A DNA stretch of 47,859 nucleotides, taken from positions 1-47,859 of the IMG/VR virus record IMGVR_UViG_3300035204_001848, one strand, 5' to 3'. The notes beneath the pieces are model-generated. The model saw nothing but the letters and a program-made list of their open reading frames with translations, made no database searches and was not told the origin of the DNA. Position 1 is the stretch's first letter, and every line of letters begins with the position of its first letter. Shown here one piece after another: positions 1-47,859 of the stretch. The stretch comes from a virus. The position numbers were made by a program, and so were the translations under genes.

Positions 1-52
1 CTTTCCAGTACCCCTTCCAGTTATCCTTAATCCATCTCCAAAGTCTGCCCAT
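1..52 (-). CDS. Start of an unknown gene, cut by the left edge
   Basis: An ATG at 52 preceded by an AAAGGAG ribosome binding site opens a frame that runs off the left edge. Only 17 codons are visible. They encode a short peptide rich in Trp, Lys and Arg (it begins MGRLWRWIKDNWKGYW). This would fit an amphipathic or membrane-associated N-terminus. Too little is present to name a function. It is the next gene after the cytochrome in the same transcript direction. Confidence 0.5.
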   Translation of the reverse strand, partial: MGRLWRWIKDNWKGYWK

Positions 53-68
53 AATATATAATACTCCT

Positions 69-458
69 TTATTTGTGTTTACTTAAAGACTTTACATAAG
101 CCATTATTGCCTTTCTCTCATCATTTGTTGTCGGTAATGGGGCCATTGCGGGTAATGAGCCTTTAACAATTTTGGCAAAAGGTTTTTCTATTGATTCTAA
201 AAAATACTCCTCATCTAAAACCACCTCTTTAATGGGTCCGCCTATGCCAATGTGGACCTCTCTTTTCTTTCCCCAAAAATCACCCATAAATTTGGGAGAC
301 TTTAATGCGTCACCCGCTGGGCATGGTACAGTCTCTTCCGTCTGGTGGCACAAAGAACAACTCTTGCTAATAAAAAGCTCTTTGCCTTTTTTAATGTTGT
401 CGTCTGCTTGAGCAAGGCTAACAAACACTAATAATAAAATTGGTAATGCTATATTCAT
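69..458 (-). CDS. Exported c-type cytochrome
   Basis: The 129-residue product starts with a hydrophobic signal peptide ending around AQA (residue 18). It has one haem attachment motif, CSLCH (residues 34-38), and a likely axial methionine in LPAMAPLP (Met105). The segment with GPIKEVVLDEEYFLESIEKP resembles the cytochrome c domain fused to the C-terminus of some cytochrome oxidase subunit II proteins. It should be a periplasmic single-haem electron carrier whose haem is attached by host machinery. A strong AAAGGAGATAA site precedes the ATG. It lies in an operon-like run with a lipoprotein and, further upstream, a proline dehydrogenase, so a role in host respiration during infection is plausible. 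The cytochrome call is secure; its electron partners are unknown. Confidence 0.88.
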   Translation of the reverse strand: MNIALPILLLVFVSLAQADDNIKKGKELFISKSCSLCHQTEETVPCPAGDALKSPKFMGDFWGKKREVHIGIGGPIKEVVLDEEYFLESIEKPFAKIVKGSLPAMAPLPTTNDERKAIMAYVKSLSKHK

Positions 459-467
459 TTATCTCCT

Positions 468-737
468 TTAATTAGTTATTATTCTCTTCTTTAAATTGAA
501 TTTTTCCATCAAATTAGACACGCCGATTATTTCAATACCTACTTGAGTATTTAATTCGTCTGTATCTATTGATATCATATTTCCCCGTTTATCTACATAA
601 ACCATTACCGAACCCACTTGACCTTGAGGTGGAGCCACATAGATGTACATGACGTCGGATTCTTCGTCATAACTGATCCTATTATCAAAATCGTACTCAT
701 TATACTCTCCGTAACCTTCTGGAAATTCAGCCTTCAA
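468..737 (-). CDS. DUF2283-like small protein
   Basis: The 89-residue acidic protein carries a YDEESDVMYIYV segment and ends in a VGIEIIGVS segment, a pattern typical of DUF2283, a small beta-rich family of unknown function often found near toxin-antitoxin genes and in phages. The frame opens with TTG directly after the TAA of the upstream lipoprotein gene. An AGGGA site eight bases before the TTG supports this start. No catalytic residues or membrane segments are visible. Function is unknown, and the family assignment rests on sequence pattern only. Confidence 0.65.
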   Translation of the reverse strand: MKAEFPEGYGEYNEYDFDNRISYDEESDVMYIYVAPPQGQVGSVMVYVDKRGNMISIDTDELNTQVGIEIIGVSNLMEKFNLKKRIITN

Positions 738-1001
738 TTATAGTGTCCCTGAGCTTGGTAAATTATTAAATCTGTGTTGTAATTCTTTCCTTTTATTTTC
801 AATAATCCAATGATAAAGGGTGCTGCTACCATTCCCATAATCATAAGGTAACGGACGATAATCCTTTGTTTGTATTTCAGGAGGACTACCCCAATTAGTC
901 GGGAACGGTTTACCGTTAGGGCTATAATAAATGGTTGGCTCACACGTTGGGCAACAACACCCAACTAAATAAAATGACATTAATATCAGTAAAATCTTCA
1001 T
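738..1001 (-). CDS. Small outer-envelope lipoprotein
   Basis: The 87-residue product begins MKILLILMSFYLVGCCC, a short signal peptide with a lipobox (LVGC), so it should be cut before the first Cys and lipid-anchored. The mature part is Pro/Tyr-rich with no domain I recognise. An upstream in-frame extension to about 1031 exists, but the ATG at 1001 gives the proper signal peptide and overlaps the previous stop as ATGA. It could be an outer-membrane spanin-like subunit or an envelope decoration. No paired inner-membrane spanin is evident beside it, so lysis is only one possibility. Confidence 0.7.
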   Translation of the reverse strand: MKILLILMSFYLVGCCCPTCEPTIYYSPNGKPFPTNWGSPPEIQTKDYRPLPYDYGNGSSTLYHWIIENKRKELQHRFNNLPSSGTL

Positions 1002-1495
1002 ACTTTCAACAGTGCTCTTAACTGTTTCCAAGTATCACCCAAGTCCTCATCTGTGTCAACTATATAATCTGGATTACCAACCTCAAAGTCTTCCACATGA
1101 TATTCTTTCCTTAGTTCTCTGGAAGACTTTAATAAAACTTCAAACACTTGATTTTTATTATTATTTTTTAATTCTTGCCTGAGATGATCGTAAGGGTTAA
1201 CGAGAGATAATACTACATGGGTCTCTTGATTTATGGGGTGGCTTTTCCAGCCATTTATTACGTCAACATAAATGGCCTTCCATTCTCCCACCTCTCCCTT
1301 CTTATTTAGGTAAGTCGCTACGGCATTTGCGTTTCTAATGTTTTCTTCTCGTCCCGCCCTACCATAGTTTTTATTAGTGAACATTTCTCTAAACTCATCT
1401 CCATCAATGATGAATGGTGTATCGAGATAGTCCGCTAACATTTTACCCAACGTAGTCTTTCCTGCTCCGGGCTGACCATATAATACATAAATCAT
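998..1495 (-). CDS. cysC: APS-kinase-like P-loop kinase
   Basis: The 165-residue protein has a Walker A loop GQPGAGKT (residues 7-14), then DGDEFR (31-36) and an R-E-E-N-I-R-N segment (about 49-55). These follow the order seen in adenylylsulfate kinases, which phosphorylate APS at the 3' position to make PAPS. A late VGNPDYIVDTD segment also fits. Length is slightly below bacterial CysC (about 200). PAPS is the donor for sulfotransferases, and this window encodes one at 17020-17982, so the two may cooperate. A related small-molecule or nucleotide kinase cannot be excluded. GGGGAAAA precedes the ATG. Confidence 0.72.
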   Translation of the reverse strand: MIYVLYGQPGAGKTTLGKMLADYLDTPFIIDGDEFREMFTNKNYGRAGREENIRNANAVATYLNKKGEVGEWKAIYVDVINGWKSHPINQETHVVLSLVNPYDHLRQELKNNNKNQVFEVLLKSSRELRKEYHVEDFEVGNPDYIVDTDEDLGDTWKQLRALLKV

Positions 1496-1517
1496 TTTTC
1501 CCCTTTAACTAATTTTA

Positions 1518-1592
1518 TTAATTTTTCTTCTTCTTTTTCACCTTTTTGGGCTTCTTCTTCTCTCTTCTTGGTTTCGCTTTATCTCTTCCCAT
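1518..1592 (-). CDS. Very basic 24-residue peptide
   Basis: An ATG at 1592 preceded by AGGAG encodes 24 residues, more than half Lys or Arg (it begins MGRDKAKPRREKKK), and ends at TAA. The good ribosome site and the tight fit between two genes support it as a real small gene. A nucleic-acid-binding or virion-packaged peptide is possible. Nothing more can be said from sequence. Confidence 0.5.
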   Translation of the reverse strand: MGRDKAKPRREKKKPKKVKKKKKN

Positions 1593-1594
1593 AA

Positions 1595-2200
1595 TTATTC
1601 TCCTAATGGATTTACTAGATTTGCTGGTAGTTCATTAATGTCAATTATCATACCGTTCTTGTCTGTTGTGAAACGAAAAGCAGTCTTCTCTTGAGCAGTG
1701 GCCTGAAATTCTTTTTCTCTCACAATTACTTCTTTAAAGGGCTTTATTTTGATTAATTTAATAGTCCCTTTAACTGGCTCTTCATCTCTTTTCGCATAAA
1801 CATGCACCGTCACTATATTCTCACCTTCAGTAATTCCTCTAAATGAGACGACTTCTTCGTGAAATTTTACTATTACGCCCTGCTGTTCTTTGGGTAAAAA
1901 ATTATTACGTATACCGAGCGCATCATGGTCCAAACTAATTAAGCTGCCTTCCCCGCCTTCTCTATTGTTAAAAGATACTACGTGTCCAGATGCCGCCTGA
2001 ACATATAAATCTAAATCATCTTCACTCTCACCGTCCCAAGTCAAAACAACTTCATAAAGTACATTGGGCGGACGAGACTTAATTTTTTCTTCCTCGGTCT
2101 TTAATAGAAAAAGAATTGCCACCAACATAAGTAAACAACAAAAGAGCACATCGATAAATGGCCTAAATGAAAAAAACTTTTTGTATCCTTTGTTGATCAT
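1595..2200 (-). CDS. ExbD/TolR-like motor subunit with DUF2135-like domain
   Basis: The 201-residue protein has one N-terminal membrane helix (about residues 14-34) containing PFIDVLF. Its Asp17 matches the proton-carrying Asp of ExbD, TolR and MotB-type subunits. Beyond the membrane, residues about 48-140 form a predicted beta-sandwich with DDLDLYV and a Gly/Asp-rich loop, similar in pattern to DUF2135 (YfaP-like) domains. This is unlike the short periplasmic domain of ExbD or the OmpA domain of MotB. Its gene overlaps the ExbB-like gene by ATGA, which implies equal, coupled synthesis. Together they would make an inner-membrane complex that uses the proton gradient to move or pull on something in the periplasm. 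The target is unknown. Confidence 0.75.
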   Translation of the reverse strand: MINKGYKKFFSFRPFIDVLFCCLLMLVAILFLLKTEEEKIKSRPPNVLYEVVLTWDGESEDDLDLYVQAASGHVVSFNNREGGEGSLISLDHDALGIRNNFLPKEQQGVIVKFHEEVVSFRGITEGENIVTVHVYAKRDEEPVKGTIKLIKIKPFKEVIVREKEFQATAQEKTAFRFTTDKNGMIIDINELPANLVNPLGE

Positions 2201-2688
2201 TCTTCTAATTTAAATCTTAAAATCATTAGTTGTGCCTGTAGTGGCAAGCTAAATACAATACCACAAATAGTTGTATAAAAAGCCGTATTAAGCCCCGTCT
2301 TAAGTCCAGAGACGATATCACTAACTTCTGTCCCTTCGTTGAGGCTAGTAGAAGTCGCTACGCATAAACCAAAAACCGTACCCAATAAACCAAGCGAAAA
2401 AAAGTGTTCCGCAGCAAACCAGCCCATCTCCGCCTTCTGGGTAAGACGCGCAGAATCATTTTCTACTTTATTTGTGTCCACCTCGTCAGCCAAATAACAT
2501 AATCTACCAACCATGGCTGAAATTAAAACATACAAAAACATGATAACAACACTTAAATGACTAACATCATTCTTTATCATTAGGGAGATAGCGCCCTTGG
2601 TTTCTGCAAAGAAAATGCCTGTAAGCATTACCGCGTTGAGTAAAAACCACTTAGTAAAAGTGGTTCTGTTGATAATTTTAGTAATCAT
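2197..2688 (-). CDS. ExbB/TolQ/MotA-like proton channel subunit
   Basis: The 163-residue protein has four hydrophobic stretches, at about residues 13-33, 44-66, 92-110 and 134-154. The third and fourth carry the family signature: LGLLGTVFGL followed by LNTAFYTTICGIVFSLP, including the Thr/small-residue face that lines the proton path in ExbB and TolQ. It is shorter than ExbB (about 240) and lacks most of the cytoplasmic loop. Translationally coupled to the ExbD-like gene downstream. With that partner it should form a stator-like motor. Neither gene lies next to a TonB, Tol or flagellar gene, so the driven machine is not one of the standard ones. Confidence 0.75.
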   Translation of the reverse strand: MITKIINRTTFTKWFLLNAVMLTGIFFAETKGAISLMIKNDVSHLSVVIMFLYVLISAMVGRLCYLADEVDTNKVENDSARLTQKAEMGWFAAEHFFSLGLLGTVFGLCVATSTSLNEGTEVSDIVSGLKTGLNTAFYTTICGIVFSLPLQAQLMILRFKLEE

Positions 2689-2890
2689 TGAATATCCTAG
2701 TCTTTGTGAATGTGTTATCTTTCTCTAAAATATATACAGTTTCGCCTTCTGTACAGTTTTTTGTTGACTTTATCTCATATTCACCATCTTTATTTAGCGT
2801 CCCAACTGTATCAACTATTTCTCGAAGATACTCTAATCTTATAGTTCTGAGGTTATTATTAGACCCCTCCGTTTTCGCTGGTTGTGTCAT
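2678..2890 (-). CDS. Unknown small protein
   Basis: Seventy residues from the ATG at 2890 (MTQPAKTEGS). A longer frame to 2953 exists but overlaps the upstream gene deeply. The product is polar, mixed in charge, and its C-terminal half looks like a small beta-rich domain (EGETVYILEKDNTF). It ends inside the start of the ExbB-like gene, so it is translated together with the motor pair and could be an accessory part. I recognise no family. Confidence 0.5.
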   Translation of the reverse strand: MTQPAKTEGSNNNLRTIRLEYLREIVDTVGTLNKDGEYEIKSTKNCTEGETVYILEKDNTFTKTRIFNDY

Positions 2891-3104
2891 GTTCGTCTTC
2901 CCAAGCTTTCCAATTGAACTCGCTCTCTGGCGAATCATCTTCGATTTCCTCATCTAAAAAATCCAATTCCCTAATTTCTACCGAATATTCGTATCCTTCG
3001 ATATTAGTATGAAACTCTTTAGCGTACTTCTCTGCGTTAGATTTTTCTCTAAAAAATCCGACACCATGCCCCCTGTGAAGAACTTGATAAAATTTATCGC
3101 TCAT
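2859..3104 (-). CDS. Unknown acidic protein
   Basis: The 81-residue product begins MSDKFYQVLHRG. Its N-terminal half (YAKEFHTN and similar) may fold as a small alpha/beta domain, and the C-terminal third is strongly acidic (DEEIEDDSPESE). No membrane segment or motif is visible. It overlaps its neighbours on both sides by a few bases, consistent with a compact phage operon. Confidence 0.6.
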   Translation of the reverse strand: MSDKFYQVLHRGHGVGFFREKSNAEKYAKEFHTNIEGYEYSVEIRELDFLDEEIEDDSPESEFNWKAWEDEHDTTSENGGV

Positions 3105-3292
3105 TGATTCATATACTCACTTTCTGGGCAGTCCGTCCTAGGCCTACAGGCCACTTCCATATCTTTACGTCTTTGTTCGCAAATGTTCCATTGTTTTTGA
3201 GCATGTCTAGACCTATACTCCTTAAGTTCCACGGGCAGCACCCCTTTGGTGAAAACATACCAACAGAGTTTTGCTCTAGTCCATAAGCTCAT
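3101..3292 (-). CDS. Unknown small basic protein
   Basis: Sixty-three residues from the ATG at 3292, which overlaps the proline dehydrogenase stop as ATGA. The longer frame to 3358 would run far into the dehydrogenase gene. The product is rich in Lys, Arg and Trp near the N-terminus, has three Cys, and ends TDCPESEYMNQ. No family recognised. Confidence 0.5.
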   Translation of the reverse strand: MSLWTRAKLCWYVFTKGVLPVELKEYRSRHAQKQWNICEQRRKDMEVACRPRTDCPESEYMNQ

Positions 3293-4143
3293 TTTGTCTT
3301 TGTTAATCCAACCCATTCTTTTACTATGTTTTTTATAACAAATTTTAAATTCTTCCATTCTCTCAGCCTCCTAACGGTATAGGGCAACCAATTTTTTCCG
3401 AATGGTATATAGATTCTAACCGAATACCCCTTGTGAAGCAAGTTTTTTTGTAAGTCTCTACGAATTCCATAAAGAAATTCATAATCAAAATATTTGGGAT
3501 TAGGTATTATTTCTGTAATATCCTCTATTAATTCCTCGTCATGCGTAGCTATCGCTGGTTTATTTGCTTTATGAGATTTTAATCTAGCAGCATAATCAAA
3601 GAAAGACATTTCTATTGCGATACGGCTTTGCTCCGCGATGTCTTCGTTCTCTTTATATGCTCCTTTTACCAATCTAATAGAGATGTTCTTTTTTATTAAT
3701 GAATTAATATCTTTATTCGTCCTATGTAGATTAGCTTGTAGGGCTATGCCAACATTCTTACAATCTTTATTTACCTCCAAACATACATCTATAGTCCGCG
3801 CGGTCAATTTCGAATCCTCCATGTCAAGCCGTATAGTATGCCCATACTTATCGGCTTCTTTTGCTATGCTCGTGAGAAATGCTATGCATAAATCTTGATC
3901 AATAAGAAGTCCAATTTGCGTCGGTTTAATCGAGATGTCAATCTTGTCATGTTTATAATATTCAATAATATCAAAATATTGCTGCGCAGCCTCTACTGCT
4001 TCTTCTACGCTCCTGATCGATTCCCCAACATAATCTATAGATACTTTATACCCTTGTTTCATCAGCCCATCAATCACTAACTTAGCTGAATTAAAATCAT
4101 GTCCAGCTATGAACCTCTTGGCTAATGGAGATAATAACTTCAT
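3289..4143 (-). CDS. putA: Proline dehydrogenase (FAD enzyme)
   Basis: The 284-residue protein matches the PRODH barrel from end to end: SIDYVGES (35-42), KPTQIG (73-78), RLDMED (105-110), QANLHRT (136-142), RLVKGAY (157-163), ATHDEE (199-204), FLYGIRRD (223-230), RIYIPFGKNW (243-252), and the substrate-binding RRLRE near 258-262. PRODH oxidises proline to pyrroline-5-carboxylate using FAD and passes the electrons to quinone at the membrane. No P5C dehydrogenase or DNA-binding domain is present, so this is the single-function form, close to its usual length of about 300. It starts inside a TAATG junction with a tiny membrane-protein gene. A phage copy could feed the host respiratory chain from proline. 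The symbol is borrowed from the bifunctional bacterial enzyme; prodh would be equally suitable. Confidence 0.9.
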   Translation of the reverse strand: MKLLSPLAKRFIAGHDFNSAKLVIDGLMKQGYKVSIDYVGESIRSVEEAVEAAQQYFDIIEYYKHDKIDISIKPTQIGLLIDQDLCIAFLTSIAKEADKYGHTIRLDMEDSKLTARTIDVCLEVNKDCKNVGIALQANLHRTNKDINSLIKKNISIRLVKGAYKENEDIAEQSRIAIEMSFFDYAARLKSHKANKPAIATHDEELIEDITEIIPNPKYFDYEFLYGIRRDLQKNLLHKGYSVRIYIPFGKNWLPYTVRRLREWKNLKFVIKNIVKEWVGLTKTK

Positions 4144-4223
4144 TATAACTCTATGAATTTAAATAACCAAATACCTATAAAAATAGTTATTCCCACACAT
4201 ACTCCTAGCGCTAATAAGACCAT
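4143..4223 (-). CDS. 26-residue single-helix membrane peptide
   Basis: An ATG at 4223 with a strong GGAGGT site encodes 26 residues that are almost entirely hydrophobic (MVLLALGVCVGITIFIGIWL, then FKFIEL). The TAA shares its last base with the proline dehydrogenase ATG (TAATG), so the two are translationally coupled. It may anchor or assist a membrane enzyme such as the dehydrogenase. That role is inferred only from position. Confidence 0.6.
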   Translation of the reverse strand: MVLLALGVCVGITIFIGIWLFKFIEL

Positions 4224-4227
4224 AATA

Positions 4228-4875
4228 CTACCTCCTTGCGCAGAGAATAAACCAGTCTCCATACCCCTGTTCTCTAAGATCTGAAGCAACTATGGGTGTG
4301 GCGTTATGCCATAGGATTCTATCATTCAACATAATCATTTCTCCATCTTCGAGAGAGCGCGTTAAAAACGGCTTTGATGCTTTACCGTCGTAAGCCATTA
4401 GGCTCCCACCACCTATGTTATGCCTTGCTATCGCAACCATTGCTATATGATCGTATCCGTCTTGATGTACCCCTTCTGGTGAGACCGGCGCTGTACCTCC
4501 TTCCAAGGTAGCTACGCGCATTTGATGAACTTCCACCTCTTGTCCATCTATTAAATCATTTTCCTGCTTAAACGTAAGACAAATTTCCTTAAAACCCTCA
4601 CTTTGTAAAACTTCATTCTCTATGTCCTCAAAGGCCCTAATCATTCCCCCTTGATGCTCGTTAAGATCTTCGCTTTGCAGGAAATCTCTATGCTCTAAAC
4701 GGTCTATCTCTATCTCTTCTTTAGCGTTCCAAAAGCTCGTTCTCAATTCGATGGCTGAATACCTTCGTAATCTGTAGGCCCCATCCTTATGATCTGTATG
4801 CGGTAATCCGTTAAACGATCCCTTAAGGCCATTAATTAATTCTTTATTTAGTTGATTTAGTTGTAGTAATTTCAT
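4228..4875 (-). CDS. 2OG-Fe(II) oxygenase of the amino-acid hydroxylase family
   Basis: The 215-residue protein has the iron ligands as GVHQDG (His137, Asp139) and a distal His190 in ILWHNATP, with LEDGEMIMLND before it. The pattern fits PF10014, which includes the bacterial isoleucine 4-hydroxylase and related free-amino-acid hydroxylases. It would use 2-oxoglutarate, O2 and Fe(II) to hydroxylate a small substrate, probably a free amino acid, in the cytoplasm. It sits next to proline dehydrogenase, so both may act on amino acids. The substrate cannot be read from the sequence. Confidence 0.78.
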   Translation of the reverse strand: MKLLQLNQLNKELINGLKGSFNGLPHTDHKDGAYRLRRYSAIELRTSFWNAKEEIEIDRLEHRDFLQSEDLNEHQGGMIRAFEDIENEVLQSEGFKEICLTFKQENDLIDGQEVEVHQMRVATLEGGTAPVSPEGVHQDGYDHIAMVAIARHNIGGGSLMAYDGKASKPFLTRSLEDGEMIMLNDRILWHNATPIVASDLREQGYGDWFILCARR

Positions 4876-5161
4876 TTTTTCTCCATCCTTGTTGGTATAA
4901 GAATTTGGTTATGGTGTTGGAAAACTTAGACACTTCTTTTTCTGATTTATCCCAAAAAAAAGCATGAGCGAACTCATGTATAGAAGTATTAAGTTTTGTT
5001 TTATTTCCCCTGTTTGGGTTGATGAGTATCTTGGGTGACTTCGAATAGGGTGGATCACAGGTGCCGTCACAATCCTCCCCATAAAACCTTTTATTTGGCT
5101 TTCTAAATTTTACCTTGTATTCGACACCTTCGCTATTTTTAAATATATACTCATTCCCCAT
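4844..5161 (-). CDS. Small HEXXH zinc metallopeptidase-like protein
   Basis: From the ATG at 5161 (TAATG junction with the previous gene) the product is 105 residues. It has an HEFAH zincin motif (His62, Glu63, His66) in a helix, and a downstream acidic helix (DKSEKEVSKF) that could give the third ligand. A Cys pair (31, 35) precedes it. The size and motif are like minimal SprT or ImmA/IrrE-type zincins, but I see no further match to either. It could cleave a host regulator or a virion protein. The start at 5218 is less likely because it lies inside the upstream gene. Confidence 0.65.
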   Translation of the reverse strand: MGNEYIFKNSEGVEYKVKFRKPNKRFYGEDCDGTCDPPYSKSPKILINPNRGNKTKLNTSIHEFAHAFFWDKSEKEVSKFSNTITKFLYQQGWRKNEITTTKSTK

Positions 5162-5721
5162 TAAGTAATGCGTCTTTCTATCCAAAACGCTACATTTATT
5201 ATAGCTTTTCCTATCCACCTTACTATAGAAAAAATTGACTGAACGAAAAATAAATAAATTTTATAAAACTTAAACCACCATTTTTTCTCTTTTTTCTTCC
5301 ACTTTTTAATAAGATTATCAAATTTATCCTGTTCAGATTTTCTGTGGGAATTATCCTCCTTCTTCCATTCTACTAAGTCTATCTCTTTTAGGTCTCCCTT
5401 GAAATATATAGCTTTAAATTCTACCCAGTAATCCTCGTCATTCTTCAGAATTAAAGTATAAAAAACTAATTCTCCGGTATAGTCTTGCTTCTCTACTCCA
5501 TCAGGAGTCTCCTCCATGGAGCCATCTTCCTTGATGGTTCTAAGGGTCTTATTTAAATAAAGTTGCCCGTCCTCTTCAATTGAGTAATTGTCTAATACTC
5601 CTCCCCATCCCTCTCCAAAAGATTTAGTTTGAAAATCTACTTCGCCCCATTCTACATCGATGCATTCGCCCAAGTTTTCTGGGAGGGGCAACTTGTAATC
5701 ACATTTTATTGTATCAAACAT
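5161..5721 (-). CDS. Conserved phage-type protein beginning MFDTIKCDY
   Basis: From the ATG at 5721 with a GTGGGA site, the product is 186 residues. The opening MFDTIKCDYKLPLP resembles a protein family that recurs in marine T4-like phages and has no known function. The first 120 residues are polar with beta-strand character. Residues about 130-160 are very rich in Lys and Trp, and the last 35 form a hydrophobic or amphipathic segment that could sit on a membrane. A longer frame to 5814 overlaps the previous gene and is less likely. Confidence 0.6.
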   Translation of the reverse strand: MFDTIKCDYKLPLPENLGECIDVEWGEVDFQTKSFGEGWGGVLDNYSIEEDGQLYLNKTLRTIKEDGSMEETPDGVEKQDYTGELVFYTLILKNDEDYWVEFKAIYFKGDLKEIDLVEWKKEDNSHRKSEQDKFDNLIKKWKKKEKKWWFKFYKIYLFFVQSIFSIVRWIGKAIINVAFWIERRIT

Positions 5722-5737
5722 TCCCACGTTGGCTCTT

Positions 5738-6082
5738 TCATTCTGGAGGACTATCACTCGCCTTAGCGGACGACTCTTCACCTTCTTGCATTTGAGTGTG
5801 AAGGTCTCCCCCAAATTTCTCTACCTCCTTCTCGAAAACATCAATAAGCTGTTTGAAAACAAAAATAGAACTTGCGCCATGATCAATCATAACTTTCTTT
5901 TCGTTTTCATCTTCGATCTTGTCCGCCGTAGTCATCACACCTATTTCAGCGTACTTCACTACAGTTTTAAAAGCTTGCGCCATAAATGCAGCATTACCGG
6001 CAACCGCCGCTTCCCTTTCTTCTTCTTCAGAAAGATACACGCCGTCATCTTCTATATTTTCATTTTCCATATTTGTGCTCAT
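5738..6082 (-). CDS. Unknown acidic protein
   Basis: The 114-residue product begins MSTNMENEN. It is acidic at both ends with a central helical part (AFMAQAFKTVVKYAEIG). No motif or membrane segment. A second ATG lies at codon 5. It overlaps the small gene upstream (6060-6236) by 23 bases. Function unknown. Confidence 0.6.
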   Translation of the reverse strand: MSTNMENENIEDDGVYLSEEEEREAAVAGNAAFMAQAFKTVVKYAEIGVMTTADKIEDENEKKVMIDHGASSIFVFKQLIDVFEKEVEKFGGDLHTQMQEGEESSAKASDSPPE

Positions 6083-6236
6083 AATTTTTTAAAATATTTT
6101 TTGCAGTTTCTCTTGATATGCCGTATTCTTCCCAAAGCTCTGGGTACCACTCGTTGGTATTCTCTCCGATAAGTTTCATAAACTTTAACATAGAGTCCTG
6201 CCAATCTATCTCAATTCTTTTCTCAGAAGTCTCCAT
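6060..6236 (-). CDS. Small 58-residue protein
   Basis: An ATG at 6236, inside the end of the deoxyribosyltransferase-like gene, opens a 58-codon frame ending with TGA at 6060. The product begins METSEKRIEI and has a WYPELWEEYGIS segment followed by a Lys-rich helix. The frame fills an otherwise empty gap of about 120 bases, which supports it. The ribosome site is weak, and an internal ATG at residue 16 is an alternative start. No family recognised. Confidence 0.5.
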   Translation of the reverse strand: METSEKRIEIDWQDSMLKFMKLIGENTNEWYPELWEEYGISRETAKNILKNYEHKYGK

Positions 6237-6742
6237 CTATCGCTATCAATGTTTTTTTGTCCTGCATCTATTTTAGAGATCATATCTACAACTTCTTCAA
6301 TAGAATCATAAATATACTTGTGAGGAATCATTCCCATCATCCAGAGGGGAGTCTTATTCTTGCCGCCTTCCATTGAAATAAAAACTGGTTTTTTCATTCT
6401 TACTGCCGTAACTATCTCTTCTGCACTTCCCCAACTAGCTACATCTGGAAGTAAATGAGCGATGATAAAATCTGACCTGTCTACCAAATTGAGGTCATAG
6501 CTCCTTATCTGCTTCATCCTCTTAGCTACATCGCTGTAATGACCATTTTCCATATCATCAGCAACTTTCTGTCTAACCCCCTCATCTTCGTCAACGTCTT
6601 TAACGAACGGTTTCTTGTAGGGATTAAAGATTCTAATATTTAAGGGATCCAATTCCGACTCTACATATTCGCGCCAATCCCTACCGTTAGCGTACTGCAT
6701 ATGTCCAACTAGATATGTCCTTGTCTTTTCTAGTAAATTCAT
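6206..6742 (-). CDS. Nucleoside 2-deoxyribosyltransferase-like protein
   Basis: The 178-residue protein has the order expected of this Rossmann-like family: YLVGHM near the start, IFNPYKKP (about 38-45), IRSYDLNLVDRSDFIIAHL (about 79-97), then WGSAEEIVTA and KKPVFIS. Family members cleave or transfer the glycosidic bond of deoxynucleosides, and similar genes are seen in large marine phages where they are taken to serve nucleotide salvage. The catalytic Glu is probably in GSAEEI. A non-enzymatic nucleotide-binding role is possible. Confidence 0.65.
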   Translation of the reverse strand: MNLLEKTRTYLVGHMQYANGRDWREYVESELDPLNIRIFNPYKKPFVKDVDEDEGVRQKVADDMENGHYSDVAKRMKQIRSYDLNLVDRSDFIIAHLLPDVASWGSAEEIVTAVRMKKPVFISMEGGKNKTPLWMMGMIPHKYIYDSIEEVVDMISKIDAGQKNIDSDRWRLLRKELR

Positions 6743-6754
6743 CCTACAACAAGA

Positions 6755-7567
6755 TTAAGGCTTACCCTCAATCTTGTCAAACTTTTTCTTAAGTTTAGAA
6801 ACCGCTTCTTTCTCTATTTGCCTAATCCTTTCTCTGGTCAACCCTAGTTTATTGCCTATAGTTTCAAGCGTATCTTTCTTGTCTCTATTAAGGCCGAATC
6901 TTCTTTCGATTATATAATGCTCCCTATCCGAGAGACAGGTCTTTAAAAGTTTATTTAAATTTTTTAAATTTTCAAGATCTATAAGGTGCGTAGATGCATC
7001 TTTTACACTGTTATCCGGCAAGATAGACTCTAATCTGCAATCCTCTTCTCCCTCTTTTACTGAATAATTTATTGAGATCGTGGAGGGAAGGAACTCCATT
7101 ATTTTCTTTATTTTTTTGAGGGGAAGTCTCGTGGCTTCGGAAAGCTCAGAATAATCTGGTTCTCTGCCCAACTCGTCAGAAAGCCTTTTGAATTCCCTAT
7201 TTACTCTAGACCGTTCATTTACTAAGCCGTGAGGTATTCTGATTACTTTTCCTTTATTACTTAAGGCTCTAGAAATTGCCTGCCTTATCCACATCGAAGC
7301 GTAATAAGAGAACTTAACATTCTTCTTCTCATCAAATTTCTCTATAGCTCTCATTAAGCCGATTGTCCCCTCATTAACCAAGTCTTCTAGGTCTAACCCT
7401 AGATTCTTGTATTCATGAGATATCTTAGTAACCAATCTAAGGTTTGCTTTAACCAGCGACTCTTTCGCTCTTTTTTTAGCAATACCTCTAGACTTAATTT
7501 TTTGTAGCGCCTCTTTCTCGTCTTCGACAGAAAGAAGTGGAAAACTTAGCAGCTTTTGATCAATCAT
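6755..7567 (-). CDS. Sigma-70 family RNA polymerase sigma factor
   Basis: The 270-residue protein contains regions 2, 3 and 4 in order. Region 2 has LEDLVNEGTIGLMRAIEKFD and FSYYASMWIRQAI. Region 3 begins at IRIPHGLVN. Region 4.2 is TLETIGNKLGLTRERIRQIE. These are close to primary (RpoD/RpoS-type) sigma factors, unlike the divergent T4 gp55 or SPO1 types; region 1.1 is absent. It should direct host core polymerase to promoters with -35 TTGACA-like and -10 TATAAT-like boxes. Such boxes do occur in this window, including one candidate just upstream of this gene. A phage sigma this close to the host type may retarget or hold polymerase when host sigma is inactivated. Confidence 0.93.
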   Translation of the reverse strand: MIDQKLLSFPLLSVEDEKEALQKIKSRGIAKKRAKESLVKANLRLVTKISHEYKNLGLDLEDLVNEGTIGLMRAIEKFDEKKNVKFSYYASMWIRQAISRALSNKGKVIRIPHGLVNERSRVNREFKRLSDELGREPDYSELSEATRLPLKKIKKIMEFLPSTISINYSVKEGEEDCRLESILPDNSVKDASTHLIDLENLKNLNKLLKTCLSDREHYIIERRFGLNRDKKDTLETIGNKLGLTRERIRQIEKEAVSKLKKKFDKIEGKP

Positions 7568-7579
7568 TTGACTAACAAA

Positions 7580-7608
7580 AGTTTAACAGAGAATTATAAA
7601 AAAAGCAA
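7580..7608 (-). promoter_or_regulatory. Candidate sigma-70 promoter of the sigma gene
   Basis: On the minus strand, TTGCTT (7603-7608) and TAAACT (7580-7585) are separated by 17 bases. The start codon at 7567 is 12 bases after the -10 box, so the leader would be only a few bases. The match to consensus is moderate. The region is AT-rich, so chance matches are possible. Confidence 0.4.
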
Positions 7609-7625
7609 TAAAAAATTAAAAAAAT

Positions 7626-7790
7626 TTAACCAACTTTGATTCTGTATTCGGACTTGGTGTCTTTCTTTAATAATTCATCCAAGTGTTTTTGTGCGGCTTT
7701 TTTTCCCTCCTTAGAAAAAGGGAACGCTCCTTGAATATATTCCTTCTCCTTGGTTACCACTAAATAACATTTATCCTTTTTTACCCTCAT
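7626..7790 (-). CDS. Small 54-residue basic protein
   Basis: ATG at 7790 to TAA at 7626, 54 residues beginning MRVKKDKCYLVVTK. The composition is Lys-rich, and the pattern (beta strands, then GAFPFSKEGKKAAQKHLDELLKK helix) looks like a compact alpha/beta fold. The gene fills the stretch between the sigma gene and the glycosyltransferase cluster, which would otherwise be about 260 bases without a gene. Function unknown. Confidence 0.6.
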   Translation of the reverse strand: MRVKKDKCYLVVTKEKEYIQGAFPFSKEGKKAAQKHLDELLKKDTKSEYRIKVG

Positions 7791-7826
7791 ACTTATTGTA
7801 GGCGCCTGAGGGGGTAGAGTTAAAAA

Positions 7827-8585
7827 CTAATTCATTAAATCTTTATAAAGCGGAGTAACATCTTCTTGATATATATGAAATCCTTTGGGTGGATCAAAAA
7901 GGCTATAAAAAGAGGTGGTAAAATTGTCTGGGTGTATGCCTACCCATCTTTCGAAATATATCCTGTCTCCAACCCGCACATCATCGCCGAAAGTTTTAAA
8001 TGGTATTTGGTTCGTAGGCCTATCATCTATTGGATGACTAATGTGTCTAATATATTCTGCTTTTGCCCACCAAAAATTACCACTAAAATGCATAAACGGT
8101 TCTTTCATTAACACGCATCCTGTAACGTGTGATAATCTTAATTTCCTTATATTTTCCTCCCAGCGATCAATAACTACCCATTCCATTAATCTTCTCCAGC
8201 CCGTAACAATTTTTATCTTACTTTTATCATATTCCCAGTCGTCTCTTCCTTCTTTAAATAAATAACTAGACCCCTTGGTGTGAAAATACATAACATGATC
8301 TATGGCGGGATCTGAGCGACAATCTTCGTACAAATATTTCAAAGTAAAACCTTCGTATTCATTTCTCGTATCCTCTCGAACTTCTAATATCTCAACCCAA
8401 GCATAATGAGATTTTAAAAATTTTTCTATCTCAAAGCAATGTTCTCCGCTTATACAACATCTAACTATCGAATTTTGATTAAGCTCACCCTTAATTAGTC
8501 TATCCAACTGTTCTTTGATAAGCTCTTCACACTCTTCAATTAATGCTGATGCTGGAAACCAAATATGATAATAAACGACGTTCAT
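7827..8585 (-). CDS. Glycosyltransferase-like protein of large viruses
   Basis: From the ATG at 8585, just after the previous stop (TGATATG), the product has 252 residues. It contains YFHTKGSS and HFSGNFWWAKAEYI, a pairing typical of a glycosyltransferase-like family seen in polysaccharide clusters and giant viruses. The fold is probably GT-A. I see no clear DXD, so its catalytic class is uncertain. It is the last gene of the glycan cluster. A start at 8603 is possible but would overlap the previous gene. Confidence 0.6.
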   Translation of the reverse strand: MNVVYYHIWFPASALIEECEELIKEQLDRLIKGELNQNSIVRCCISGEHCFEIEKFLKSHYAWVEILEVREDTRNEYEGFTLKYLYEDCRSDPAIDHVMYFHTKGSSYLFKEGRDDWEYDKSKIKIVTGWRRLMEWVVIDRWEENIRKLRLSHVTGCVLMKEPFMHFSGNFWWAKAEYIRHISHPIDDRPTNQIPFKTFGDDVRVGDRIYFERWVGIHPDNFTTSFYSLFDPPKGFHIYQEDVTPLYKDLMN

Positions 8586-8586
8586 A

Positions 8587-9507
8587 TCAACCATGAGGGA
8601 CATTGATCTCTGTGTAAGCTGGTGCGTCTTTACTCATTTGGTGCTTGTTATCCCAATAATATTTTTCTGATTCATATTGAATTGGTGTGGGACTAACGCA
8701 CTTGACCATCTGATGAGGATAAGCTATAGCTAATGAACGAACTCCATCTTGAGCTTCTTCTCCAGCTTTCCATTTTGTATAATAAAAAAAGTCATGATTA
8801 AATGCGCTATATTTGATTAAATGGGTACATTTTATACCTATTAAACAATTAGCATATTCCACATGATTAGTCATGGGGAAACCGTGCACCGCTGGGAAAG
8901 GCTTAGAGAATTTTAATGTCCACTGCAATTCCATATCTCCATCTTCTTCTCCGATGGAAAGTAATCTTTCGTCAAACCACCCTGCCTCGTGTATTTGTCT
9001 TCGATTTAAGAAAACATGGCTCCAGCAATTGTTAAGCTTAAAAGACTCTCCATTAGTTTGTTCCATGGCATCATCGAGTTTGTCCCATAAATCGGCAGAA
9101 TTAACAGATACATCATCATTTAACACTAACACATGATCATTCGTAGAATTTATAAGACAGTTGTTCCATAATTTACCTAATGAACGAAAGCTCGTAAAGA
9201 AAATCGGAAAAACATTTTCAAACTCAGATAAAAACAAAAGCATATCTCTCCTGTATTCTTCGTTGAAATCTTGTTCGTATTCCCCGTTTATAGTTACTAT
9301 AACTTCTACAGAGGGGTTCGTTTTCTTTATCGCGGTAAGAAGTGGTTTAAAATACGTGTCAAACCTTTTTATGTAAGTTGTTATTCCTATTGAATATTTA
9401 TTTGTTCTAACAGGAGCCGTTGACAAACTACACTCTACTCTTGGTGACGGGTCTGGCTCCTTAACCTTCGGTACGCTCCTTCTAGATTTTTTTCCCTTAG
9501 AGTACAT
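8587..9507 (-). CDS. GT2-like glycosyltransferase
   Basis: The 306-residue protein opens with a basic, Ser-rich tail, then the GT-A core begins at YSIGITTYIKRFDTYFKPLL. LVLNDDVSV carries the metal-binding acidic cluster, and WFDERLLSIGEEDGDMEL fits the acceptor and base region (E-D-x-D-xE) of GT2-type enzymes. It should transfer a sugar from an NDP-sugar, probably in the cytoplasm, as there is no membrane helix. TAA-ATG junctions link it to the GT25 gene upstream. Confidence 0.72.
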   Translation of the reverse strand: MYSKGKKSRRSVPKVKEPDPSPRVECSLSTAPVRTNKYSIGITTYIKRFDTYFKPLLTAIKKTNPSVEVIVTINGEYEQDFNEEYRRDMLLFLSEFENVFPIFFTSFRSLGKLWNNCLINSTNDHVLVLNDDVSVNSADLWDKLDDAMEQTNGESFKLNNCWSHVFLNRRQIHEAGWFDERLLSIGEEDGDMELQWTLKFSKPFPAVHGFPMTNHVEYANCLIGIKCTHLIKYSAFNHDFFYYTKWKAGEEAQDGVRSLAIAYPHQMVKCVSPTPIQYESEKYYWDNKHQMSKDAPAYTEINVPHG

Positions 9508-10269
9508 TTATATATCCGATCCCCATGCTCGATTTTGATTAATTAATGGCGGATTAAATGCGTAACTCTTAATCTTATCTACTAACTTAAAATCAAATTC
9601 TGGATTCTTTTGAAGTCTTTCTTGCTCGATCTCAGTGTTGTTGAAATCCTCGTGTCCCTTAGCATAAACCTTCTCGTATATATCGGGATAAGGGTCATTC
9701 CTTTCTCTAGTAAAAAAAATCTGACCCGTAAAATAGTCTATCGCCCCCTTCATCGGAAAGTGATGATTCAATAAAATTTTAGTAGCGTCTAATTTTAAGG
9801 CATAAGCGTGTGTGCATCCAGAGCCATGAATATAGCAAATTTTGTCATTTATTTCTTTCGTGACCTGCCCGCCGCAATATCCCGGTACGATTATATTCCA
9901 ATCTTCTGGTACTGCGTTAAAATACTCAGAGAATTTCTTATTAAAATCGTCCACAAAACAAATATCGTCTTCCAATATAAGCGCAGACTGAATATTTTCT
10001 GCGACCATTCTTTTCCAAATATTAACATGACTCAACCAACAACCTATTTGCCCGGGGCTAGCCTGCCAATTTTGAGTTTTCCTCTCGTCTATGAAGTTCG
10101 CACCATAATAATCTGCTAGACTTTCGTCCTTGAATTTCTCTGCCCCATCGACAGCATCTACGAACTCGAAAGAAACGCTATGTTTCGCCATTAGTCTTTC
10201 TACCTCGTCTCGCCTATCTGGTCTGCGTTTGAGGTTTATAACAAAAATTTTTTCAAAAAAGCTATTCAT
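9508..10269 (-). CDS. GT25 family glycosyltransferase
   Basis: The 253-residue protein matches family GT25 (LPS beta-galactosyltransferase type): IFVINLKRRPDRRDEVE near the N-terminus, FVDAVDG, SPGQIGCWLSHVNIWKRM, and the acidic ALILEDDICFVDDF metal site. GT25 enzymes add galactose or related sugars to oligosaccharide or protein acceptors. Overlaps the GT10 gene by ATGA. The family call is strong; donor and acceptor are unknown. Confidence 0.85.
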   Translation of the reverse strand: MNSFFEKIFVINLKRRPDRRDEVERLMAKHSVSFEFVDAVDGAEKFKDESLADYYGANFIDERKTQNWQASPGQIGCWLSHVNIWKRMVAENIQSALILEDDICFVDDFNKKFSEYFNAVPEDWNIIVPGYCGGQVTKEINDKICYIHGSGCTHAYALKLDATKILLNHHFPMKGAIDYFTGQIFFTRERNDPYPDIYEKVYAKGHEDFNNTEIEQERLQKNPEFDFKLVDKIKSYAFNPPLINQNRAWGSDI

Positions 10270-11129
10270 AATCTAATCTTATTGCTGATAATATTAAAAA
10301 TGTTGTGTTTGCCTGTAAGATAATCTCCTTTTTGCTTTAATACAGCATTTTCGTAATCTCTATTATTATAATTATAATACACATCTTTTATATGATCCAT
10401 TATTGAGTTCGATTTTAAGTCTATCTTAATAATTGATTCCTCGTCATAAAAATTACCAACCGTATTTGTCCCATAATATAAGGGTACTGTATTGTACAAA
10501 AAACAATCAAATAGCTTTTCGGTAACGTAGGAATCTTCTAGGCAATTTTCTATAGCAATGGAGAATTCGTAATCTTCGAGTCCTGCTTGTTTTTTTTCTG
10601 GGTTACCCTTATACCTTTGATCATTTATAAACCAATTCTTGCCGTAAATATGTATATCCAAATCTGTTTCTAAAATTTTCCTCACCAATTCTTCTCTTAA
10701 GAAATAATTGTGATTTTGATCCGCCCAACCCCAATTGGAAACAATGATGGACATTTTATTTTGCTTCTTGAAAGATTTATTGCTTAATAAGTCCGCATAA
10801 GAAAAAGACTCTATACTCGAGTCATTAGAAAATTGTATTGGATTAGAGTCTATTGTATTTTCGTAACACATCTTGCTTCTATTCGTAAAAACATATCTAC
10901 AATATTTATGCAATTCTCGATTATAGCTAGGACTCCAAGATGGCTCTAATATAAAGCCGATATTTTTGTGATACTCAGTCGTACGAATTTGAGAATAATT
11001 ATTAAGTATGACTAGATAATCATAATTCTCTTCAACTACTTCGAAGCCAGCGGGAACCGGCCAATTTCTTAGCGCTCTCTCCTGACATTCTTTATCGTTG
11101 CACCAACTGCATACAAATTTAAATCTCAT
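10266..11129 (-). CDS. GT10 alpha-1,3-fucosyltransferase-like enzyme
   Basis: The 287-residue protein has the GT10 C-terminal signature: IYGKN, YEFSIAIENCLEDSYVTEKLFDCFLYNTVPLYYG, then a short tail. GT10 enzymes transfer fucose from GDP-fucose in alpha-1,3 or 1,4 linkage to N-acetylglucosamine. Upstream residues (EPSWSPSYNRE) fit the acceptor-binding half. There is no membrane anchor, as in bacterial members. No GDP-fucose synthesis genes are seen in this window, so the donor may come from the host or from genes elsewhere. Confidence 0.85.
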   Translation of the reverse strand: MRFKFVCSWCNDKECQERALRNWPVPAGFEVVEENYDYLVILNNYSQIRTTEYHKNIGFILEPSWSPSYNRELHKYCRYVFTNRSKMCYENTIDSNPIQFSNDSSIESFSYADLLSNKSFKKQNKMSIIVSNWGWADQNHNYFLREELVRKILETDLDIHIYGKNWFINDQRYKGNPEKKQAGLEDYEFSIAIENCLEDSYVTEKLFDCFLYNTVPLYYGTNTVGNFYDEESIIKIDLKSNSIMDHIKDVYYNYNNRDYENAVLKQKGDYLTGKHNIFNIISNKIRL

Positions 11130-13830
11130 CTAAAAAAACTTTTTCAAATTTTTCCATTACCTTCTCTGGAGAATAAGCTTCCACTAGCTTCTTAAAAATT
11201 CCCGTATCGCTATATTTTACTTTGTTAAAGTTGCGTAGAGCATCATCCAGTTCCTGTTTGTTATTATACCATATGCCATGATCCCCCAACATCGTAACAT
11301 GAGCCTGACCATCTCCCCCCGTCCAAGAAAGTACTGGTTTATCAAAGAATAAAAACTCAGCTATGGAGCAACCAAAAGTTTCTCCCCAAATTCCGTTATG
11401 AATCATAGCGTCACAACTATTAATAAAATTAGATTTCTCTAATAGGTCGCTCGTAGAGTCTAAATAGATTATTTGTTTACTATCAATATCAATCAATTTA
11501 CTTTCTGAGCTATTCATAAAAAGAAAATATATATCATCTCTATCTAAAATGATATCTTTAATAACGTCTCTGATTTCGCAGGCGTCAAACAGGCTCGGGT
11601 CTCCATGTCTACCAAAAACCGTTGCGCGTTCTGGGATCCCTAACTCCACTCTAAGGCTTTTATTAGGTTCAGGAAGGTATATCATATGAGGAATAAAAGG
11701 GTGCTGGCCGTTAGAAACTGTATTAGACAACCATTCTGAAACATACGCATATCTGTCTCCGTGAGGATCATTGTGCTTAAATACACTATGTATTAAACAT
11801 CTACCGACTGAGTTTTCTTTTCCATCTCTATGTCCCGCTTTTATCATGTACATCGCATCGATAGATTGTTCTTGCAAGATTCTATCTACCTCAGAAAAAT
11901 CTTCATATTCATATACCTTAAATCTCCTTTTAAATTTATCTATCCCCTTTTGATTGTTCCAGCTATTATTTTTATCGTAGAAAATTATAGACTCATTTCC
12001 TAATAAAGACTCATTATAATCTGCATAGTCATACATCGCTACCGAAGTCCCCCTAATGCAAAGTTGATTAGAATGAAAAGCTATCTTAAGTTTCTTTTTA
12101 TTTTCTAATTCGGCATAATGAGGGTTATAGCCCCCGCAATGCTCTATGTTAGACTTAAAGGTCGGCTCTAAATGATTAACCATCCATTTCTTGAAAGAAT
12201 AAATATTTAACTCGTCTTTTCTGTCTGCTAAAAAGCAATCCTCTGGTCCGGATATACCGTTTTCGCTCACGTAATTAACTAGCCCTTGCGCTCCTCGTCG
12301 AGTAATTACATAAGCCCATGTTCCTACAAAAAATGCACCATCAAATTTATCAAAATATTTATTATGCTCTTCTCCTCCCGCCGAATTTAATAGGATGATA
12401 TCTGCGTCCTCGGGAAAATGAGCGAATGATTCTTCTAGGTGCTCGGAAAAATAATCAGGAAAACTAACATCATCTTCTATTCTAAGGGTGTATTCTCTAT
12501 CTACTGATTGCTTCCAAATATTATAACTAGTTTGCAGAAGGCTTTTTTCTCCGTTAGACAAAGTTAGTTCTTTTCCTCCGTTATGACACCATTTAGAGTA
12601 AGTCGGATGTATAATTATATCCGAAGTATCTGCATTATAGGGTACCGCAGAAAACCTTTCTATATTTAGTTGTTTAGCCTGTTCAAGCTTATTTATATGA
12701 TCCCACCTGTCGGCTCTCTCGTCTAAATTAATGCAGACAGTCTTGTCTATAAGTGAATGAAGGTCATGATTAGCTGAGTCTTGGTTTAATAGGTGTTCTA
12801 ATCCAGCCTGTCTATATACCGATCTTTGCATACCCAAAGATAAATCAAAGTTTTTACCATAACTAGCCAAGCCAAGATACCCCACTTTTTTCTTGTCGTA
12901 ATTAAGCAAATATATTTCAATTGGATCTTTGTCTTCTGTATATTCTGTTAGAATAAAATTTGGATGATCTCCTAGCTTTACTCTAAGTTCTGGAATATTT
13001 TCTTTTCTCGATATTAAGTGAACTTTTTTGTATCTGTCGCAATAATGTGCAACCATTTTATCTAAAATAGTCTGATCGCTAAGCGCTAAATGAGAACATA
13101 TAAAAATTTCCTCCGCTTTATCAAGATCCACCATTCCCATCCTCTTGTGGTCATCCAATACGCACACTCTGTCTCCAACGAAATTTCCATACTCTAGTTT
13201 AGGGTGTGAAGGGAATGGCCTTTCTTCTCCATGCTCCATATAATCATCGGCCTCCTTAAATCTCGGAAAAATAATATCACTTAAAAAAACTTGATCATCA
13301 AAATAAGTTGCTATACCGCTACCCCAACTGTTAACTGATTCTCCATTGAAGGGCTTATATTTCTTTTCTTTGCAAAATATTTCTAATTCTTCTGTTATAT
13401 TTACTTTGCTTGTATTTTTCATCCCCCACATGCCCGCCATTACTTTATGAAAATGACTACCCTCGCAGTCATGCATCATATGGAAGGTTTTATTTGAAGC
13501 CATCCATTCGTCTACCGCCGCTTTCTCTCTATAGTTAACCACGGAATCCGCATCCCTTATAATGCAGGCCTCCACTTCTGGGTCGTCACAAGCCATAAAC
13601 CTCCAAAACACTGGGGGCATTTTTGACTTCAGAAGAACGACCTCACAATCTAACTCCAACAAGGAACTTAGATTGGGCACATCAGGCGTACAGTAAATTC
13701 TGCAAATCCAATCTGGGTATATTTTTTTAGCCTCTTTTACATTAAGCTCTGCGCCTAGCGCAAATTGCATTTTTGTACCAAAAACGCTAAAGCTAATAAT
13801 TTTTTTTTTATTGTAGGTCTCAGCTGGCAT
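11119..13830 (-). CDS. Three-domain glycosyltransferase
   Basis: The 903-residue protein appears to fuse three transferase-like parts. Residues about 1-300 begin KKKIISFSVFGTK and include ACIIRDADSVVN (a DxD-type metal site), in a GT-A-like fold. About 345-575 is GT25-like: KTVCINLDERADRWDHINKL and YTLRIEDDVSFPDYF. About 580-903 is GT-B/GT4-like: LKIAFHSNQLCIRGTSVAM, FGRHGDPSLFDA, HNGIWGETFGCSIAEFLFFDKPVLSW. Such a protein could add several sugars in sequence without releasing the acceptor. Domain edges are estimated by eye. Its start overlaps the upstream gene by 11 bases. Confidence 0.75.
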   Translation of the reverse strand: MPAETYNKKKIISFSVFGTKMQFALGAELNVKEAKKIYPDWICRIYCTPDVPNLSSLLELDCEVVLLKSKMPPVFWRFMACDDPEVEACIIRDADSVVNYREKAAVDEWMASNKTFHMMHDCEGSHFHKVMAGMWGMKNTSKVNITEELEIFCKEKKYKPFNGESVNSWGSGIATYFDDQVFLSDIIFPRFKEADDYMEHGEERPFPSHPKLEYGNFVGDRVCVLDDHKRMGMVDLDKAEEIFICSHLALSDQTILDKMVAHYCDRYKKVHLISRKENIPELRVKLGDHPNFILTEYTEDKDPIEIYLLNYDKKKVGYLGLASYGKNFDLSLGMQRSVYRQAGLEHLLNQDSANHDLHSLIDKTVCINLDERADRWDHINKLEQAKQLNIERFSAVPYNADTSDIIIHPTYSKWCHNGGKELTLSNGEKSLLQTSYNIWKQSVDREYTLRIEDDVSFPDYFSEHLEESFAHFPEDADIILLNSAGGEEHNKYFDKFDGAFFVGTWAYVITRRGAQGLVNYVSENGISGPEDCFLADRKDELNIYSFKKWMVNHLEPTFKSNIEHCGGYNPHYAELENKKKLKIAFHSNQLCIRGTSVAMYDYADYNESLLGNESIIFYDKNNSWNNQKGIDKFKRRFKVYEYEDFSEVDRILQEQSIDAMYMIKAGHRDGKENSVGRCLIHSVFKHNDPHGDRYAYVSEWLSNTVSNGQHPFIPHMIYLPEPNKSLRVELGIPERATVFGRHGDPSLFDACEIRDVIKDIILDRDDIYFLFMNSSESKLIDIDSKQIIYLDSTSDLLEKSNFINSCDAMIHNGIWGETFGCSIAEFLFFDKPVLSWTGGDGQAHVTMLGDHGIWYNNKQELDDALRNFNKVKYSDTGIFKKLVEAYSPEKVMEKFEKVFLDEI

Positions 13831-15121
13831 TAAAAACTTCCTTAATCGCTTGGTCGACCATCTTGCCGTCTTCTATTTGTTTCTTGGTTTTAAATCTGTG
13901 ATTCGAATAACTCTCACAAATGTCAGCATTGCCATACATCCAATGTGGATGGTTGCCTTCTACGAATTCTACATCTACTTCTTCTACCGCATCTCTGCCA
14001 TAAATAATATGTTTATGTAATTTGGGAGAATATACCTTCGCTTCTGGAGCTAGGAAAGATGCCCACCAACTAAAAGAAGAATTCGCTCTAAAAATAGTTC
14101 TTGCAAAATATAATCTTAAAAAGTCAGGAAACCAATCAAAAAATACATCTTGTATTATGGCCGCCCCAGTGGGATAATTCCACCCTCCCCTAGGAGTATC
14201 CTGCCTATCTGTATGCCACTTCTTTGAGAAGTCATCTGAAGTCCATTCAATGGAATCTGGATCATACCCAAAATTAACAAACGCCTTTATATAAGATTCC
14301 CTTGAAAGAACTGAATATCCCATTGGGTGATTACCTGACTTGTTATATTCAGCGTTCGCTACATCATCCCTCCTCAAGTGAGCTATATCGTAAGTTCCCT
14401 GCCTGTCTTCTGCTCTTTTATAAACATCACTATTTTTTACCTCATCGCTAAATTCGAATACTTCTTCCACTTGCCATTTAGCGTCCATTGGTTCGAATAT
14501 AGAGGGATGATAGGCGCACACGCTGTCCATATAAACGGATTTATTGCCAGCCCAATTTTGATTAGGGTCGTCTGGGTTTACGTACTCGAACTTTGAACCA
14601 GTCCTTGAATTAAACTTACTTACAGACTCCGCGCGAAAAGATAACGTATCCATGTCAGCATGCGTTTGATTAATGTACAATCTGAGTTCGTCATCCTCTA
14701 ATACTTTATGTTTCTGATTCTTAAAAAGTACAGTGCCTTCCCAGTCTGCTGGAAGTATAAAATCTATACCATATCTTTTCGCATATTCCGCCCCGTAGGC
14801 ATATTGATGTAGCCTATTCCCAAATCTACCGTTCCAGTGAGCCAACAGAATCCCCTCCGTCGGCTGAGGTTTAGGCACAACATCTCCTCCATGATTTCCA
14901 TTCTCAGGCAGTCCGCCTATTACTTCTGCATCTATTACTTGAGGCTTCTTCTTTTTATTCTCCGCAACCTTTTTCTCAATTGGCTCTTGCTTCTTCCTGT
15001 TTGCTCGAGGCTTTTTTGGGGGCTTCGCTCGTTTTGTAGTTTTCTCGGCTGGCCTGCTTTTAACCGCTGCACTAGCTTTAGGCTGAGTTTGGTCAGTTTT
15101 TTTTGTTTTTCCTCTTGGCAT
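13820..15121 (-). CDS. GT11-like fucosyltransferase with basic N-terminal tail
   Basis: The first 70 residues are Lys/Pro/Ala-rich and probably disordered (MPRGKTKKTDQTQPKAS and on). From about residue 90 the protein resembles alpha-1,2-fucosyltransferases (GT11): GRFGNRLHQYAYGAEYAKRY, HLRRDD (the HxRRxD donor-binding motif), and SSFSWWASFLA near the C-terminus. Total length 433 exceeds GT11 (about 300) because of the tail. The tail could bind nucleic acid or an acidic surface, or help recruit the enzyme into a complex. Acceptor unknown. Confidence 0.72.
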   Translation of the reverse strand: MPRGKTKKTDQTQPKASAAVKSRPAEKTTKRAKPPKKPRANRKKQEPIEKKVAENKKKKPQVIDAEVIGGLPENGNHGGDVVPKPQPTEGILLAHWNGRFGNRLHQYAYGAEYAKRYGIDFILPADWEGTVLFKNQKHKVLEDDELRLYINQTHADMDTLSFRAESVSKFNSRTGSKFEYVNPDDPNQNWAGNKSVYMDSVCAYHPSIFEPMDAKWQVEEVFEFSDEVKNSDVYKRAEDRQGTYDIAHLRRDDVANAEYNKSGNHPMGYSVLSRESYIKAFVNFGYDPDSIEWTSDDFSKKWHTDRQDTPRGGWNYPTGAAIIQDVFFDWFPDFLRLYFARTIFRANSSFSWWASFLAPEAKVYSPKLHKHIIYGRDAVEEVDVEFVEGNHPHWMYGNADICESYSNHRFKTKKQIEDGKMVDQAIKEVFNAS

Positions 15122-15127
15122 AATATT

Positions 15128-15370
15128 CTAGTTCCTCCAAATATCTGGATCTTTCTCCCTTTTTCTTCTCATGTAGTCTCTTTTCTGTTTTCGGCGCTTT
15201 TCTATGTTTCTTTTATCATAGGCTTTTCTAGCTTTTTGTAAAGCTTTTTTACCTTTGCGACTTTTGAAGTAAACCTTTTGATGAACGTATAAATCTATAT
15301 CGTCCACCTCTAGGAATTCTTCCTCTTCGGTTCTAAAACGATTTTTTTTCATTTTTGATTTCTTAGCCAT
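15128..15370 (-). CDS. Small very basic protein
   Basis: The 80-residue product is dominated by Lys and Arg (KKSKMKKNRFR at the start, EKRRKQKRDYMRRKREK near the end) around an acidic patch (EEEEFLEVDDID). It may bind nucleic acid or be packaged in the virion. Its start overlaps the end of the epimerase gene by 22 bases. A degraded copy of its 5' end lies on the other side of the epimerase gene (16253-16308). Confidence 0.65.
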   Translation of the reverse strand: MAKKSKMKKNRFRTEEEEFLEVDDIDLYVHQKVYFKSRKGKKALQKARKAYDKRNIEKRRKQKRDYMRRKREKDPDIWRN

Positions 15371-16236
15371 TTTTTGAAATTAACTTTAGGTTCCCAGCCT
15401 AGAAATTTTTTCGCAGCAGACGTAACCGCGAGGGTTTCTTTTGCTTCCCCGGGTCTAGCGGGGATAAATTCATACTCACCACCTATCATTTGAGCAATTT
15501 CCAAAACGCTATGATTCTCTCCGGAACCTATGTTTAATGGTCTACCAAAAACCTCACTATCCAAGTCTTTCGTCGCTGCTAGAAGGTTAGCTTCAACTAC
15601 GTCACTTACATGAACAAAGTCTCTTCTTTGCGACCCGTCCCCAGTAATTGTCATTGGCCCCGTTTCTTTTTGCTTCAAAAAAAGACTTACGACAGGAGCG
15701 TACTGACCAGAGGATGGAGATCGTTCTCCATAGACGTTAAAATATCTAAATGTAATCGTCTCTAAGTCGTACAAAGAAAAATACATCTCTAAAAGCTTTT
15801 CTGACGCGATCTTAGTGACTGAATACGGATTTAAGCAATCTGGCGTCAATAATTCGTGATGAGGAGAAGGCTGAAGTCCATAGGCCGCAGAAGTAGAAGA
15901 TAAAATAAATCTTTTTACTTTATATTCGCGTGAAAGCTGTAAAACATTACAAACACCCGTAAAGTTCACATCACAGGCCTTAACGGGGTTATCTATGCAT
16001 GCGCCCACTCTAGACTCCGCAGCTAGATGAAAAACGCAATCAAACGACCCGCGCGCAAAGACATAATCTAACGCATCGTAATTTCTGATATCTATTCTCC
16101 AATATTTAGCGCCTGAAGTTTTGTATTTACCAGCAGATTCGTCATCCACTACGGTTACGTCATGCCCGAGGTTTAAGAGCTTATCAACGATATGTCCACC
16201 TATGAAACCGCAGCCACCAGTAACTAAACATCTCAT
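15349..16236 (-). CDS. NAD-dependent NDP-sugar epimerase or dehydratase
   Basis: The 295-residue protein is an extended SDR. It has the Rossmann Gly motif TGGCGFIGG (6-14), FHLAAESRV (69-77), SSTSAAYG (113-120) and the catalytic YSVTK (Tyr138, Lys142), then RYFNVYG and RRDFVHVSDV. These fit GalE-like UDP-hexose 4-epimerases and close relatives. It would supply an activated sugar for the transferases on both sides. Exact substrate cannot be read. It is flanked by a full and a partial copy of another gene, suggesting it was inserted as a unit. Confidence 0.85.
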   Translation of the reverse strand: MRCLVTGGCGFIGGHIVDKLLNLGHDVTVVDDESAGKYKTSGAKYWRIDIRNYDALDYVFARGSFDCVFHLAAESRVGACIDNPVKACDVNFTGVCNVLQLSREYKVKRFILSSTSAAYGLQPSPHHELLTPDCLNPYSVTKIASEKLLEMYFSLYDLETITFRYFNVYGERSPSSGQYAPVVSLFLKQKETGPMTITGDGSQRRDFVHVSDVVEANLLAATKDLDSEVFGRPLNIGSGENHSVLEIAQMIGGEYEFIPARPGEAKETLAVTSAAKKFLGWEPKVNFKKWLRNQK

Positions 16237-16252
16237 AAAAATATGATATCAC

Positions 16253-16308
16253 AATATATCGTCCACCTCAAGTAAAATTTTCCGTTCGGTTCAAAAATCT
16301 TTTTTTTT
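16253..16308 (-). pseudogene. Degraded copy of the 5' end of the 15128-15370 gene
   Basis: About 53 bases here resemble 15297-15349, the beginning of the basic-protein gene. Fourteen bases (ATATCGTCCACCTC) are identical, then a patchy stretch, then TTCGGTTC shared, then an A/T-run; overall identity by eye is around three quarters. In this copy the frame is lost (TGA after a few codons). The two copies are direct repeats flanking the epimerase gene. The rest of this short intergenic stretch holds nothing else I can identify. Confidence 0.6.
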
Positions 16309-17015
16309 TAAATATCGAGCCTTTTCCAATGACTTAAGCGGCGTTGTCTTTGATGGCTGCGATTTAATACATAGGTATCCCGTTCCTCCCTCAGCATTGC
16401 GGCGGAATAAGAAAAACAACTATGACCTACTATAAGGACTTTCGCAGTGACAAAGTCGTGAAAAGCTCTTGTAATGTCTCCCCCCAACTTGAAGTCTAGC
16501 CCCTTGTTATGAAGCATTTTAAAATTGTCTAGCTCTCCTTCGGAGTATACACAAATGCTATACTCTGGATAAAGCTTCTTAATTTGTCTTACATAACTAA
16601 CATAATCTGTGATTTTAACATAACGATCTCCCCGTTTAATATCTCCCCTTCTGATATGCATAGCTACATCATATCTGCACGGCTTAGGTTTCGATGTTGA
16701 GTAATACATCTCCCTCAATTCATTTCTAACTCCATGGTTAAAATATTCATTTAAATCACCGTGATAAACAGGCGGATTAAACCAATCTCCAGAAAAATCT
16801 ACAGGTCTTTGAGGCTCATCATCGGCATCGCTTTTCATCCCAATAAATTTATTTAATTTATTTGCATTGTGAGACTGATCATGTCCCACTCGTTCCATGG
16901 GTGTATGCCTATAAATATAACCATCATGCCTCGCTCTCGCAAAGCCCGTCATGAAGCCAAAATACTGTGCTCCAAAACCATCGGTACGACCTCCAACTGT
17001 TATAATTTCGCGCAT
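16308..17015 (-). CDS. Fucosyltransferase-like protein with HxRRGD motif
   Basis: The 235-residue product has GGRTDGFGAQYFGFMTGFA at the N-terminus (the Gly-rich donor loop of GT11-like enzymes), AMHIRRGDIKRGDRYV in the middle (HxRRGD, which binds the GDP of GDP-fucose in GT11 and GT23) and ILIVGHSCFSYSAAML-like sequence near the end. It is shorter than typical GT11 enzymes. A fucosyl- or related GDP-sugar transfer is likely; the linkage is unknown. Confidence 0.65.
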   Translation of the reverse strand: MREIITVGGRTDGFGAQYFGFMTGFARARHDGYIYRHTPMERVGHDQSHNANKLNKFIGMKSDADDEPQRPVDFSGDWFNPPVYHGDLNEYFNHGVRNELREMYYSTSKPKPCRYDVAMHIRRGDIKRGDRYVKITDYVSYVRQIKKLYPEYSICVYSEGELDNFKMLHNKGLDFKLGGDITRAFHDFVTAKVLIVGHSCFSYSAAMLREERDTYVLNRSHQRQRRLSHWKRLDI

Positions 17016-17019
17016 TACA

Positions 17020-17982
17020 TCAAAAAGTATAATTAAAAAAGTCTATATCTTTCCAGTATATATTTCCAACAATATCTATTGTCTCTCTGTCATAGTATTC
17101 TTTATAGTGCAGATGTTTAGTTTTATGTTCGTGAGGAAGTTCGTGTCTGGGAACATTTATCCTATCGCATACGGTATCATAATCTGCTTGAAAGTTTTCA
17201 AATTTACCTAAAAAATCCACATCAATTTTCTTTCTATCTGTCACCCAAAACCATTGGGGAACTAGATGTCTAATTTTGTGTTTATATTTAGCTAACCCAT
17301 GTTTTACAAAATCTCTAAAATTCTCACCGTATTCTCCTACTGGTGGAGGTTCTGCCCCCGGCTTCCATCTCCAACCTATTCCAAATTTATTTCGGAGTTC
17401 GCCTATGGGCACGCTTGAGTTTCTATTCCAGTTCTTTTTGCTTGGTCCTACTGTAGATTCTGGACGATTATCAACTGCGTAAGGAGAATCTGCTCCGGGA
17501 AACGAATCGTAAGAAGTGTCATTTATCCAAAAGAAAGAAGATACTACTCTATCCCACGGATTCCTGACAAAAGAAAATTTAAAAGATTTATTAAATCTTT
17601 CTGGGTAATTATTTCTAAGGTAGGTGGCTGGCACATGCCCTAGAAAACAAAAAGGATTATGAGCTCCATCTTCATATAAAAATTCAGGAACAGGCAAAGG
17701 TTCTCCATTCGTCGCCCCTTGCCCCAAGGCTACTCTAACACTTCTGCCTCCAGTTTTGGGTACATGTATAAAGGTGAACTCTGGCGCACTACTTTTTGTT
17801 CCTATTTTTCCATTTACCCATGGGGTACGAGCACGCTCAACATCCATAGCAGATTGGCGTTTTTGATAATTAATCATCTTATTAAATCTAAGAATCTCGG
17901 GGTCCGTCCAATCTTTTCTTGCTGACTTTTCAATTCTGTTCACTCCTGTAGGGTTTACACAAGAAAGAGTGCGGCGGGGCAT
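17020..17982 (-). CDS. PAPS-dependent carbohydrate sulfotransferase
   Basis: From the ATG at 17982, with GGTGGGG upstream, the product has 320 residues. It carries the 5'-phosphosulfate loop as HVPKTGGRS (73-81) and the 3'-phosphate site as FSFVRNPWDRVVSSF (about 136-150). These are the two PAPS-binding motifs of the sulfotransferase family that modifies sugars. It would add sulfate to a hydroxyl of a glycan, most likely the product of the neighbouring transferases. The donor PAPS could be made by the APS-kinase-like protein at 998-1495. An alternative GTG start lies at 18012. No membrane anchor is seen. Confidence 0.85.
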   Translation of the reverse strand: MPRRTLSCVNPTGVNRIEKSARKDWTDPEILRFNKMINYQKRQSAMDVERARTPWVNGKIGTKSSAPEFTFIHVPKTGGRSVRVALGQGATNGEPLPVPEFLYEDGAHNPFCFLGHVPATYLRNNYPERFNKSFKFSFVRNPWDRVVSSFFWINDTSYDSFPGADSPYAVDNRPESTVGPSKKNWNRNSSVPIGELRNKFGIGWRWKPGAEPPPVGEYGENFRDFVKHGLAKYKHKIRHLVPQWFWVTDRKKIDVDFLGKFENFQADYDTVCDRINVPRHELPHEHKTKHLHYKEYYDRETIDIVGNIYWKDIDFFNYTF

Positions 17983-18030
17983 AAATCGCACCCCACCGCA
18001 CTCAGTCTCCACCTTTGGTCACCCCTTGAC

Positions 18031-18210
18031 TTAAGAGTCGTCTACACAGGGACATCCACAATCTGCTACTGCACATGATCCCGAATCACAACAACCCACT
18101 TCACACGAGCAGTTCGGACACCCCCCGTTAGAAGTCCCTAGATAAGACCAGAGTCCTAACCCAATGAGTAAAGCTCCTGCGGAGCACCATAGTAATATTT
18201 TTTTATTCAT
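18031..18210 (-). CDS. Small Cys-rich membrane-anchored protein
   Basis: ATG at 18210, five bases after the protease stop, with an AAGGAA site, to TAA at 18031; 59 residues. An N-terminal helix (MNKKILLWCSAGALLIGLGL) is followed by about 30 residues containing nine Cys, in patterns such as CPNCSC, CC, and CGCPC. This looks like a membrane-tethered metal-binding or disulfide-rich peptide facing the periplasm. A metallothionein-like role is a guess from composition. It is likely co-transcribed with the protease. Confidence 0.7.
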   Translation of the reverse strand: MNKKILLWCSAGALLIGLGLWSYLGTSNGGCPNCSCEVGCCDSGSCAVADCGCPCVDDS

Positions 18211-18214
18211 TACT

Positions 18215-19159
18215 TTATTCCTTCCTTTCTAAAATAATAAGTTTGGGAACCTTAGGTATCACCCTTAACATAAACGGAAACATTTTCTCCGCCGCAGGGT
18301 CGTCATCAACATTTTCTTTATCCTTTTTCTCTCTTGGCTCGTGTTCGATAGGCAATTTCAAAAGCTCTTCTTCCGAAGGCATCTGAACGGATCTATCTAA
18401 GGCCCACATAATTTTGTGCTTCTCGCAGTATTCGGCCATCCTGCGCACGGGCACGATAAGGTTAAATCCCTCTCCCGCTCCTCTCACGAGCATCCCTACA
18501 TATCTAGCGTCAGATTTTAAATACACTCCACCCCCAGAACTCCCGGGAAATGCTGTGCAGGTCGTCTGGTCAAACACGTGTTTATTTAACGACTTAATTA
18601 GTCTGCCGCATTGAGAATAAATTCCATCTGTCATACTGTTTGCTCCCATTTGACCGAGAAGGGAGCCGACATGTAAAAGATCCTCTCCCAGCGGAGGAAT
18701 TTTTTTATCAAGATAAAACGTAACGGTATCAGTAACAAAATTTAATTTCCTTACTCTCAATAATGCTAAGTCATGACCATCGGTCGCGTCACTGTACTTT
18801 AAAACTTCCGCGTCCATTTGCAATCTGCCGACAGTTCTTCCATTTTGCCTAATCTCTTTTACTACCATCGGATCTTTGAACTCAACGATAGTCTTGGGCT
18901 TGCCGTCTACCAGAGTCGTTCTGGTTTTCCTTAAGTTATCTATAACATGCGCGGCGGTCCATACTAAGTTTACTAATTTACCGTCTTTATCTTTTCGAGT
19001 GAAAATTACACCCGACCCTTCTCCCGCAGAGAACTGCCCTTCTGATCTAATTGTCACTGATACGTTCTGAAGATGATCCGCTGTTGATGATTTTTTCTCC
19101 GCCCCAAACGATGATACAGCAAGGGAGAGACCGACGATAAAACACGTTAGAGTTTTCAT
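18215..19159 (-). CDS. Exported trypsin-like serine protease
   Basis: The 314-residue protein starts with a signal peptide (MKTLTCFIVGLSLAVSSFGA). The catalytic triad is visible as TAAHV (His71), DGHDLALLRV (Asp130) and FPGSSGGGVY (Ser208), in the order of the S1/HtrA-type family. There is no PDZ domain; the C-terminal 60 residues are charged (EPREKKDKENVDDDPAAE) and end in a hydrophobic stretch. It would act in the periplasm or outside the cell on an unknown protein. It may process secreted or virion proteins, or protect against host factors. A good promoter lies just upstream. Confidence 0.85.
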   Translation of the reverse strand: MKTLTCFIVGLSLAVSSFGAEKKSSTADHLQNVSVTIRSEGQFSAGEGSGVIFTRKDKDGKLVNLVWTAAHVIDNLRKTRTTLVDGKPKTIVEFKDPMVVKEIRQNGRTVGRLQMDAEVLKYSDATDGHDLALLRVRKLNFVTDTVTFYLDKKIPPLGEDLLHVGSLLGQMGANSMTDGIYSQCGRLIKSLNKHVFDQTTCTAFPGSSGGGVYLKSDARYVGMLVRGAGEGFNLIVPVRRMAEYCEKHKIMWALDRSVQMPSEEELLKLPIEHEPREKKDKENVDDDPAAEKMFPFMLRVIPKVPKLIILERKE

Positions 19160-19176
19160 AATTATTATCTATATTA

Positions 19177-19205
19177 ATTATAGCAGTGTGTGAATTAAGT
19201 GACAA
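19177..19205 (-). promoter_or_regulatory. Strong sigma-70 promoter for the protease gene
   Basis: On the minus strand TTGTCA (19200-19205) and a perfect TATAAT (19177-19182) are 17 bases apart. The protease ATG (19159) lies 17 bases past the -10 box, so the leader would be about ten bases and holds no clear ribosome site. This is the best promoter match I found in the window. Confidence 0.75.
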
Positions 19206-19226
19206 GTTTTTTGTGTAATTTATAAT
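19199..19226 (+). promoter_or_regulatory. Divergent plus-strand promoter sharing the -35 region
   Basis: GTGACA (19199-19204) and TATAAT (19221-19226) are spaced by 16 bases on the plus strand. The -35 box overlaps that of the opposite promoter, so the two may compete or be controlled together. Transcription would begin near 19233, inside the frame that opens at 19227. Confidence 0.5.
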
Positions 19227-19547
19227 ATGAATCTGATCATAATCTCTGAGTTGACTTGTAATGAGGGGCTTTATTTTAGGCACATTACTATGCAAGCTAA
19301 AACTGACCTTGATTATGACATTCTTGTCGAGTCAGAGAAAGATACTATAGATTACTACTATAAACTACTCAAAAGTAAGGGGTGGTTCGACTACGTAGAT
19401 GACTTTATTGAGCCAGAATGGGCCCTAGAAGGCGTTAGAATTGACAAGGAGCTAAACTACCCCATGACGATAAAAACAAGCCAAATTACGTGCGAAAATA
19501 CGCTGAATATTCTAGGTCAAATAAAGTCTTTAAGAGACATTATTTAG
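19227..19547 (+). CDS. Unknown plus-strand protein
   Basis: The frame from ATG 19227 gives 106 residues. Because a predicted promoter would start transcription after that ATG, the real start may be the ATG at 19290 (MQAKTDLDYD, 85 residues). The product is acidic with several Tyr and Trp (DYYYKLLKSKGWFDYVDDF) and no membrane segment. It is one of only two likely genes on this strand and ends against the convergent gene at 19540. No family recognised. Confidence 0.5.
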   Translation: MNLIIISELTCNEGLYFRHITMQAKTDLDYDILVESEKDTIDYYYKLLKSKGWFDYVDDFIEPEWALEGVRIDKELNYPMTIKTSQITCENTLNILGQIKSLRDII

Positions 19548-19827
19548 AGTGAAGATCATCTATTTTCTCTTCTAACCTATCAAACCTTTGATTCATTCTC
19601 TCAGCGAATTGATTAAAATCAGACTTACTTACATACTTTTCTGGTAATGTAAGAGCTAATGCTACATGTTTGTCAACCATCTTCCTGTAATCTTCCGTCT
19701 GTTTCACTGTTAGCTCGTGATGTTCTTTTTTAATCTCATTTAACTGGCTGAGAACGATTTTAAATATCCAGCCTCCGACTAAGGCTGCAACTCCAACGGC
19801 AATGTCTACTAATAATGTATACTCCAT
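19540..19827 (-). CDS. Single-helix coiled-coil membrane protein
   Basis: The 95-residue product has one N-terminal membrane helix (about residues 5-26) followed by a charged, heptad-like region ending in MNQRFDRLEEKIDDLHSK. This shape recurs in phages as small membrane proteins of unknown function and could be a holin, spanin or superinfection-related protein; I see nothing that decides between these. Its 5' end overlaps the signal peptidase gene on the other strand. Confidence 0.6.
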   Translation of the reverse strand: MEYTLLVDIAVGVAALVGGWIFKIVLSQLNEIKKEHHELTVKQTEDYRKMVDKHVALALTLPEKYVSKSDFNQFAERMNQRFDRLEEKIDDLHSK

Positions 19828-20356
19828 CTTACTATTATTTACACTTGAAGTTTGCGCGAAAACAAAATATATTTATACTGGCGTGAATTTTTTGAAAGAA
19901 AAGGTCTTAACCTATGCAAATCGTAGGTTCCTGTGGACAGTTTTGCTCACTTTAGCTTGTTCGTATATATACTTCGGGCATAAATATAAGCTCATTTATA
20001 CTGTAGGTAACAGCATGGAGCCCACTTATCTAGATAAAGAAATACTAATAGCCGAAAGGCTTAGTGATGATTATCGACCTAAAAGGTATGATATAGTGGT
20101 CATAGGAGACTTATTCGGGGAAGACAATATAACGAAAAGGATACTCGGCTTACCAAATGAAAAGCTAGAATTAATTCAAGGAAAAATCTTTATCAATAAT
20201 AAATTTTTGGATGACCCTTATTTCAAAGGTGAATGGTTCCATGAGAAAAAGATATACCACATTCCCAGTGATTGTATCTGGGTTATAGGAGATAACCGTT
20301 CAGAGTCACACTACGGGATCTATTTGATAAAAGAAGTTAAGGGTTTAGTTAAATAA
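19802..20356 (+). CDS. lepB: Signal peptidase I
   Basis: The 184-residue protein has a membrane helix at about 43-58, the catalytic serine motif GNSMEPTY (Ser71), the catalytic lysine region ITKRILGLP (Lys112) and the conserved GDNRSESHYG box (163-172). Signal peptidase I removes signal peptides of exported proteins at the periplasmic face. The length fits single-helix (Gram-positive-like) types rather than the larger E. coli enzyme. The first 40 residues look less conserved, so the true start may be later. It could process the phage's own exported proteins. Confidence 0.9.
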   Translation: MSTNNVYSILLLFTLEVCAKTKYIYTGVNFLKEKVLTYANRRFLWTVLLTLACSYIYFGHKYKLIYTVGNSMEPTYLDKEILIAERLSDDYRPKRYDIVVIGDLFGEDNITKRILGLPNEKLELIQGKIFINNKFLDDPYFKGEWFHEKKIYHIPSDCIWVIGDNRSESHYGIYLIKEVKGLVK

Positions 20357-20593
20357 CTACCACCTAGAAATTTCCCAAAGCTTTTTGCCTCCAATTAATA
20401 ATGACGCTACACCTAGAGCGACCCACGGATCTACGCACTTAAATACGAGCATAGAACCGACGAGAATCCAAGTCATAGCTGGTAAAAAATCCGGATCATT
20501 AACGTGTTCGATAGTCCAAACTTTAGCGTTGTGGATATGACCTTTTACCTTGTCCATGAAGGATAGCTTTTTCTTTGCTTTTCTTCTAGCCAT
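20357..20593 (-). CDS. Small membrane protein with basic N-terminus
   Basis: The 78-residue product begins with a basic tail (MARRKAKKKLSF) and has two hydrophobic stretches at about 39-52 and 56-68. The topology is holin-like, but that alone does not prove it. It is convergent with the signal peptidase gene, whose TAA it nearly touches. No family recognised. Confidence 0.6.
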   Translation of the reverse strand: MARRKAKKKLSFMDKVKGHIHNAKVWTIEHVNDPDFLPAMTWILVGSMLVFKCVDPWVALGVASLLIGGKKLWEISRW

Positions 20594-20612
20594 ACTATTA
20601 TATACACCTATA

Positions 20613-20699
20613 TTACTTTTTGTCTCTAGTAATATACAGTAAATACCCCATTAAACACAAAAAAGGTATCCATAACATTAATAACATTAACACTTCCAT
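20613..20699 (-). CDS. 28-residue hydrophobic peptide
   Basis: ATG at 20699 to TAA at 20615-20613 gives a peptide beginning MEVLMLLMLWIPFLCLMGYL, which would be a single membrane helix with a short basic end (TRDKK). The frame lies just downstream of the tRNA-Leu gene, and the only upstream signal is a TATAAT about ten bases before the ATG. No ribosome site is clear. This may be a real small membrane protein or chance. Confidence 0.35.
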   Translation of the reverse strand: MEVLMLLMLWIPFLCLMGYLLYITRDKK

Positions 20700-20719
20700 G
20701 TATATATTATATCATAAAA

Positions 20720-20807
20720 TGGTAGCGAAGGAGGGACTCGAACCCTCACGGCTTGGCCCGCCGACAGATTTTAAGTCTGTTGTGTCTACCAATTCCACCA
20801 CTTCGCC
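20720..20807 (-). tRNA. tRNA-Leu (anticodon UAA)
   Basis: The minus strand reads GGCGAAGTGGTGGAATTGGT at the 5' end and folds into a class II tRNA with a long variable arm. The acceptor stem pairs GGCGAAG with CTTCGCT, the T-loop is GTTCGAGTC, and CCA is encoded. The anticodon loop ACTTAAAAT gives UAA, reading UUA, a codon used often in AT-rich genomes such as this one. Confidence 0.95.
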
Positions 20808-20813
20808 AAAATC

Positions 20814-20890
20814 TGGTACTCTTGCTGGGACTCGAACCCAGAACCCTCTGTTTAGAAGACAGATGCTCTATCCAATTGAGCTACAAGAGC
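20814..20890 (-). tRNA. tRNA-Arg (anticodon UCU)
   Basis: The 77-base minus-strand gene begins GCTCTTGTAGCTCAATTGG, has acceptor stem GCTCTTG with CAAGAGT, anticodon loop CTTCTAA (UCU) and an encoded CCA. It reads AGA, which is common in this window's genes and usually rare in moderate-GC hosts. Only six bases separate it from tRNA-Leu, so the two are likely co-transcribed. Confidence 0.95.
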
Positions 20891-20932
20891 ATGTCTTTAT
20901 AAGAATAACACTTATCCCGAACTAGGACAAGT

Positions 20933-21640
20933 TTATTTCCTTGAAGGAACAAAATGTTTGTTAGATTTATGAGTGGATTTCCCCGGGCTACAATGAGGAG
21001 GGCATACTAAGCACAGCTTCCCTTCAATATCTGCGTACTGACCCCCTCCGAACATCATGTGGCATTCGATTCCTACTTCTTTTAATCTGTCAGGGAACAT
21101 GTGTATAGAGCCGTACCAGCCGTTAAGCACGTCCGTTGCAGCCTTCGAGAAAACTTCTCTCACTGATTCAAATATCTCCCCGCTAATAACAAGAAAAGTG
21201 TCGTCAGAACTGCCTCCACCCAACGAAACGGCGCCATGTGGAATCCAGATGTTAGAAAAATCCTGAAGAAACATGGTGTCAAATCTTACCACAATAACAA
21301 AATCATATTTAACATTATTTAAATCTTGATACTCCTTGGTTAAGTCGAGAGAGTTTTCAATTATTTTATATTGCCACCAAGCGTTTCCGGCCTTTATGGA
21401 ATCATCAAAGTCTGTCAGGCTCACTGACACGGGGCTCATCTCTTCTATAAAGTCATTTACTTTTTGAGATTTATATGTATTAAAGAATATATCTACGTCA
21501 TGTCCGGCGTCCAGCAGGGGGTTGATAAGGTGCTCTTTGTGCGATGGAATGCACTCGGCAAAGTCTATAACACTACTTCCACGATGTCCTGAATAGTCAG
21601 GCTTGTAGCTTATCCCTTTATAGCAAACCGCATATCTCAT
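20933..21640 (-). CDS. Unknown protein of the sugar cluster, possibly a glycosyltransferase
   Basis: The 235-residue product begins MRYAVCYKGISYK and contains HDVDIFFNTYKSQK, YDFVIVVRFDTMFLQDF and IHMFPDRL. The V-R-F-D-T-M motif after a hydrophobic strand resembles metal-binding sites in GT-A-like families found in giant-virus and polysaccharide clusters. No DXD in classic form. It overlaps the HAD phosphatase gene by 4 bases and is the last gene of this module. Confidence 0.5.
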   Translation of the reverse strand: MRYAVCYKGISYKPDYSGHRGSSVIDFAECIPSHKEHLINPLLDAGHDVDIFFNTYKSQKVNDFIEEMSPVSVSLTDFDDSIKAGNAWWQYKIIENSLDLTKEYQDLNNVKYDFVIVVRFDTMFLQDFSNIWIPHGAVSLGGGSSDDTFLVISGEIFESVREVFSKAATDVLNGWYGSIHMFPDRLKEVGIECHMMFGGGQYADIEGKLCLVCPPHCSPGKSTHKSNKHFVPSRK

Positions 21641-21999
21641 AGTTCAGTTAGGCTCCCTATCCCTTTATCCCTGTCTATCGAAACACTAAAAGCCGCCTCT
21701 CTTCCGTCAGGCTTCCTGTCGTTAACCACGTATCTTTCTCCGCCCCCTATCCCCATTATAAGCTTATCGTAGAAGATACCAACCTCTGATAGCTGACGCT
21801 CTGTTTGCTTTCTGAGGCTTTCTTTTCTTCCTGTAACCAAAACTATGCAGTATCCTTTCCTATCCCATTCTAAAAGTTTCTCAATCGTACCGGGAAGGAG
21901 TTCTACCTTGTGGTCTGGGCGACAGGTATCCGCTGGGCCATAATGCTTAACGAGGGTACCGTCTACGTCACAAAAAATTGTCTTGGGTCTTATTTTCAT
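21637..21999 (-). CDS. HAD family phosphatase
   Basis: From the ATG at 21999 (120 residues), the protein has the nucleophile motif FCDVDGTLV (Asp at about 12, with the second Asp two residues later), the Thr motif ILVTGRKES-like sequence (VLVTGRKE), and a final acidic site near VVNDRKPDG. It is a short cap-less HAD, like those found in capsule clusters that act on sugar phosphates. The frame can extend to 22020 from a TTG, but the ATG follows the previous stop directly and is preferred. Confidence 0.75.
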   Translation of the reverse strand: MKIRPKTIFCDVDGTLVKHYGPADTCRPDHKVELLPGTIEKLLEWDRKGYCIVLVTGRKESLRKQTERQLSEVGIFYDKLIMGIGGGERYVVNDRKPDGREAAFSVSIDRDKGIGSLTEL

Positions 22000-22004
22000 T
22001 TCCT

Positions 22005-22601
22005 TTAATCGGTAAAGCAAAGATTTATATCGCAGTTCATTACAATGAGCCCAGTTCCCGACCAGTGTGCATGTTCGGTGACGTCATATTTTTCATATTC
22101 TAGACTATTCCATAATCTTTGCATAGCCTCTCCTTCTCTCGGGGATGGGTGATGAATATCATCCAAAATAATTATACCAGAAAATCCAAGTTCGTCAAGG
22201 CGTTCGATTATCTCTCTCTCAATGACTTCAAAATGATCTATATCTATCATGACTATCTTAATTTTAGATACAAGTTCCTGAGTTAGGTCTTCAAGAACAT
22301 TCTTGATACGAAACTCAATATTTTTTTTGGTATAGATTCTGTGTTGAGGGTTATTAATACCATCTATAATATTATAAGATAGCACTTTGTTTGTCTCATT
22401 ATGAGATAGTGAAACAGCGCTTGTTCCATAATATGTTCCAATATCTAAAATAACTGAGTTATCAAAAAACGTTGTAAGATATGAATAAAGTTTATATCCA
22501 TCCTGCCCCGGGGGCAAATCATAGCTAGTAGGGTCCACTATATACTCATGGTTTTTAAGTTTGAAGTCGTCTAGGATATCGTTATTAATATGTATTTTCA
22601 T
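22005..22601 (-). CDS. SAM-dependent methyltransferase
   Basis: The 198-residue protein has VILDIGTYYGTSAVSLS (motif I of class I methyltransferases) and IVMIDIDHFEV (acidic region), then IIILDDIHHPSP. This fits the family often called Methyltransf_24, which acts on sugars or small molecules in polysaccharide clusters. Its position between an aldolase-like protein and a HAD phosphatase suggests a sugar or sugar-phosphate substrate. Starts 4 bases inside the previous gene. Confidence 0.7.
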   Translation of the reverse strand: MKIHINNDILDDFKLKNHEYIVDPTSYDLPPGQDGYKLYSYLTTFFDNSVILDIGTYYGTSAVSLSHNETNKVLSYNIIDGINNPQHRIYTKKNIEFRIKNVLEDLTQELVSKIKIVMIDIDHFEVIEREIIERLDELGFSGIIILDDIHHPSPREGEAMQRLWNSLEYEKYDVTEHAHWSGTGLIVMNCDINLCFTD

Positions 22602-23593
22602 AAAAGTGTCTTTATTTTTTTCTTGACATTGCTCTTTATTATATGGCTAATGTTATCAAACTTCAACTCGATGCCTTTTATAAAGTCTGGATTAGATAAC
22701 ACATAATGCCCACATATATTAATCAAGTCTTCTTTCTGTGTCAAGGGGTCGAAGCTTTCGTCGACCCACTTCTCCCATCTTCTGGACTCAAAACAAATTC
22801 TATAAAAAACATCAAGCAGGTGAGGCTTTTTTTTCTTAATCATATCTAAGTACGCTTTTGTTTCTATCTGACCAAACTCGGGGGCGATGTTAATGGAGTC
22901 AAGTCCAGCGTCGAATTTTTCTCTTACTAGCTTCGTGGGGAGGTAGTCTCCGTTGTGCTCTTTAGATAACAGGTTATATTTTTTACAAACATTTACCATG
23001 TTACCCAAGCGGCCCTTATCGTAAGAACCCGTGTTCTCGTTACCCCGTAAAGAGGTGCCCGATTGGACCACAAGGTATTCGATATGGCAAAAAGCTTCTG
23101 GCGTTAGACTCTCCCACAGGTTGAGGACTAACGCGTCTAACTCTTCGTGCGAGAACCTTCTTATAGCCTCCTCTGTGCCCACCTCGAACTTCATGTGGGG
23201 GTTCTCTTTGTGACAAAAATTAATTATATCTATCGTCCACCTTAATCCGTCTTTATATTCTGGGTATTCTTTCCAAGGATCAACATGTATATAGTCTAGA
23301 TACTTGCAGTCATGCTTCAAGGACTCGTAGCCGTCATCATCAAGGTAGCCCTGCATGGGTCCGGCATGGTCCCTTTTTAGGGGTAATCTGGACGCATATT
23401 TGCTGAAAGATTTCGTCGTCCAATTGTTAACGTAGCCACCATCCCATTCGACTTGCCTCCTTGACGGAATTAAACCTATGGGCGTGCCTTCTTCAATCGA
23501 GAGCTCCAAGATGGCGTCCACTACGTTTTTAGACATAGGACCGATAAATATTTTAGGGTACATCCTTTTTGATAGATACACTCTATTTATCAT
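22598..23593 (-). CDS. Aldolase-like TIM-barrel protein (GatZ/KbaZ-like pattern)
   Basis: The 331-residue protein has LIPSRRQVEWDGGYVNNW, LKRDHAGPMQG, YIHVDPWKE, EVGTEE, and LDSINIAPEFGQIET along its length. The order of strands and the R-D-H-A-G-P element resemble the GatZ/KbaZ family of tagatose-bisphosphate aldolase-associated proteins, where the equivalent loop is G-D-H-x-G-P. An aldol step that builds or breaks an unusual sugar is plausible in this setting. I am not sure of the family, and the substrate is unknown. Confidence 0.5.
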   Translation of the reverse strand: MINRVYLSKRMYPKIFIGPMSKNVVDAILELSIEEGTPIGLIPSRRQVEWDGGYVNNWTTKSFSKYASRLPLKRDHAGPMQGYLDDDGYESLKHDCKYLDYIHVDPWKEYPEYKDGLRWTIDIINFCHKENPHMKFEVGTEEAIRRFSHEELDALVLNLWESLTPEAFCHIEYLVVQSGTSLRGNENTGSYDKGRLGNMVNVCKKYNLLSKEHNGDYLPTKLVREKFDAGLDSINIAPEFGQIETKAYLDMIKKKKPHLLDVFYRICFESRRWEKWVDESFDPLTQKEDLINICGHYVLSNPDFIKGIELKFDNISHIIKSNVKKKIKTLL

Positions 23594-24727
23594 CTATATA
23601 AACTTAACGTTCGGGTTGATGTTCTCCGCGAAATTGTTCCTCACTTCGTCATTGTAAACTCCCGCACGCAATATTACTATCGCCTCTGAGGTGCCCTTTA
23701 ATATTTCTGGGATATCGGAATGCAAGCTCGTACCATATAAGCGTTTACCCCTCTTGGACTCGTCGTTATCTAGTAGTCCTACAATTTTTGCTGGGTCCAA
23801 GCCAAAAGAAATTAAATATTGCGAAAATACATGGGCGCCAAATAAATAAACCGGAATATCTGTGGAGTTTATGGCCTCGTTTATTTTATTAACATCATGC
23901 AAGTGTGAATCTATATATCTATTGAAGAGATCTTTGTACTCATCGTATGCGTTAGTGGGAATGCGTGTCGGTTCAACGCTATGATTTTTTATAGCTGCAT
24001 AGAATATACTGTGGTCGTCTCTGTAATATTCTTTATTTATTAAAGAAAATCCATGGCTACTCAACAGGTATTCGATGTGAGTTTCACCTAAAAAAACGGT
24101 ATGCTCAAAGTTGATACAGTTCGTATACTTTCTCTTAATCATTTCGTCCATGTTAGGCACAGAAAATATTAATATCCCTCCCTCAATGAGCTCTGATGTA
24201 TGCTCCATGAAGCGCCTTGGATCATATGTATGCTCTAGAACATGCGAGTGAACAATACAATCATATTTATCTCGAGGAATAAAGCCGTCATCAAAAAAGC
24301 CTCGTATTACTTTCGCTTTTATATTCTCGGGATCAATAGGGTTGGGTTCTATGATCGTCCAATTCGTGCTCGGGGCTATCTTGTTGATTTTATTAGCCAA
24401 TATTCCATGTAGGCCGCCGATCTCCAGTACGTTATTGACATCGTAAGAAGAAATAAGCTCTGCGAACGCTTGGTGATGCTCGTCCCACGCTTTACCTACG
24501 ACCCCAGAACCGTGCTCCGTTTTGTATACTACATCTAATGGTAAAAGCGGGTTTAACTGAATCATCCCAGACCTCTTGCTGATATACCAAGGCATGTCGG
24601 CTAATACATCTTTTTCTCTCGGTTCATCTGTGCACCCCATGAATACTGGAAAATTCTCAAATGTATGAAGATGTTCTAGGTCGGCGTCGCCGAATATTAC
24701 GTCGTTATTTCTTTTGATAGTCTTCAC
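23594..24727 (-). CDS. Sugar methyltransferase with C-terminal Rossmann domain
   Basis: The 377-residue protein has a SAM-binding core from about residue 97 (VNNVLEIGGLHGILANKI), an IVHSHVLEHTYDP segment (motif after the acidic strand), and GGILIFSVPN. A C-terminal region from about 290 (IPVYLFGAHVFSQYLISFG, VGLLDNDESKRGKRLYG) matches the second domain of sugar C-methyltransferases such as TylC3. Those usually have an N-terminal zinc site with Cys, which is not apparent here. It probably methylates a sugar nucleotide. Confidence 0.72.
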   Translation of the reverse strand: MKTIKRNNDVIFGDADLEHLHTFENFPVFMGCTDEPREKDVLADMPWYISKRSGMIQLNPLLPLDVVYKTEHGSGVVGKAWDEHHQAFAELISSYDVNNVLEIGGLHGILANKINKIAPSTNWTIIEPNPIDPENIKAKVIRGFFDDGFIPRDKYDCIVHSHVLEHTYDPRRFMEHTSELIEGGILIFSVPNMDEMIKRKYTNCINFEHTVFLGETHIEYLLSSHGFSLINKEYYRDDHSIFYAAIKNHSVEPTRIPTNAYDEYKDLFNRYIDSHLHDVNKINEAINSTDIPVYLFGAHVFSQYLISFGLDPAKIVGLLDNDESKRGKRLYGTSLHSDIPEILKGTSEAIVILRAGVYNDEVRNNFAENINPNVKFI

Positions 24728-26265
24728 GGTGCATGTATGGCTTTATATAACTTGAATTTCCCGAAAGTAAATAAGAAATTATCAAATGGATGATCATGCA
24801 GGGGAGACATATTAAGCCAGATGATGGAGCTCAACACTTCAACCTTTCTTAAATCGTACCCGTTATCTACAATAAATTTATGTAGAAGCTCTCTACATCT
24901 AATAAGTGTGCTGCTGCACAGTATGTGGCAATTTTTAGATGACTGATCGAATAGTTTTCGGTCTACGATACTATGGTTAACCATAAGGTTATGATTTAAT
25001 TTAGCTAAATCATAATATATATCTCCCGCGCTCAAATTACCGCCGAAGTCTTGCCTCCAGTCAATGAGGCAAAAGCCGTCTTGCGTTTCGATTATATTAT
25101 CTAAAATAAAATCCCCGTGGAATCGAACAGGTACCCCTGTGCAAAGCCATTCAGTGTCGACCTTAGACAATAGTTCGTTTACCGGGGGGATAAGCTCTCC
25201 GTTTATTTCTTGCTGGACATCGTCCACACCACCTAGAAAGTCGGAGATTCTTTTCTCGGTTTTATTTACATAAAAATCAATACATTCACTGTAGAATTCA
25301 TCTACTTCTCTGGGTTCCCAGAGGTTGTCTTTAGCCCATTGCAGGAATCTTTGAAAGCTCTTTTCATTAACCGACTTAGAAAACAGCTGTCCTTCTGCTT
25401 TTTTATATTTATAAAAATTTTCAGTAGAGGATATTATTTCGGGGGCTAGCCCCTCTAGCTCTTTTACTCGGTCGACTCTATTCTGGTTGATCTCTGCGTC
25501 AGAGAAGAACTTAATAACGAAGTCGTCAAATAAAAAGGTCGATTCACCCTTCTTGTCTAGCACTTTAATTGTACTTTCGAATTTTTTTCTAGCTCTATAT
25601 AGCTCGGTAGTATTCCCTGTATCGTGCCAGCCCTCAGTCTCTATGCATGTAAAGTCAACCTCGGGAAGCATTTCGTTTATCACATGGACGTCAGCCGTGT
25701 CATGATGGTTGTTATTTATAAGTTTTTCTAAATTCAAAAAGAATAATTCAAAGTCTTTAATACCTGCTGCTCCCACGTAAGAAAGCTCAAAGTCTAATTC
25801 GCCTTGCTCGTGGATCTTAGCTAATTTATGCTCACTGTTTAGTCTTAACATGCGATACTCTGAGGATTCTTTCTTGCGAGCCCCTATAACATAGTTAAAC
25901 TCAGGAATCATAGTCCGAGTCCCCTCTAAGATGGTGTCTGAAGCGTGAAAAATAAAAGGGCACTGTAACTCCTGCTTGCACTGTAGTATAGAATAACCTA
26001 GGCTACTGCCCTCCCCCTCGTACTTATCTATCTCGATGAAGGTTATTGACTTGTTCGGGTAAGCTAATTCACAGAACTGCCTTACGTGCGACCCGTAGTA
26101 GCCCAAGCTCACGACGAACTCGGTATCCTCAGGGTAACTCTCGATAATGTAAGATATTGCAGGCTTATCTGATACCCTAATCAAACACTTATTGGTGTAG
26201 TTCGTCAACTCCCCTAACCTGCTGCCTATTCCACTGGTTGTGACTAGAACTTTATACCCTGCCAT
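24724..26265 (-). CDS. Fused sugar-1-phosphate nucleotidyltransferase and APH-like kinase
   Basis: Residues 1-230 form a nucleotidyltransferase: TTSGIGSRL (9-17), HASD (107-110) and GWHDTGN (212-218). Residues about 240-513 form an aminoglycoside-phosphotransferase-like kinase: HGDFILDN (383-390, catalytic Asp) and IDWRQDFGG (401-409, metal site). This pairing suggests that one protein phosphorylates a substrate and then activates it as an NDP or CDP derivative, in the manner of separate LicA/LicC-type kinase and cytidylyltransferase pairs. Whether the substrate is a sugar or an amino alcohol is unknown. Overlaps the cupin gene by 14 bases. Confidence 0.8.
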   Translation of the reverse strand: MAGYKVLVTTSGIGSRLGELTNYTNKCLIRVSDKPAISYIIESYPEDTEFVVSLGYYGSHVRQFCELAYPNKSITFIEIDKYEGEGSSLGYSILQCKQELQCPFIFHASDTILEGTRTMIPEFNYVIGARKKESSEYRMLRLNSEHKLAKIHEQGELDFELSYVGAAGIKDFELFFLNLEKLINNNHHDTADVHVINEMLPEVDFTCIETEGWHDTGNTTELYRARKKFESTIKVLDKKGESTFLFDDFVIKFFSDAEINQNRVDRVKELEGLAPEIISSTENFYKYKKAEGQLFSKSVNEKSFQRFLQWAKDNLWEPREVDEFYSECIDFYVNKTEKRISDFLGGVDDVQQEINGELIPPVNELLSKVDTEWLCTGVPVRFHGDFILDNIIETQDGFCLIDWRQDFGGNLSAGDIYYDLAKLNHNLMVNHSIVDRKLFDQSSKNCHILCSSTLIRCRELLHKFIVDNGYDLRKVEVLSSIIWLNMSPLHDHPFDNFLFTFGKFKLYKAIHAP

Positions 26266-26596
26266 AACGATCTTCTATCCTTACGATGTCGTCTTCGCCG
26301 AAATATTCCCCCAACTGAACTTCGATGAACTTTAAGTCTGCGTCTCCGACATTCTTTATTTGATGTTTAGCTTTGGTGGGAACATGGATAATTTGACCTT
26401 CGCTTACAGAGGTAACCACGTCATCAAGTTTTAGCTCTCCCTTTCCTTGAACGACTACCCATACCTCGCTCCTTTTATGATGGTATTGGTAGCTTGGGGA
26501 CTGCCCCGATTTGATAATGATCTCCTTGACCTTACAATCAGCGGAATCTAGTAGGTTTTCGAAAGATCCCCAAGGGCGTGTCTCTTTGTAGTTCAT
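26252..26596 (-). CDS. Cupin of the mannose-6-phosphate isomerase type
   Basis: The 114-residue protein begins with RPWGSFENL, then YQYHHKRSEVWVVVQG (metal-binding His residues of the cupin), and ends GEYFGEDDIVRIEDRYGR, the closing signature of type II mannose-6-phosphate isomerases, which are normally fused to GDP-mannose pyrophosphorylase. Here it stands alone but is translated with a nucleotidyltransferase. It may isomerise a hexose phosphate feeding the next enzyme. First gene of the module, after a terminator. Confidence 0.8.
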   Translation of the reverse strand: MNYKETRPWGSFENLLDSADCKVKEIIIKSGQSPSYQYHHKRSEVWVVVQGKGELKLDDVVTSVSEGQIIHVPTKAKHQIKNVGDADLKFIEVQLGEYFGEDDIVRIEDRYGRV

Positions 26597-26625
26597 ACAG
26601 TAATATATTTAATATAGACTAATTA

Positions 26626-26655
26626 CAAAAAAACGCCATAGCGAAAACTATGGCG
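26626..26655 (-). terminator. Rho-independent terminator
   Basis: On the minus strand an 8-bp perfect stem CGCCATAG / CTATGGCG with a six-base loop is followed by TTTTTTT. It ends the transcript carrying the lipoprotein and Hsp20 genes and insulates the sugar module downstream. Confidence 0.9.
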
Positions 26656-26681
26656 CGTGTTAAGTTCTAAATAAGGGGGAT

Positions 26682-26903
26682 TTACTTCTTGCCTTCTTCT
26701 CCCAGCTTAACTCCCAAAGGAGGAACTGTTATGTCGACCAATGGAGCAGTGACACTAAGCCCCTTCTCCTTACTGAGACCCACTCCAAGGAGTCGATCAT
26801 TATTGGCCTTACCACCTACTGTTACTGTAGGCAGTTTCTGAGTTACGGCGCATCCAGATGCAAGAACTAGACACGCCCCGGTCATGAGAATATATTTCTT
26901 CAT
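26682..26903 (-). CDS. Small lipoprotein
   Basis: From the ATG at 26903 the product is 73 residues: MKKYILMTGACLVLASGC is a lipoprotein signal with lipobox LASGC, so the mature protein is anchored by its Cys. The rest is Val/Pro/Gly-rich (ITVPPLGVKLGEEGKK). A frame to 26924 runs upstream from a GTG and would spoil the signal. It follows Hsp20 in the same transcript and ends at a terminator. Function unknown; an envelope-associated or lysis accessory role is possible. Confidence 0.75.
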   Translation of the reverse strand: MKKYILMTGACLVLASGCAVTQKLPTVTVGGKANNDRLLGVGLSKEKGLSVTAPLVDITVPPLGVKLGEEGKK

Positions 26904-26923
26904 TGTTAAGCATAATTCTAACA

Positions 26924-27280
26924 CTACCCCACTTTAATGTCAATAGGTTTTTCTTCAGCTTTTTTGTTTATGATAATCTTAAGTAATCCATCTTCATATT
27001 TTGCATTAATTAAAGACTTGTCAGCTTTATCTGGAATAGCAAAAGCTCTGTGAAATTTTCTGTCCTCTTGCTCTGCTTTTACGTGAAGCAGCTTGCCTTC
27101 TACTGACATTTTAATTTGCTTCTTTTTATATCCAGCAATATTTAATGTTAACTTATAGCCGTCATCGACTTCGTCGAACCACCCCCCGTCTTGAGCGGCT
27201 TCTTCAAAAAAGTTATCAAAAAAGCTATCGTTCCACAGGTAATTGTCCAACACTCTATTGTTTAATAATTTTAATTTCAT
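26924..27280 (-). CDS. hsp20: Hsp20 small heat-shock protein
   Basis: The 118-residue protein has an alpha-crystallin domain: GYKLTLNIAGYKKKQIKMSVEGKLLHVKAE followed by FHRAFAIPDKAD and AKYEDGLLKIII (the A-x-x-x-x-G-x-L motif), then a short tail. Small heat-shock proteins hold unfolding proteins in the cytoplasm. Similar genes occur in T4-like marine phages, possibly to aid virion protein folding. It sits alone between a terminator upstream and a lipoprotein gene downstream. Confidence 0.9.
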   Translation of the reverse strand: MKLKLLNNRVLDNYLWNDSFFDNFFEEAAQDGGWFDEVDDGYKLTLNIAGYKKKQIKMSVEGKLLHVKAEQEDRKFHRAFAIPDKADKSLINAKYEDGLLKIIINKKAEEKPIDIKVG

Positions 27281-27295
27281 AACAAGATTAATAAA

Positions 27296-27310
27296 GCATA
27301 TAACGTGCCA
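27296..27310 (-). promoter_or_regulatory. Possible sigma-54-like promoter of hsp20
   Basis: The minus strand reads TGGCACGTTATATGC, which matches the -24/-12 pattern (TGGCAC-N5-TTGC) at nine of ten positions, with GG and GC at the right spacing. It lies directly after a terminator and 15 bases before the Hsp20 ATG. That leaves an almost absent leader, and sequences like this occur by chance in tens of kilobases, so this is tentative. Confidence 0.25.
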
Positions 27311-27312
27311 AA

Positions 27313-27354
27313 GAAAAAACCCCCGAAATCGCTCATTTTTTAACGAATCGGGGG
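27313..27354 (-). terminator. Rho-independent terminator
   Basis: On the minus strand CCCCCGA pairs with TCGGGGG around a loop that can extend by a short inner stem, followed by a run of six T. It lies after the 27425-27709 gene and before hsp20. The 70 bases between the stop at 27425 and this hairpin hold nothing else I can identify. Confidence 0.85.
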
Positions 27355-27424
27355 CATATTATCGACGAATAGGGTCAGTGTGTCACATTTAAAATCTCGA
27401 CTCAAGTGTGCCACTCAGTCTCTA

Positions 27425-27709
27425 CTAGATTTGCAAAAATAAATTCCCATTTTTATCATAGAATTTAACTTCCGCTCCTCCCGCTAGATTTTTAATTTCA
27501 GCCTTTTCGTTAGTAGTCAATTCTGGGCTTAATGCCATGAAAAATCTTTCAGACCTAGCTAGTCTCGCCTTTTTTTGACAACCACACCCCACGTTTATCT
27601 GCTCGAAGGCCTCACAAAATCGAAGAACCGCCTCTGATTCCCTGAGAGAGGGATGAGATGCTACAAATTGATAAAAACTAAGGGTATCTATGAATTTTAC
27701 ATCCTCCAT
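27425..27709 (-). CDS. Unknown small protein with CGC motif
   Basis: The 94-residue product has a helical N-terminal half and a GCGCQKKARLARSERF segment, then a C-terminal beta-like part (AEVKFYDKNGNLFLQI). The arrangement is seen in small proteins of large marine phages whose function is unknown. The isolated Cys pair could bind metal. It lies between the large glycosyltransferase and the terminator. Confidence 0.55.
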   Translation of the reverse strand: MEDVKFIDTLSFYQFVASHPSLRESEAVLRFCEAFEQINVGCGCQKKARLARSERFFMALSPELTTNEKAEIKNLAGGAEVKFYDKNGNLFLQI

Positions 27710-27724
27710 ACTAATAATATTACA

Positions 27725-29629
27725 CTAATAATCTAAGTTAAAAGCAATTTTATCTTTTCCGTGATGAGTATAATTAATCATTCTCTGCGTTCCGAAGTGG
27801 CTAAGTAACGCTACTTCAAAATGCCCCTTCTGTTTGCCCTTGCCTTCTAGCCAAAAGATATTATCCATCTGCTTTATATACGGTATAACTTTATGTACGT
27901 GAGGATTGCCGTCTAGAATACTAGAAAAGGCTGGGTTACAGGCTACGTACAGATTATAATCAGGGTATTGCTCTTTTAAACTCTTGAATAAACTGGTAGC
28001 AAGGTAAATATCTCCTATACTTTCTGGAATTACATACAGGAGCCTCTTACCTTCGTCATCTTTATCTAAGATGTCTTCAAGGGATACTCCTTTTTTCGTA
28101 ATTTCTTGCCGAGCAACGTCTTTAAAGTAATCATGTACAGCTTTCCTGTCCTTACCGTTCTCCTCAAGTTCTTGCTTCCAATATAAAAATCCTTTGTCAT
28201 TTCTATCCACTTCCATGTCTAGAATTTTATTATATAAAGAAATAATCCACTCCTCTGTATCCAAGGAATCATCTATTTCGGCGTCAGGGTTCTTTTGGTC
28301 TAGTTCAATATAATCCCCTTCACTGGTAATACTCGGCGAGTCGTCAATAAATTTTTCTATATCACCGCAGACTTTTTCTACAGAGTAGTTATCTATGATC
28401 CACTGTCTAGCTTTTTCGCCCATCTTTTTGCGCTTATCAGTCGACATCTTGAATACGCGATCAAGATTCTTTGCTATAGATTTAGGGCAGGTAGAAGCTT
28501 TAATGAACTCTGTACCGTGTTCTCTGTATTCGCTCCACTCTAAAGGTAAAGAGTGCGCTTCGTCTATGCACATGTCTTGACCGCAACTGTAATCTGTTGT
28601 TAGCACTGGTAACTCGACTAATTTTGCCTCCTGAAGGGGGAGCTCTTGACCTCCACTGGTAAATGGATGACAATAACAGTCCATCATATTATATATTTCA
28701 TTTAATTGTTTTTCTGTCGTCCCGTGCTGAACATTGGTAGTCGTCATGGACTTCTGCATAGAACAAATATCACAATCTAAATCTTGTCCTACGAATGGCC
28801 TAACGTCATAAACTCCGCAATTTCTACATGTGTAAGTAGTCAGTATCTCTCTGTGGGGTATCTCAAATTCATCTGCCAGACGATGAATGTTCCACCCTTC
28901 AGAAAAGTGAGTATGCAGTAAGAGGTAAGATTTTACTTCGGGATTTTTTGTTTTAAATATTTTGTACCCTTCCAAAAGATTTGGTACAGATTTTCTAAGT
29001 TGATTTCTAAAAACAAAACCGACAACAAAGGCATCTTCTTCTATGAGGCTTCGCCTTCTTAAAGCGTCTCTTTCTTTTTTCTCAAGTTTAAAAAAGTTAT
29101 TATGATCTAGCACTCCATGGACGGTTTTAACGTGCTTTAAATCCATTTCGTGCATCTTCTTCGTCGCAAAGTCTGCCCAGACCCAAAAGTTTTTAGCCTT
29201 CTTCGCTACATCAATTGCTTTTGGTAAAATCGGAAGAGAATCTAAAGTCGTCCAGAGAGCGCAATTAATTTTATTAAACCATTTCTTTTCAACAGTATAA
29301 TCCAACCCCCAAATATCTTGGGCTCCTATATATACGTCAGGTTTGACCTCATTAATTATATCATCTATCCTAAGAGAGCCATAGGCTATCATCCTGCCGA
29401 TCTTAGGGTCTCTCTGGTCTATATTAGATGTGTCTGCTGGGATCGCTCCATAGCTTTTCCACGGAAGCCTATCAAATTCTAGGTAAGTCTCATTTAGCCC
29501 ACAGCAATAATGATGTATATCATATTTTTTCGTATTATATAAATGAGTTAAAACTAGCTTGGCATTTCTACCGAAGCCAGTTTTCATTAAGGAAAAATCG
29601 CTATGAAATAATACTTTCTTTTTCGACAT
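27725..29629 (-). CDS. Multi-domain glycosyltransferase: GT4, zinc ribbon, DUF4214, GT9-like
   Basis: From the ATG at 29629 (GGTAAGAG upstream) the product has 634 residues. Residues about 1-430 are GT-B/GT4-like: KVLFHSDFSLMKTGFGRN, VVGFVFRNQLRKSVPNLL, HPFTSGGQELPLQEAKLVELPVLTT. Inside it a zinc-ribbon-like insert carries TCRNCG and CDICSMQ. Residues about 465-515 resemble DUF4214 (LDMEVDRNDKGFLYWKQEL). The last about 110 residues resemble a GT9 N-terminal half (LLYVIPESIGDIYLATSLFKSL). No second GT9 half follows, so that part may be partial. It probably extends a polysaccharide or decorates a protein. Confidence 0.7.
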   Translation of the reverse strand: MSKKKVLFHSDFSLMKTGFGRNAKLVLTHLYNTKKYDIHHYCCGLNETYLEFDRLPWKSYGAIPADTSNIDQRDPKIGRMIAYGSLRIDDIINEVKPDVYIGAQDIWGLDYTVEKKWFNKINCALWTTLDSLPILPKAIDVAKKAKNFWVWADFATKKMHEMDLKHVKTVHGVLDHNNFFKLEKKERDALRRRSLIEEDAFVVGFVFRNQLRKSVPNLLEGYKIFKTKNPEVKSYLLLHTHFSEGWNIHRLADEFEIPHREILTTYTCRNCGVYDVRPFVGQDLDCDICSMQKSMTTTNVQHGTTEKQLNEIYNMMDCYCHPFTSGGQELPLQEAKLVELPVLTTDYSCGQDMCIDEAHSLPLEWSEYREHGTEFIKASTCPKSIAKNLDRVFKMSTDKRKKMGEKARQWIIDNYSVEKVCGDIEKFIDDSPSITSEGDYIELDQKNPDAEIDDSLDTEEWIISLYNKILDMEVDRNDKGFLYWKQELEENGKDRKAVHDYFKDVARQEITKKGVSLEDILDKDDEGKRLLYVIPESIGDIYLATSLFKSLKEQYPDYNLYVACNPAFSSILDGNPHVHKVIPYIKQMDNIFWLEGKGKQKGHFEVALLSHFGTQRMINYTHHGKDKIAFNLDY

Positions 29630-29633
29630 ACTC

Positions 29634-30227
29634 TTACCATTCAAAGTCTTCGCTATTACCTTCTTCCCCTGCTTGCTCCGCTTGCTCCGCTTGCGGAGAT
29701 TCGCTTTCGTTCCTCAATTCTTCTCTAGGTGATTGATAATTTCCTCCAGACTTGCTCAATATACTCTGAAGCTTCGTATCGAATCCATAGTTAAGCACGA
29801 AAAGAAGATACTCCTTAAGGTATCTTGCTTCTGGATAATTAAAACCAATAATAAAACTAGCCTTGTTCGTCGTATCAGATTTATCTTGCTTGTTTACAGA
29901 GAAGGAGAATCCTTTCTGCTCTGAGGTTTTTTTATCAATATATGCCCCGAACTTAATCTGCAAGACTTGGTTCTGGCTACTGTGATAAGTAGATAACTCT
30001 CTATTAGATTCGATTACATCAATAATCCCAGCAGCTTCAGAGTGACTTAGCTTAGTGATCACTCTACCCTTTGGGTTATCTTTGTTTGCATGAAATGATC
30101 CCGTACGTTTTTTATCGTCCCAGCTTGCTTGTTTAATTAAAGACGCCATAATGGTTCCGTCTGCGTTCACCCAAAAAGAGCAAGCTGTTCCAGTCACCCG
30201 AGGATTTGCTTTATAAAATTGTACCAT
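29634..30227 (-). CDS. Possible single-stranded DNA-binding protein
   Basis: The 197-residue product sits first in line after the polymerase gene. It is beta-rich (GTACSFWVNADGTIMASLIK, FGAYIDKKTSEQKGFSFSVNK) and ends with a Glu/Gly-rich linker and the acidic, aromatic tail EEGNSEDFEW. Such tails are typical of single-stranded DNA-binding proteins (SSB, T7 gp2.5, T4 gp32), which use them to bring in replication partners. I do not recognise its OB-fold sequence, so the role is inferred from tail and context. The repeat AEQAEQAG comes from tandem short DNA repeats. Confidence 0.45.
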   Translation of the reverse strand: MVQFYKANPRVTGTACSFWVNADGTIMASLIKQASWDDKKRTGSFHANKDNPKGRVITKLSHSEAAGIIDVIESNRELSTYHSSQNQVLQIKFGAYIDKKTSEQKGFSFSVNKQDKSDTTNKASFIIGFNYPEARYLKEYLLFVLNYGFDTKLQSILSKSGGNYQSPREELRNESESPQAEQAEQAGEEGNSEDFEW

Positions 30228-30232
30228 ACCAC

Positions 30233-30261
30233 AGTTTAAACTATATCCCTATATATTGCAA
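30233..30261 (-). promoter_or_regulatory. Candidate promoter before the ssDNA-binding-like gene
   Basis: On the minus strand TTGCAA (30256-30261) and TAAACT (30233-30238) are 17 bases apart, and the ATG at 30227 is only five bases past the -10 box. The -10 region overlaps a 10-bp perfect palindrome AGTTTAAACT (30233-30242). Match to consensus is moderate. Confidence 0.35.
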
Positions 30262-30264
30262 GTA

Positions 30265-32835
30265 TTATTTTGAATTTAAAGCTTTCAATTCTGAGAGTTT
30301 TGTATATACTTTTTGGTCTTGCACTCCTACTTTGTGTGCGAAGACTACATCCTCTTTCTTCCTACCGCTAATAATAACTATATTCCCATCTTTTGGCAAT
30401 CCGTTATTTTTTATCTCACATTCTTCCATATTTTTATTAAAAATCATGCACTCCATAAAACCTGACTCATCCGAAATAAGCATTTTAAGATATTTATTCC
30501 CGTTCTTTGAGACTCTCGAAAAAGATTCTTCTACTGTACCAATGAAGCATACGTTATCGTTATCATCCATCGCTGGAATATCTGATATGTTTCTGAGTGT
30601 ACCTTTCTGTCTAGACCAAATATCTCTCAAGGTGACTCCATACGTATAGCCCAGTAACTTCTTTTCGTAATACCAATTAGCGAAACTCTCTGACTTACTA
30701 TTCAGTTCAAAGATTTGCTTATAAGGCGCCGCTTTCTTTTTGATAGTCCCAACTCTAGACTCCTTAATAACTACCTTATTATCGTCGCCTTTAAAATTTA
30801 TTAATTTTTTTACAATTTTTACTAAATCATAGTCGTACTGTTCTGCCATGCGCAAGACATAGTTCTTCTCTTTTCTGGTTAAGATATTCCACACTTGAGA
30901 TTCATAAACCACCTTAGAGCGAGACTGACTAAATCCTTCCAACGCTCCAGCTTGAATAAGCGCAGAGAGATTGCCAATATTTAGACCCGCTTGTTCTGCG
31001 GCTTGAAAAATCTCAAACTTGTTGGCATATTTATTTCTAAAGTTATTAAGCTTCTCTATTGATTTGTCACTGATACCTTTTATGGAGAGTAAACCAAAAC
31101 GTATATCGTCGTCTTCAATTATAAAGTCCATATCCGACTTAATGATATGTGGTGGAAGTAAAAGAATATTAAAATTATCTAATTCTTTTTGTATAATAGA
31201 TATCTCCTTGATGGGATCTGGTTCATGCCTACTCATCTTTAAGAGGCTTAAGAAAAATTCTTTAGGATACTTGAACTTGAGGTAGACTGTCGCCGCCGCT
31301 AGTGCTGCATAAGCTAATGAGTGAGACTTGTTAAAGGAATAATGCGCACTATCTTCTAGTACCTTCCAAAGAATATCTGCCACTTCTTTCTCTAAATTAT
31401 TCTCTTTTACTTTATCTTTAATCTTCTTTTTCCATTTCCTAACTTCTGCGGTCTTTTTCTTGCCTACAATGCGCCTTAATAACTCCGCTTCATCTAACGT
31501 AAAGCCAATTTTGTGAGCCATCTTCATAAGTTGCTCTTGGTATAGGGCGACTCCTCCTGTGGAGGATAAAATGTCATCAAAAAATGGATGAATAGGCTGG
31601 TATTCATCTTCGTTTGTGTAAGCTGCATATTGATCGACGTAAGCTAATGCTCCCGGCCTAGCAAGCGCCAATACAGCAGATAGTTCTTCTAGGTTCTTAG
31701 GCTTAACTTTCTGACACACTTTGAAGTTCGTCGGCGCTTCAATCTGAAAAAGTCCGTGAGGACTTGAAAGGTGCTGAAATTGTTGGTATATAGTGGGATC
31801 TGTAAGATCAATGTCTCTTAAATTAATACCTACCATCTTGCACACATCATCCGCAACAGAAACTCCCCTAAGACCTAATATGTCTAACTTTACATTAAAG
31901 ACGGAAGACCAATTCATATCGTATGAGGAAACAGATTCCTTGTCGGACGATAATTCTGTGGGACATGATTTTTCTAAAGGATCATACGAAACTAAAATAC
32001 CTGAAGGGTGTACGCCCTTATTTTTTACAAGACCCCTCAGAGAGAGAGCTATAGAATAAGCGTCACTATTTTCATCACACCACTCTTTAAATTTTTCTAC
32101 TTCCCCGTACGCTTCTTCAATATCCTTAACTATGCCAAACGTCTTAGGAATCATAGCTGTCACAGTATTCATCTCTACCTCGGATTTACCACCTACGATC
32201 TTACCGCACTCTTTCATTAAGAGTTTACCGCTTAAGGTATTAAAAGTAAGTATCTTAGAAGTCTTGCCTTCAAACTTTTCGTACAAATACTGTATAACCT
32301 TCGGGCGATTATAATAACAAATATCTAAATCAACGTCGCACATAAGCGAGCCGTCAAGATAGGTAACTCCGTCTACCACCTTTTTCTTTGCTCTAATTTT
32401 AGAAATGAATCTCTCAAAATATAAATCATATTTTAATGGATCAATTCCTGTAACGCCAATGCAATATAAAACTAAACTGCCCGCCGCAGAACCTCTGCCT
32501 AATCCAACGGGGATATCTTCTTCCTTACAGTAATTAATTACGTCCCATACCAAAAGAATATAATCAACAAAACTAAGCTCATTGATAATATCTAACTCAT
32601 AATCGAGCCTCTCTTGGTAAGCTTTTGGATTTTTAACCTTGAGATTCTTTAGTCCAGATTCACATAACGCCCGAAGAAATTCATAATTCGTACAGCTTTC
32701 GCTTACCCTTATGCTTCTCTTGTATTTATTTTCAATAGAAAAAGAGGGGAGACGTACCCCGTGGAGAGGTAAATCTATCTGAGAAAACTCATTAAAAAAA
32801 TCGCCCTTAACTTTCATCTTTTTCGTCTTTATCAT
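30265..32835 (-). CDS. dnaE: DNA polymerase III alpha, catalytic part without PHP domain
   Basis: The 856-residue protein begins after the PHP domain of normal DnaE. It has the palm motif GLGRGSAAGSLVLYCIG (near residue 108), the catalytic acid site as DVDLDI (near 165), fingers motifs ALARPGALAYVDQY, VALYQEQLMKMAH, and FNKSHSLAYAALAAATVYLK, a helix-hairpin-helix region (FGLLSIKGISDKSIEKL) and an OB fold near the end (NVCFIGTVEESFSRVSKNG). It should be the replicative polymerase core. The missing first 255 residues match a separate gene at 34088. Two internal ATGs near the start are possible; 32835 has GGAG ahead. Confidence 0.93.
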   Translation of the reverse strand: MIKTKKMKVKGDFFNEFSQIDLPLHGVRLPSFSIENKYKRSIRVSESCTNYEFLRALCESGLKNLKVKNPKAYQERLDYELDIINELSFVDYILLVWDVINYCKEEDIPVGLGRGSAAGSLVLYCIGVTGIDPLKYDLYFERFISKIRAKKKVVDGVTYLDGSLMCDVDLDICYYNRPKVIQYLYEKFEGKTSKILTFNTLSGKLLMKECGKIVGGKSEVEMNTVTAMIPKTFGIVKDIEEAYGEVEKFKEWCDENSDAYSIALSLRGLVKNKGVHPSGILVSYDPLEKSCPTELSSDKESVSSYDMNWSSVFNVKLDILGLRGVSVADDVCKMVGINLRDIDLTDPTIYQQFQHLSSPHGLFQIEAPTNFKVCQKVKPKNLEELSAVLALARPGALAYVDQYAAYTNEDEYQPIHPFFDDILSSTGGVALYQEQLMKMAHKIGFTLDEAELLRRIVGKKKTAEVRKWKKKIKDKVKENNLEKEVADILWKVLEDSAHYSFNKSHSLAYAALAAATVYLKFKYPKEFFLSLLKMSRHEPDPIKEISIIQKELDNFNILLLPPHIIKSDMDFIIEDDDIRFGLLSIKGISDKSIEKLNNFRNKYANKFEIFQAAEQAGLNIGNLSALIQAGALEGFSQSRSKVVYESQVWNILTRKEKNYVLRMAEQYDYDLVKIVKKLINFKGDDNKVVIKESRVGTIKKKAAPYKQIFELNSKSESFANWYYEKKLLGYTYGVTLRDIWSRQKGTLRNISDIPAMDDNDNVCFIGTVEESFSRVSKNGNKYLKMLISDESGFMECMIFNKNMEECEIKNNGLPKDGNIVIISGRKKEDVVFAHKVGVQDQKVYTKLSELKALNSK

Positions 32836-33094
32836 TATCTCGCTTCTCCGGTTCTTCAGTCTCTTCCTCAATGGAAAGTATTTCTAGATTTTTACTGTTT
32901 CCATCTCCGTCGATGGTCTCACAAATTTGGTTCATAGCTGCACAAAGCATATCGGCAGAATCATCAGTCACCACATTATAAAACGCATTAACGCTAGACT
33001 CTTTCGCTCCATGTTGAATGATTAAAAGGGTATATTCCATATCCTCTTCATCCATCTTCTCTTTAAGGTCGTAAACAAAATCTAATGTAGCCAT
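32807..33094 (-). CDS. Unknown acidic protein
   Basis: The 95-residue product has a short alpha/beta N-terminal part (LLIIQHGAKESSVNAFYNVV) and a very acidic tail ending EKRDNDKDEKDES. It lies between the exonuclease and the polymerase and overlaps the polymerase start. A small replication partner that binds by its acidic tail is possible; no family recognised. Confidence 0.55.
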   Translation of the reverse strand: MATLDFVYDLKEKMDEEDMEYTLLIIQHGAKESSVNAFYNVVTDDSADMLCAAMNQICETIDGDGNSKNLEILSIEEETEEPEKRDNDKDEKDES

Positions 33095-33095
33095 A

Positions 33096-33734
33096 TCAAA
33101 TATCCACTTGCCATTTAAGCTTGTTCCATACTTTTAAATTTAACTCTAAATCTACCAACGCATTATGTAAGTTCTCATAATCATGATCGATATTATACTC
33201 TTTACCCAGCGCTTTAAGATTTGTTTTTATTCCCTTGATTACTTTATTCAGCATCTTATATTGATACTCCAAAAAATCAGTTTCATTGGTGAAGGGGAGG
33301 TTGGATTTAATACCTTTAGCTATACAATAGGTATCTAAAACCTTGTTTAATAAATGAGAATAATCTTCCCCCTGTTTTTCATAAAAAGATTTAATTAAAT
33401 AAATATCAAACCCCAAAATGTTATGCCCCACTATATAGTCCGCTTCATCGAGCCAATCTTTTATGGTAGGAAAGATCTCTTTGTATGAGACAGCTTTATT
33501 TTCGTAAGTCTTTCGGCTAAACTTTGTAATCCTTGCTGCTTCTGGGCTTATGTTAATCTCTCTATCCCATTTTACATAGTAATCTTTTTCGTCCACCTTC
33601 TCTCCCCCCTTGGTCTTGATCATAGCTATCTGCCAAGGTAAATTATGAAAAGAATTTAAGCATAAGTTCTCCGTTTCGCAGTCGATTAAAACGTACGTTT
33701 TATCTTTATCAAATCTTAATAAATGATCGTCCAT
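33096..33734 (-). CDS. DnaQ-like 3'-5' exonuclease (proofreading type)
   Basis: From the ATG at 33734, two bases after the upstream stop, the product is 212 residues. The DEDD motifs are visible as LIDCETENL (Asp, Glu near residue 20), IVGHNILGFDIYLIKS (near 105), and HNALVDLELNLKVW (near 195, HxxxxD type). It should remove mismatched 3' ends, probably as the proofreading partner of the split polymerase. The gene lies between the two polymerase parts, which supports this. A TTG extension to 33788 is less likely. Confidence 0.85.
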   Translation of the reverse strand: MDDHLLRFDKDKTYVLIDCETENLCLNSFHNLPWQIAMIKTKGGEKVDEKDYYVKWDREINISPEAARITKFSRKTYENKAVSYKEIFPTIKDWLDEADYIVGHNILGFDIYLIKSFYEKQGEDYSHLLNKVLDTYCIAKGIKSNLPFTNETDFLEYQYKMLNKVIKGIKTNLKALGKEYNIDHDYENLHNALVDLELNLKVWNKLKWQVDI

Positions 33735-33735
33735 A

Positions 33736-34101
33736 TTATGTATAAAGTCTGTGGCTATCCTCGTCTCTATGAAATTTACTAATCTCAATTAGCGTAACAT
33801 TTCCTTGCTCTGCCATTAACATATGCGCGCGCCCTCTCTCCATCTCCATGCTCTCTCCTTGTTTGCATGTTATGGTAAATGGGTGATGATCAGGATTATC
33901 TCTATCCCATAGCATATCTACCCTTAACGTTCCCTCTAGGATATGGAATGTCTCATGCTTATCTACATGGTAATGCATAGAGGTGTGATGCCCCTCTCTA
34001 ATAAATAAAATCTTGCCGCAATAATCTTCTTTCTCATTATTGGCGAGCCATGATTCACTCCCCCAAGTTTTAATTACTATCTTAGGATTAAACGGCGCCA
34101 T
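33736..34101 (-). CDS. Cupin protein inside the replication module
   Basis: From the ATG at 34101 (GGAGGGAA site) the product is 121 residues: a cupin with MHYHVDKHETFHILEGTL (metal-binding His residues) and GESMEMERGRAHMLMAEQG. It resembles mannose-6-phosphate isomerase-type or other sugar cupins. Nothing in it suggests DNA work. It is placed between the polymerase PHP gene and the exonuclease gene, and overlaps the PHP gene by 14 bases. It may be a displaced metabolic gene. Confidence 0.7.
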   Translation of the reverse strand: MAPFNPKIVIKTWGSESWLANNEKEDYCGKILFIREGHHTSMHYHVDKHETFHILEGTLRVDMLWDRDNPDHHPFTITCKQGESMEMERGRAHMLMAEQGNVTLIEISKFHRDEDSHRLYT

Positions 34102-34855
34102 TCTGTTCCCTCCAGCTTTCAAAACAAAATTCATCGCTACACATATGATCTAGCCTAGGTTTATCCAATGCGCTGCGGTTATTGATACATCTAAATGTAA
34201 GATAAGATTTAAAATCTTTGCGATTGTTATAATAAATACTCTTTACATTTTGCGTCTCGAACTTGTCTTTGGCATATGCGTTTACCTTGTCCGCTATAAG
34301 GCTATCAAAGGGCAGATTGTTCTGTTCGGTAAAGAAGCGGGGATTAGTAAAATCAATTTGCGGCACACAATTTTTACCCATAAAAACATTATTAAATATA
34401 AAGGAGTCATAAAACGGCACCACTAAGGAGAGTTCTTGTTCCTCCCATAAGCTACTAAGAATATCATAATCTATCCTCGGTGTATAATAAAATCCTTCCT
34501 TAGCAGCAAAGGAGAAAATCTTTACTAACCTAGTAAAACCAGCATCATTCTTCGGAAAGATTATGTATCTACTAGTCTTGTTAAGAGAGTCTGCTGACTT
34601 GTCTTCAAAATCATCGTTCACATTTAACCTTAAACCAAAAATGAGATCCAACCCAAGCTTCTTAGCAGAAGTATAAGCTTCTAGAAATCCACTCATGTTA
34701 TCGTCTACGATAACAACTCGAGATATATCGTTGTCGATGCACACTTGGAAAATAGACATGGGGCCGTCTTGCGACATATCTTCTGGGTCTTTGAGGGTTA
34801 GGATACTCTTCCCTACGCTATAATGAGATTTAAAAAGTGGAATAGTATCAACCAT
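34088..34855 (-). CDS. PHP domain of DNA polymerase III alpha, encoded separately
   Basis: The 255-residue product matches the N-terminal PHP region of DnaE. It opens PLFKSHYSVGKS (HSHYS-like start), then VVIVDDNMSGFLEAYTSAKKLGLDLIFGLRL, RYIIFPKNDAGFTRLVKIFSFA, and a final section with LDHMCSDEFCFES. In full-length DnaE this domain binds metal and holds the core together. The usual metal-binding His pair is weak (one His at position 11), so catalytic activity as a nuclease is doubtful. Combined length with the 30265 protein is about 1,110 residues, near a normal DnaE. Confidence 0.78.
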   Translation of the reverse strand: MVDTIPLFKSHYSVGKSILTLKDPEDMSQDGPMSIFQVCIDNDISRVVIVDDNMSGFLEAYTSAKKLGLDLIFGLRLNVNDDFEDKSADSLNKTSRYIIFPKNDAGFTRLVKIFSFAAKEGFYYTPRIDYDILSSLWEEQELSLVVPFYDSFIFNNVFMGKNCVPQIDFTNPRFFTEQNNLPFDSLIADKVNAYAKDKFETQNVKSIYYNNRKDFKSYLTFRCINNRSALDKPRLDHMCSDEFCFESWREQNGAV

Positions 34856-34879
34856 AAAACGATTTTAAAGTACGACCCC

Positions 34880-35881
34880 TTAAAAGTCAAACAAATCTTC
34901 TTGATTAGCGGAAGTTTGTTGGGGAACATTATTAAATTTCGGACAGCCTTCGTAGTGTATTACTTCTATCTTTTGCCCTTTACTTTCATCTGCGGTAAGC
35001 TCCTCCTCCTTAAAAGCAGATTTTATTACCTTACCCTTCTTATCTTTAAGAACGTAATAATCATAGGGCTTATGTAGTGGGCATATCCATCCACTTTTAG
35101 CAGGACCGCAGAGCCATCTATGCCCGTTATCTGTTGCGAAGTTTGACTTTGCATCTTCCTCGCTAAAGTTACTAATAAGCTCATTGAGGTGCTCCAAGTA
35201 GTGCTCAAACCCTTTAATTTCTTCCTTGGAAAATTCTAGTTCTTGTACGGGGGAGCGAGGAAAACGTAAAAATAGAAATTGAACAATGATCTTCTTAATC
35301 TTGGGCCATATTTTCTTAGCTGCAAGGGTATACATCATTGCTTGTACATTAGAGTTAAGTTCTTCTCCTTTGAATTTTTGCTTGCTTGACTTATAGTCTA
35401 CGATATATAATACCCCATCATCGTACTGGATAGGCTTGTCCATGAACCCATATATATTATATTTAGGCTTCCTACTTTTAATCTTAAATTCCTGCTCTGG
35501 TTTATCTATCTTTCCGCCCTCTTTACCAAAGAACTCTGCTCTTAATCCGACTACGATCATGTTGTCTACCAGTTCATAGTTTTCTTCGTAGGTCTCTTTC
35601 CCAAACTTTTCTATTTCGCAACGACGTAAATAACTGTGAACATATCTATTCACCGCTTCTGAACCTGTGATTGACCCCTTGGTGAGAATGGATTTAAAGT
35701 GTTTTTTATGTCTATCTTTGAGAAGATACTCGAAAACATTGTGACAAACGGTTCCCCTGAGTGCTCCAGAGTTAGTTTTGTCTGGCATATTAAGGTGATA
35801 CTTACCCCAATAAAGCCAACTACAGTTATCTAGAGTCTTGATTCTAGATGCGGACAGGAAGACTGGTTCTTTTTTTGGCAT
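34880..35881 (-). CDS. RecB/Cas4-like nuclease with four-Cys cluster
   Basis: From ATG 35881 in a TAATG junction the product is 333 residues. Core motifs: ALRGTVCHNVFEYLL (His, near 48), GFMDKP (Asp), YIVDYKSSKQ (D-x-K site). Cys at LDNCSWLYWG (near 22) and a late set WLCGPAKSGWICPLHK and EGCPKF could hold an iron-sulfur cluster as in Cas4 and AddB. The last seven residues, QEDLFDF, are a classic sliding-clamp-binding motif. It is likely a DNA end-processing exonuclease in replication or recombination. Confidence 0.82.
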   Translation of the reverse strand: MPKKEPVFLSASRIKTLDNCSWLYWGKYHLNMPDKTNSGALRGTVCHNVFEYLLKDRHKKHFKSILTKGSITGSEAVNRYVHSYLRRCEIEKFGKETYEENYELVDNMIVVGLRAEFFGKEGGKIDKPEQEFKIKSRKPKYNIYGFMDKPIQYDDGVLYIVDYKSSKQKFKGEELNSNVQAMMYTLAAKKIWPKIKKIIVQFLFLRFPRSPVQELEFSKEEIKGFEHYLEHLNELISNFSEEDAKSNFATDNGHRWLCGPAKSGWICPLHKPYDYYVLKDKKGKVIKSAFKEEELTADESKGQKIEVIHYEGCPKFNNVPQQTSANQEDLFDF

Positions 35882-36804
35882 TATATTTTTTCGGCCCACT
35901 CAAGTATTTCTTGTTTACTCATCTCTCCAAAATCATTTTTAGTTGGAAAGTAAATTTTGAGTTGCCTTCGATCAAAAAAAGTCAACAGTCTCCTTTCTAT
36001 TTTATAGGCAGCATTATTTCCTGCTCCCTCCGTTTTTTTTAATTGATCATTGTTTAAAGAAATTATAACACGATCGGGGTCTAAACGCAAGAGCGTATTC
36101 TGAATTGAAGTGCTCAGGTTCAACCCAAAAATAACAATTACATTCTTAATCCCAGCCTCCCATAATGAAAGCATATCGCCTATGGACTCAACTAAAATAA
36201 TAGTCTTTAAATTTTTTAAAATTTTAATATTATATTTCAAGGGATAATTCCAGCTAAATTTATCTCCAATATGTTTCCACTTGGGTATTTTTGAATAACT
36301 TTCTAGCTTGTGAACGTATCTACCGCTTACTCCAACCAACTTTTCCCGATAATCAAACACGGGAAAAATATATCTATCTACCATCTTGCCGCTATTGCAA
36401 ATCCCTCCGCCGAAAACTTCTAGTGTATCGTCGGAAATTCCTCGGTTATTCCAATATGAATTATCTTTTTTTAAATTTTTTAGAAAGTCTTGAGAGAGAA
36501 TCCTGCGTTCCACTATGCGAGGTTTATATTTAGGAGCCTCCTTGTCTATTACAATCTTGTCAGACAAATATTGTTTAGCGTCATCTATGGAAGACAGGTT
36601 CAATGATATTTTAACTAACTCTTCAAATCTGCCTGAGATATTCTCTTTAAAGTCGACCCAATTACCGTTATCTTTTCTTATTCTGAGTACAGTATTGCTA
36701 TCGGAGTCTCGATAAATTGGCCTCGCTCTGAACTCCTTACCGTGATCCTGAAGGTTATATCCTATATCTCCAAGGATATCCCTTATTTGTTGGGACATAT
36801 CCAT
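35881..36804 (-). CDS. Toprim primase, zinc site lost
   Basis: The 307-residue protein has an N-terminal part (YNLQDHGKEFRARPIYRDSDS) that looks like the DnaG zinc-binding fold without any of its Cys/His ligands. It has a middle DnaG-like core (YWNNRGISDDTLEVFGGG), and a Toprim domain: IILVESIGDMLSLWEAG (Glu) and VIISLNNDQLKKTEG (acidic site in N-N-D form). It should make RNA primers. Start overlaps the helicase stop (TAATG), a normal pairing. Length is near that of phage primases. Confidence 0.82.
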   Translation of the reverse strand: MDMSQQIRDILGDIGYNLQDHGKEFRARPIYRDSDSNTVLRIRKDNGNWVDFKENISGRFEELVKISLNLSSIDDAKQYLSDKIVIDKEAPKYKPRIVERRILSQDFLKNLKKDNSYWNNRGISDDTLEVFGGGICNSGKMVDRYIFPVFDYREKLVGVSGRYVHKLESYSKIPKWKHIGDKFSWNYPLKYNIKILKNLKTIILVESIGDMLSLWEAGIKNVIVIFGLNLSTSIQNTLLRLDPDRVIISLNNDQLKKTEGAGNNAAYKIERRLLTFFDRRQLKIYFPTKNDFGEMSKQEILEWAEKI

Positions 36805-38327
36805 TACAGTATGTCTCCGTGATCCTCTGGATTTTGATCTTCAATCTCGAAAACATCATTTTCCCTATCAATTAAATGTCTCAGCGAGCCCTTTTCTTCT
36901 ACTCGAAAGTTATCAATATTATAATTTAAAAAATTCTGCACCCATTTCGTAGAAGAAACTGTCCTTCCATGCACTTCTTCTTCGAAGGTTCTCCTCATTA
37001 AATCTTGATGCCCCGCAGCATCCTTTCCTTGAAACCTTGTTTTTAGTGGGATGAGCTTGTGTGAGCCGAATTCTCTGGTATCATTCGCAATCTCCTCTGG
37101 ACTTTTTCTCCTCAAAATTCCCATAAAACTAGCAAACCACTGTAGTCTATCTGACTGCGCCGCTGTCGAAGAGTCATCCACCATTTCTCCCCGATATTTA
37201 TTGCTGCGATTTTGTTGCATAGCTGTAACGATGGGAGCACCAATCTCTTCTGAAAGTCTCTTTAATTTATCTATCTTTTCTCCTATGGCTTGGTACTCAG
37301 CCCAGTTTTTTTCAACTTTTTCTCCTGTAAGTTTAATATAATCATACGCAATCAAACATGGGTTGCCCCTTCCTACTTTAGAGTAATACCACCTTCTAAC
37401 TATCGAACATAATTCGTCTACATTAAATCTGCCAACGTGGTAGTGGTTGTAAGTTCGATCATTACTGTAATCTCCAATGCTTTTTTCTGCCTCTCTAACT
37501 CTGTCGTACATCTCCTTGTTATTTCTCCAGTTCCCTGTTTGGAGATACCATAGCGGGACACCGGAAATTGAAGCCATCATTCTGAATTGAGTTTCTTCTG
37601 TGCTCATTTCTGTATCTAGAATAAGAGCCTTGATGTTATTTTGCGTGGCAGTTCTGAAAGCTATATCATTCAACCACGTACTTTTTCCTTCTCCCGGCCT
37701 AGAAATTATCGCGTATATATTTCTGGGTAAAAGCCCCCCGAACAGTCTATTAAACTCTGGATACGGAGTAAGGAATCCGTTTTCGTCTTGAGGCTCTTTA
37801 CCCTTTTCTTCAACGAGCTCTATCATGTTTTCGAAAAGATTTTGAGGTTCATCGCCTAACTCATAGGAGGAAATTTTATCCCCGTAAATTTTATCGCACC
37901 CAGCGATAATCTCATCCACAGGTTTATTTAAATTTTGCTTGACAAATCTTTGGCCCTCATCAAAGGTTTCGTGTATTTCTCTTGAAACCCTCATTTTCGC
38001 CAAATCTTGGCAAGATTCAAGTGTTGCGTCTTGAGTTATTTGCGTATAAAATAAATTTTCTATATAATCAAAAACATCAACGTGATCTTCGAAAGAGATT
38101 CCAAGATTCTTAATTTTATTAGCAATTAAAACTTTGTCTATTTGCTCGTTTTTTAATAAAGATTCCCTAATTATAGAAAAGATAGTTGAATGAATTTCCT
38201 TATAAAAATCTTTCTCTCCTATGAAAGTATCTACATCTGGGAAAACCTCAGGGTTCCTTAGTAGTCCACTAAGAACGTGTCTTTCTATCTGTTTAGAATA
38301 AATGGCTCCGCTAGAATTATCTACCAT
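36804..38327 (-). CDS. dnaB: DnaB-type replicative helicase
   Basis: From ATG 38327 the product has 507 residues. The N-terminal domain of about 110 residues fits DnaB. The RecA-like domain has Walker A SRPGEGKSTWL (near 215), an acidic LILDTEMS (motif 1a), Walker B CLIAYDYIKLTG and a PIVTAMQQNRS segment (DnaB motif 3). It should unwind DNA ahead of the polymerase as a ring of six and recruit the primase encoded next. A good promoter and a palindrome sit at its 5' end. It is the first gene of the replication transcript. Confidence 0.93.
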   Translation of the reverse strand: MVDNSSGAIYSKQIERHVLSGLLRNPEVFPDVDTFIGEKDFYKEIHSTIFSIIRESLLKNEQIDKVLIANKIKNLGISFEDHVDVFDYIENLFYTQITQDATLESCQDLAKMRVSREIHETFDEGQRFVKQNLNKPVDEIIAGCDKIYGDKISSYELGDEPQNLFENMIELVEEKGKEPQDENGFLTPYPEFNRLFGGLLPRNIYAIISRPGEGKSTWLNDIAFRTATQNNIKALILDTEMSTEETQFRMMASISGVPLWYLQTGNWRNNKEMYDRVREAEKSIGDYSNDRTYNHYHVGRFNVDELCSIVRRWYYSKVGRGNPCLIAYDYIKLTGEKVEKNWAEYQAIGEKIDKLKRLSEEIGAPIVTAMQQNRSNKYRGEMVDDSSTAAQSDRLQWFASFMGILRRKSPEEIANDTREFGSHKLIPLKTRFQGKDAAGHQDLMRRTFEEEVHGRTVSSTKWVQNFLNYNIDNFRVEEKGSLRHLIDRENDVFEIEDQNPEDHGDIL

Positions 38328-38343
38328 ACTTGAATTCAAGTAT
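38326..38343. promoter_or_regulatory. 18-bp perfect palindrome at the helicase promoter (likely operator)
   Basis: ATACTTGAATTCAAGTAT is its own reverse complement. It covers most of the helicase -10 box and the first bases of the start codon. A dimeric repressor bound here would block transcription of the replication module. No repressor gene next to it was identified. Confidence 0.6.
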
Positions 38344-38367
38344 ACTTTAGAACCAAAGACTGGTCAA
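38339..38367 (-). promoter_or_regulatory. Sigma-70 promoter of the replication module
   Basis: TTGACC (38362-38367) and TATACT (38339-38344) on the minus strand are separated by 17 bases, each matching consensus at five of six positions. The helicase ATG is 11 bases past the -10 box, so the leader is about five bases. Confidence 0.65.
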
Positions 38368-38375
38368 GGAAACAA

Positions 38376-41300
38376 TTAAACATCACAGTCAGCAGCTTGG
38401 TTCATGGTTGGCGTACTTCCTGTACTTGGCCAACCCGCCCACGTGCATGCTTGATCCGCACAAGGACTGCTCATTCCGTTCATGCATACCCAACTTCCGT
38501 CTGCCCATTTTGCATTCCATCCTCGGTAACAGCCACACATCTCTTTCATTTTTACACTTGCTTCTCCAGTACAACATGCATCCATTCCTTCCCATCCATT
38601 TGATCCGCCCGCTCCGAAACACGAAGTCTTGCTCGGCGTTTTTACCTTTGCGCCCTTCTTGCAGCAGCTACTATTTTTATCATCCTTGCAGCATTTTTGC
38701 CATTTCTTATAGTTCTTTTCGTTCTCGCTCTTGACGGAAATATTTGGGTCCGTTGTTTTATGTATCGTAGACAATCTGGATATAATTATATGATCACTTC
38801 CTGTATCGGTATTACTGTGCTGACCAAAGAAAATGAAACTCAATGGTATACTACCAAATGTAATTTTCATCTGTAGTTTATTCCAGTCACAATAAGTTAT
38901 TCTACCACTACCGTATGCACTCGCACAATCGCTAGAAAGACCCCATCTAGGCGCATGTATATTGTACGCAGCGACTACAAAATTTCGCGGAATAGCTTCG
39001 CTGTAACTACAGTCGCAAGCGCTCAGCGCTCCTTTGTCCATGCCTCCCCACTCGTTGTGACGAAGTATCTTTGCTTTTCCTTGGGACACCGCTGTTACCG
39101 CTTTCTGTTCTATGCTCTTGCTATCTCCGTCTCCATCGTAACAACTTGAGTCTATGGTTTTATATTTTGCTCTAATAGCCAAGCGTAACTCGTGGCCCGC
39201 GTTCATGGAGAATGATAGAAGTTGTGTTATAGCTTTAACTTGGATCCTGTGTAACCCAGCAGTTGAACCAAGGCTAGCTAAAGCCTGTATGTAGCTCTGC
39301 AGCTTTCTAAGTATCCAATATCTTCTTTCTAGGGTTCTCCTACCTAGGTCAAACGGACCCTCCCCGCCCCCCTCTTTGCCGGAAGTAGGAATACCTGACT
39401 GAGCACTAGTCCAAGAGCCACACAGCACATATTTTAAATCATCCATTATCTGCCCCATGTTAGTATACATTGGTGCGATGCCGGGGGTTAATCCGGATAC
39501 ACCGCTGGGAAATACTACTTGATTCGCAACCGGCAAAGATACACTAAACGTAGACGAATGACTAAACACTGGGCTATTTAAGGTGGGATCAGAAAGGACT
39601 TCTTCTGCGTTTTGCCTTACAGTCGTAATAAAACTTCTCCATCCAACTACGTCAGCTTTATCGACGTTATAATCACTCATAAGGTTTCTAAAATCATAAC
39701 CCTCTGGCCAGTTCGCGTCGTCACAGGGGCTGGGATCAGTAGAAAAAGCGGCGAACATCGGATCTAAAAGCCCTAATCCCTTTTCTACTTGAGGATGACC
39801 AGTGCACTGAAGTTCTTGCATATACATATGGTAAACCTGTTGGATGCAGAACTCGCACCCCGACCCATCGCTCTTGAGTTTATATCTGTTAGCATGCCAC
39901 GTCTCTACGTTGTCGATATCACTCATTAACTGTTTAAGTGCCGATTCTCCTATCCAAGTAGGCTTCACGGATGGGTTACTCCAAGCCCCGTTAGTTCCGG
40001 GTCCTTGTAGGGCTCCCGTATTACGATAGTCTTCGTATCTTTTATATGCATCAGTGCAATCCGTCGTCCCTGAGCCACACCTTCCTTCTGCTGCATCCCA
40101 GAAAGTTCTCTTTAGGTAGCCTATCATTTTATTCCATCCGCTAGCGTCTTTTAGCCAGCCAAAAAGCGTTGATCTAGTCGCCAGCATCGGTTGTTCACCT
40201 CTAATCATGGCGTCGTATACCTCCTGTTCTGTGGTTGAAAATTTTGCTAACATCTCTGACAGCGTAATTTCATCATCTTTACAGGGCCCATTACAGGATA
40301 GTGGGAAATATTGTGACGCCCAAGAATTTTTATATCCATTCATTCTCTTTGAATCAAAACATGTAGTAACAATATTGCACATGTTATTTCCTGCATGCCA
40401 GTTCGCTAATAAATCTTTAGCTTCTCTGTGCGGAGGAGGGCTTTCCTTTTTCCTGTCTCGGTTTCTGGCATTAACGAAGGCGGGCGTCTTTCTATATGCT
40501 TCAAGCGACTTCTCCCACTTTTCGGTGCAGCCCGTAAATAACGCTGCCGCTCTGTGTGGTCCGGCCCGCTCAACGTATTCTTCGACAGTTTCCTTGTCTC
40601 CTAGAATGTTAATTATGGGTATATTTTTAAGCAGACGGCCAAAGAGAGGAATGTACCCAAATACACTCTTATGCTTTCTTGTAAGCTCCGCTCTTAGTCC
40701 GTCTACAAGCTCTACCTGAAGCGCCGCGAGCCCCATGTTGACTCCAAATGCAAAATTTACATTCATATCCGATCTGGTTCCATAGCTACTGACAACCCCC
40801 CAGTTAACGTCCATTGCTAAACCAATAGAAGGAGCAAAGTTTATATTAAATGGGAACCCTAAGTACTGAAAGATATTATTCTTCCATAGAACTCCGACTT
40901 TTACTCCCGCGAAGAAAGTAAACCCTGTCTGTACAATGCCAGTGGTATTTCCCGTGCCTCCTACGCCGATGTTAAACCCTCCTTCAGCAAAAATTTTAAC
41001 TCTACCCAAAACCTTACCCATGTTAAATAATGATCTTTCATATCTAAGATCTATTCCCGCTGTGAACCACCCATTACTAAGGTCTGCATCCGCTCTTAAC
41101 CACGCTGCTAAAGTTAGCGAAGATTTATCATCCTTAATATTTAAAATTTCATGTCTAAACTGTATTTGCGCGTCACCCGTAAGAAGGTCTGCATCAAAAG
41201 ATACCATATCTCCGTACTTGTAACTCATCATTAAGTTGGGCTCCATTTGTTTGCCCTTTTCAGCTTGAGCATTCCAAGTCATGCCTGACATTAATTTCAC

Positions 41301-43307
41301 TTCCTGAGGGGTTACTCCTTGCATCCTTCTCTCTTTAGATGTTTGGTACAGCGTTGGGTTATATGCCACCCCGAGAGAATTAAATCCATCTTTATTAAAG
41401 TCCATCTTGAAGCTCGTCGCGTCATTTCTCTGCCATGTCATGGAAAGGCTTGGGTTAACCCCTTCACTGCTGATACCCGCGCCGACTTGCCATAAAATTT
41501 TACCACCCAAATTAAAACCGTTGGGCACCGTCGCCTTGTAATTACATTGAATATCCTTAATGTAAATTGCATCGTCTGAATCGCCGATCCAGCCTTCTAC
41601 TACCTCTTGTACACTTTTACCTGCGGAGTCTTTAACATTACCCTGACCCCCTTGAAAGAATGAACCACCCAGATTAAACTTAATAGAAACACAATCGTCT
41701 ATTGTGGATTTAGGATCAAGCCCCTTGGTAATCTGATTCAAGCTCATAAAAGCGCTAGCATTGATTTTCCCTAGCCCTGAATCGTCGTAGTTAGTGCTCA
41801 TGTCGAATCCAAATTTAAAGTTCTCGTTGATGTTCGCGTGAATCTTCATGTTAGCGCTAGTGGTAGTAACGGTTTCCATGAATAATTTTTTCATTGACAA
41901 ATCTAAACCTCTAACGGATATATTCTCATATAACTCTTGATCGTAATCATAGTCTCCAGAAACCTCGATAATCTGTTGCCATCTCCTGTAAACATTCCAA
42001 GTTATGCTTCTGGTAACTTCTAGCATGGCTTCTACATCAAAAGAATTTATATAAACACTATTTCTAGGAGTATAACTGTGTTTCATTACAGCCTTCGTGG
42101 AATGTGATCCACCGGGAATTGCAGCAATTTGCTCATTAGTCTCCCCTTTCATTATCTTCTTGGTCCAAGCCGCTCGTTCTGTTTCTCCAGTTTCTAACGT
42201 AGAAAAATTATTAACAGATAAAATCTCAATAGCTTCAGCGAAGCCATGCTCAATGAGAGATTGCATGCCTATCGCTGCGAGTTTAGCTCCTCCCTCTACA
42301 GCGCAAGCGTTACAGTCTGTCTGGTTTATCCATCTGCAGTCGTTTTGGGTATCTATGTTGCCCGGATGACTGCCTCCTCCACCAATAATAGTTCCCTGTG
42401 GTTCGGTCTCTTCAATTGTTTTAATTTTATAGCACTGAAAATAATCTTTCCCGCATTTAACCGCATTGTAAACATCCTGCCAACCAATAGGGCTGTTGCC
42501 TTTCTTTAATTTAATTTTAACTAATTGCCCTATGACTCCATCTCTCCACTCTGCCCCAAATCTATTTATCATATGGGCGTATGTCACCTTCATGTGCCAT
42601 GGGGCGTTTCCACTCAGAAAATCCACTTCCTTCTTCTGACCGCTTGCGTCAGTGTAACGGTGAACCTGATCTACTGGTAATAAACAAACTGCCCTATCTT
42701 CTACTATTACGCCCCCTTGTTCGACATTAACTAATGAAGAGGCGGGACAACCTTCTATCGTCAAGTATACATCTCCATCCGCTGTCATATATATAACATG
42801 CTCTTCATCGACATCGGCGTCTTTGTCTAATGGCATATGAAAGCCCGATGATCCGTCAAAGGTATAGACTTTAAATCTTAATAATTCTACAGTCTCTCCG
42901 GGTGTTCCGTCAGTACCGGGTATGAATTTGAGGCCGTTGACATATACTTCAAATTCCATATCATTCTTGCCTCCAGACAGGATCCAGCCTCCGGGCGGAC
43001 TAAGCTCTCGGCATTCTTTCGGGTGAGTGTCGAGTTTGCCTAATTGAGTATGCGGATCTAAGCTACACGTAGAGCTCCACGTCTTATTGTTAAGCTCGAC
43101 ATTTATTTTCGACGCGCAGTCTTTACAATGAAACGTGACTCGGACCTTTTCGCTATCTGGTAATTTTTTTACTGCTTCATTTATTTTAGTTAACCCAAAA
43201 TGAACAACTAACTGCGGGGAGCTTCTACTGGTATCAGTAGGGTATCTTTTGATTTTAAAAGATCCTTCCGTCTGACAATTCTCACATGTTTCTAGTCCTG
43301 CTCCCAT
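38376..43307 (-). CDS. Giant beta-rich, Cys-rich protein (1643 aa), unknown
   Basis: The protein starts MGAGLETCENC with no signal peptide. Residues about 1-360 are a mixed region with Cys pairs. About 470-960 is a long run of alternating polar and hydrophobic residues with strand patterns such as FKFGFDMSTNY, SLGVAYNPTLY, SFDADLLTGDAQIQFRHEI, and TGFTFFAGVKVGVLWK, which look like an outer-membrane or extracellular beta-structure. From about 980 to the end it is rich in Cys (for example CCKDDKNSSCCKKG) and has many short repeats of Trp/Gly. It may be a virion tail or surface protein, or a toxin-like effector. It follows the 1448+ residue protein in the same direction with 50 bases between. 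I recognise no family. Confidence 0.75.
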   Translation of the reverse strand: MGAGLETCENCQTEGSFKIKRYPTDTSRSSPQLVVHFGLTKINEAVKKLPDSEKVRVTFHCKDCASKINVELNNKTWSSTCSLDPHTQLGKLDTHPKECRELSPPGGWILSGGKNDMEFEVYVNGLKFIPGTDGTPGETVELLRFKVYTFDGSSGFHMPLDKDADVDEEHVIYMTADGDVYLTIEGCPASSLVNVEQGGVIVEDRAVCLLPVDQVHRYTDASGQKKEVDFLSGNAPWHMKVTYAHMINRFGAEWRDGVIGQLVKIKLKKGNSPIGWQDVYNAVKCGKDYFQCYKIKTIEETEPQGTIIGGGGSHPGNIDTQNDCRWINQTDCNACAVEGGAKLAAIGMQSLIEHGFAEAIEILSVNNFSTLETGETERAAWTKKIMKGETNEQIAAIPGGSHSTKAVMKHSYTPRNSVYINSFDVEAMLEVTRSITWNVYRRWQQIIEVSGDYDYDQELYENISVRGLDLSMKKLFMETVTTTSANMKIHANINENFKFGFDMSTNYDDSGLGKINASAFMSLNQITKGLDPKSTIDDCVSIKFNLGGSFFQGGQGNVKDSAGKSVQEVVEGWIGDSDDAIYIKDIQCNYKATVPNGFNLGGKILWQVGAGISSEGVNPSLSMTWQRNDATSFKMDFNKDGFNSLGVAYNPTLYQTSKERRMQGVTPQEVKLMSGMTWNAQAEKGKQMEPNLMMSYKYGDMVSFDADLLTGDAQIQFRHEILNIKDDKSSLTLAAWLRADADLSNGWFTAGIDLRYERSLFNMGKVLGRVKIFAEGGFNIGVGGTGNTTGIVQTGFTFFAGVKVGVLWKNNIFQYLGFPFNINFAPSIGLAMDVNWGVVSSYGTRSDMNVNFAFGVNMGLAALQVELVDGLRAELTRKHKSVFGYIPLFGRLLKNIPIINILGDKETVEEYVERAGPHRAAALFTGCTEKWEKSLEAYRKTPAFVNARNRDRKKESPPPHREAKDLLANWHAGNNMCNIVTTCFDSKRMNGYKNSWASQYFPLSCNGPCKDDEITLSEMLAKFSTTEQEVYDAMIRGEQPMLATRSTLFGWLKDASGWNKMIGYLKRTFWDAAEGRCGSGTTDCTDAYKRYEDYRNTGALQGPGTNGAWSNPSVKPTWIGESALKQLMSDIDNVETWHANRYKLKSDGSGCEFCIQQVYHMYMQELQCTGHPQVEKGLGLLDPMFAAFSTDPSPCDDANWPEGYDFRNLMSDYNVDKADVVGWRSFITTVRQNAEEVLSDPTLNSPVFSHSSTFSVSLPVANQVVFPSGVSGLTPGIAPMYTNMGQIMDDLKYVLCGSWTSAQSGIPTSGKEGGGEGPFDLGRRTLERRYWILRKLQSYIQALASLGSTAGLHRIQVKAITQLLSFSMNAGHELRLAIRAKYKTIDSSCYDGDGDSKSIEQKAVTAVSQGKAKILRHNEWGGMDKGALSACDCSYSEAIPRNFVVAAYNIHAPRWGLSSDCASAYGSGRITYCDWNKLQMKITFGSIPLSFIFFGQHSNTDTGSDHIIISRLSTIHKTTDPNISVKSENEKNYKKWQKCCKDDKNSSCCKKGAKVKTPSKTSCFGAGGSNGWEGMDACCTGEASVKMKEMCGCYRGWNAKWADGSWVCMNGMSSPCADQACTWAGWPSTGSTPTMNQAADCDV

Positions 43308-43357
43308 AATATTTACTTATAATTACACATTATCTTCTATATTTTTTTAGTTATTCA

Positions 43358-46300
43358 TTACCCTTGAGTATTCTGTCCTGTCGAAGACCCAGATGATGGC
43401 GCTGGTATTTCGAACTGATACGCTAAATTAGCTACGCATACTTCCTCGTTCCCCGCCATCGGAGTGCTGCTATCTAGCGAGTTTGACGCAGTGAATATAT
43501 ATCTAAATCTTACTATATACATCCCGGGCGGTTTTTGAGAGCTCGCATTACCTTGCCCGAAGGCAATTGTGCCGCTTTTCGCGTCCGGAGTGTCTCCCGC
43601 CTTAAAGTGCTCGCTTGTGGGCCACGTCACCCACGAGACTCCATATTCGGTAGTTGCCCGCGAGGTTATGTCTGAGAAGTTGTTGTCGCCGTCTGCCGGT
43701 GGTTGCGCTTCGAACCATGAGGTGCTGGGGTTGGTGTAATCATTGCCGCTCGTATAGGTTCCCGGATCAGCGTACCATAAGCTTCCGCCATTCCGTTTGT
43801 AGCCCACACCCATCAGGGCTTGATCATTGTTACGGTATAGAGTTCCCGGCCCCCAGTTTTCAAACGTAAAATTCCAAGTGTGAGTAAACTGTTCCGTTAT
43901 CATACCGGACGACGCACAGCAATGGAACCATTCTTCTCCTTTATTTTCAAATATATTACTTCCATTTACCCATCCGGGGGCAGATCCATCCGTACCCGCA
44001 CTAGCAGCCGTAAACTTGGTGCGCCAGCCGGGCTTAGCAATTGTCACCTTTGCGTTGACGGGATTAAATCTTATTCTTGATGTCGCGCTGCCTTTCTTCT
44101 GCACCTTCTGTACGTAGAACTTTCCTTCAATTTCAGTATCGCCCGTTGCGCGCGCAACACCCTTTTTCAGGCCTTCGCTAGTAAGAGCGCTATGCGCTGG
44201 GCCGGGTAATAAGATTGTACCCAGCAAGCTTGCTCCGCCATTAATCTGTGTTGGTCTATCATCCCAATCGTTCTGAGTCATTCCCCAGAACCAAGGTGGG
44301 TCGCCCGCTGTAGCCTGCATAATCCATCCGTCTGGGTTAGATTGCCAGCGCCCCGCCGCTGTACCGTTATAGAGCGAACCTTGATGGTTGACGAACTGGG
44401 TCGCTCCGCCTGTCATAATATTAGAGTTACCTGCTTGCCATCCGTATTTAGCAATGTTTGTATTATTATCTTGATCACATGTGGTTGTGTCTCCACTGTG
44501 ACCTCCACCATGACAACCGATATGAAGTACTGATGCCGGTGGGCCTTCATTCTTCATTTCAATAGTAAGGCTAGCGCTACCTCCGCTTCTCCTATACATC
44601 TGAAGGTTAGATCCTGCGATAGTAACATTCTCTATAGTCAAGTCGTTCCATCCGACTGAGCCCTTTGATGTAAGGTAATGCGCTCCCGATACCGTTCCAG
44701 ACCACGATATTACAGGCTTAGGATCTGTCTCCGCAAGCCCCCCGCAAGTACCGCAATCCGCTACCATATCCGTGTCGTCTGTCATCATAATATCAAACGA
44801 AGATATTTCGTCACCGTTTGCTCCATTTATACCGCCAGTGGGATCCCAAGTAAATATTCCGCCAGTCACACTAACTTGACCATTAGCGGCTAATTCTGAA
44901 TCTAAGAACTGGAATTTAGCGGGATCATTCGCATAAGTAACCACTACAGCCGCGCCTGTTTCTCCGTCTCCACTGACCGCTTGAACACATATGTCTCCGG
45001 CATATTTATGACTGAATGATGTCTCTGGCCCACCTGTTAAATCTACGATGTTTTTACCCGCCTCAACCTTATAGGCTCTACGGAGTCCAGTCGTGTCACT
45101 GCTATTGCAAGATTTAATTAATACTATTCCGTAGGTGGGAGCGACATAGGTTTGCGTTGGAGTACTCACCCCTTCACACTCATTACAGTTATTGAAAGCC
45201 GAGTTGTCAGTCATACTGTTAATTTGATGGCCAATTGCTACGGCTTTATACGCTTCTGTCGAAGTTGTGGCGTTGCCGCCGGTGGGATCCGAGGTCGCTA
45301 CAGACCAAATATTAGTTAGACATTGACCATCAGCGAGCTTGTAGGATTTTGTTTTATCAAAATTAACTGCCGTACTAGTAAAGTAAACAACGGAGCCTCC
45401 TGTTAACTCAGCATTCCTATTCCACGCGTTTTGCGCTGCGGCAGTCGGGTATGTGCTCGGTGCGGTTTCGTAGCATTTTATACCCTTCCAATTCGGCCTA
45501 TCCTGATTAAGATCTGGTGTCAGTGTTGGTGTCCATGGAATAGATGCGGTAGGTGTAACTTCCGGCGTAGGCGTATATATATTATTCGTGAGACATGTCT
45601 CGCAATCAGCAACTGGGTTATTCGCTTTGGGCATCGAGTTATTTAAGGCTGTGGTGCCTGTTGACCAATCTATGTAAACGCACCATCCGTCACCATAGGT
45701 GGGGTTGTCATCGGATCCGGTAGTAGTAAATACTTGCTGACCGTTCGCTCTGTATAAAGAAACATCTTCTACTATAATCCACAACCCGCCGGTCCCTATG
45801 GTCGTACATTTACACCCTTCAACCATATCTGGCCCGCAGGTATTACCGCAGCACCACGCCCTGAAAGCTTTGACCTGAACCGGGTCATCTGTTCCTGTTG
45901 TGGTATTGTATCCGGTTATCTGAGAATAGGTTCCCGTGTTTGTACTTACCGGCGCATCCACAACTGTACGAGTTCCAGTTGTAGGTGCAGAGATCACCGG
46001 CGTAAGCGTCTTGGTCGGCGTAACCTTGACAGTGTCTGTAATAGGCCAGAAAGGCGTGGCTACAGTCGGCGTCAAGACAGGATTCGGAATCGACGCCGTC
46101 TTGGTAGGTGTACTCACAACCTCGTCGGGCGTAACCGTTTTCGTAGGAGTCGGAGGAACATAGCCATTACAGTCGTCGCAATAATCAGCACAAGGACCGT
46201 AATGCTGTATAATGCTGTGCTGAAGTTCTGGTAGCTGGCTACTTTGAACCTGAACGCTAAGTTGAATGCACTTGTATGCATCTGTGGCACTTGTGCTAAA

Positions 46301-47859
46301 TACCATTCCTCCTACTAGCTGGTTACCGTACACATTCCTATCAAACGCTTTCCAATGAGTATCGTTTCCTGATCCGCATCCATCTGGCCCGCAAGCCTTG
46401 ATGTGCCACATTTCCCACAAAGCCGTTGGTGTCGCCGTTGGTGGGAAGTCTGGGGTAAGCGTCCGAGTCGGCGTAACAGCGTCTGGGGTAAGTGTCTTCG
46501 TAGGTGTCGTAGCCCACGGAATGGAAGCCGTAGGAGTATACACAGACGCCGTTGGAGTCTTTGTAGGCGTATTTATATTATTATTATTATAACAAACATA
46601 ACAGCCGACTGGGCAAGGATCAAAATAAATATCTTTTACTGTTTTTATATCCGTCTCTGTTTGTCCCTGCGGGTATGTGGGAGATTGAAATTTAATAATA
46701 AAACATGTATGTCCTAGATATGTACCCTCTTCAAGGGTTATAACTGTATCATTATCTAGATTTATTTGGCTGTCGTGCTTTACCCATAAAATATTAGATT
46801 CGCTACATGTATTATTTGATCCTCCACAGGGGGCAACGTGGTAATAATTATAATCAGGTGTTGGTGTAGGCTGAACTGATTTAGTTGGAGTCTCAGCCCA
46901 CGGAATAGAAGCCGTGGGAGTATATACGGACTTAGTCGGCGTAGGCTGAACTGATTTAGTTGGAGTAACTATTGTTAGAGTCTTGGTCGGCGTAATCTTC
47001 GGCGTAACCGTCTTGGTGGGCGTAGTTCCCCAGCAATCACTTGAATAACAACCTCCGGGGCACTCGCCCTTGCTGGTAAAGTCAGTTATCGTCTTGTGGT
47101 TAGACTCCCAGTCTTGAGGAGGAAAGACATACATGGTAAGTATGGCAAGACATGTACCATCTGTCGTCTTATATATGTGTGGGGTGAGGGCGTTTACTAA
47201 GCTGGGACTTGTCGAAATAACGTAACAGCCTCCGCCTTCGCTCTTAGTACAGGTATCATCATCTCCAGTACAATATTCTCCCCAATAGATATTATTTGGT
47301 GTCGCCGTTGGTGTCGCCGAGGGCGATGCTGTCCAAGGCCACGACGCTGTTGGTGTAGGTGTTGAAGTCTCTGTCCACGGCCAAGATGCAGTAGGCGTGA
47401 TGTCTGGCGTGGGCGAAGGCGATGCTGTCCACGGCCACGATGCCGTAGGCGTCCTCGTAGGTGTCGGATCCCAACAATCATAACAACCACCGTCCGCACA
47501 AGACTTTATAATTACCGCCGTTAGTCCTAAGTCTTCCTCGTCTCCGGGGTTAAAGGTGACTGTCTGATCTAAGACATAGCATTTATTGTTGTCAGCAAGA
47601 ACCACTTTACCGCTTGCGAGTCCAGTGTCCGAAGATAGTAAGTAATCCGGATCTACATTGTTGCCGCAATTGAGATCATTTGCTGTTGACGCACATGGAT
47701 GCATCCTCCACCTAACTGGCGTTGCCGTCGGCGTCCACGGCCACGATGCCGTAGGTGTATCCTCTGGCGTTTCTGTCTCTGTCCACGGCCACGACGCTGT
47801 AGGCGTAGGTGAGGGTGATTCCGTCCAAGGCCAAGACGCGGTTTGCGTAGGCGTGATGT
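43358..47859 (-). CDS. Giant mucin-like protein with repeated Cys modules, 5' end outside the window
   Basis: The frame is open to the right edge: before the Met at 47704 lie 51 more codons of PTASWPWT-type linker, so the true start is further right. At least seven modules of about 70-100 residues each start with a Cys (for example YWGEYCTG, YHVAPCGG, WHIKACGP, IKCYE, LIKSCNSS) and close with a C-x2-4-C pair (GCYDC, YSSDC, CYVC, CDDC, CETC, CNEC, CGTC). Between them are Thr/Pro-rich linkers with PTAS(W/I)PW and TPTKT repeats. The last 450 residues lack these modules and are Gly/Ser/Thr/Trp-rich with beta character. The linkers look like mucin-type glycosylation regions. Likely a surface adhesin or tail protein. 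Confidence 0.8.
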   Translation of the reverse strand, partial: ITPTQTASWPWTESPSPTPTASWPWTETETPEDTPTASWPWTPTATPVRWRMHPCASTANDLNCGNNVDPDYLLSSDTGLASGKVVLADNNKCYVLDQTVTFNPGDEEDLGLTAVIIKSCADGGCYDCWDPTPTRTPTASWPWTASPSPTPDITPTASWPWTETSTPTPTASWPWTASPSATPTATPNNIYWGEYCTGDDDTCTKSEGGGCYVISTSPSLVNALTPHIYKTTDGTCLAILTMYVFPPQDWESNHKTITDFTSKGECPGGCYSSDCWGTTPTKTVTPKITPTKTLTIVTPTKSVQPTPTKSVYTPTASIPWAETPTKSVQPTPTPDYNYYHVAPCGGSNNTCSESNILWVKHDSQINLDNDTVITLEEGTYLGHTCFIIKFQSPTYPQGQTETDIKTVKDIYFDPCPVGCYVCYNNNNINTPTKTPTASVYTPTASIPWATTPTKTLTPDAVTPTRTLTPDFPPTATPTALWEMWHIKACGPDGCGSGNDTHWKAFDRNVYGNQLVGGMVFSTSATDAYKCIQLSVQVQSSQLPELQHSIIQHYGPCADYCDDCNGYVPPTPTKTVTPDEVVSTPTKTASIPNPVLTPTVATPFWPITDTVKVTPTKTLTPVISAPTTGTRTVVDAPVSTNTGTYSQITGYNTTTGTDDPVQVKAFRAWCCGNTCGPDMVEGCKCTTIGTGGLWIIVEDVSLYRANGQQVFTTTGSDDNPTYGDGWCVYIDWSTGTTALNNSMPKANNPVADCETCLTNNIYTPTPEVTPTASIPWTPTLTPDLNQDRPNWKGIKCYETAPSTYPTAAAQNAWNRNAELTGGSVVYFTSTAVNFDKTKSYKLADGQCLTNIWSVATSDPTGGNATTSTEAYKAVAIGHQINSMTDNSAFNNCNECEGVSTPTQTYVAPTYGIVLIKSCNSSDTTGLRRAYKVEAGKNIVDLTGGPETSFSHKYAGDICVQAVSGDGETGAAVVVTYANDPAKFQFLDSELAANGQVSVTGGIFTWDPTGGINGANGDEISSFDIMMTDDTDMVADCGTCGGLAETDPKPVISWSGTVSGAHYLTSKGSVGWNDLTIENVTIAGSNLQMYRRSGGSASLTIEMKNEGPPASVLHIGCHGGGHSGDTTTCDQDNNTNIAKYGWQAGNSNIMTGGATQFVNHQGSLYNGTAAGRWQSNPDGWIMQATAGDPPWFWGMTQNDWDDRPTQINGGASLLGTILLPGPAHSALTSEGLKKGVARATGDTEIEGKFYVQKVQKKGSATSRIRFNPVNAKVTIAKPGWRTKFTAASAGTDGSAPGWVNGSNIFENKGEEWFHCCASSGMITEQFTHTWNFTFENWGPGTLYRNNDQALMGVGYKRNGGSLWYADPGTYTSGNDYTNPSTSWFEAQPPADGDNNFSDITSRATTEYGVSWVTWPTSEHFKAGDTPDAKSGTIAFGQGNASSQKPPGMYIVRFRYIFTASNSLDSSTPMAGNEEVCVANLAYQFEIPAPSSGSSTGQNTQG
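47331..47848. repeat. 26-bp imperfect repeats encoding PTASWPW linkers
   Basis: Six copies of a 26-bp unit close to GTCCACGGCCACGATGCCGT plus AGGCGT start at 47331, 47373, 47427, 47733, 47781 and 47823. They differ at a few positions. Weaker copies (PTASIPW) occur near 45525, 46510 and 46893. They lie inside the coding frame and are spaced unevenly, so they look like expanding and shrinking coding repeats that can vary linker length by recombination. Confidence 0.8.

Follow-up and report, generated by a model that had tools for sequence, protein, structure and literature searches.

The window (the whole stretch of DNA that was analysed, a 47,859-base IMG/VR virus record) encodes two adjacent proteins that we judge reasonably likely to be the ring and the axle of a 5:2-type ion-driven inner-membrane motor, which would normally also include a third protein, here called C, and of which the phage would carry a trimmed copy, the motor itself being uncharacterised. 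Such a phage machine probably draws on the ion gradient across the inner membrane to set in motion a component that lies beyond this membrane. Judged from their sequences, the same predicted motor genes occur in many phages that are not related to one another; where a host has been assigned, it is mostly of Rhizobium type.

The gene pair and its surroundings

The observation of an ExbB/ExbD pair in the window is confirmed far above chance. The two minus-strand genes overlap as ATGA just as the original prediction had it, and the three motifs that it had read from them (PFIDVLF in the ExbD-like, LGLLGTVFGL and FYTTICGIVF in the ExbB-like protein) are all found in the translations. The features referred to below are:

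2197..2688, minus strand: ring subunit of the ExbB/TolQ/MotA family, 163 aa, intact open reading frame (Pfam, PDB profile, AF2, Foldseek)
2377..2379, minus strand: codon of Thr104, equivalent to E. coli ExbB Thr148 by hhalign (LLGTVFGL / LFGTVWGI)
2269..2271, minus strand: codon of Thr140, equivalent to E. coli ExbB Thr181 by hhalign (FYTTICGI / LLATAIGL)
2197..2200, minus strand: ATGA overlap (-4), in which the ExbB stop is coupled to the ExbD start
1595..2200, minus strand: ExbD-like axle subunit, 201 aa, intact open reading frame (TM helix at residues 13-41, then a beta-rich head)
2150..2152, minus strand: codon of Asp17, the pore aspartate, equivalent to E. coli ExbD Asp25 (PFIDV aligned by hhalign)
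1625..2071, minus strand: DUF2135-like beta head, about residues 44-192 (hhalign)

The -4 overlap recurs in many relatives, cultured Rhizobium phages among them. The three small genes upstream of the pair (2678-3358) had been proposed as further parts of the machine, a proposal that does not hold up, as their homologues occur in just 3-4 of 30 near relatives and mostly far from the pair. A P-loop kinase similar to APS kinase or zeta toxin (998-1495, minus strand), which in near relatives often follows soon after ExbD, was likewise considered as a motor part and set aside as a clade-specific neighbour, being found in 21 of 30 near relatives and in none of the distant clades. Between ExbD and this kinase, reading by eye gave a tiny Lys/Arg-rich open reading frame (1518-1592, minus strand; MGRDKAKPRREKKKPKKVKKKKN).

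Other genes of the window, all on the minus strand, include a class I-type cytochrome c with a signal-like N-terminus (69-458; Pfam Cytochrom_C 26.9 bits, over the cut-off), copies of which, 92-96% identical, lie near the motor pair at loci L001 and L007 only. A proline dehydrogenase (3289-4143; E 2e-30) adjoins a 2OG-Fe dioxygenase (4228-4875; E 2e-48), and the two may form a phage-encoded pair for amino-acid catabolism. Further away are a sigma-70-type factor with regions 2, 3 and 4, which is unusual in a phage (6755-7567), and a trypsin-like secreted protease (18215-19159; Trypsin_2 E 5e-12). A related trypsin-like protease was also weighed as a fourth part of the module and rejected, since it lies immediately or almost immediately upstream of ExbB in 16-3-type phages and prophages but is missing there in most others.

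The ring subunit

Membership of the 2197-2688 protein in the MotA/TolQ/ExbB family is well supported by profile and structure comparisons. Specifically, it scores 27.8 bits against Pfam PF01618 (MotA_ExbB), above the cut-off of 22.9, and three Rhizobium-phage ExbBs pass the same cut-off independently (23.0, 26.2 and 26.8 bits). When a profile of 11 diverse ExbB relatives was searched against PDB sequences, 20 of the 21 matches were MotA, ZorA, TolQ, ExbB or proteins with a MotA/TolQ/ExbB domain, the best sequence-profile match being MotA. The AF2 model of the window ExbB (pLDDT 87) has four predicted helices (residues 9-30, 45-69, 76-115 and 122-162), and the large cytoplasmic loop is absent from the protein; all 50 Foldseek matches listed for this model belong to the TolQ/ExbB/MotA/ZorA/PomA superfamily, with probabilities up to 0.96 and E-values of 0.06 or worse. 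Across the 52 loci described below, T104 is conserved in 98%, T140 in 96% and Q153 in 100%. PHROG gave no convincing match for either window protein (best E 0.26 for ExbB, 0.024 for ExbD).

The axle subunit and its head

In the Ton motor, protons are proposed to be carried by a highly conserved aspartate of the axle helix (PMC9022066). The equivalent D17 is kept in 51 of 52 loci and is invariant in the 29 phage sequences of the ExbD tree, and 51 of the 52 ExbD-like proteins have a single TM helix. With the MotA_ExbB cut-off passed and the pairing of the two genes constant, the reading as an ExbB/ExbD-type pair with a pore aspartate stands. The original prediction had made this depend on an ExbB/ExbD-type fold and a conserved aspartate; the ExbB fold and the aspartate hold, and the head is found without the classical ExbD periplasmic fold. 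Direct matching to PF02472 (ExbD/TolR) remains below threshold, with 12.9 bits for the window ExbD (cut-off 25.4) over the TM region only, and weak matches, again in the TM region, in six of 11 ExbD-like family members (best E 0.008).

The head was modelled by AF2 as all-beta (pLDDT 75 overall, below 50 for residues 81-97), and a Foldseek search with this model of moderate confidence returned no significant PDB match and no ExbD/TolR among the matches listed. A direct Pfam search for PF09906 (DUF2135) gave no match at E up to 10 in any of the 11 ExbD-like members. When the alignment of the 52 phage-type heads was compared by hhalign with genuine DUF2135 proteins fetched from genomes, a probability of 97.8 was obtained (E 1e-12, 75 columns), versus 1.5 or lower for all controls (eight column-shuffled and one reversed alignment, and those of ExbB and C), so that the label 'DUF2135-like' proves to be right. 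Seven head residues (W55, D62, D64, L90, D93, G96 and E116) show no variation across 29 phage and 45 bacterial sequences, and the head may possibly contain a putative Ca2+-type metal site. The head had also been put forward as a phage novelty, which is contradicted by the presence of the same ExbB-ExbD-C operon in bacterial chromosomes. Weak matches in Ackermannviridae and Vequintavirinae (residues 37-149) were discarded, as the protein concerned has 672-673 aa and only a head-like domain in common with ExbD.

Relatives in phages

A search for the pair in other phages, which had been suggested at the outset, gave 51 further loci with the pair in all of them. Specifically, scans of IMG/VR found 26 further contigs with 48-84% identity to the window ExbD and 20 more distant ones; these 46 contigs, the window itself, four Rhizobium phages and one MAG contig make up the 52 loci. 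In all of them ExbB and ExbD co-occur, with ExbB upstream and mostly within a few bases, and pairwise ExbD identity falls as low as 19%. Sensitive queries brought up 27 records of cultured relatives, all of them phages of Rhizobium or Sinorhizobium, about 60-171 kb in size and of several kinds, in which the genes are annotated as hypothetical or left unnamed. No trio (ExbB, ExbD and C) is annotated around the matched gene in phages Atu_ph07, Phosso and CRP-7, where tblastn gave no match; a scan with the I1_18 protein returned no matches, and a plasmid search no ExbB match.

One of the cultured carriers is the classical temperate phage 16-3, in which p038 corresponds to ExbB (E 4e-8), p040 to ExbD (E 1e-25) and p042 to C (E 2e-6), the order of the trio being kept with small genes in between. 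These proteins and their homologues in RHph_N34, N3_13, I1_18, RL2RES and P10VF are members of the same trio as that of the window, the ExbDs being 23-30% identical to the window ExbD. The map of AP-16-3, a close relative of 16-3, defines late, silent and early regions, and the paper describing it cites a 'genetically silent' chromosomal arm (PMC10460002). The 16-3 trio lies between the tail-fibre/immX genes and attP/int, which by position on the AP-16-3 map would place it in the silent (S) region and suggests that it is dispensable in the laboratory. This location would suit superinfection exclusion or lysogenic conversion, whereby the motor alters the inner membrane or the wall and blocks DNA delivery by a second phage, as would the trios found in prophages of host chromosomes (L215 and L217) and the occurrence of the trio in phages that share one host group without being related. 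An exclusion phenotype is not known, however, and bacteria also carry the motor as a regular chromosomal operon beside metabolic genes, which leaves exclusion a rather unlikely explanation.

The surroundings of the trio differ with lifestyle. In lytic phages it lies amid DNA-metabolism genes (DNA polymerase, RNR, gp46/47-type, endonuclease I), in temperate phages beside tail-fibre/lysis or att/int segments, and in the prophages L215, L216 and L217 near tail-fibre, lysozyme or GH19 genes. In L216 (8396-9584), 7 bp separate the C gene from the gene of a GH19-type lytic enzyme downstream, and in a 328-kb virus contig and its relatives a phage DnaK-like protein is encoded just upstream of the trio (L084:2416-4308). 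The adjacency of C and GH19 in L216, the position of the L217 trio downstream of a phage lysozyme, and, in RHph_TM3_3_14B, the lysozyme and endopeptidase some 3 kb ahead of the trio would fit an aid to lysis, either as a PMF-driven device that, late in infection, disrupts the wall or the outer membrane, or as a regulated ion leak that times lysis. Yet the trios of lytic phages sit among genes of DNA metabolism and not of lysis, and in bacteria the trio is a stable chromosomal operon; a lysis function is therefore considered improbable.

The third partner, C

Clustering of the neighbourhoods revealed a third family, C (144-230 aa), in 39 of 52 loci, with two predicted TMs in 36 of these 39 proteins. 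A profile search added C at L002 and L053, a similar 145-aa open reading frame was seen by eye at the C position of L104, and the loci without C have less than 5 kb of sequence downstream. In distant clades C usually abuts ExbD, and in most members of the window clade it is shifted 0.5-5.5 kb downstream. No C is present in the window sequence, which ends 1,594 bp past ExbD, so that given the distances in its clade the C gene of the window phage is expected to lie off the contig. The charge bias of C (K+R 2.0 in the TM1-TM2 loop versus 0.2 at the N-terminus) leads to the prediction that both of its ends lie outside the cytoplasm, with a periplasmic C-terminal tail. Homology of C to TolA or TonB was considered and rejected (hhalign probability against TolA 0.6), and a PDB search with C gave no convincing match. 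C is little conserved, and single-protein scans of viral contigs with it returned only the relatives of each query.

A chromosomal operon and its statistical link to PQQ

A pattern scan of genome contigs, which gave one match, had hinted at a 'phage-only' module. This was overturned by a profile built from 29 phage ExbDs, with full-length matches in 44 of 397 sampled Hyphomicrobiales genomes (about 11%; E down to 1e-62), 16 strong matches in 398 genomes of the phylum and 31 of 274 genomes of another class. Chromosomal ExbB-ExbD-C is complete in 19 of 20 flanks, and among 45 short loci ExbB is present in all 45 and C in 44. The chromosomal operon of Pseudomonadota (L186-L204 and L206-L214) has the same three genes, order and signature residues as the phage trio (W14, D41, T104 and T140 of ExbB and W55, D62, D64, D93 and E116 of ExbD are common to both), but unlike the phage version it has a cytoplasmic stretch of ~83 residues and a longer C-terminus, and it lies near kinase/phosphatase or PQQ genes.

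Bradyrhizobium-like loci (the genus is inferred) are syntenic, with genes for a phosphoesterase-like protein and a Ser/Thr kinase downstream of the trio; in L190 and others of these loci, a divergent histidine kinase/response regulator lies alongside the trio. In 16 chromosomal ExbDs of Bradyrhizobium type, valine takes the position of Asp17 (FDPLGVMLFK) and an aspartate is found four residues earlier, which indicates that the site of the pore aspartate can move or be lost. Other chromosomal trios adjoin a Sel1/TPR-type protein, Pqq genes, a PQQ-type dehydrogenase-like protein or the SoxYZ-like quinoprotein carrier TIGR04557; among these neighbour labels only TIGR04557 and PqqB are model-based, several others coming from reading of the sequence. 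PqqB is present in 33 of 44 trio-bearing versus 12 of 60 trio-less Hyphomicrobiales (Fisher p 3e-8, without phylogenetic correction), and it lies within 30 kb of the trio in eight genomes, where about 0.7 would be expected. Taken at the sequence level, the chromosomal trio is an uncharacterised bacterial operon for a predicted motor, statistically tied to PQQ-dependent oxidation.

Such an association could mean that the phage copy is an auxiliary energiser, sustaining periplasmic uptake or the delivery of metals or cofactors during infection, with quinoprotein alcohol oxidation as the link to the host. The PqqB statistics, the chromosomal neighbours (PQQ-type dehydrogenase-like genes and the TIGR04557 carrier) and the cytochrome c, proline dehydrogenase and 2OG oxygenase of the window phage are in line with this. 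The PQQ association is uncorrected for phylogeny, however, and absent in several trio genomes, and the known phage trios do not adjoin PQQ genes; the energiser role is accordingly regarded as unlikely, somewhat more so than exclusion.

Age and trimming of the phage copies

In the unrooted ExbD tree, the 43 ordinary chromosomal ExbDs group together as a single clade (98/89) amid deep branches of phage sequences, and the label phage or bacterium changes twice on the tree versus 23 times in shuffles. This pattern implies that the phage copies are old and were not acquired recently from the hosts sampled. The median cytoplasmic stretch of ExbB is 27 residues in phages versus 83 in bacteria (about 56 aa lost in phages), and 12 versus 35 residues follow Q153. 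Loss of the loop suggests that the phage version is no longer subject to cytoplasmic control by the host. Somewhat short of an even chance is given to the fuller proposal that phages carry a stripped-down copy, with the cytoplasmic loop and the C-terminus lost, which escapes that control and, in infected cells or lysogens, drives or adjusts some function of the envelope.

Comparison with known motors

The 5:2 motors known so far are Mot, Pom, Laf, Agl, Zor, Sii, Tol and Exb (listed in PMC12204202). The predicted window-type motor resembles ExbB-ExbD-TonB and TolQ-TolR-TolA in its ring with LGT..G and T..G channel helices, its one-helix axle with the pore aspartate in a P-F-I-D-V type motif, the adjacency of the genes, and a third inner-membrane protein (here C) encoded next. 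It differs from them in that the phage ring is predicted to have four helices and is nearly devoid of a cytoplasmic domain, the axle head is DUF2135-like and not of the ExbD/TolR fold, and C has two TMs and no detectable relation to TolA. With MotA-MotB it shares a ring protein of four predicted membrane helices, MotA being also the best PDB profile match, but it is without the cytoplasmic torque domain of MotA, a plug or an OmpA-like peptidoglycan-binding head.

ZorA is among the closest matches of the phage ExbB in PDB, PADLOC and NCBIfam, its channel domain recurring in both profile and fold comparisons, which raises the question of a Zorya-like anti-phage motor carried against competitor phages. 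These matches span only the shared channel domain, though, and are far below the cut-offs. The phage ExbB has 163 aa and ends about 12 residues past Q153, the trio has neither the long cytoplasmic tail of ZorA nor a ZorB-type, peptidoglycan-binding head, effector genes (ZorC/D/E) are missing from the neighbourhood, and PADLOC gave no match for ExbD or C. Membership in Zorya is thus rejected, and a Zorya-like function is held to be very improbable.

Proposed mechanism and significance

For the preferred reading as a trimmed 5:2 motor, the ExbB ring and the ExbD axle would assemble as a 5:2 complex in the inner membrane; ions would pass Asp17 and turn or displace the axle; and the DUF2135-like heads would move, with C relaying the movement to a target in the periplasm or the cell wall. 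Functions such as a block to phage entry or a role in DNA exit, which the original prediction had raised, gained no support. The original prediction knew of no well-described phage system like this pair, and in the open-access literature searched neither a phage-borne 5:2 motor nor a description of the ExbB-ExbD-C trio was found.

It is about an even call whether ExbB-ExbD/DUF2135-C constitutes a new class of motor, chromosomal in Pseudomonadota and trimmed in unrelated phages, by which a virus-supplied rotary motor re-energises or seals the host envelope during infection. In 16-3, a tractable temperate phage, the trio lies in a region that looks dispensable, which makes the question directly testable. 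Known 5:2 motors are cellular, and a motor module conserved across many phages would give viruses a new means of drawing on the ion gradient of the host.
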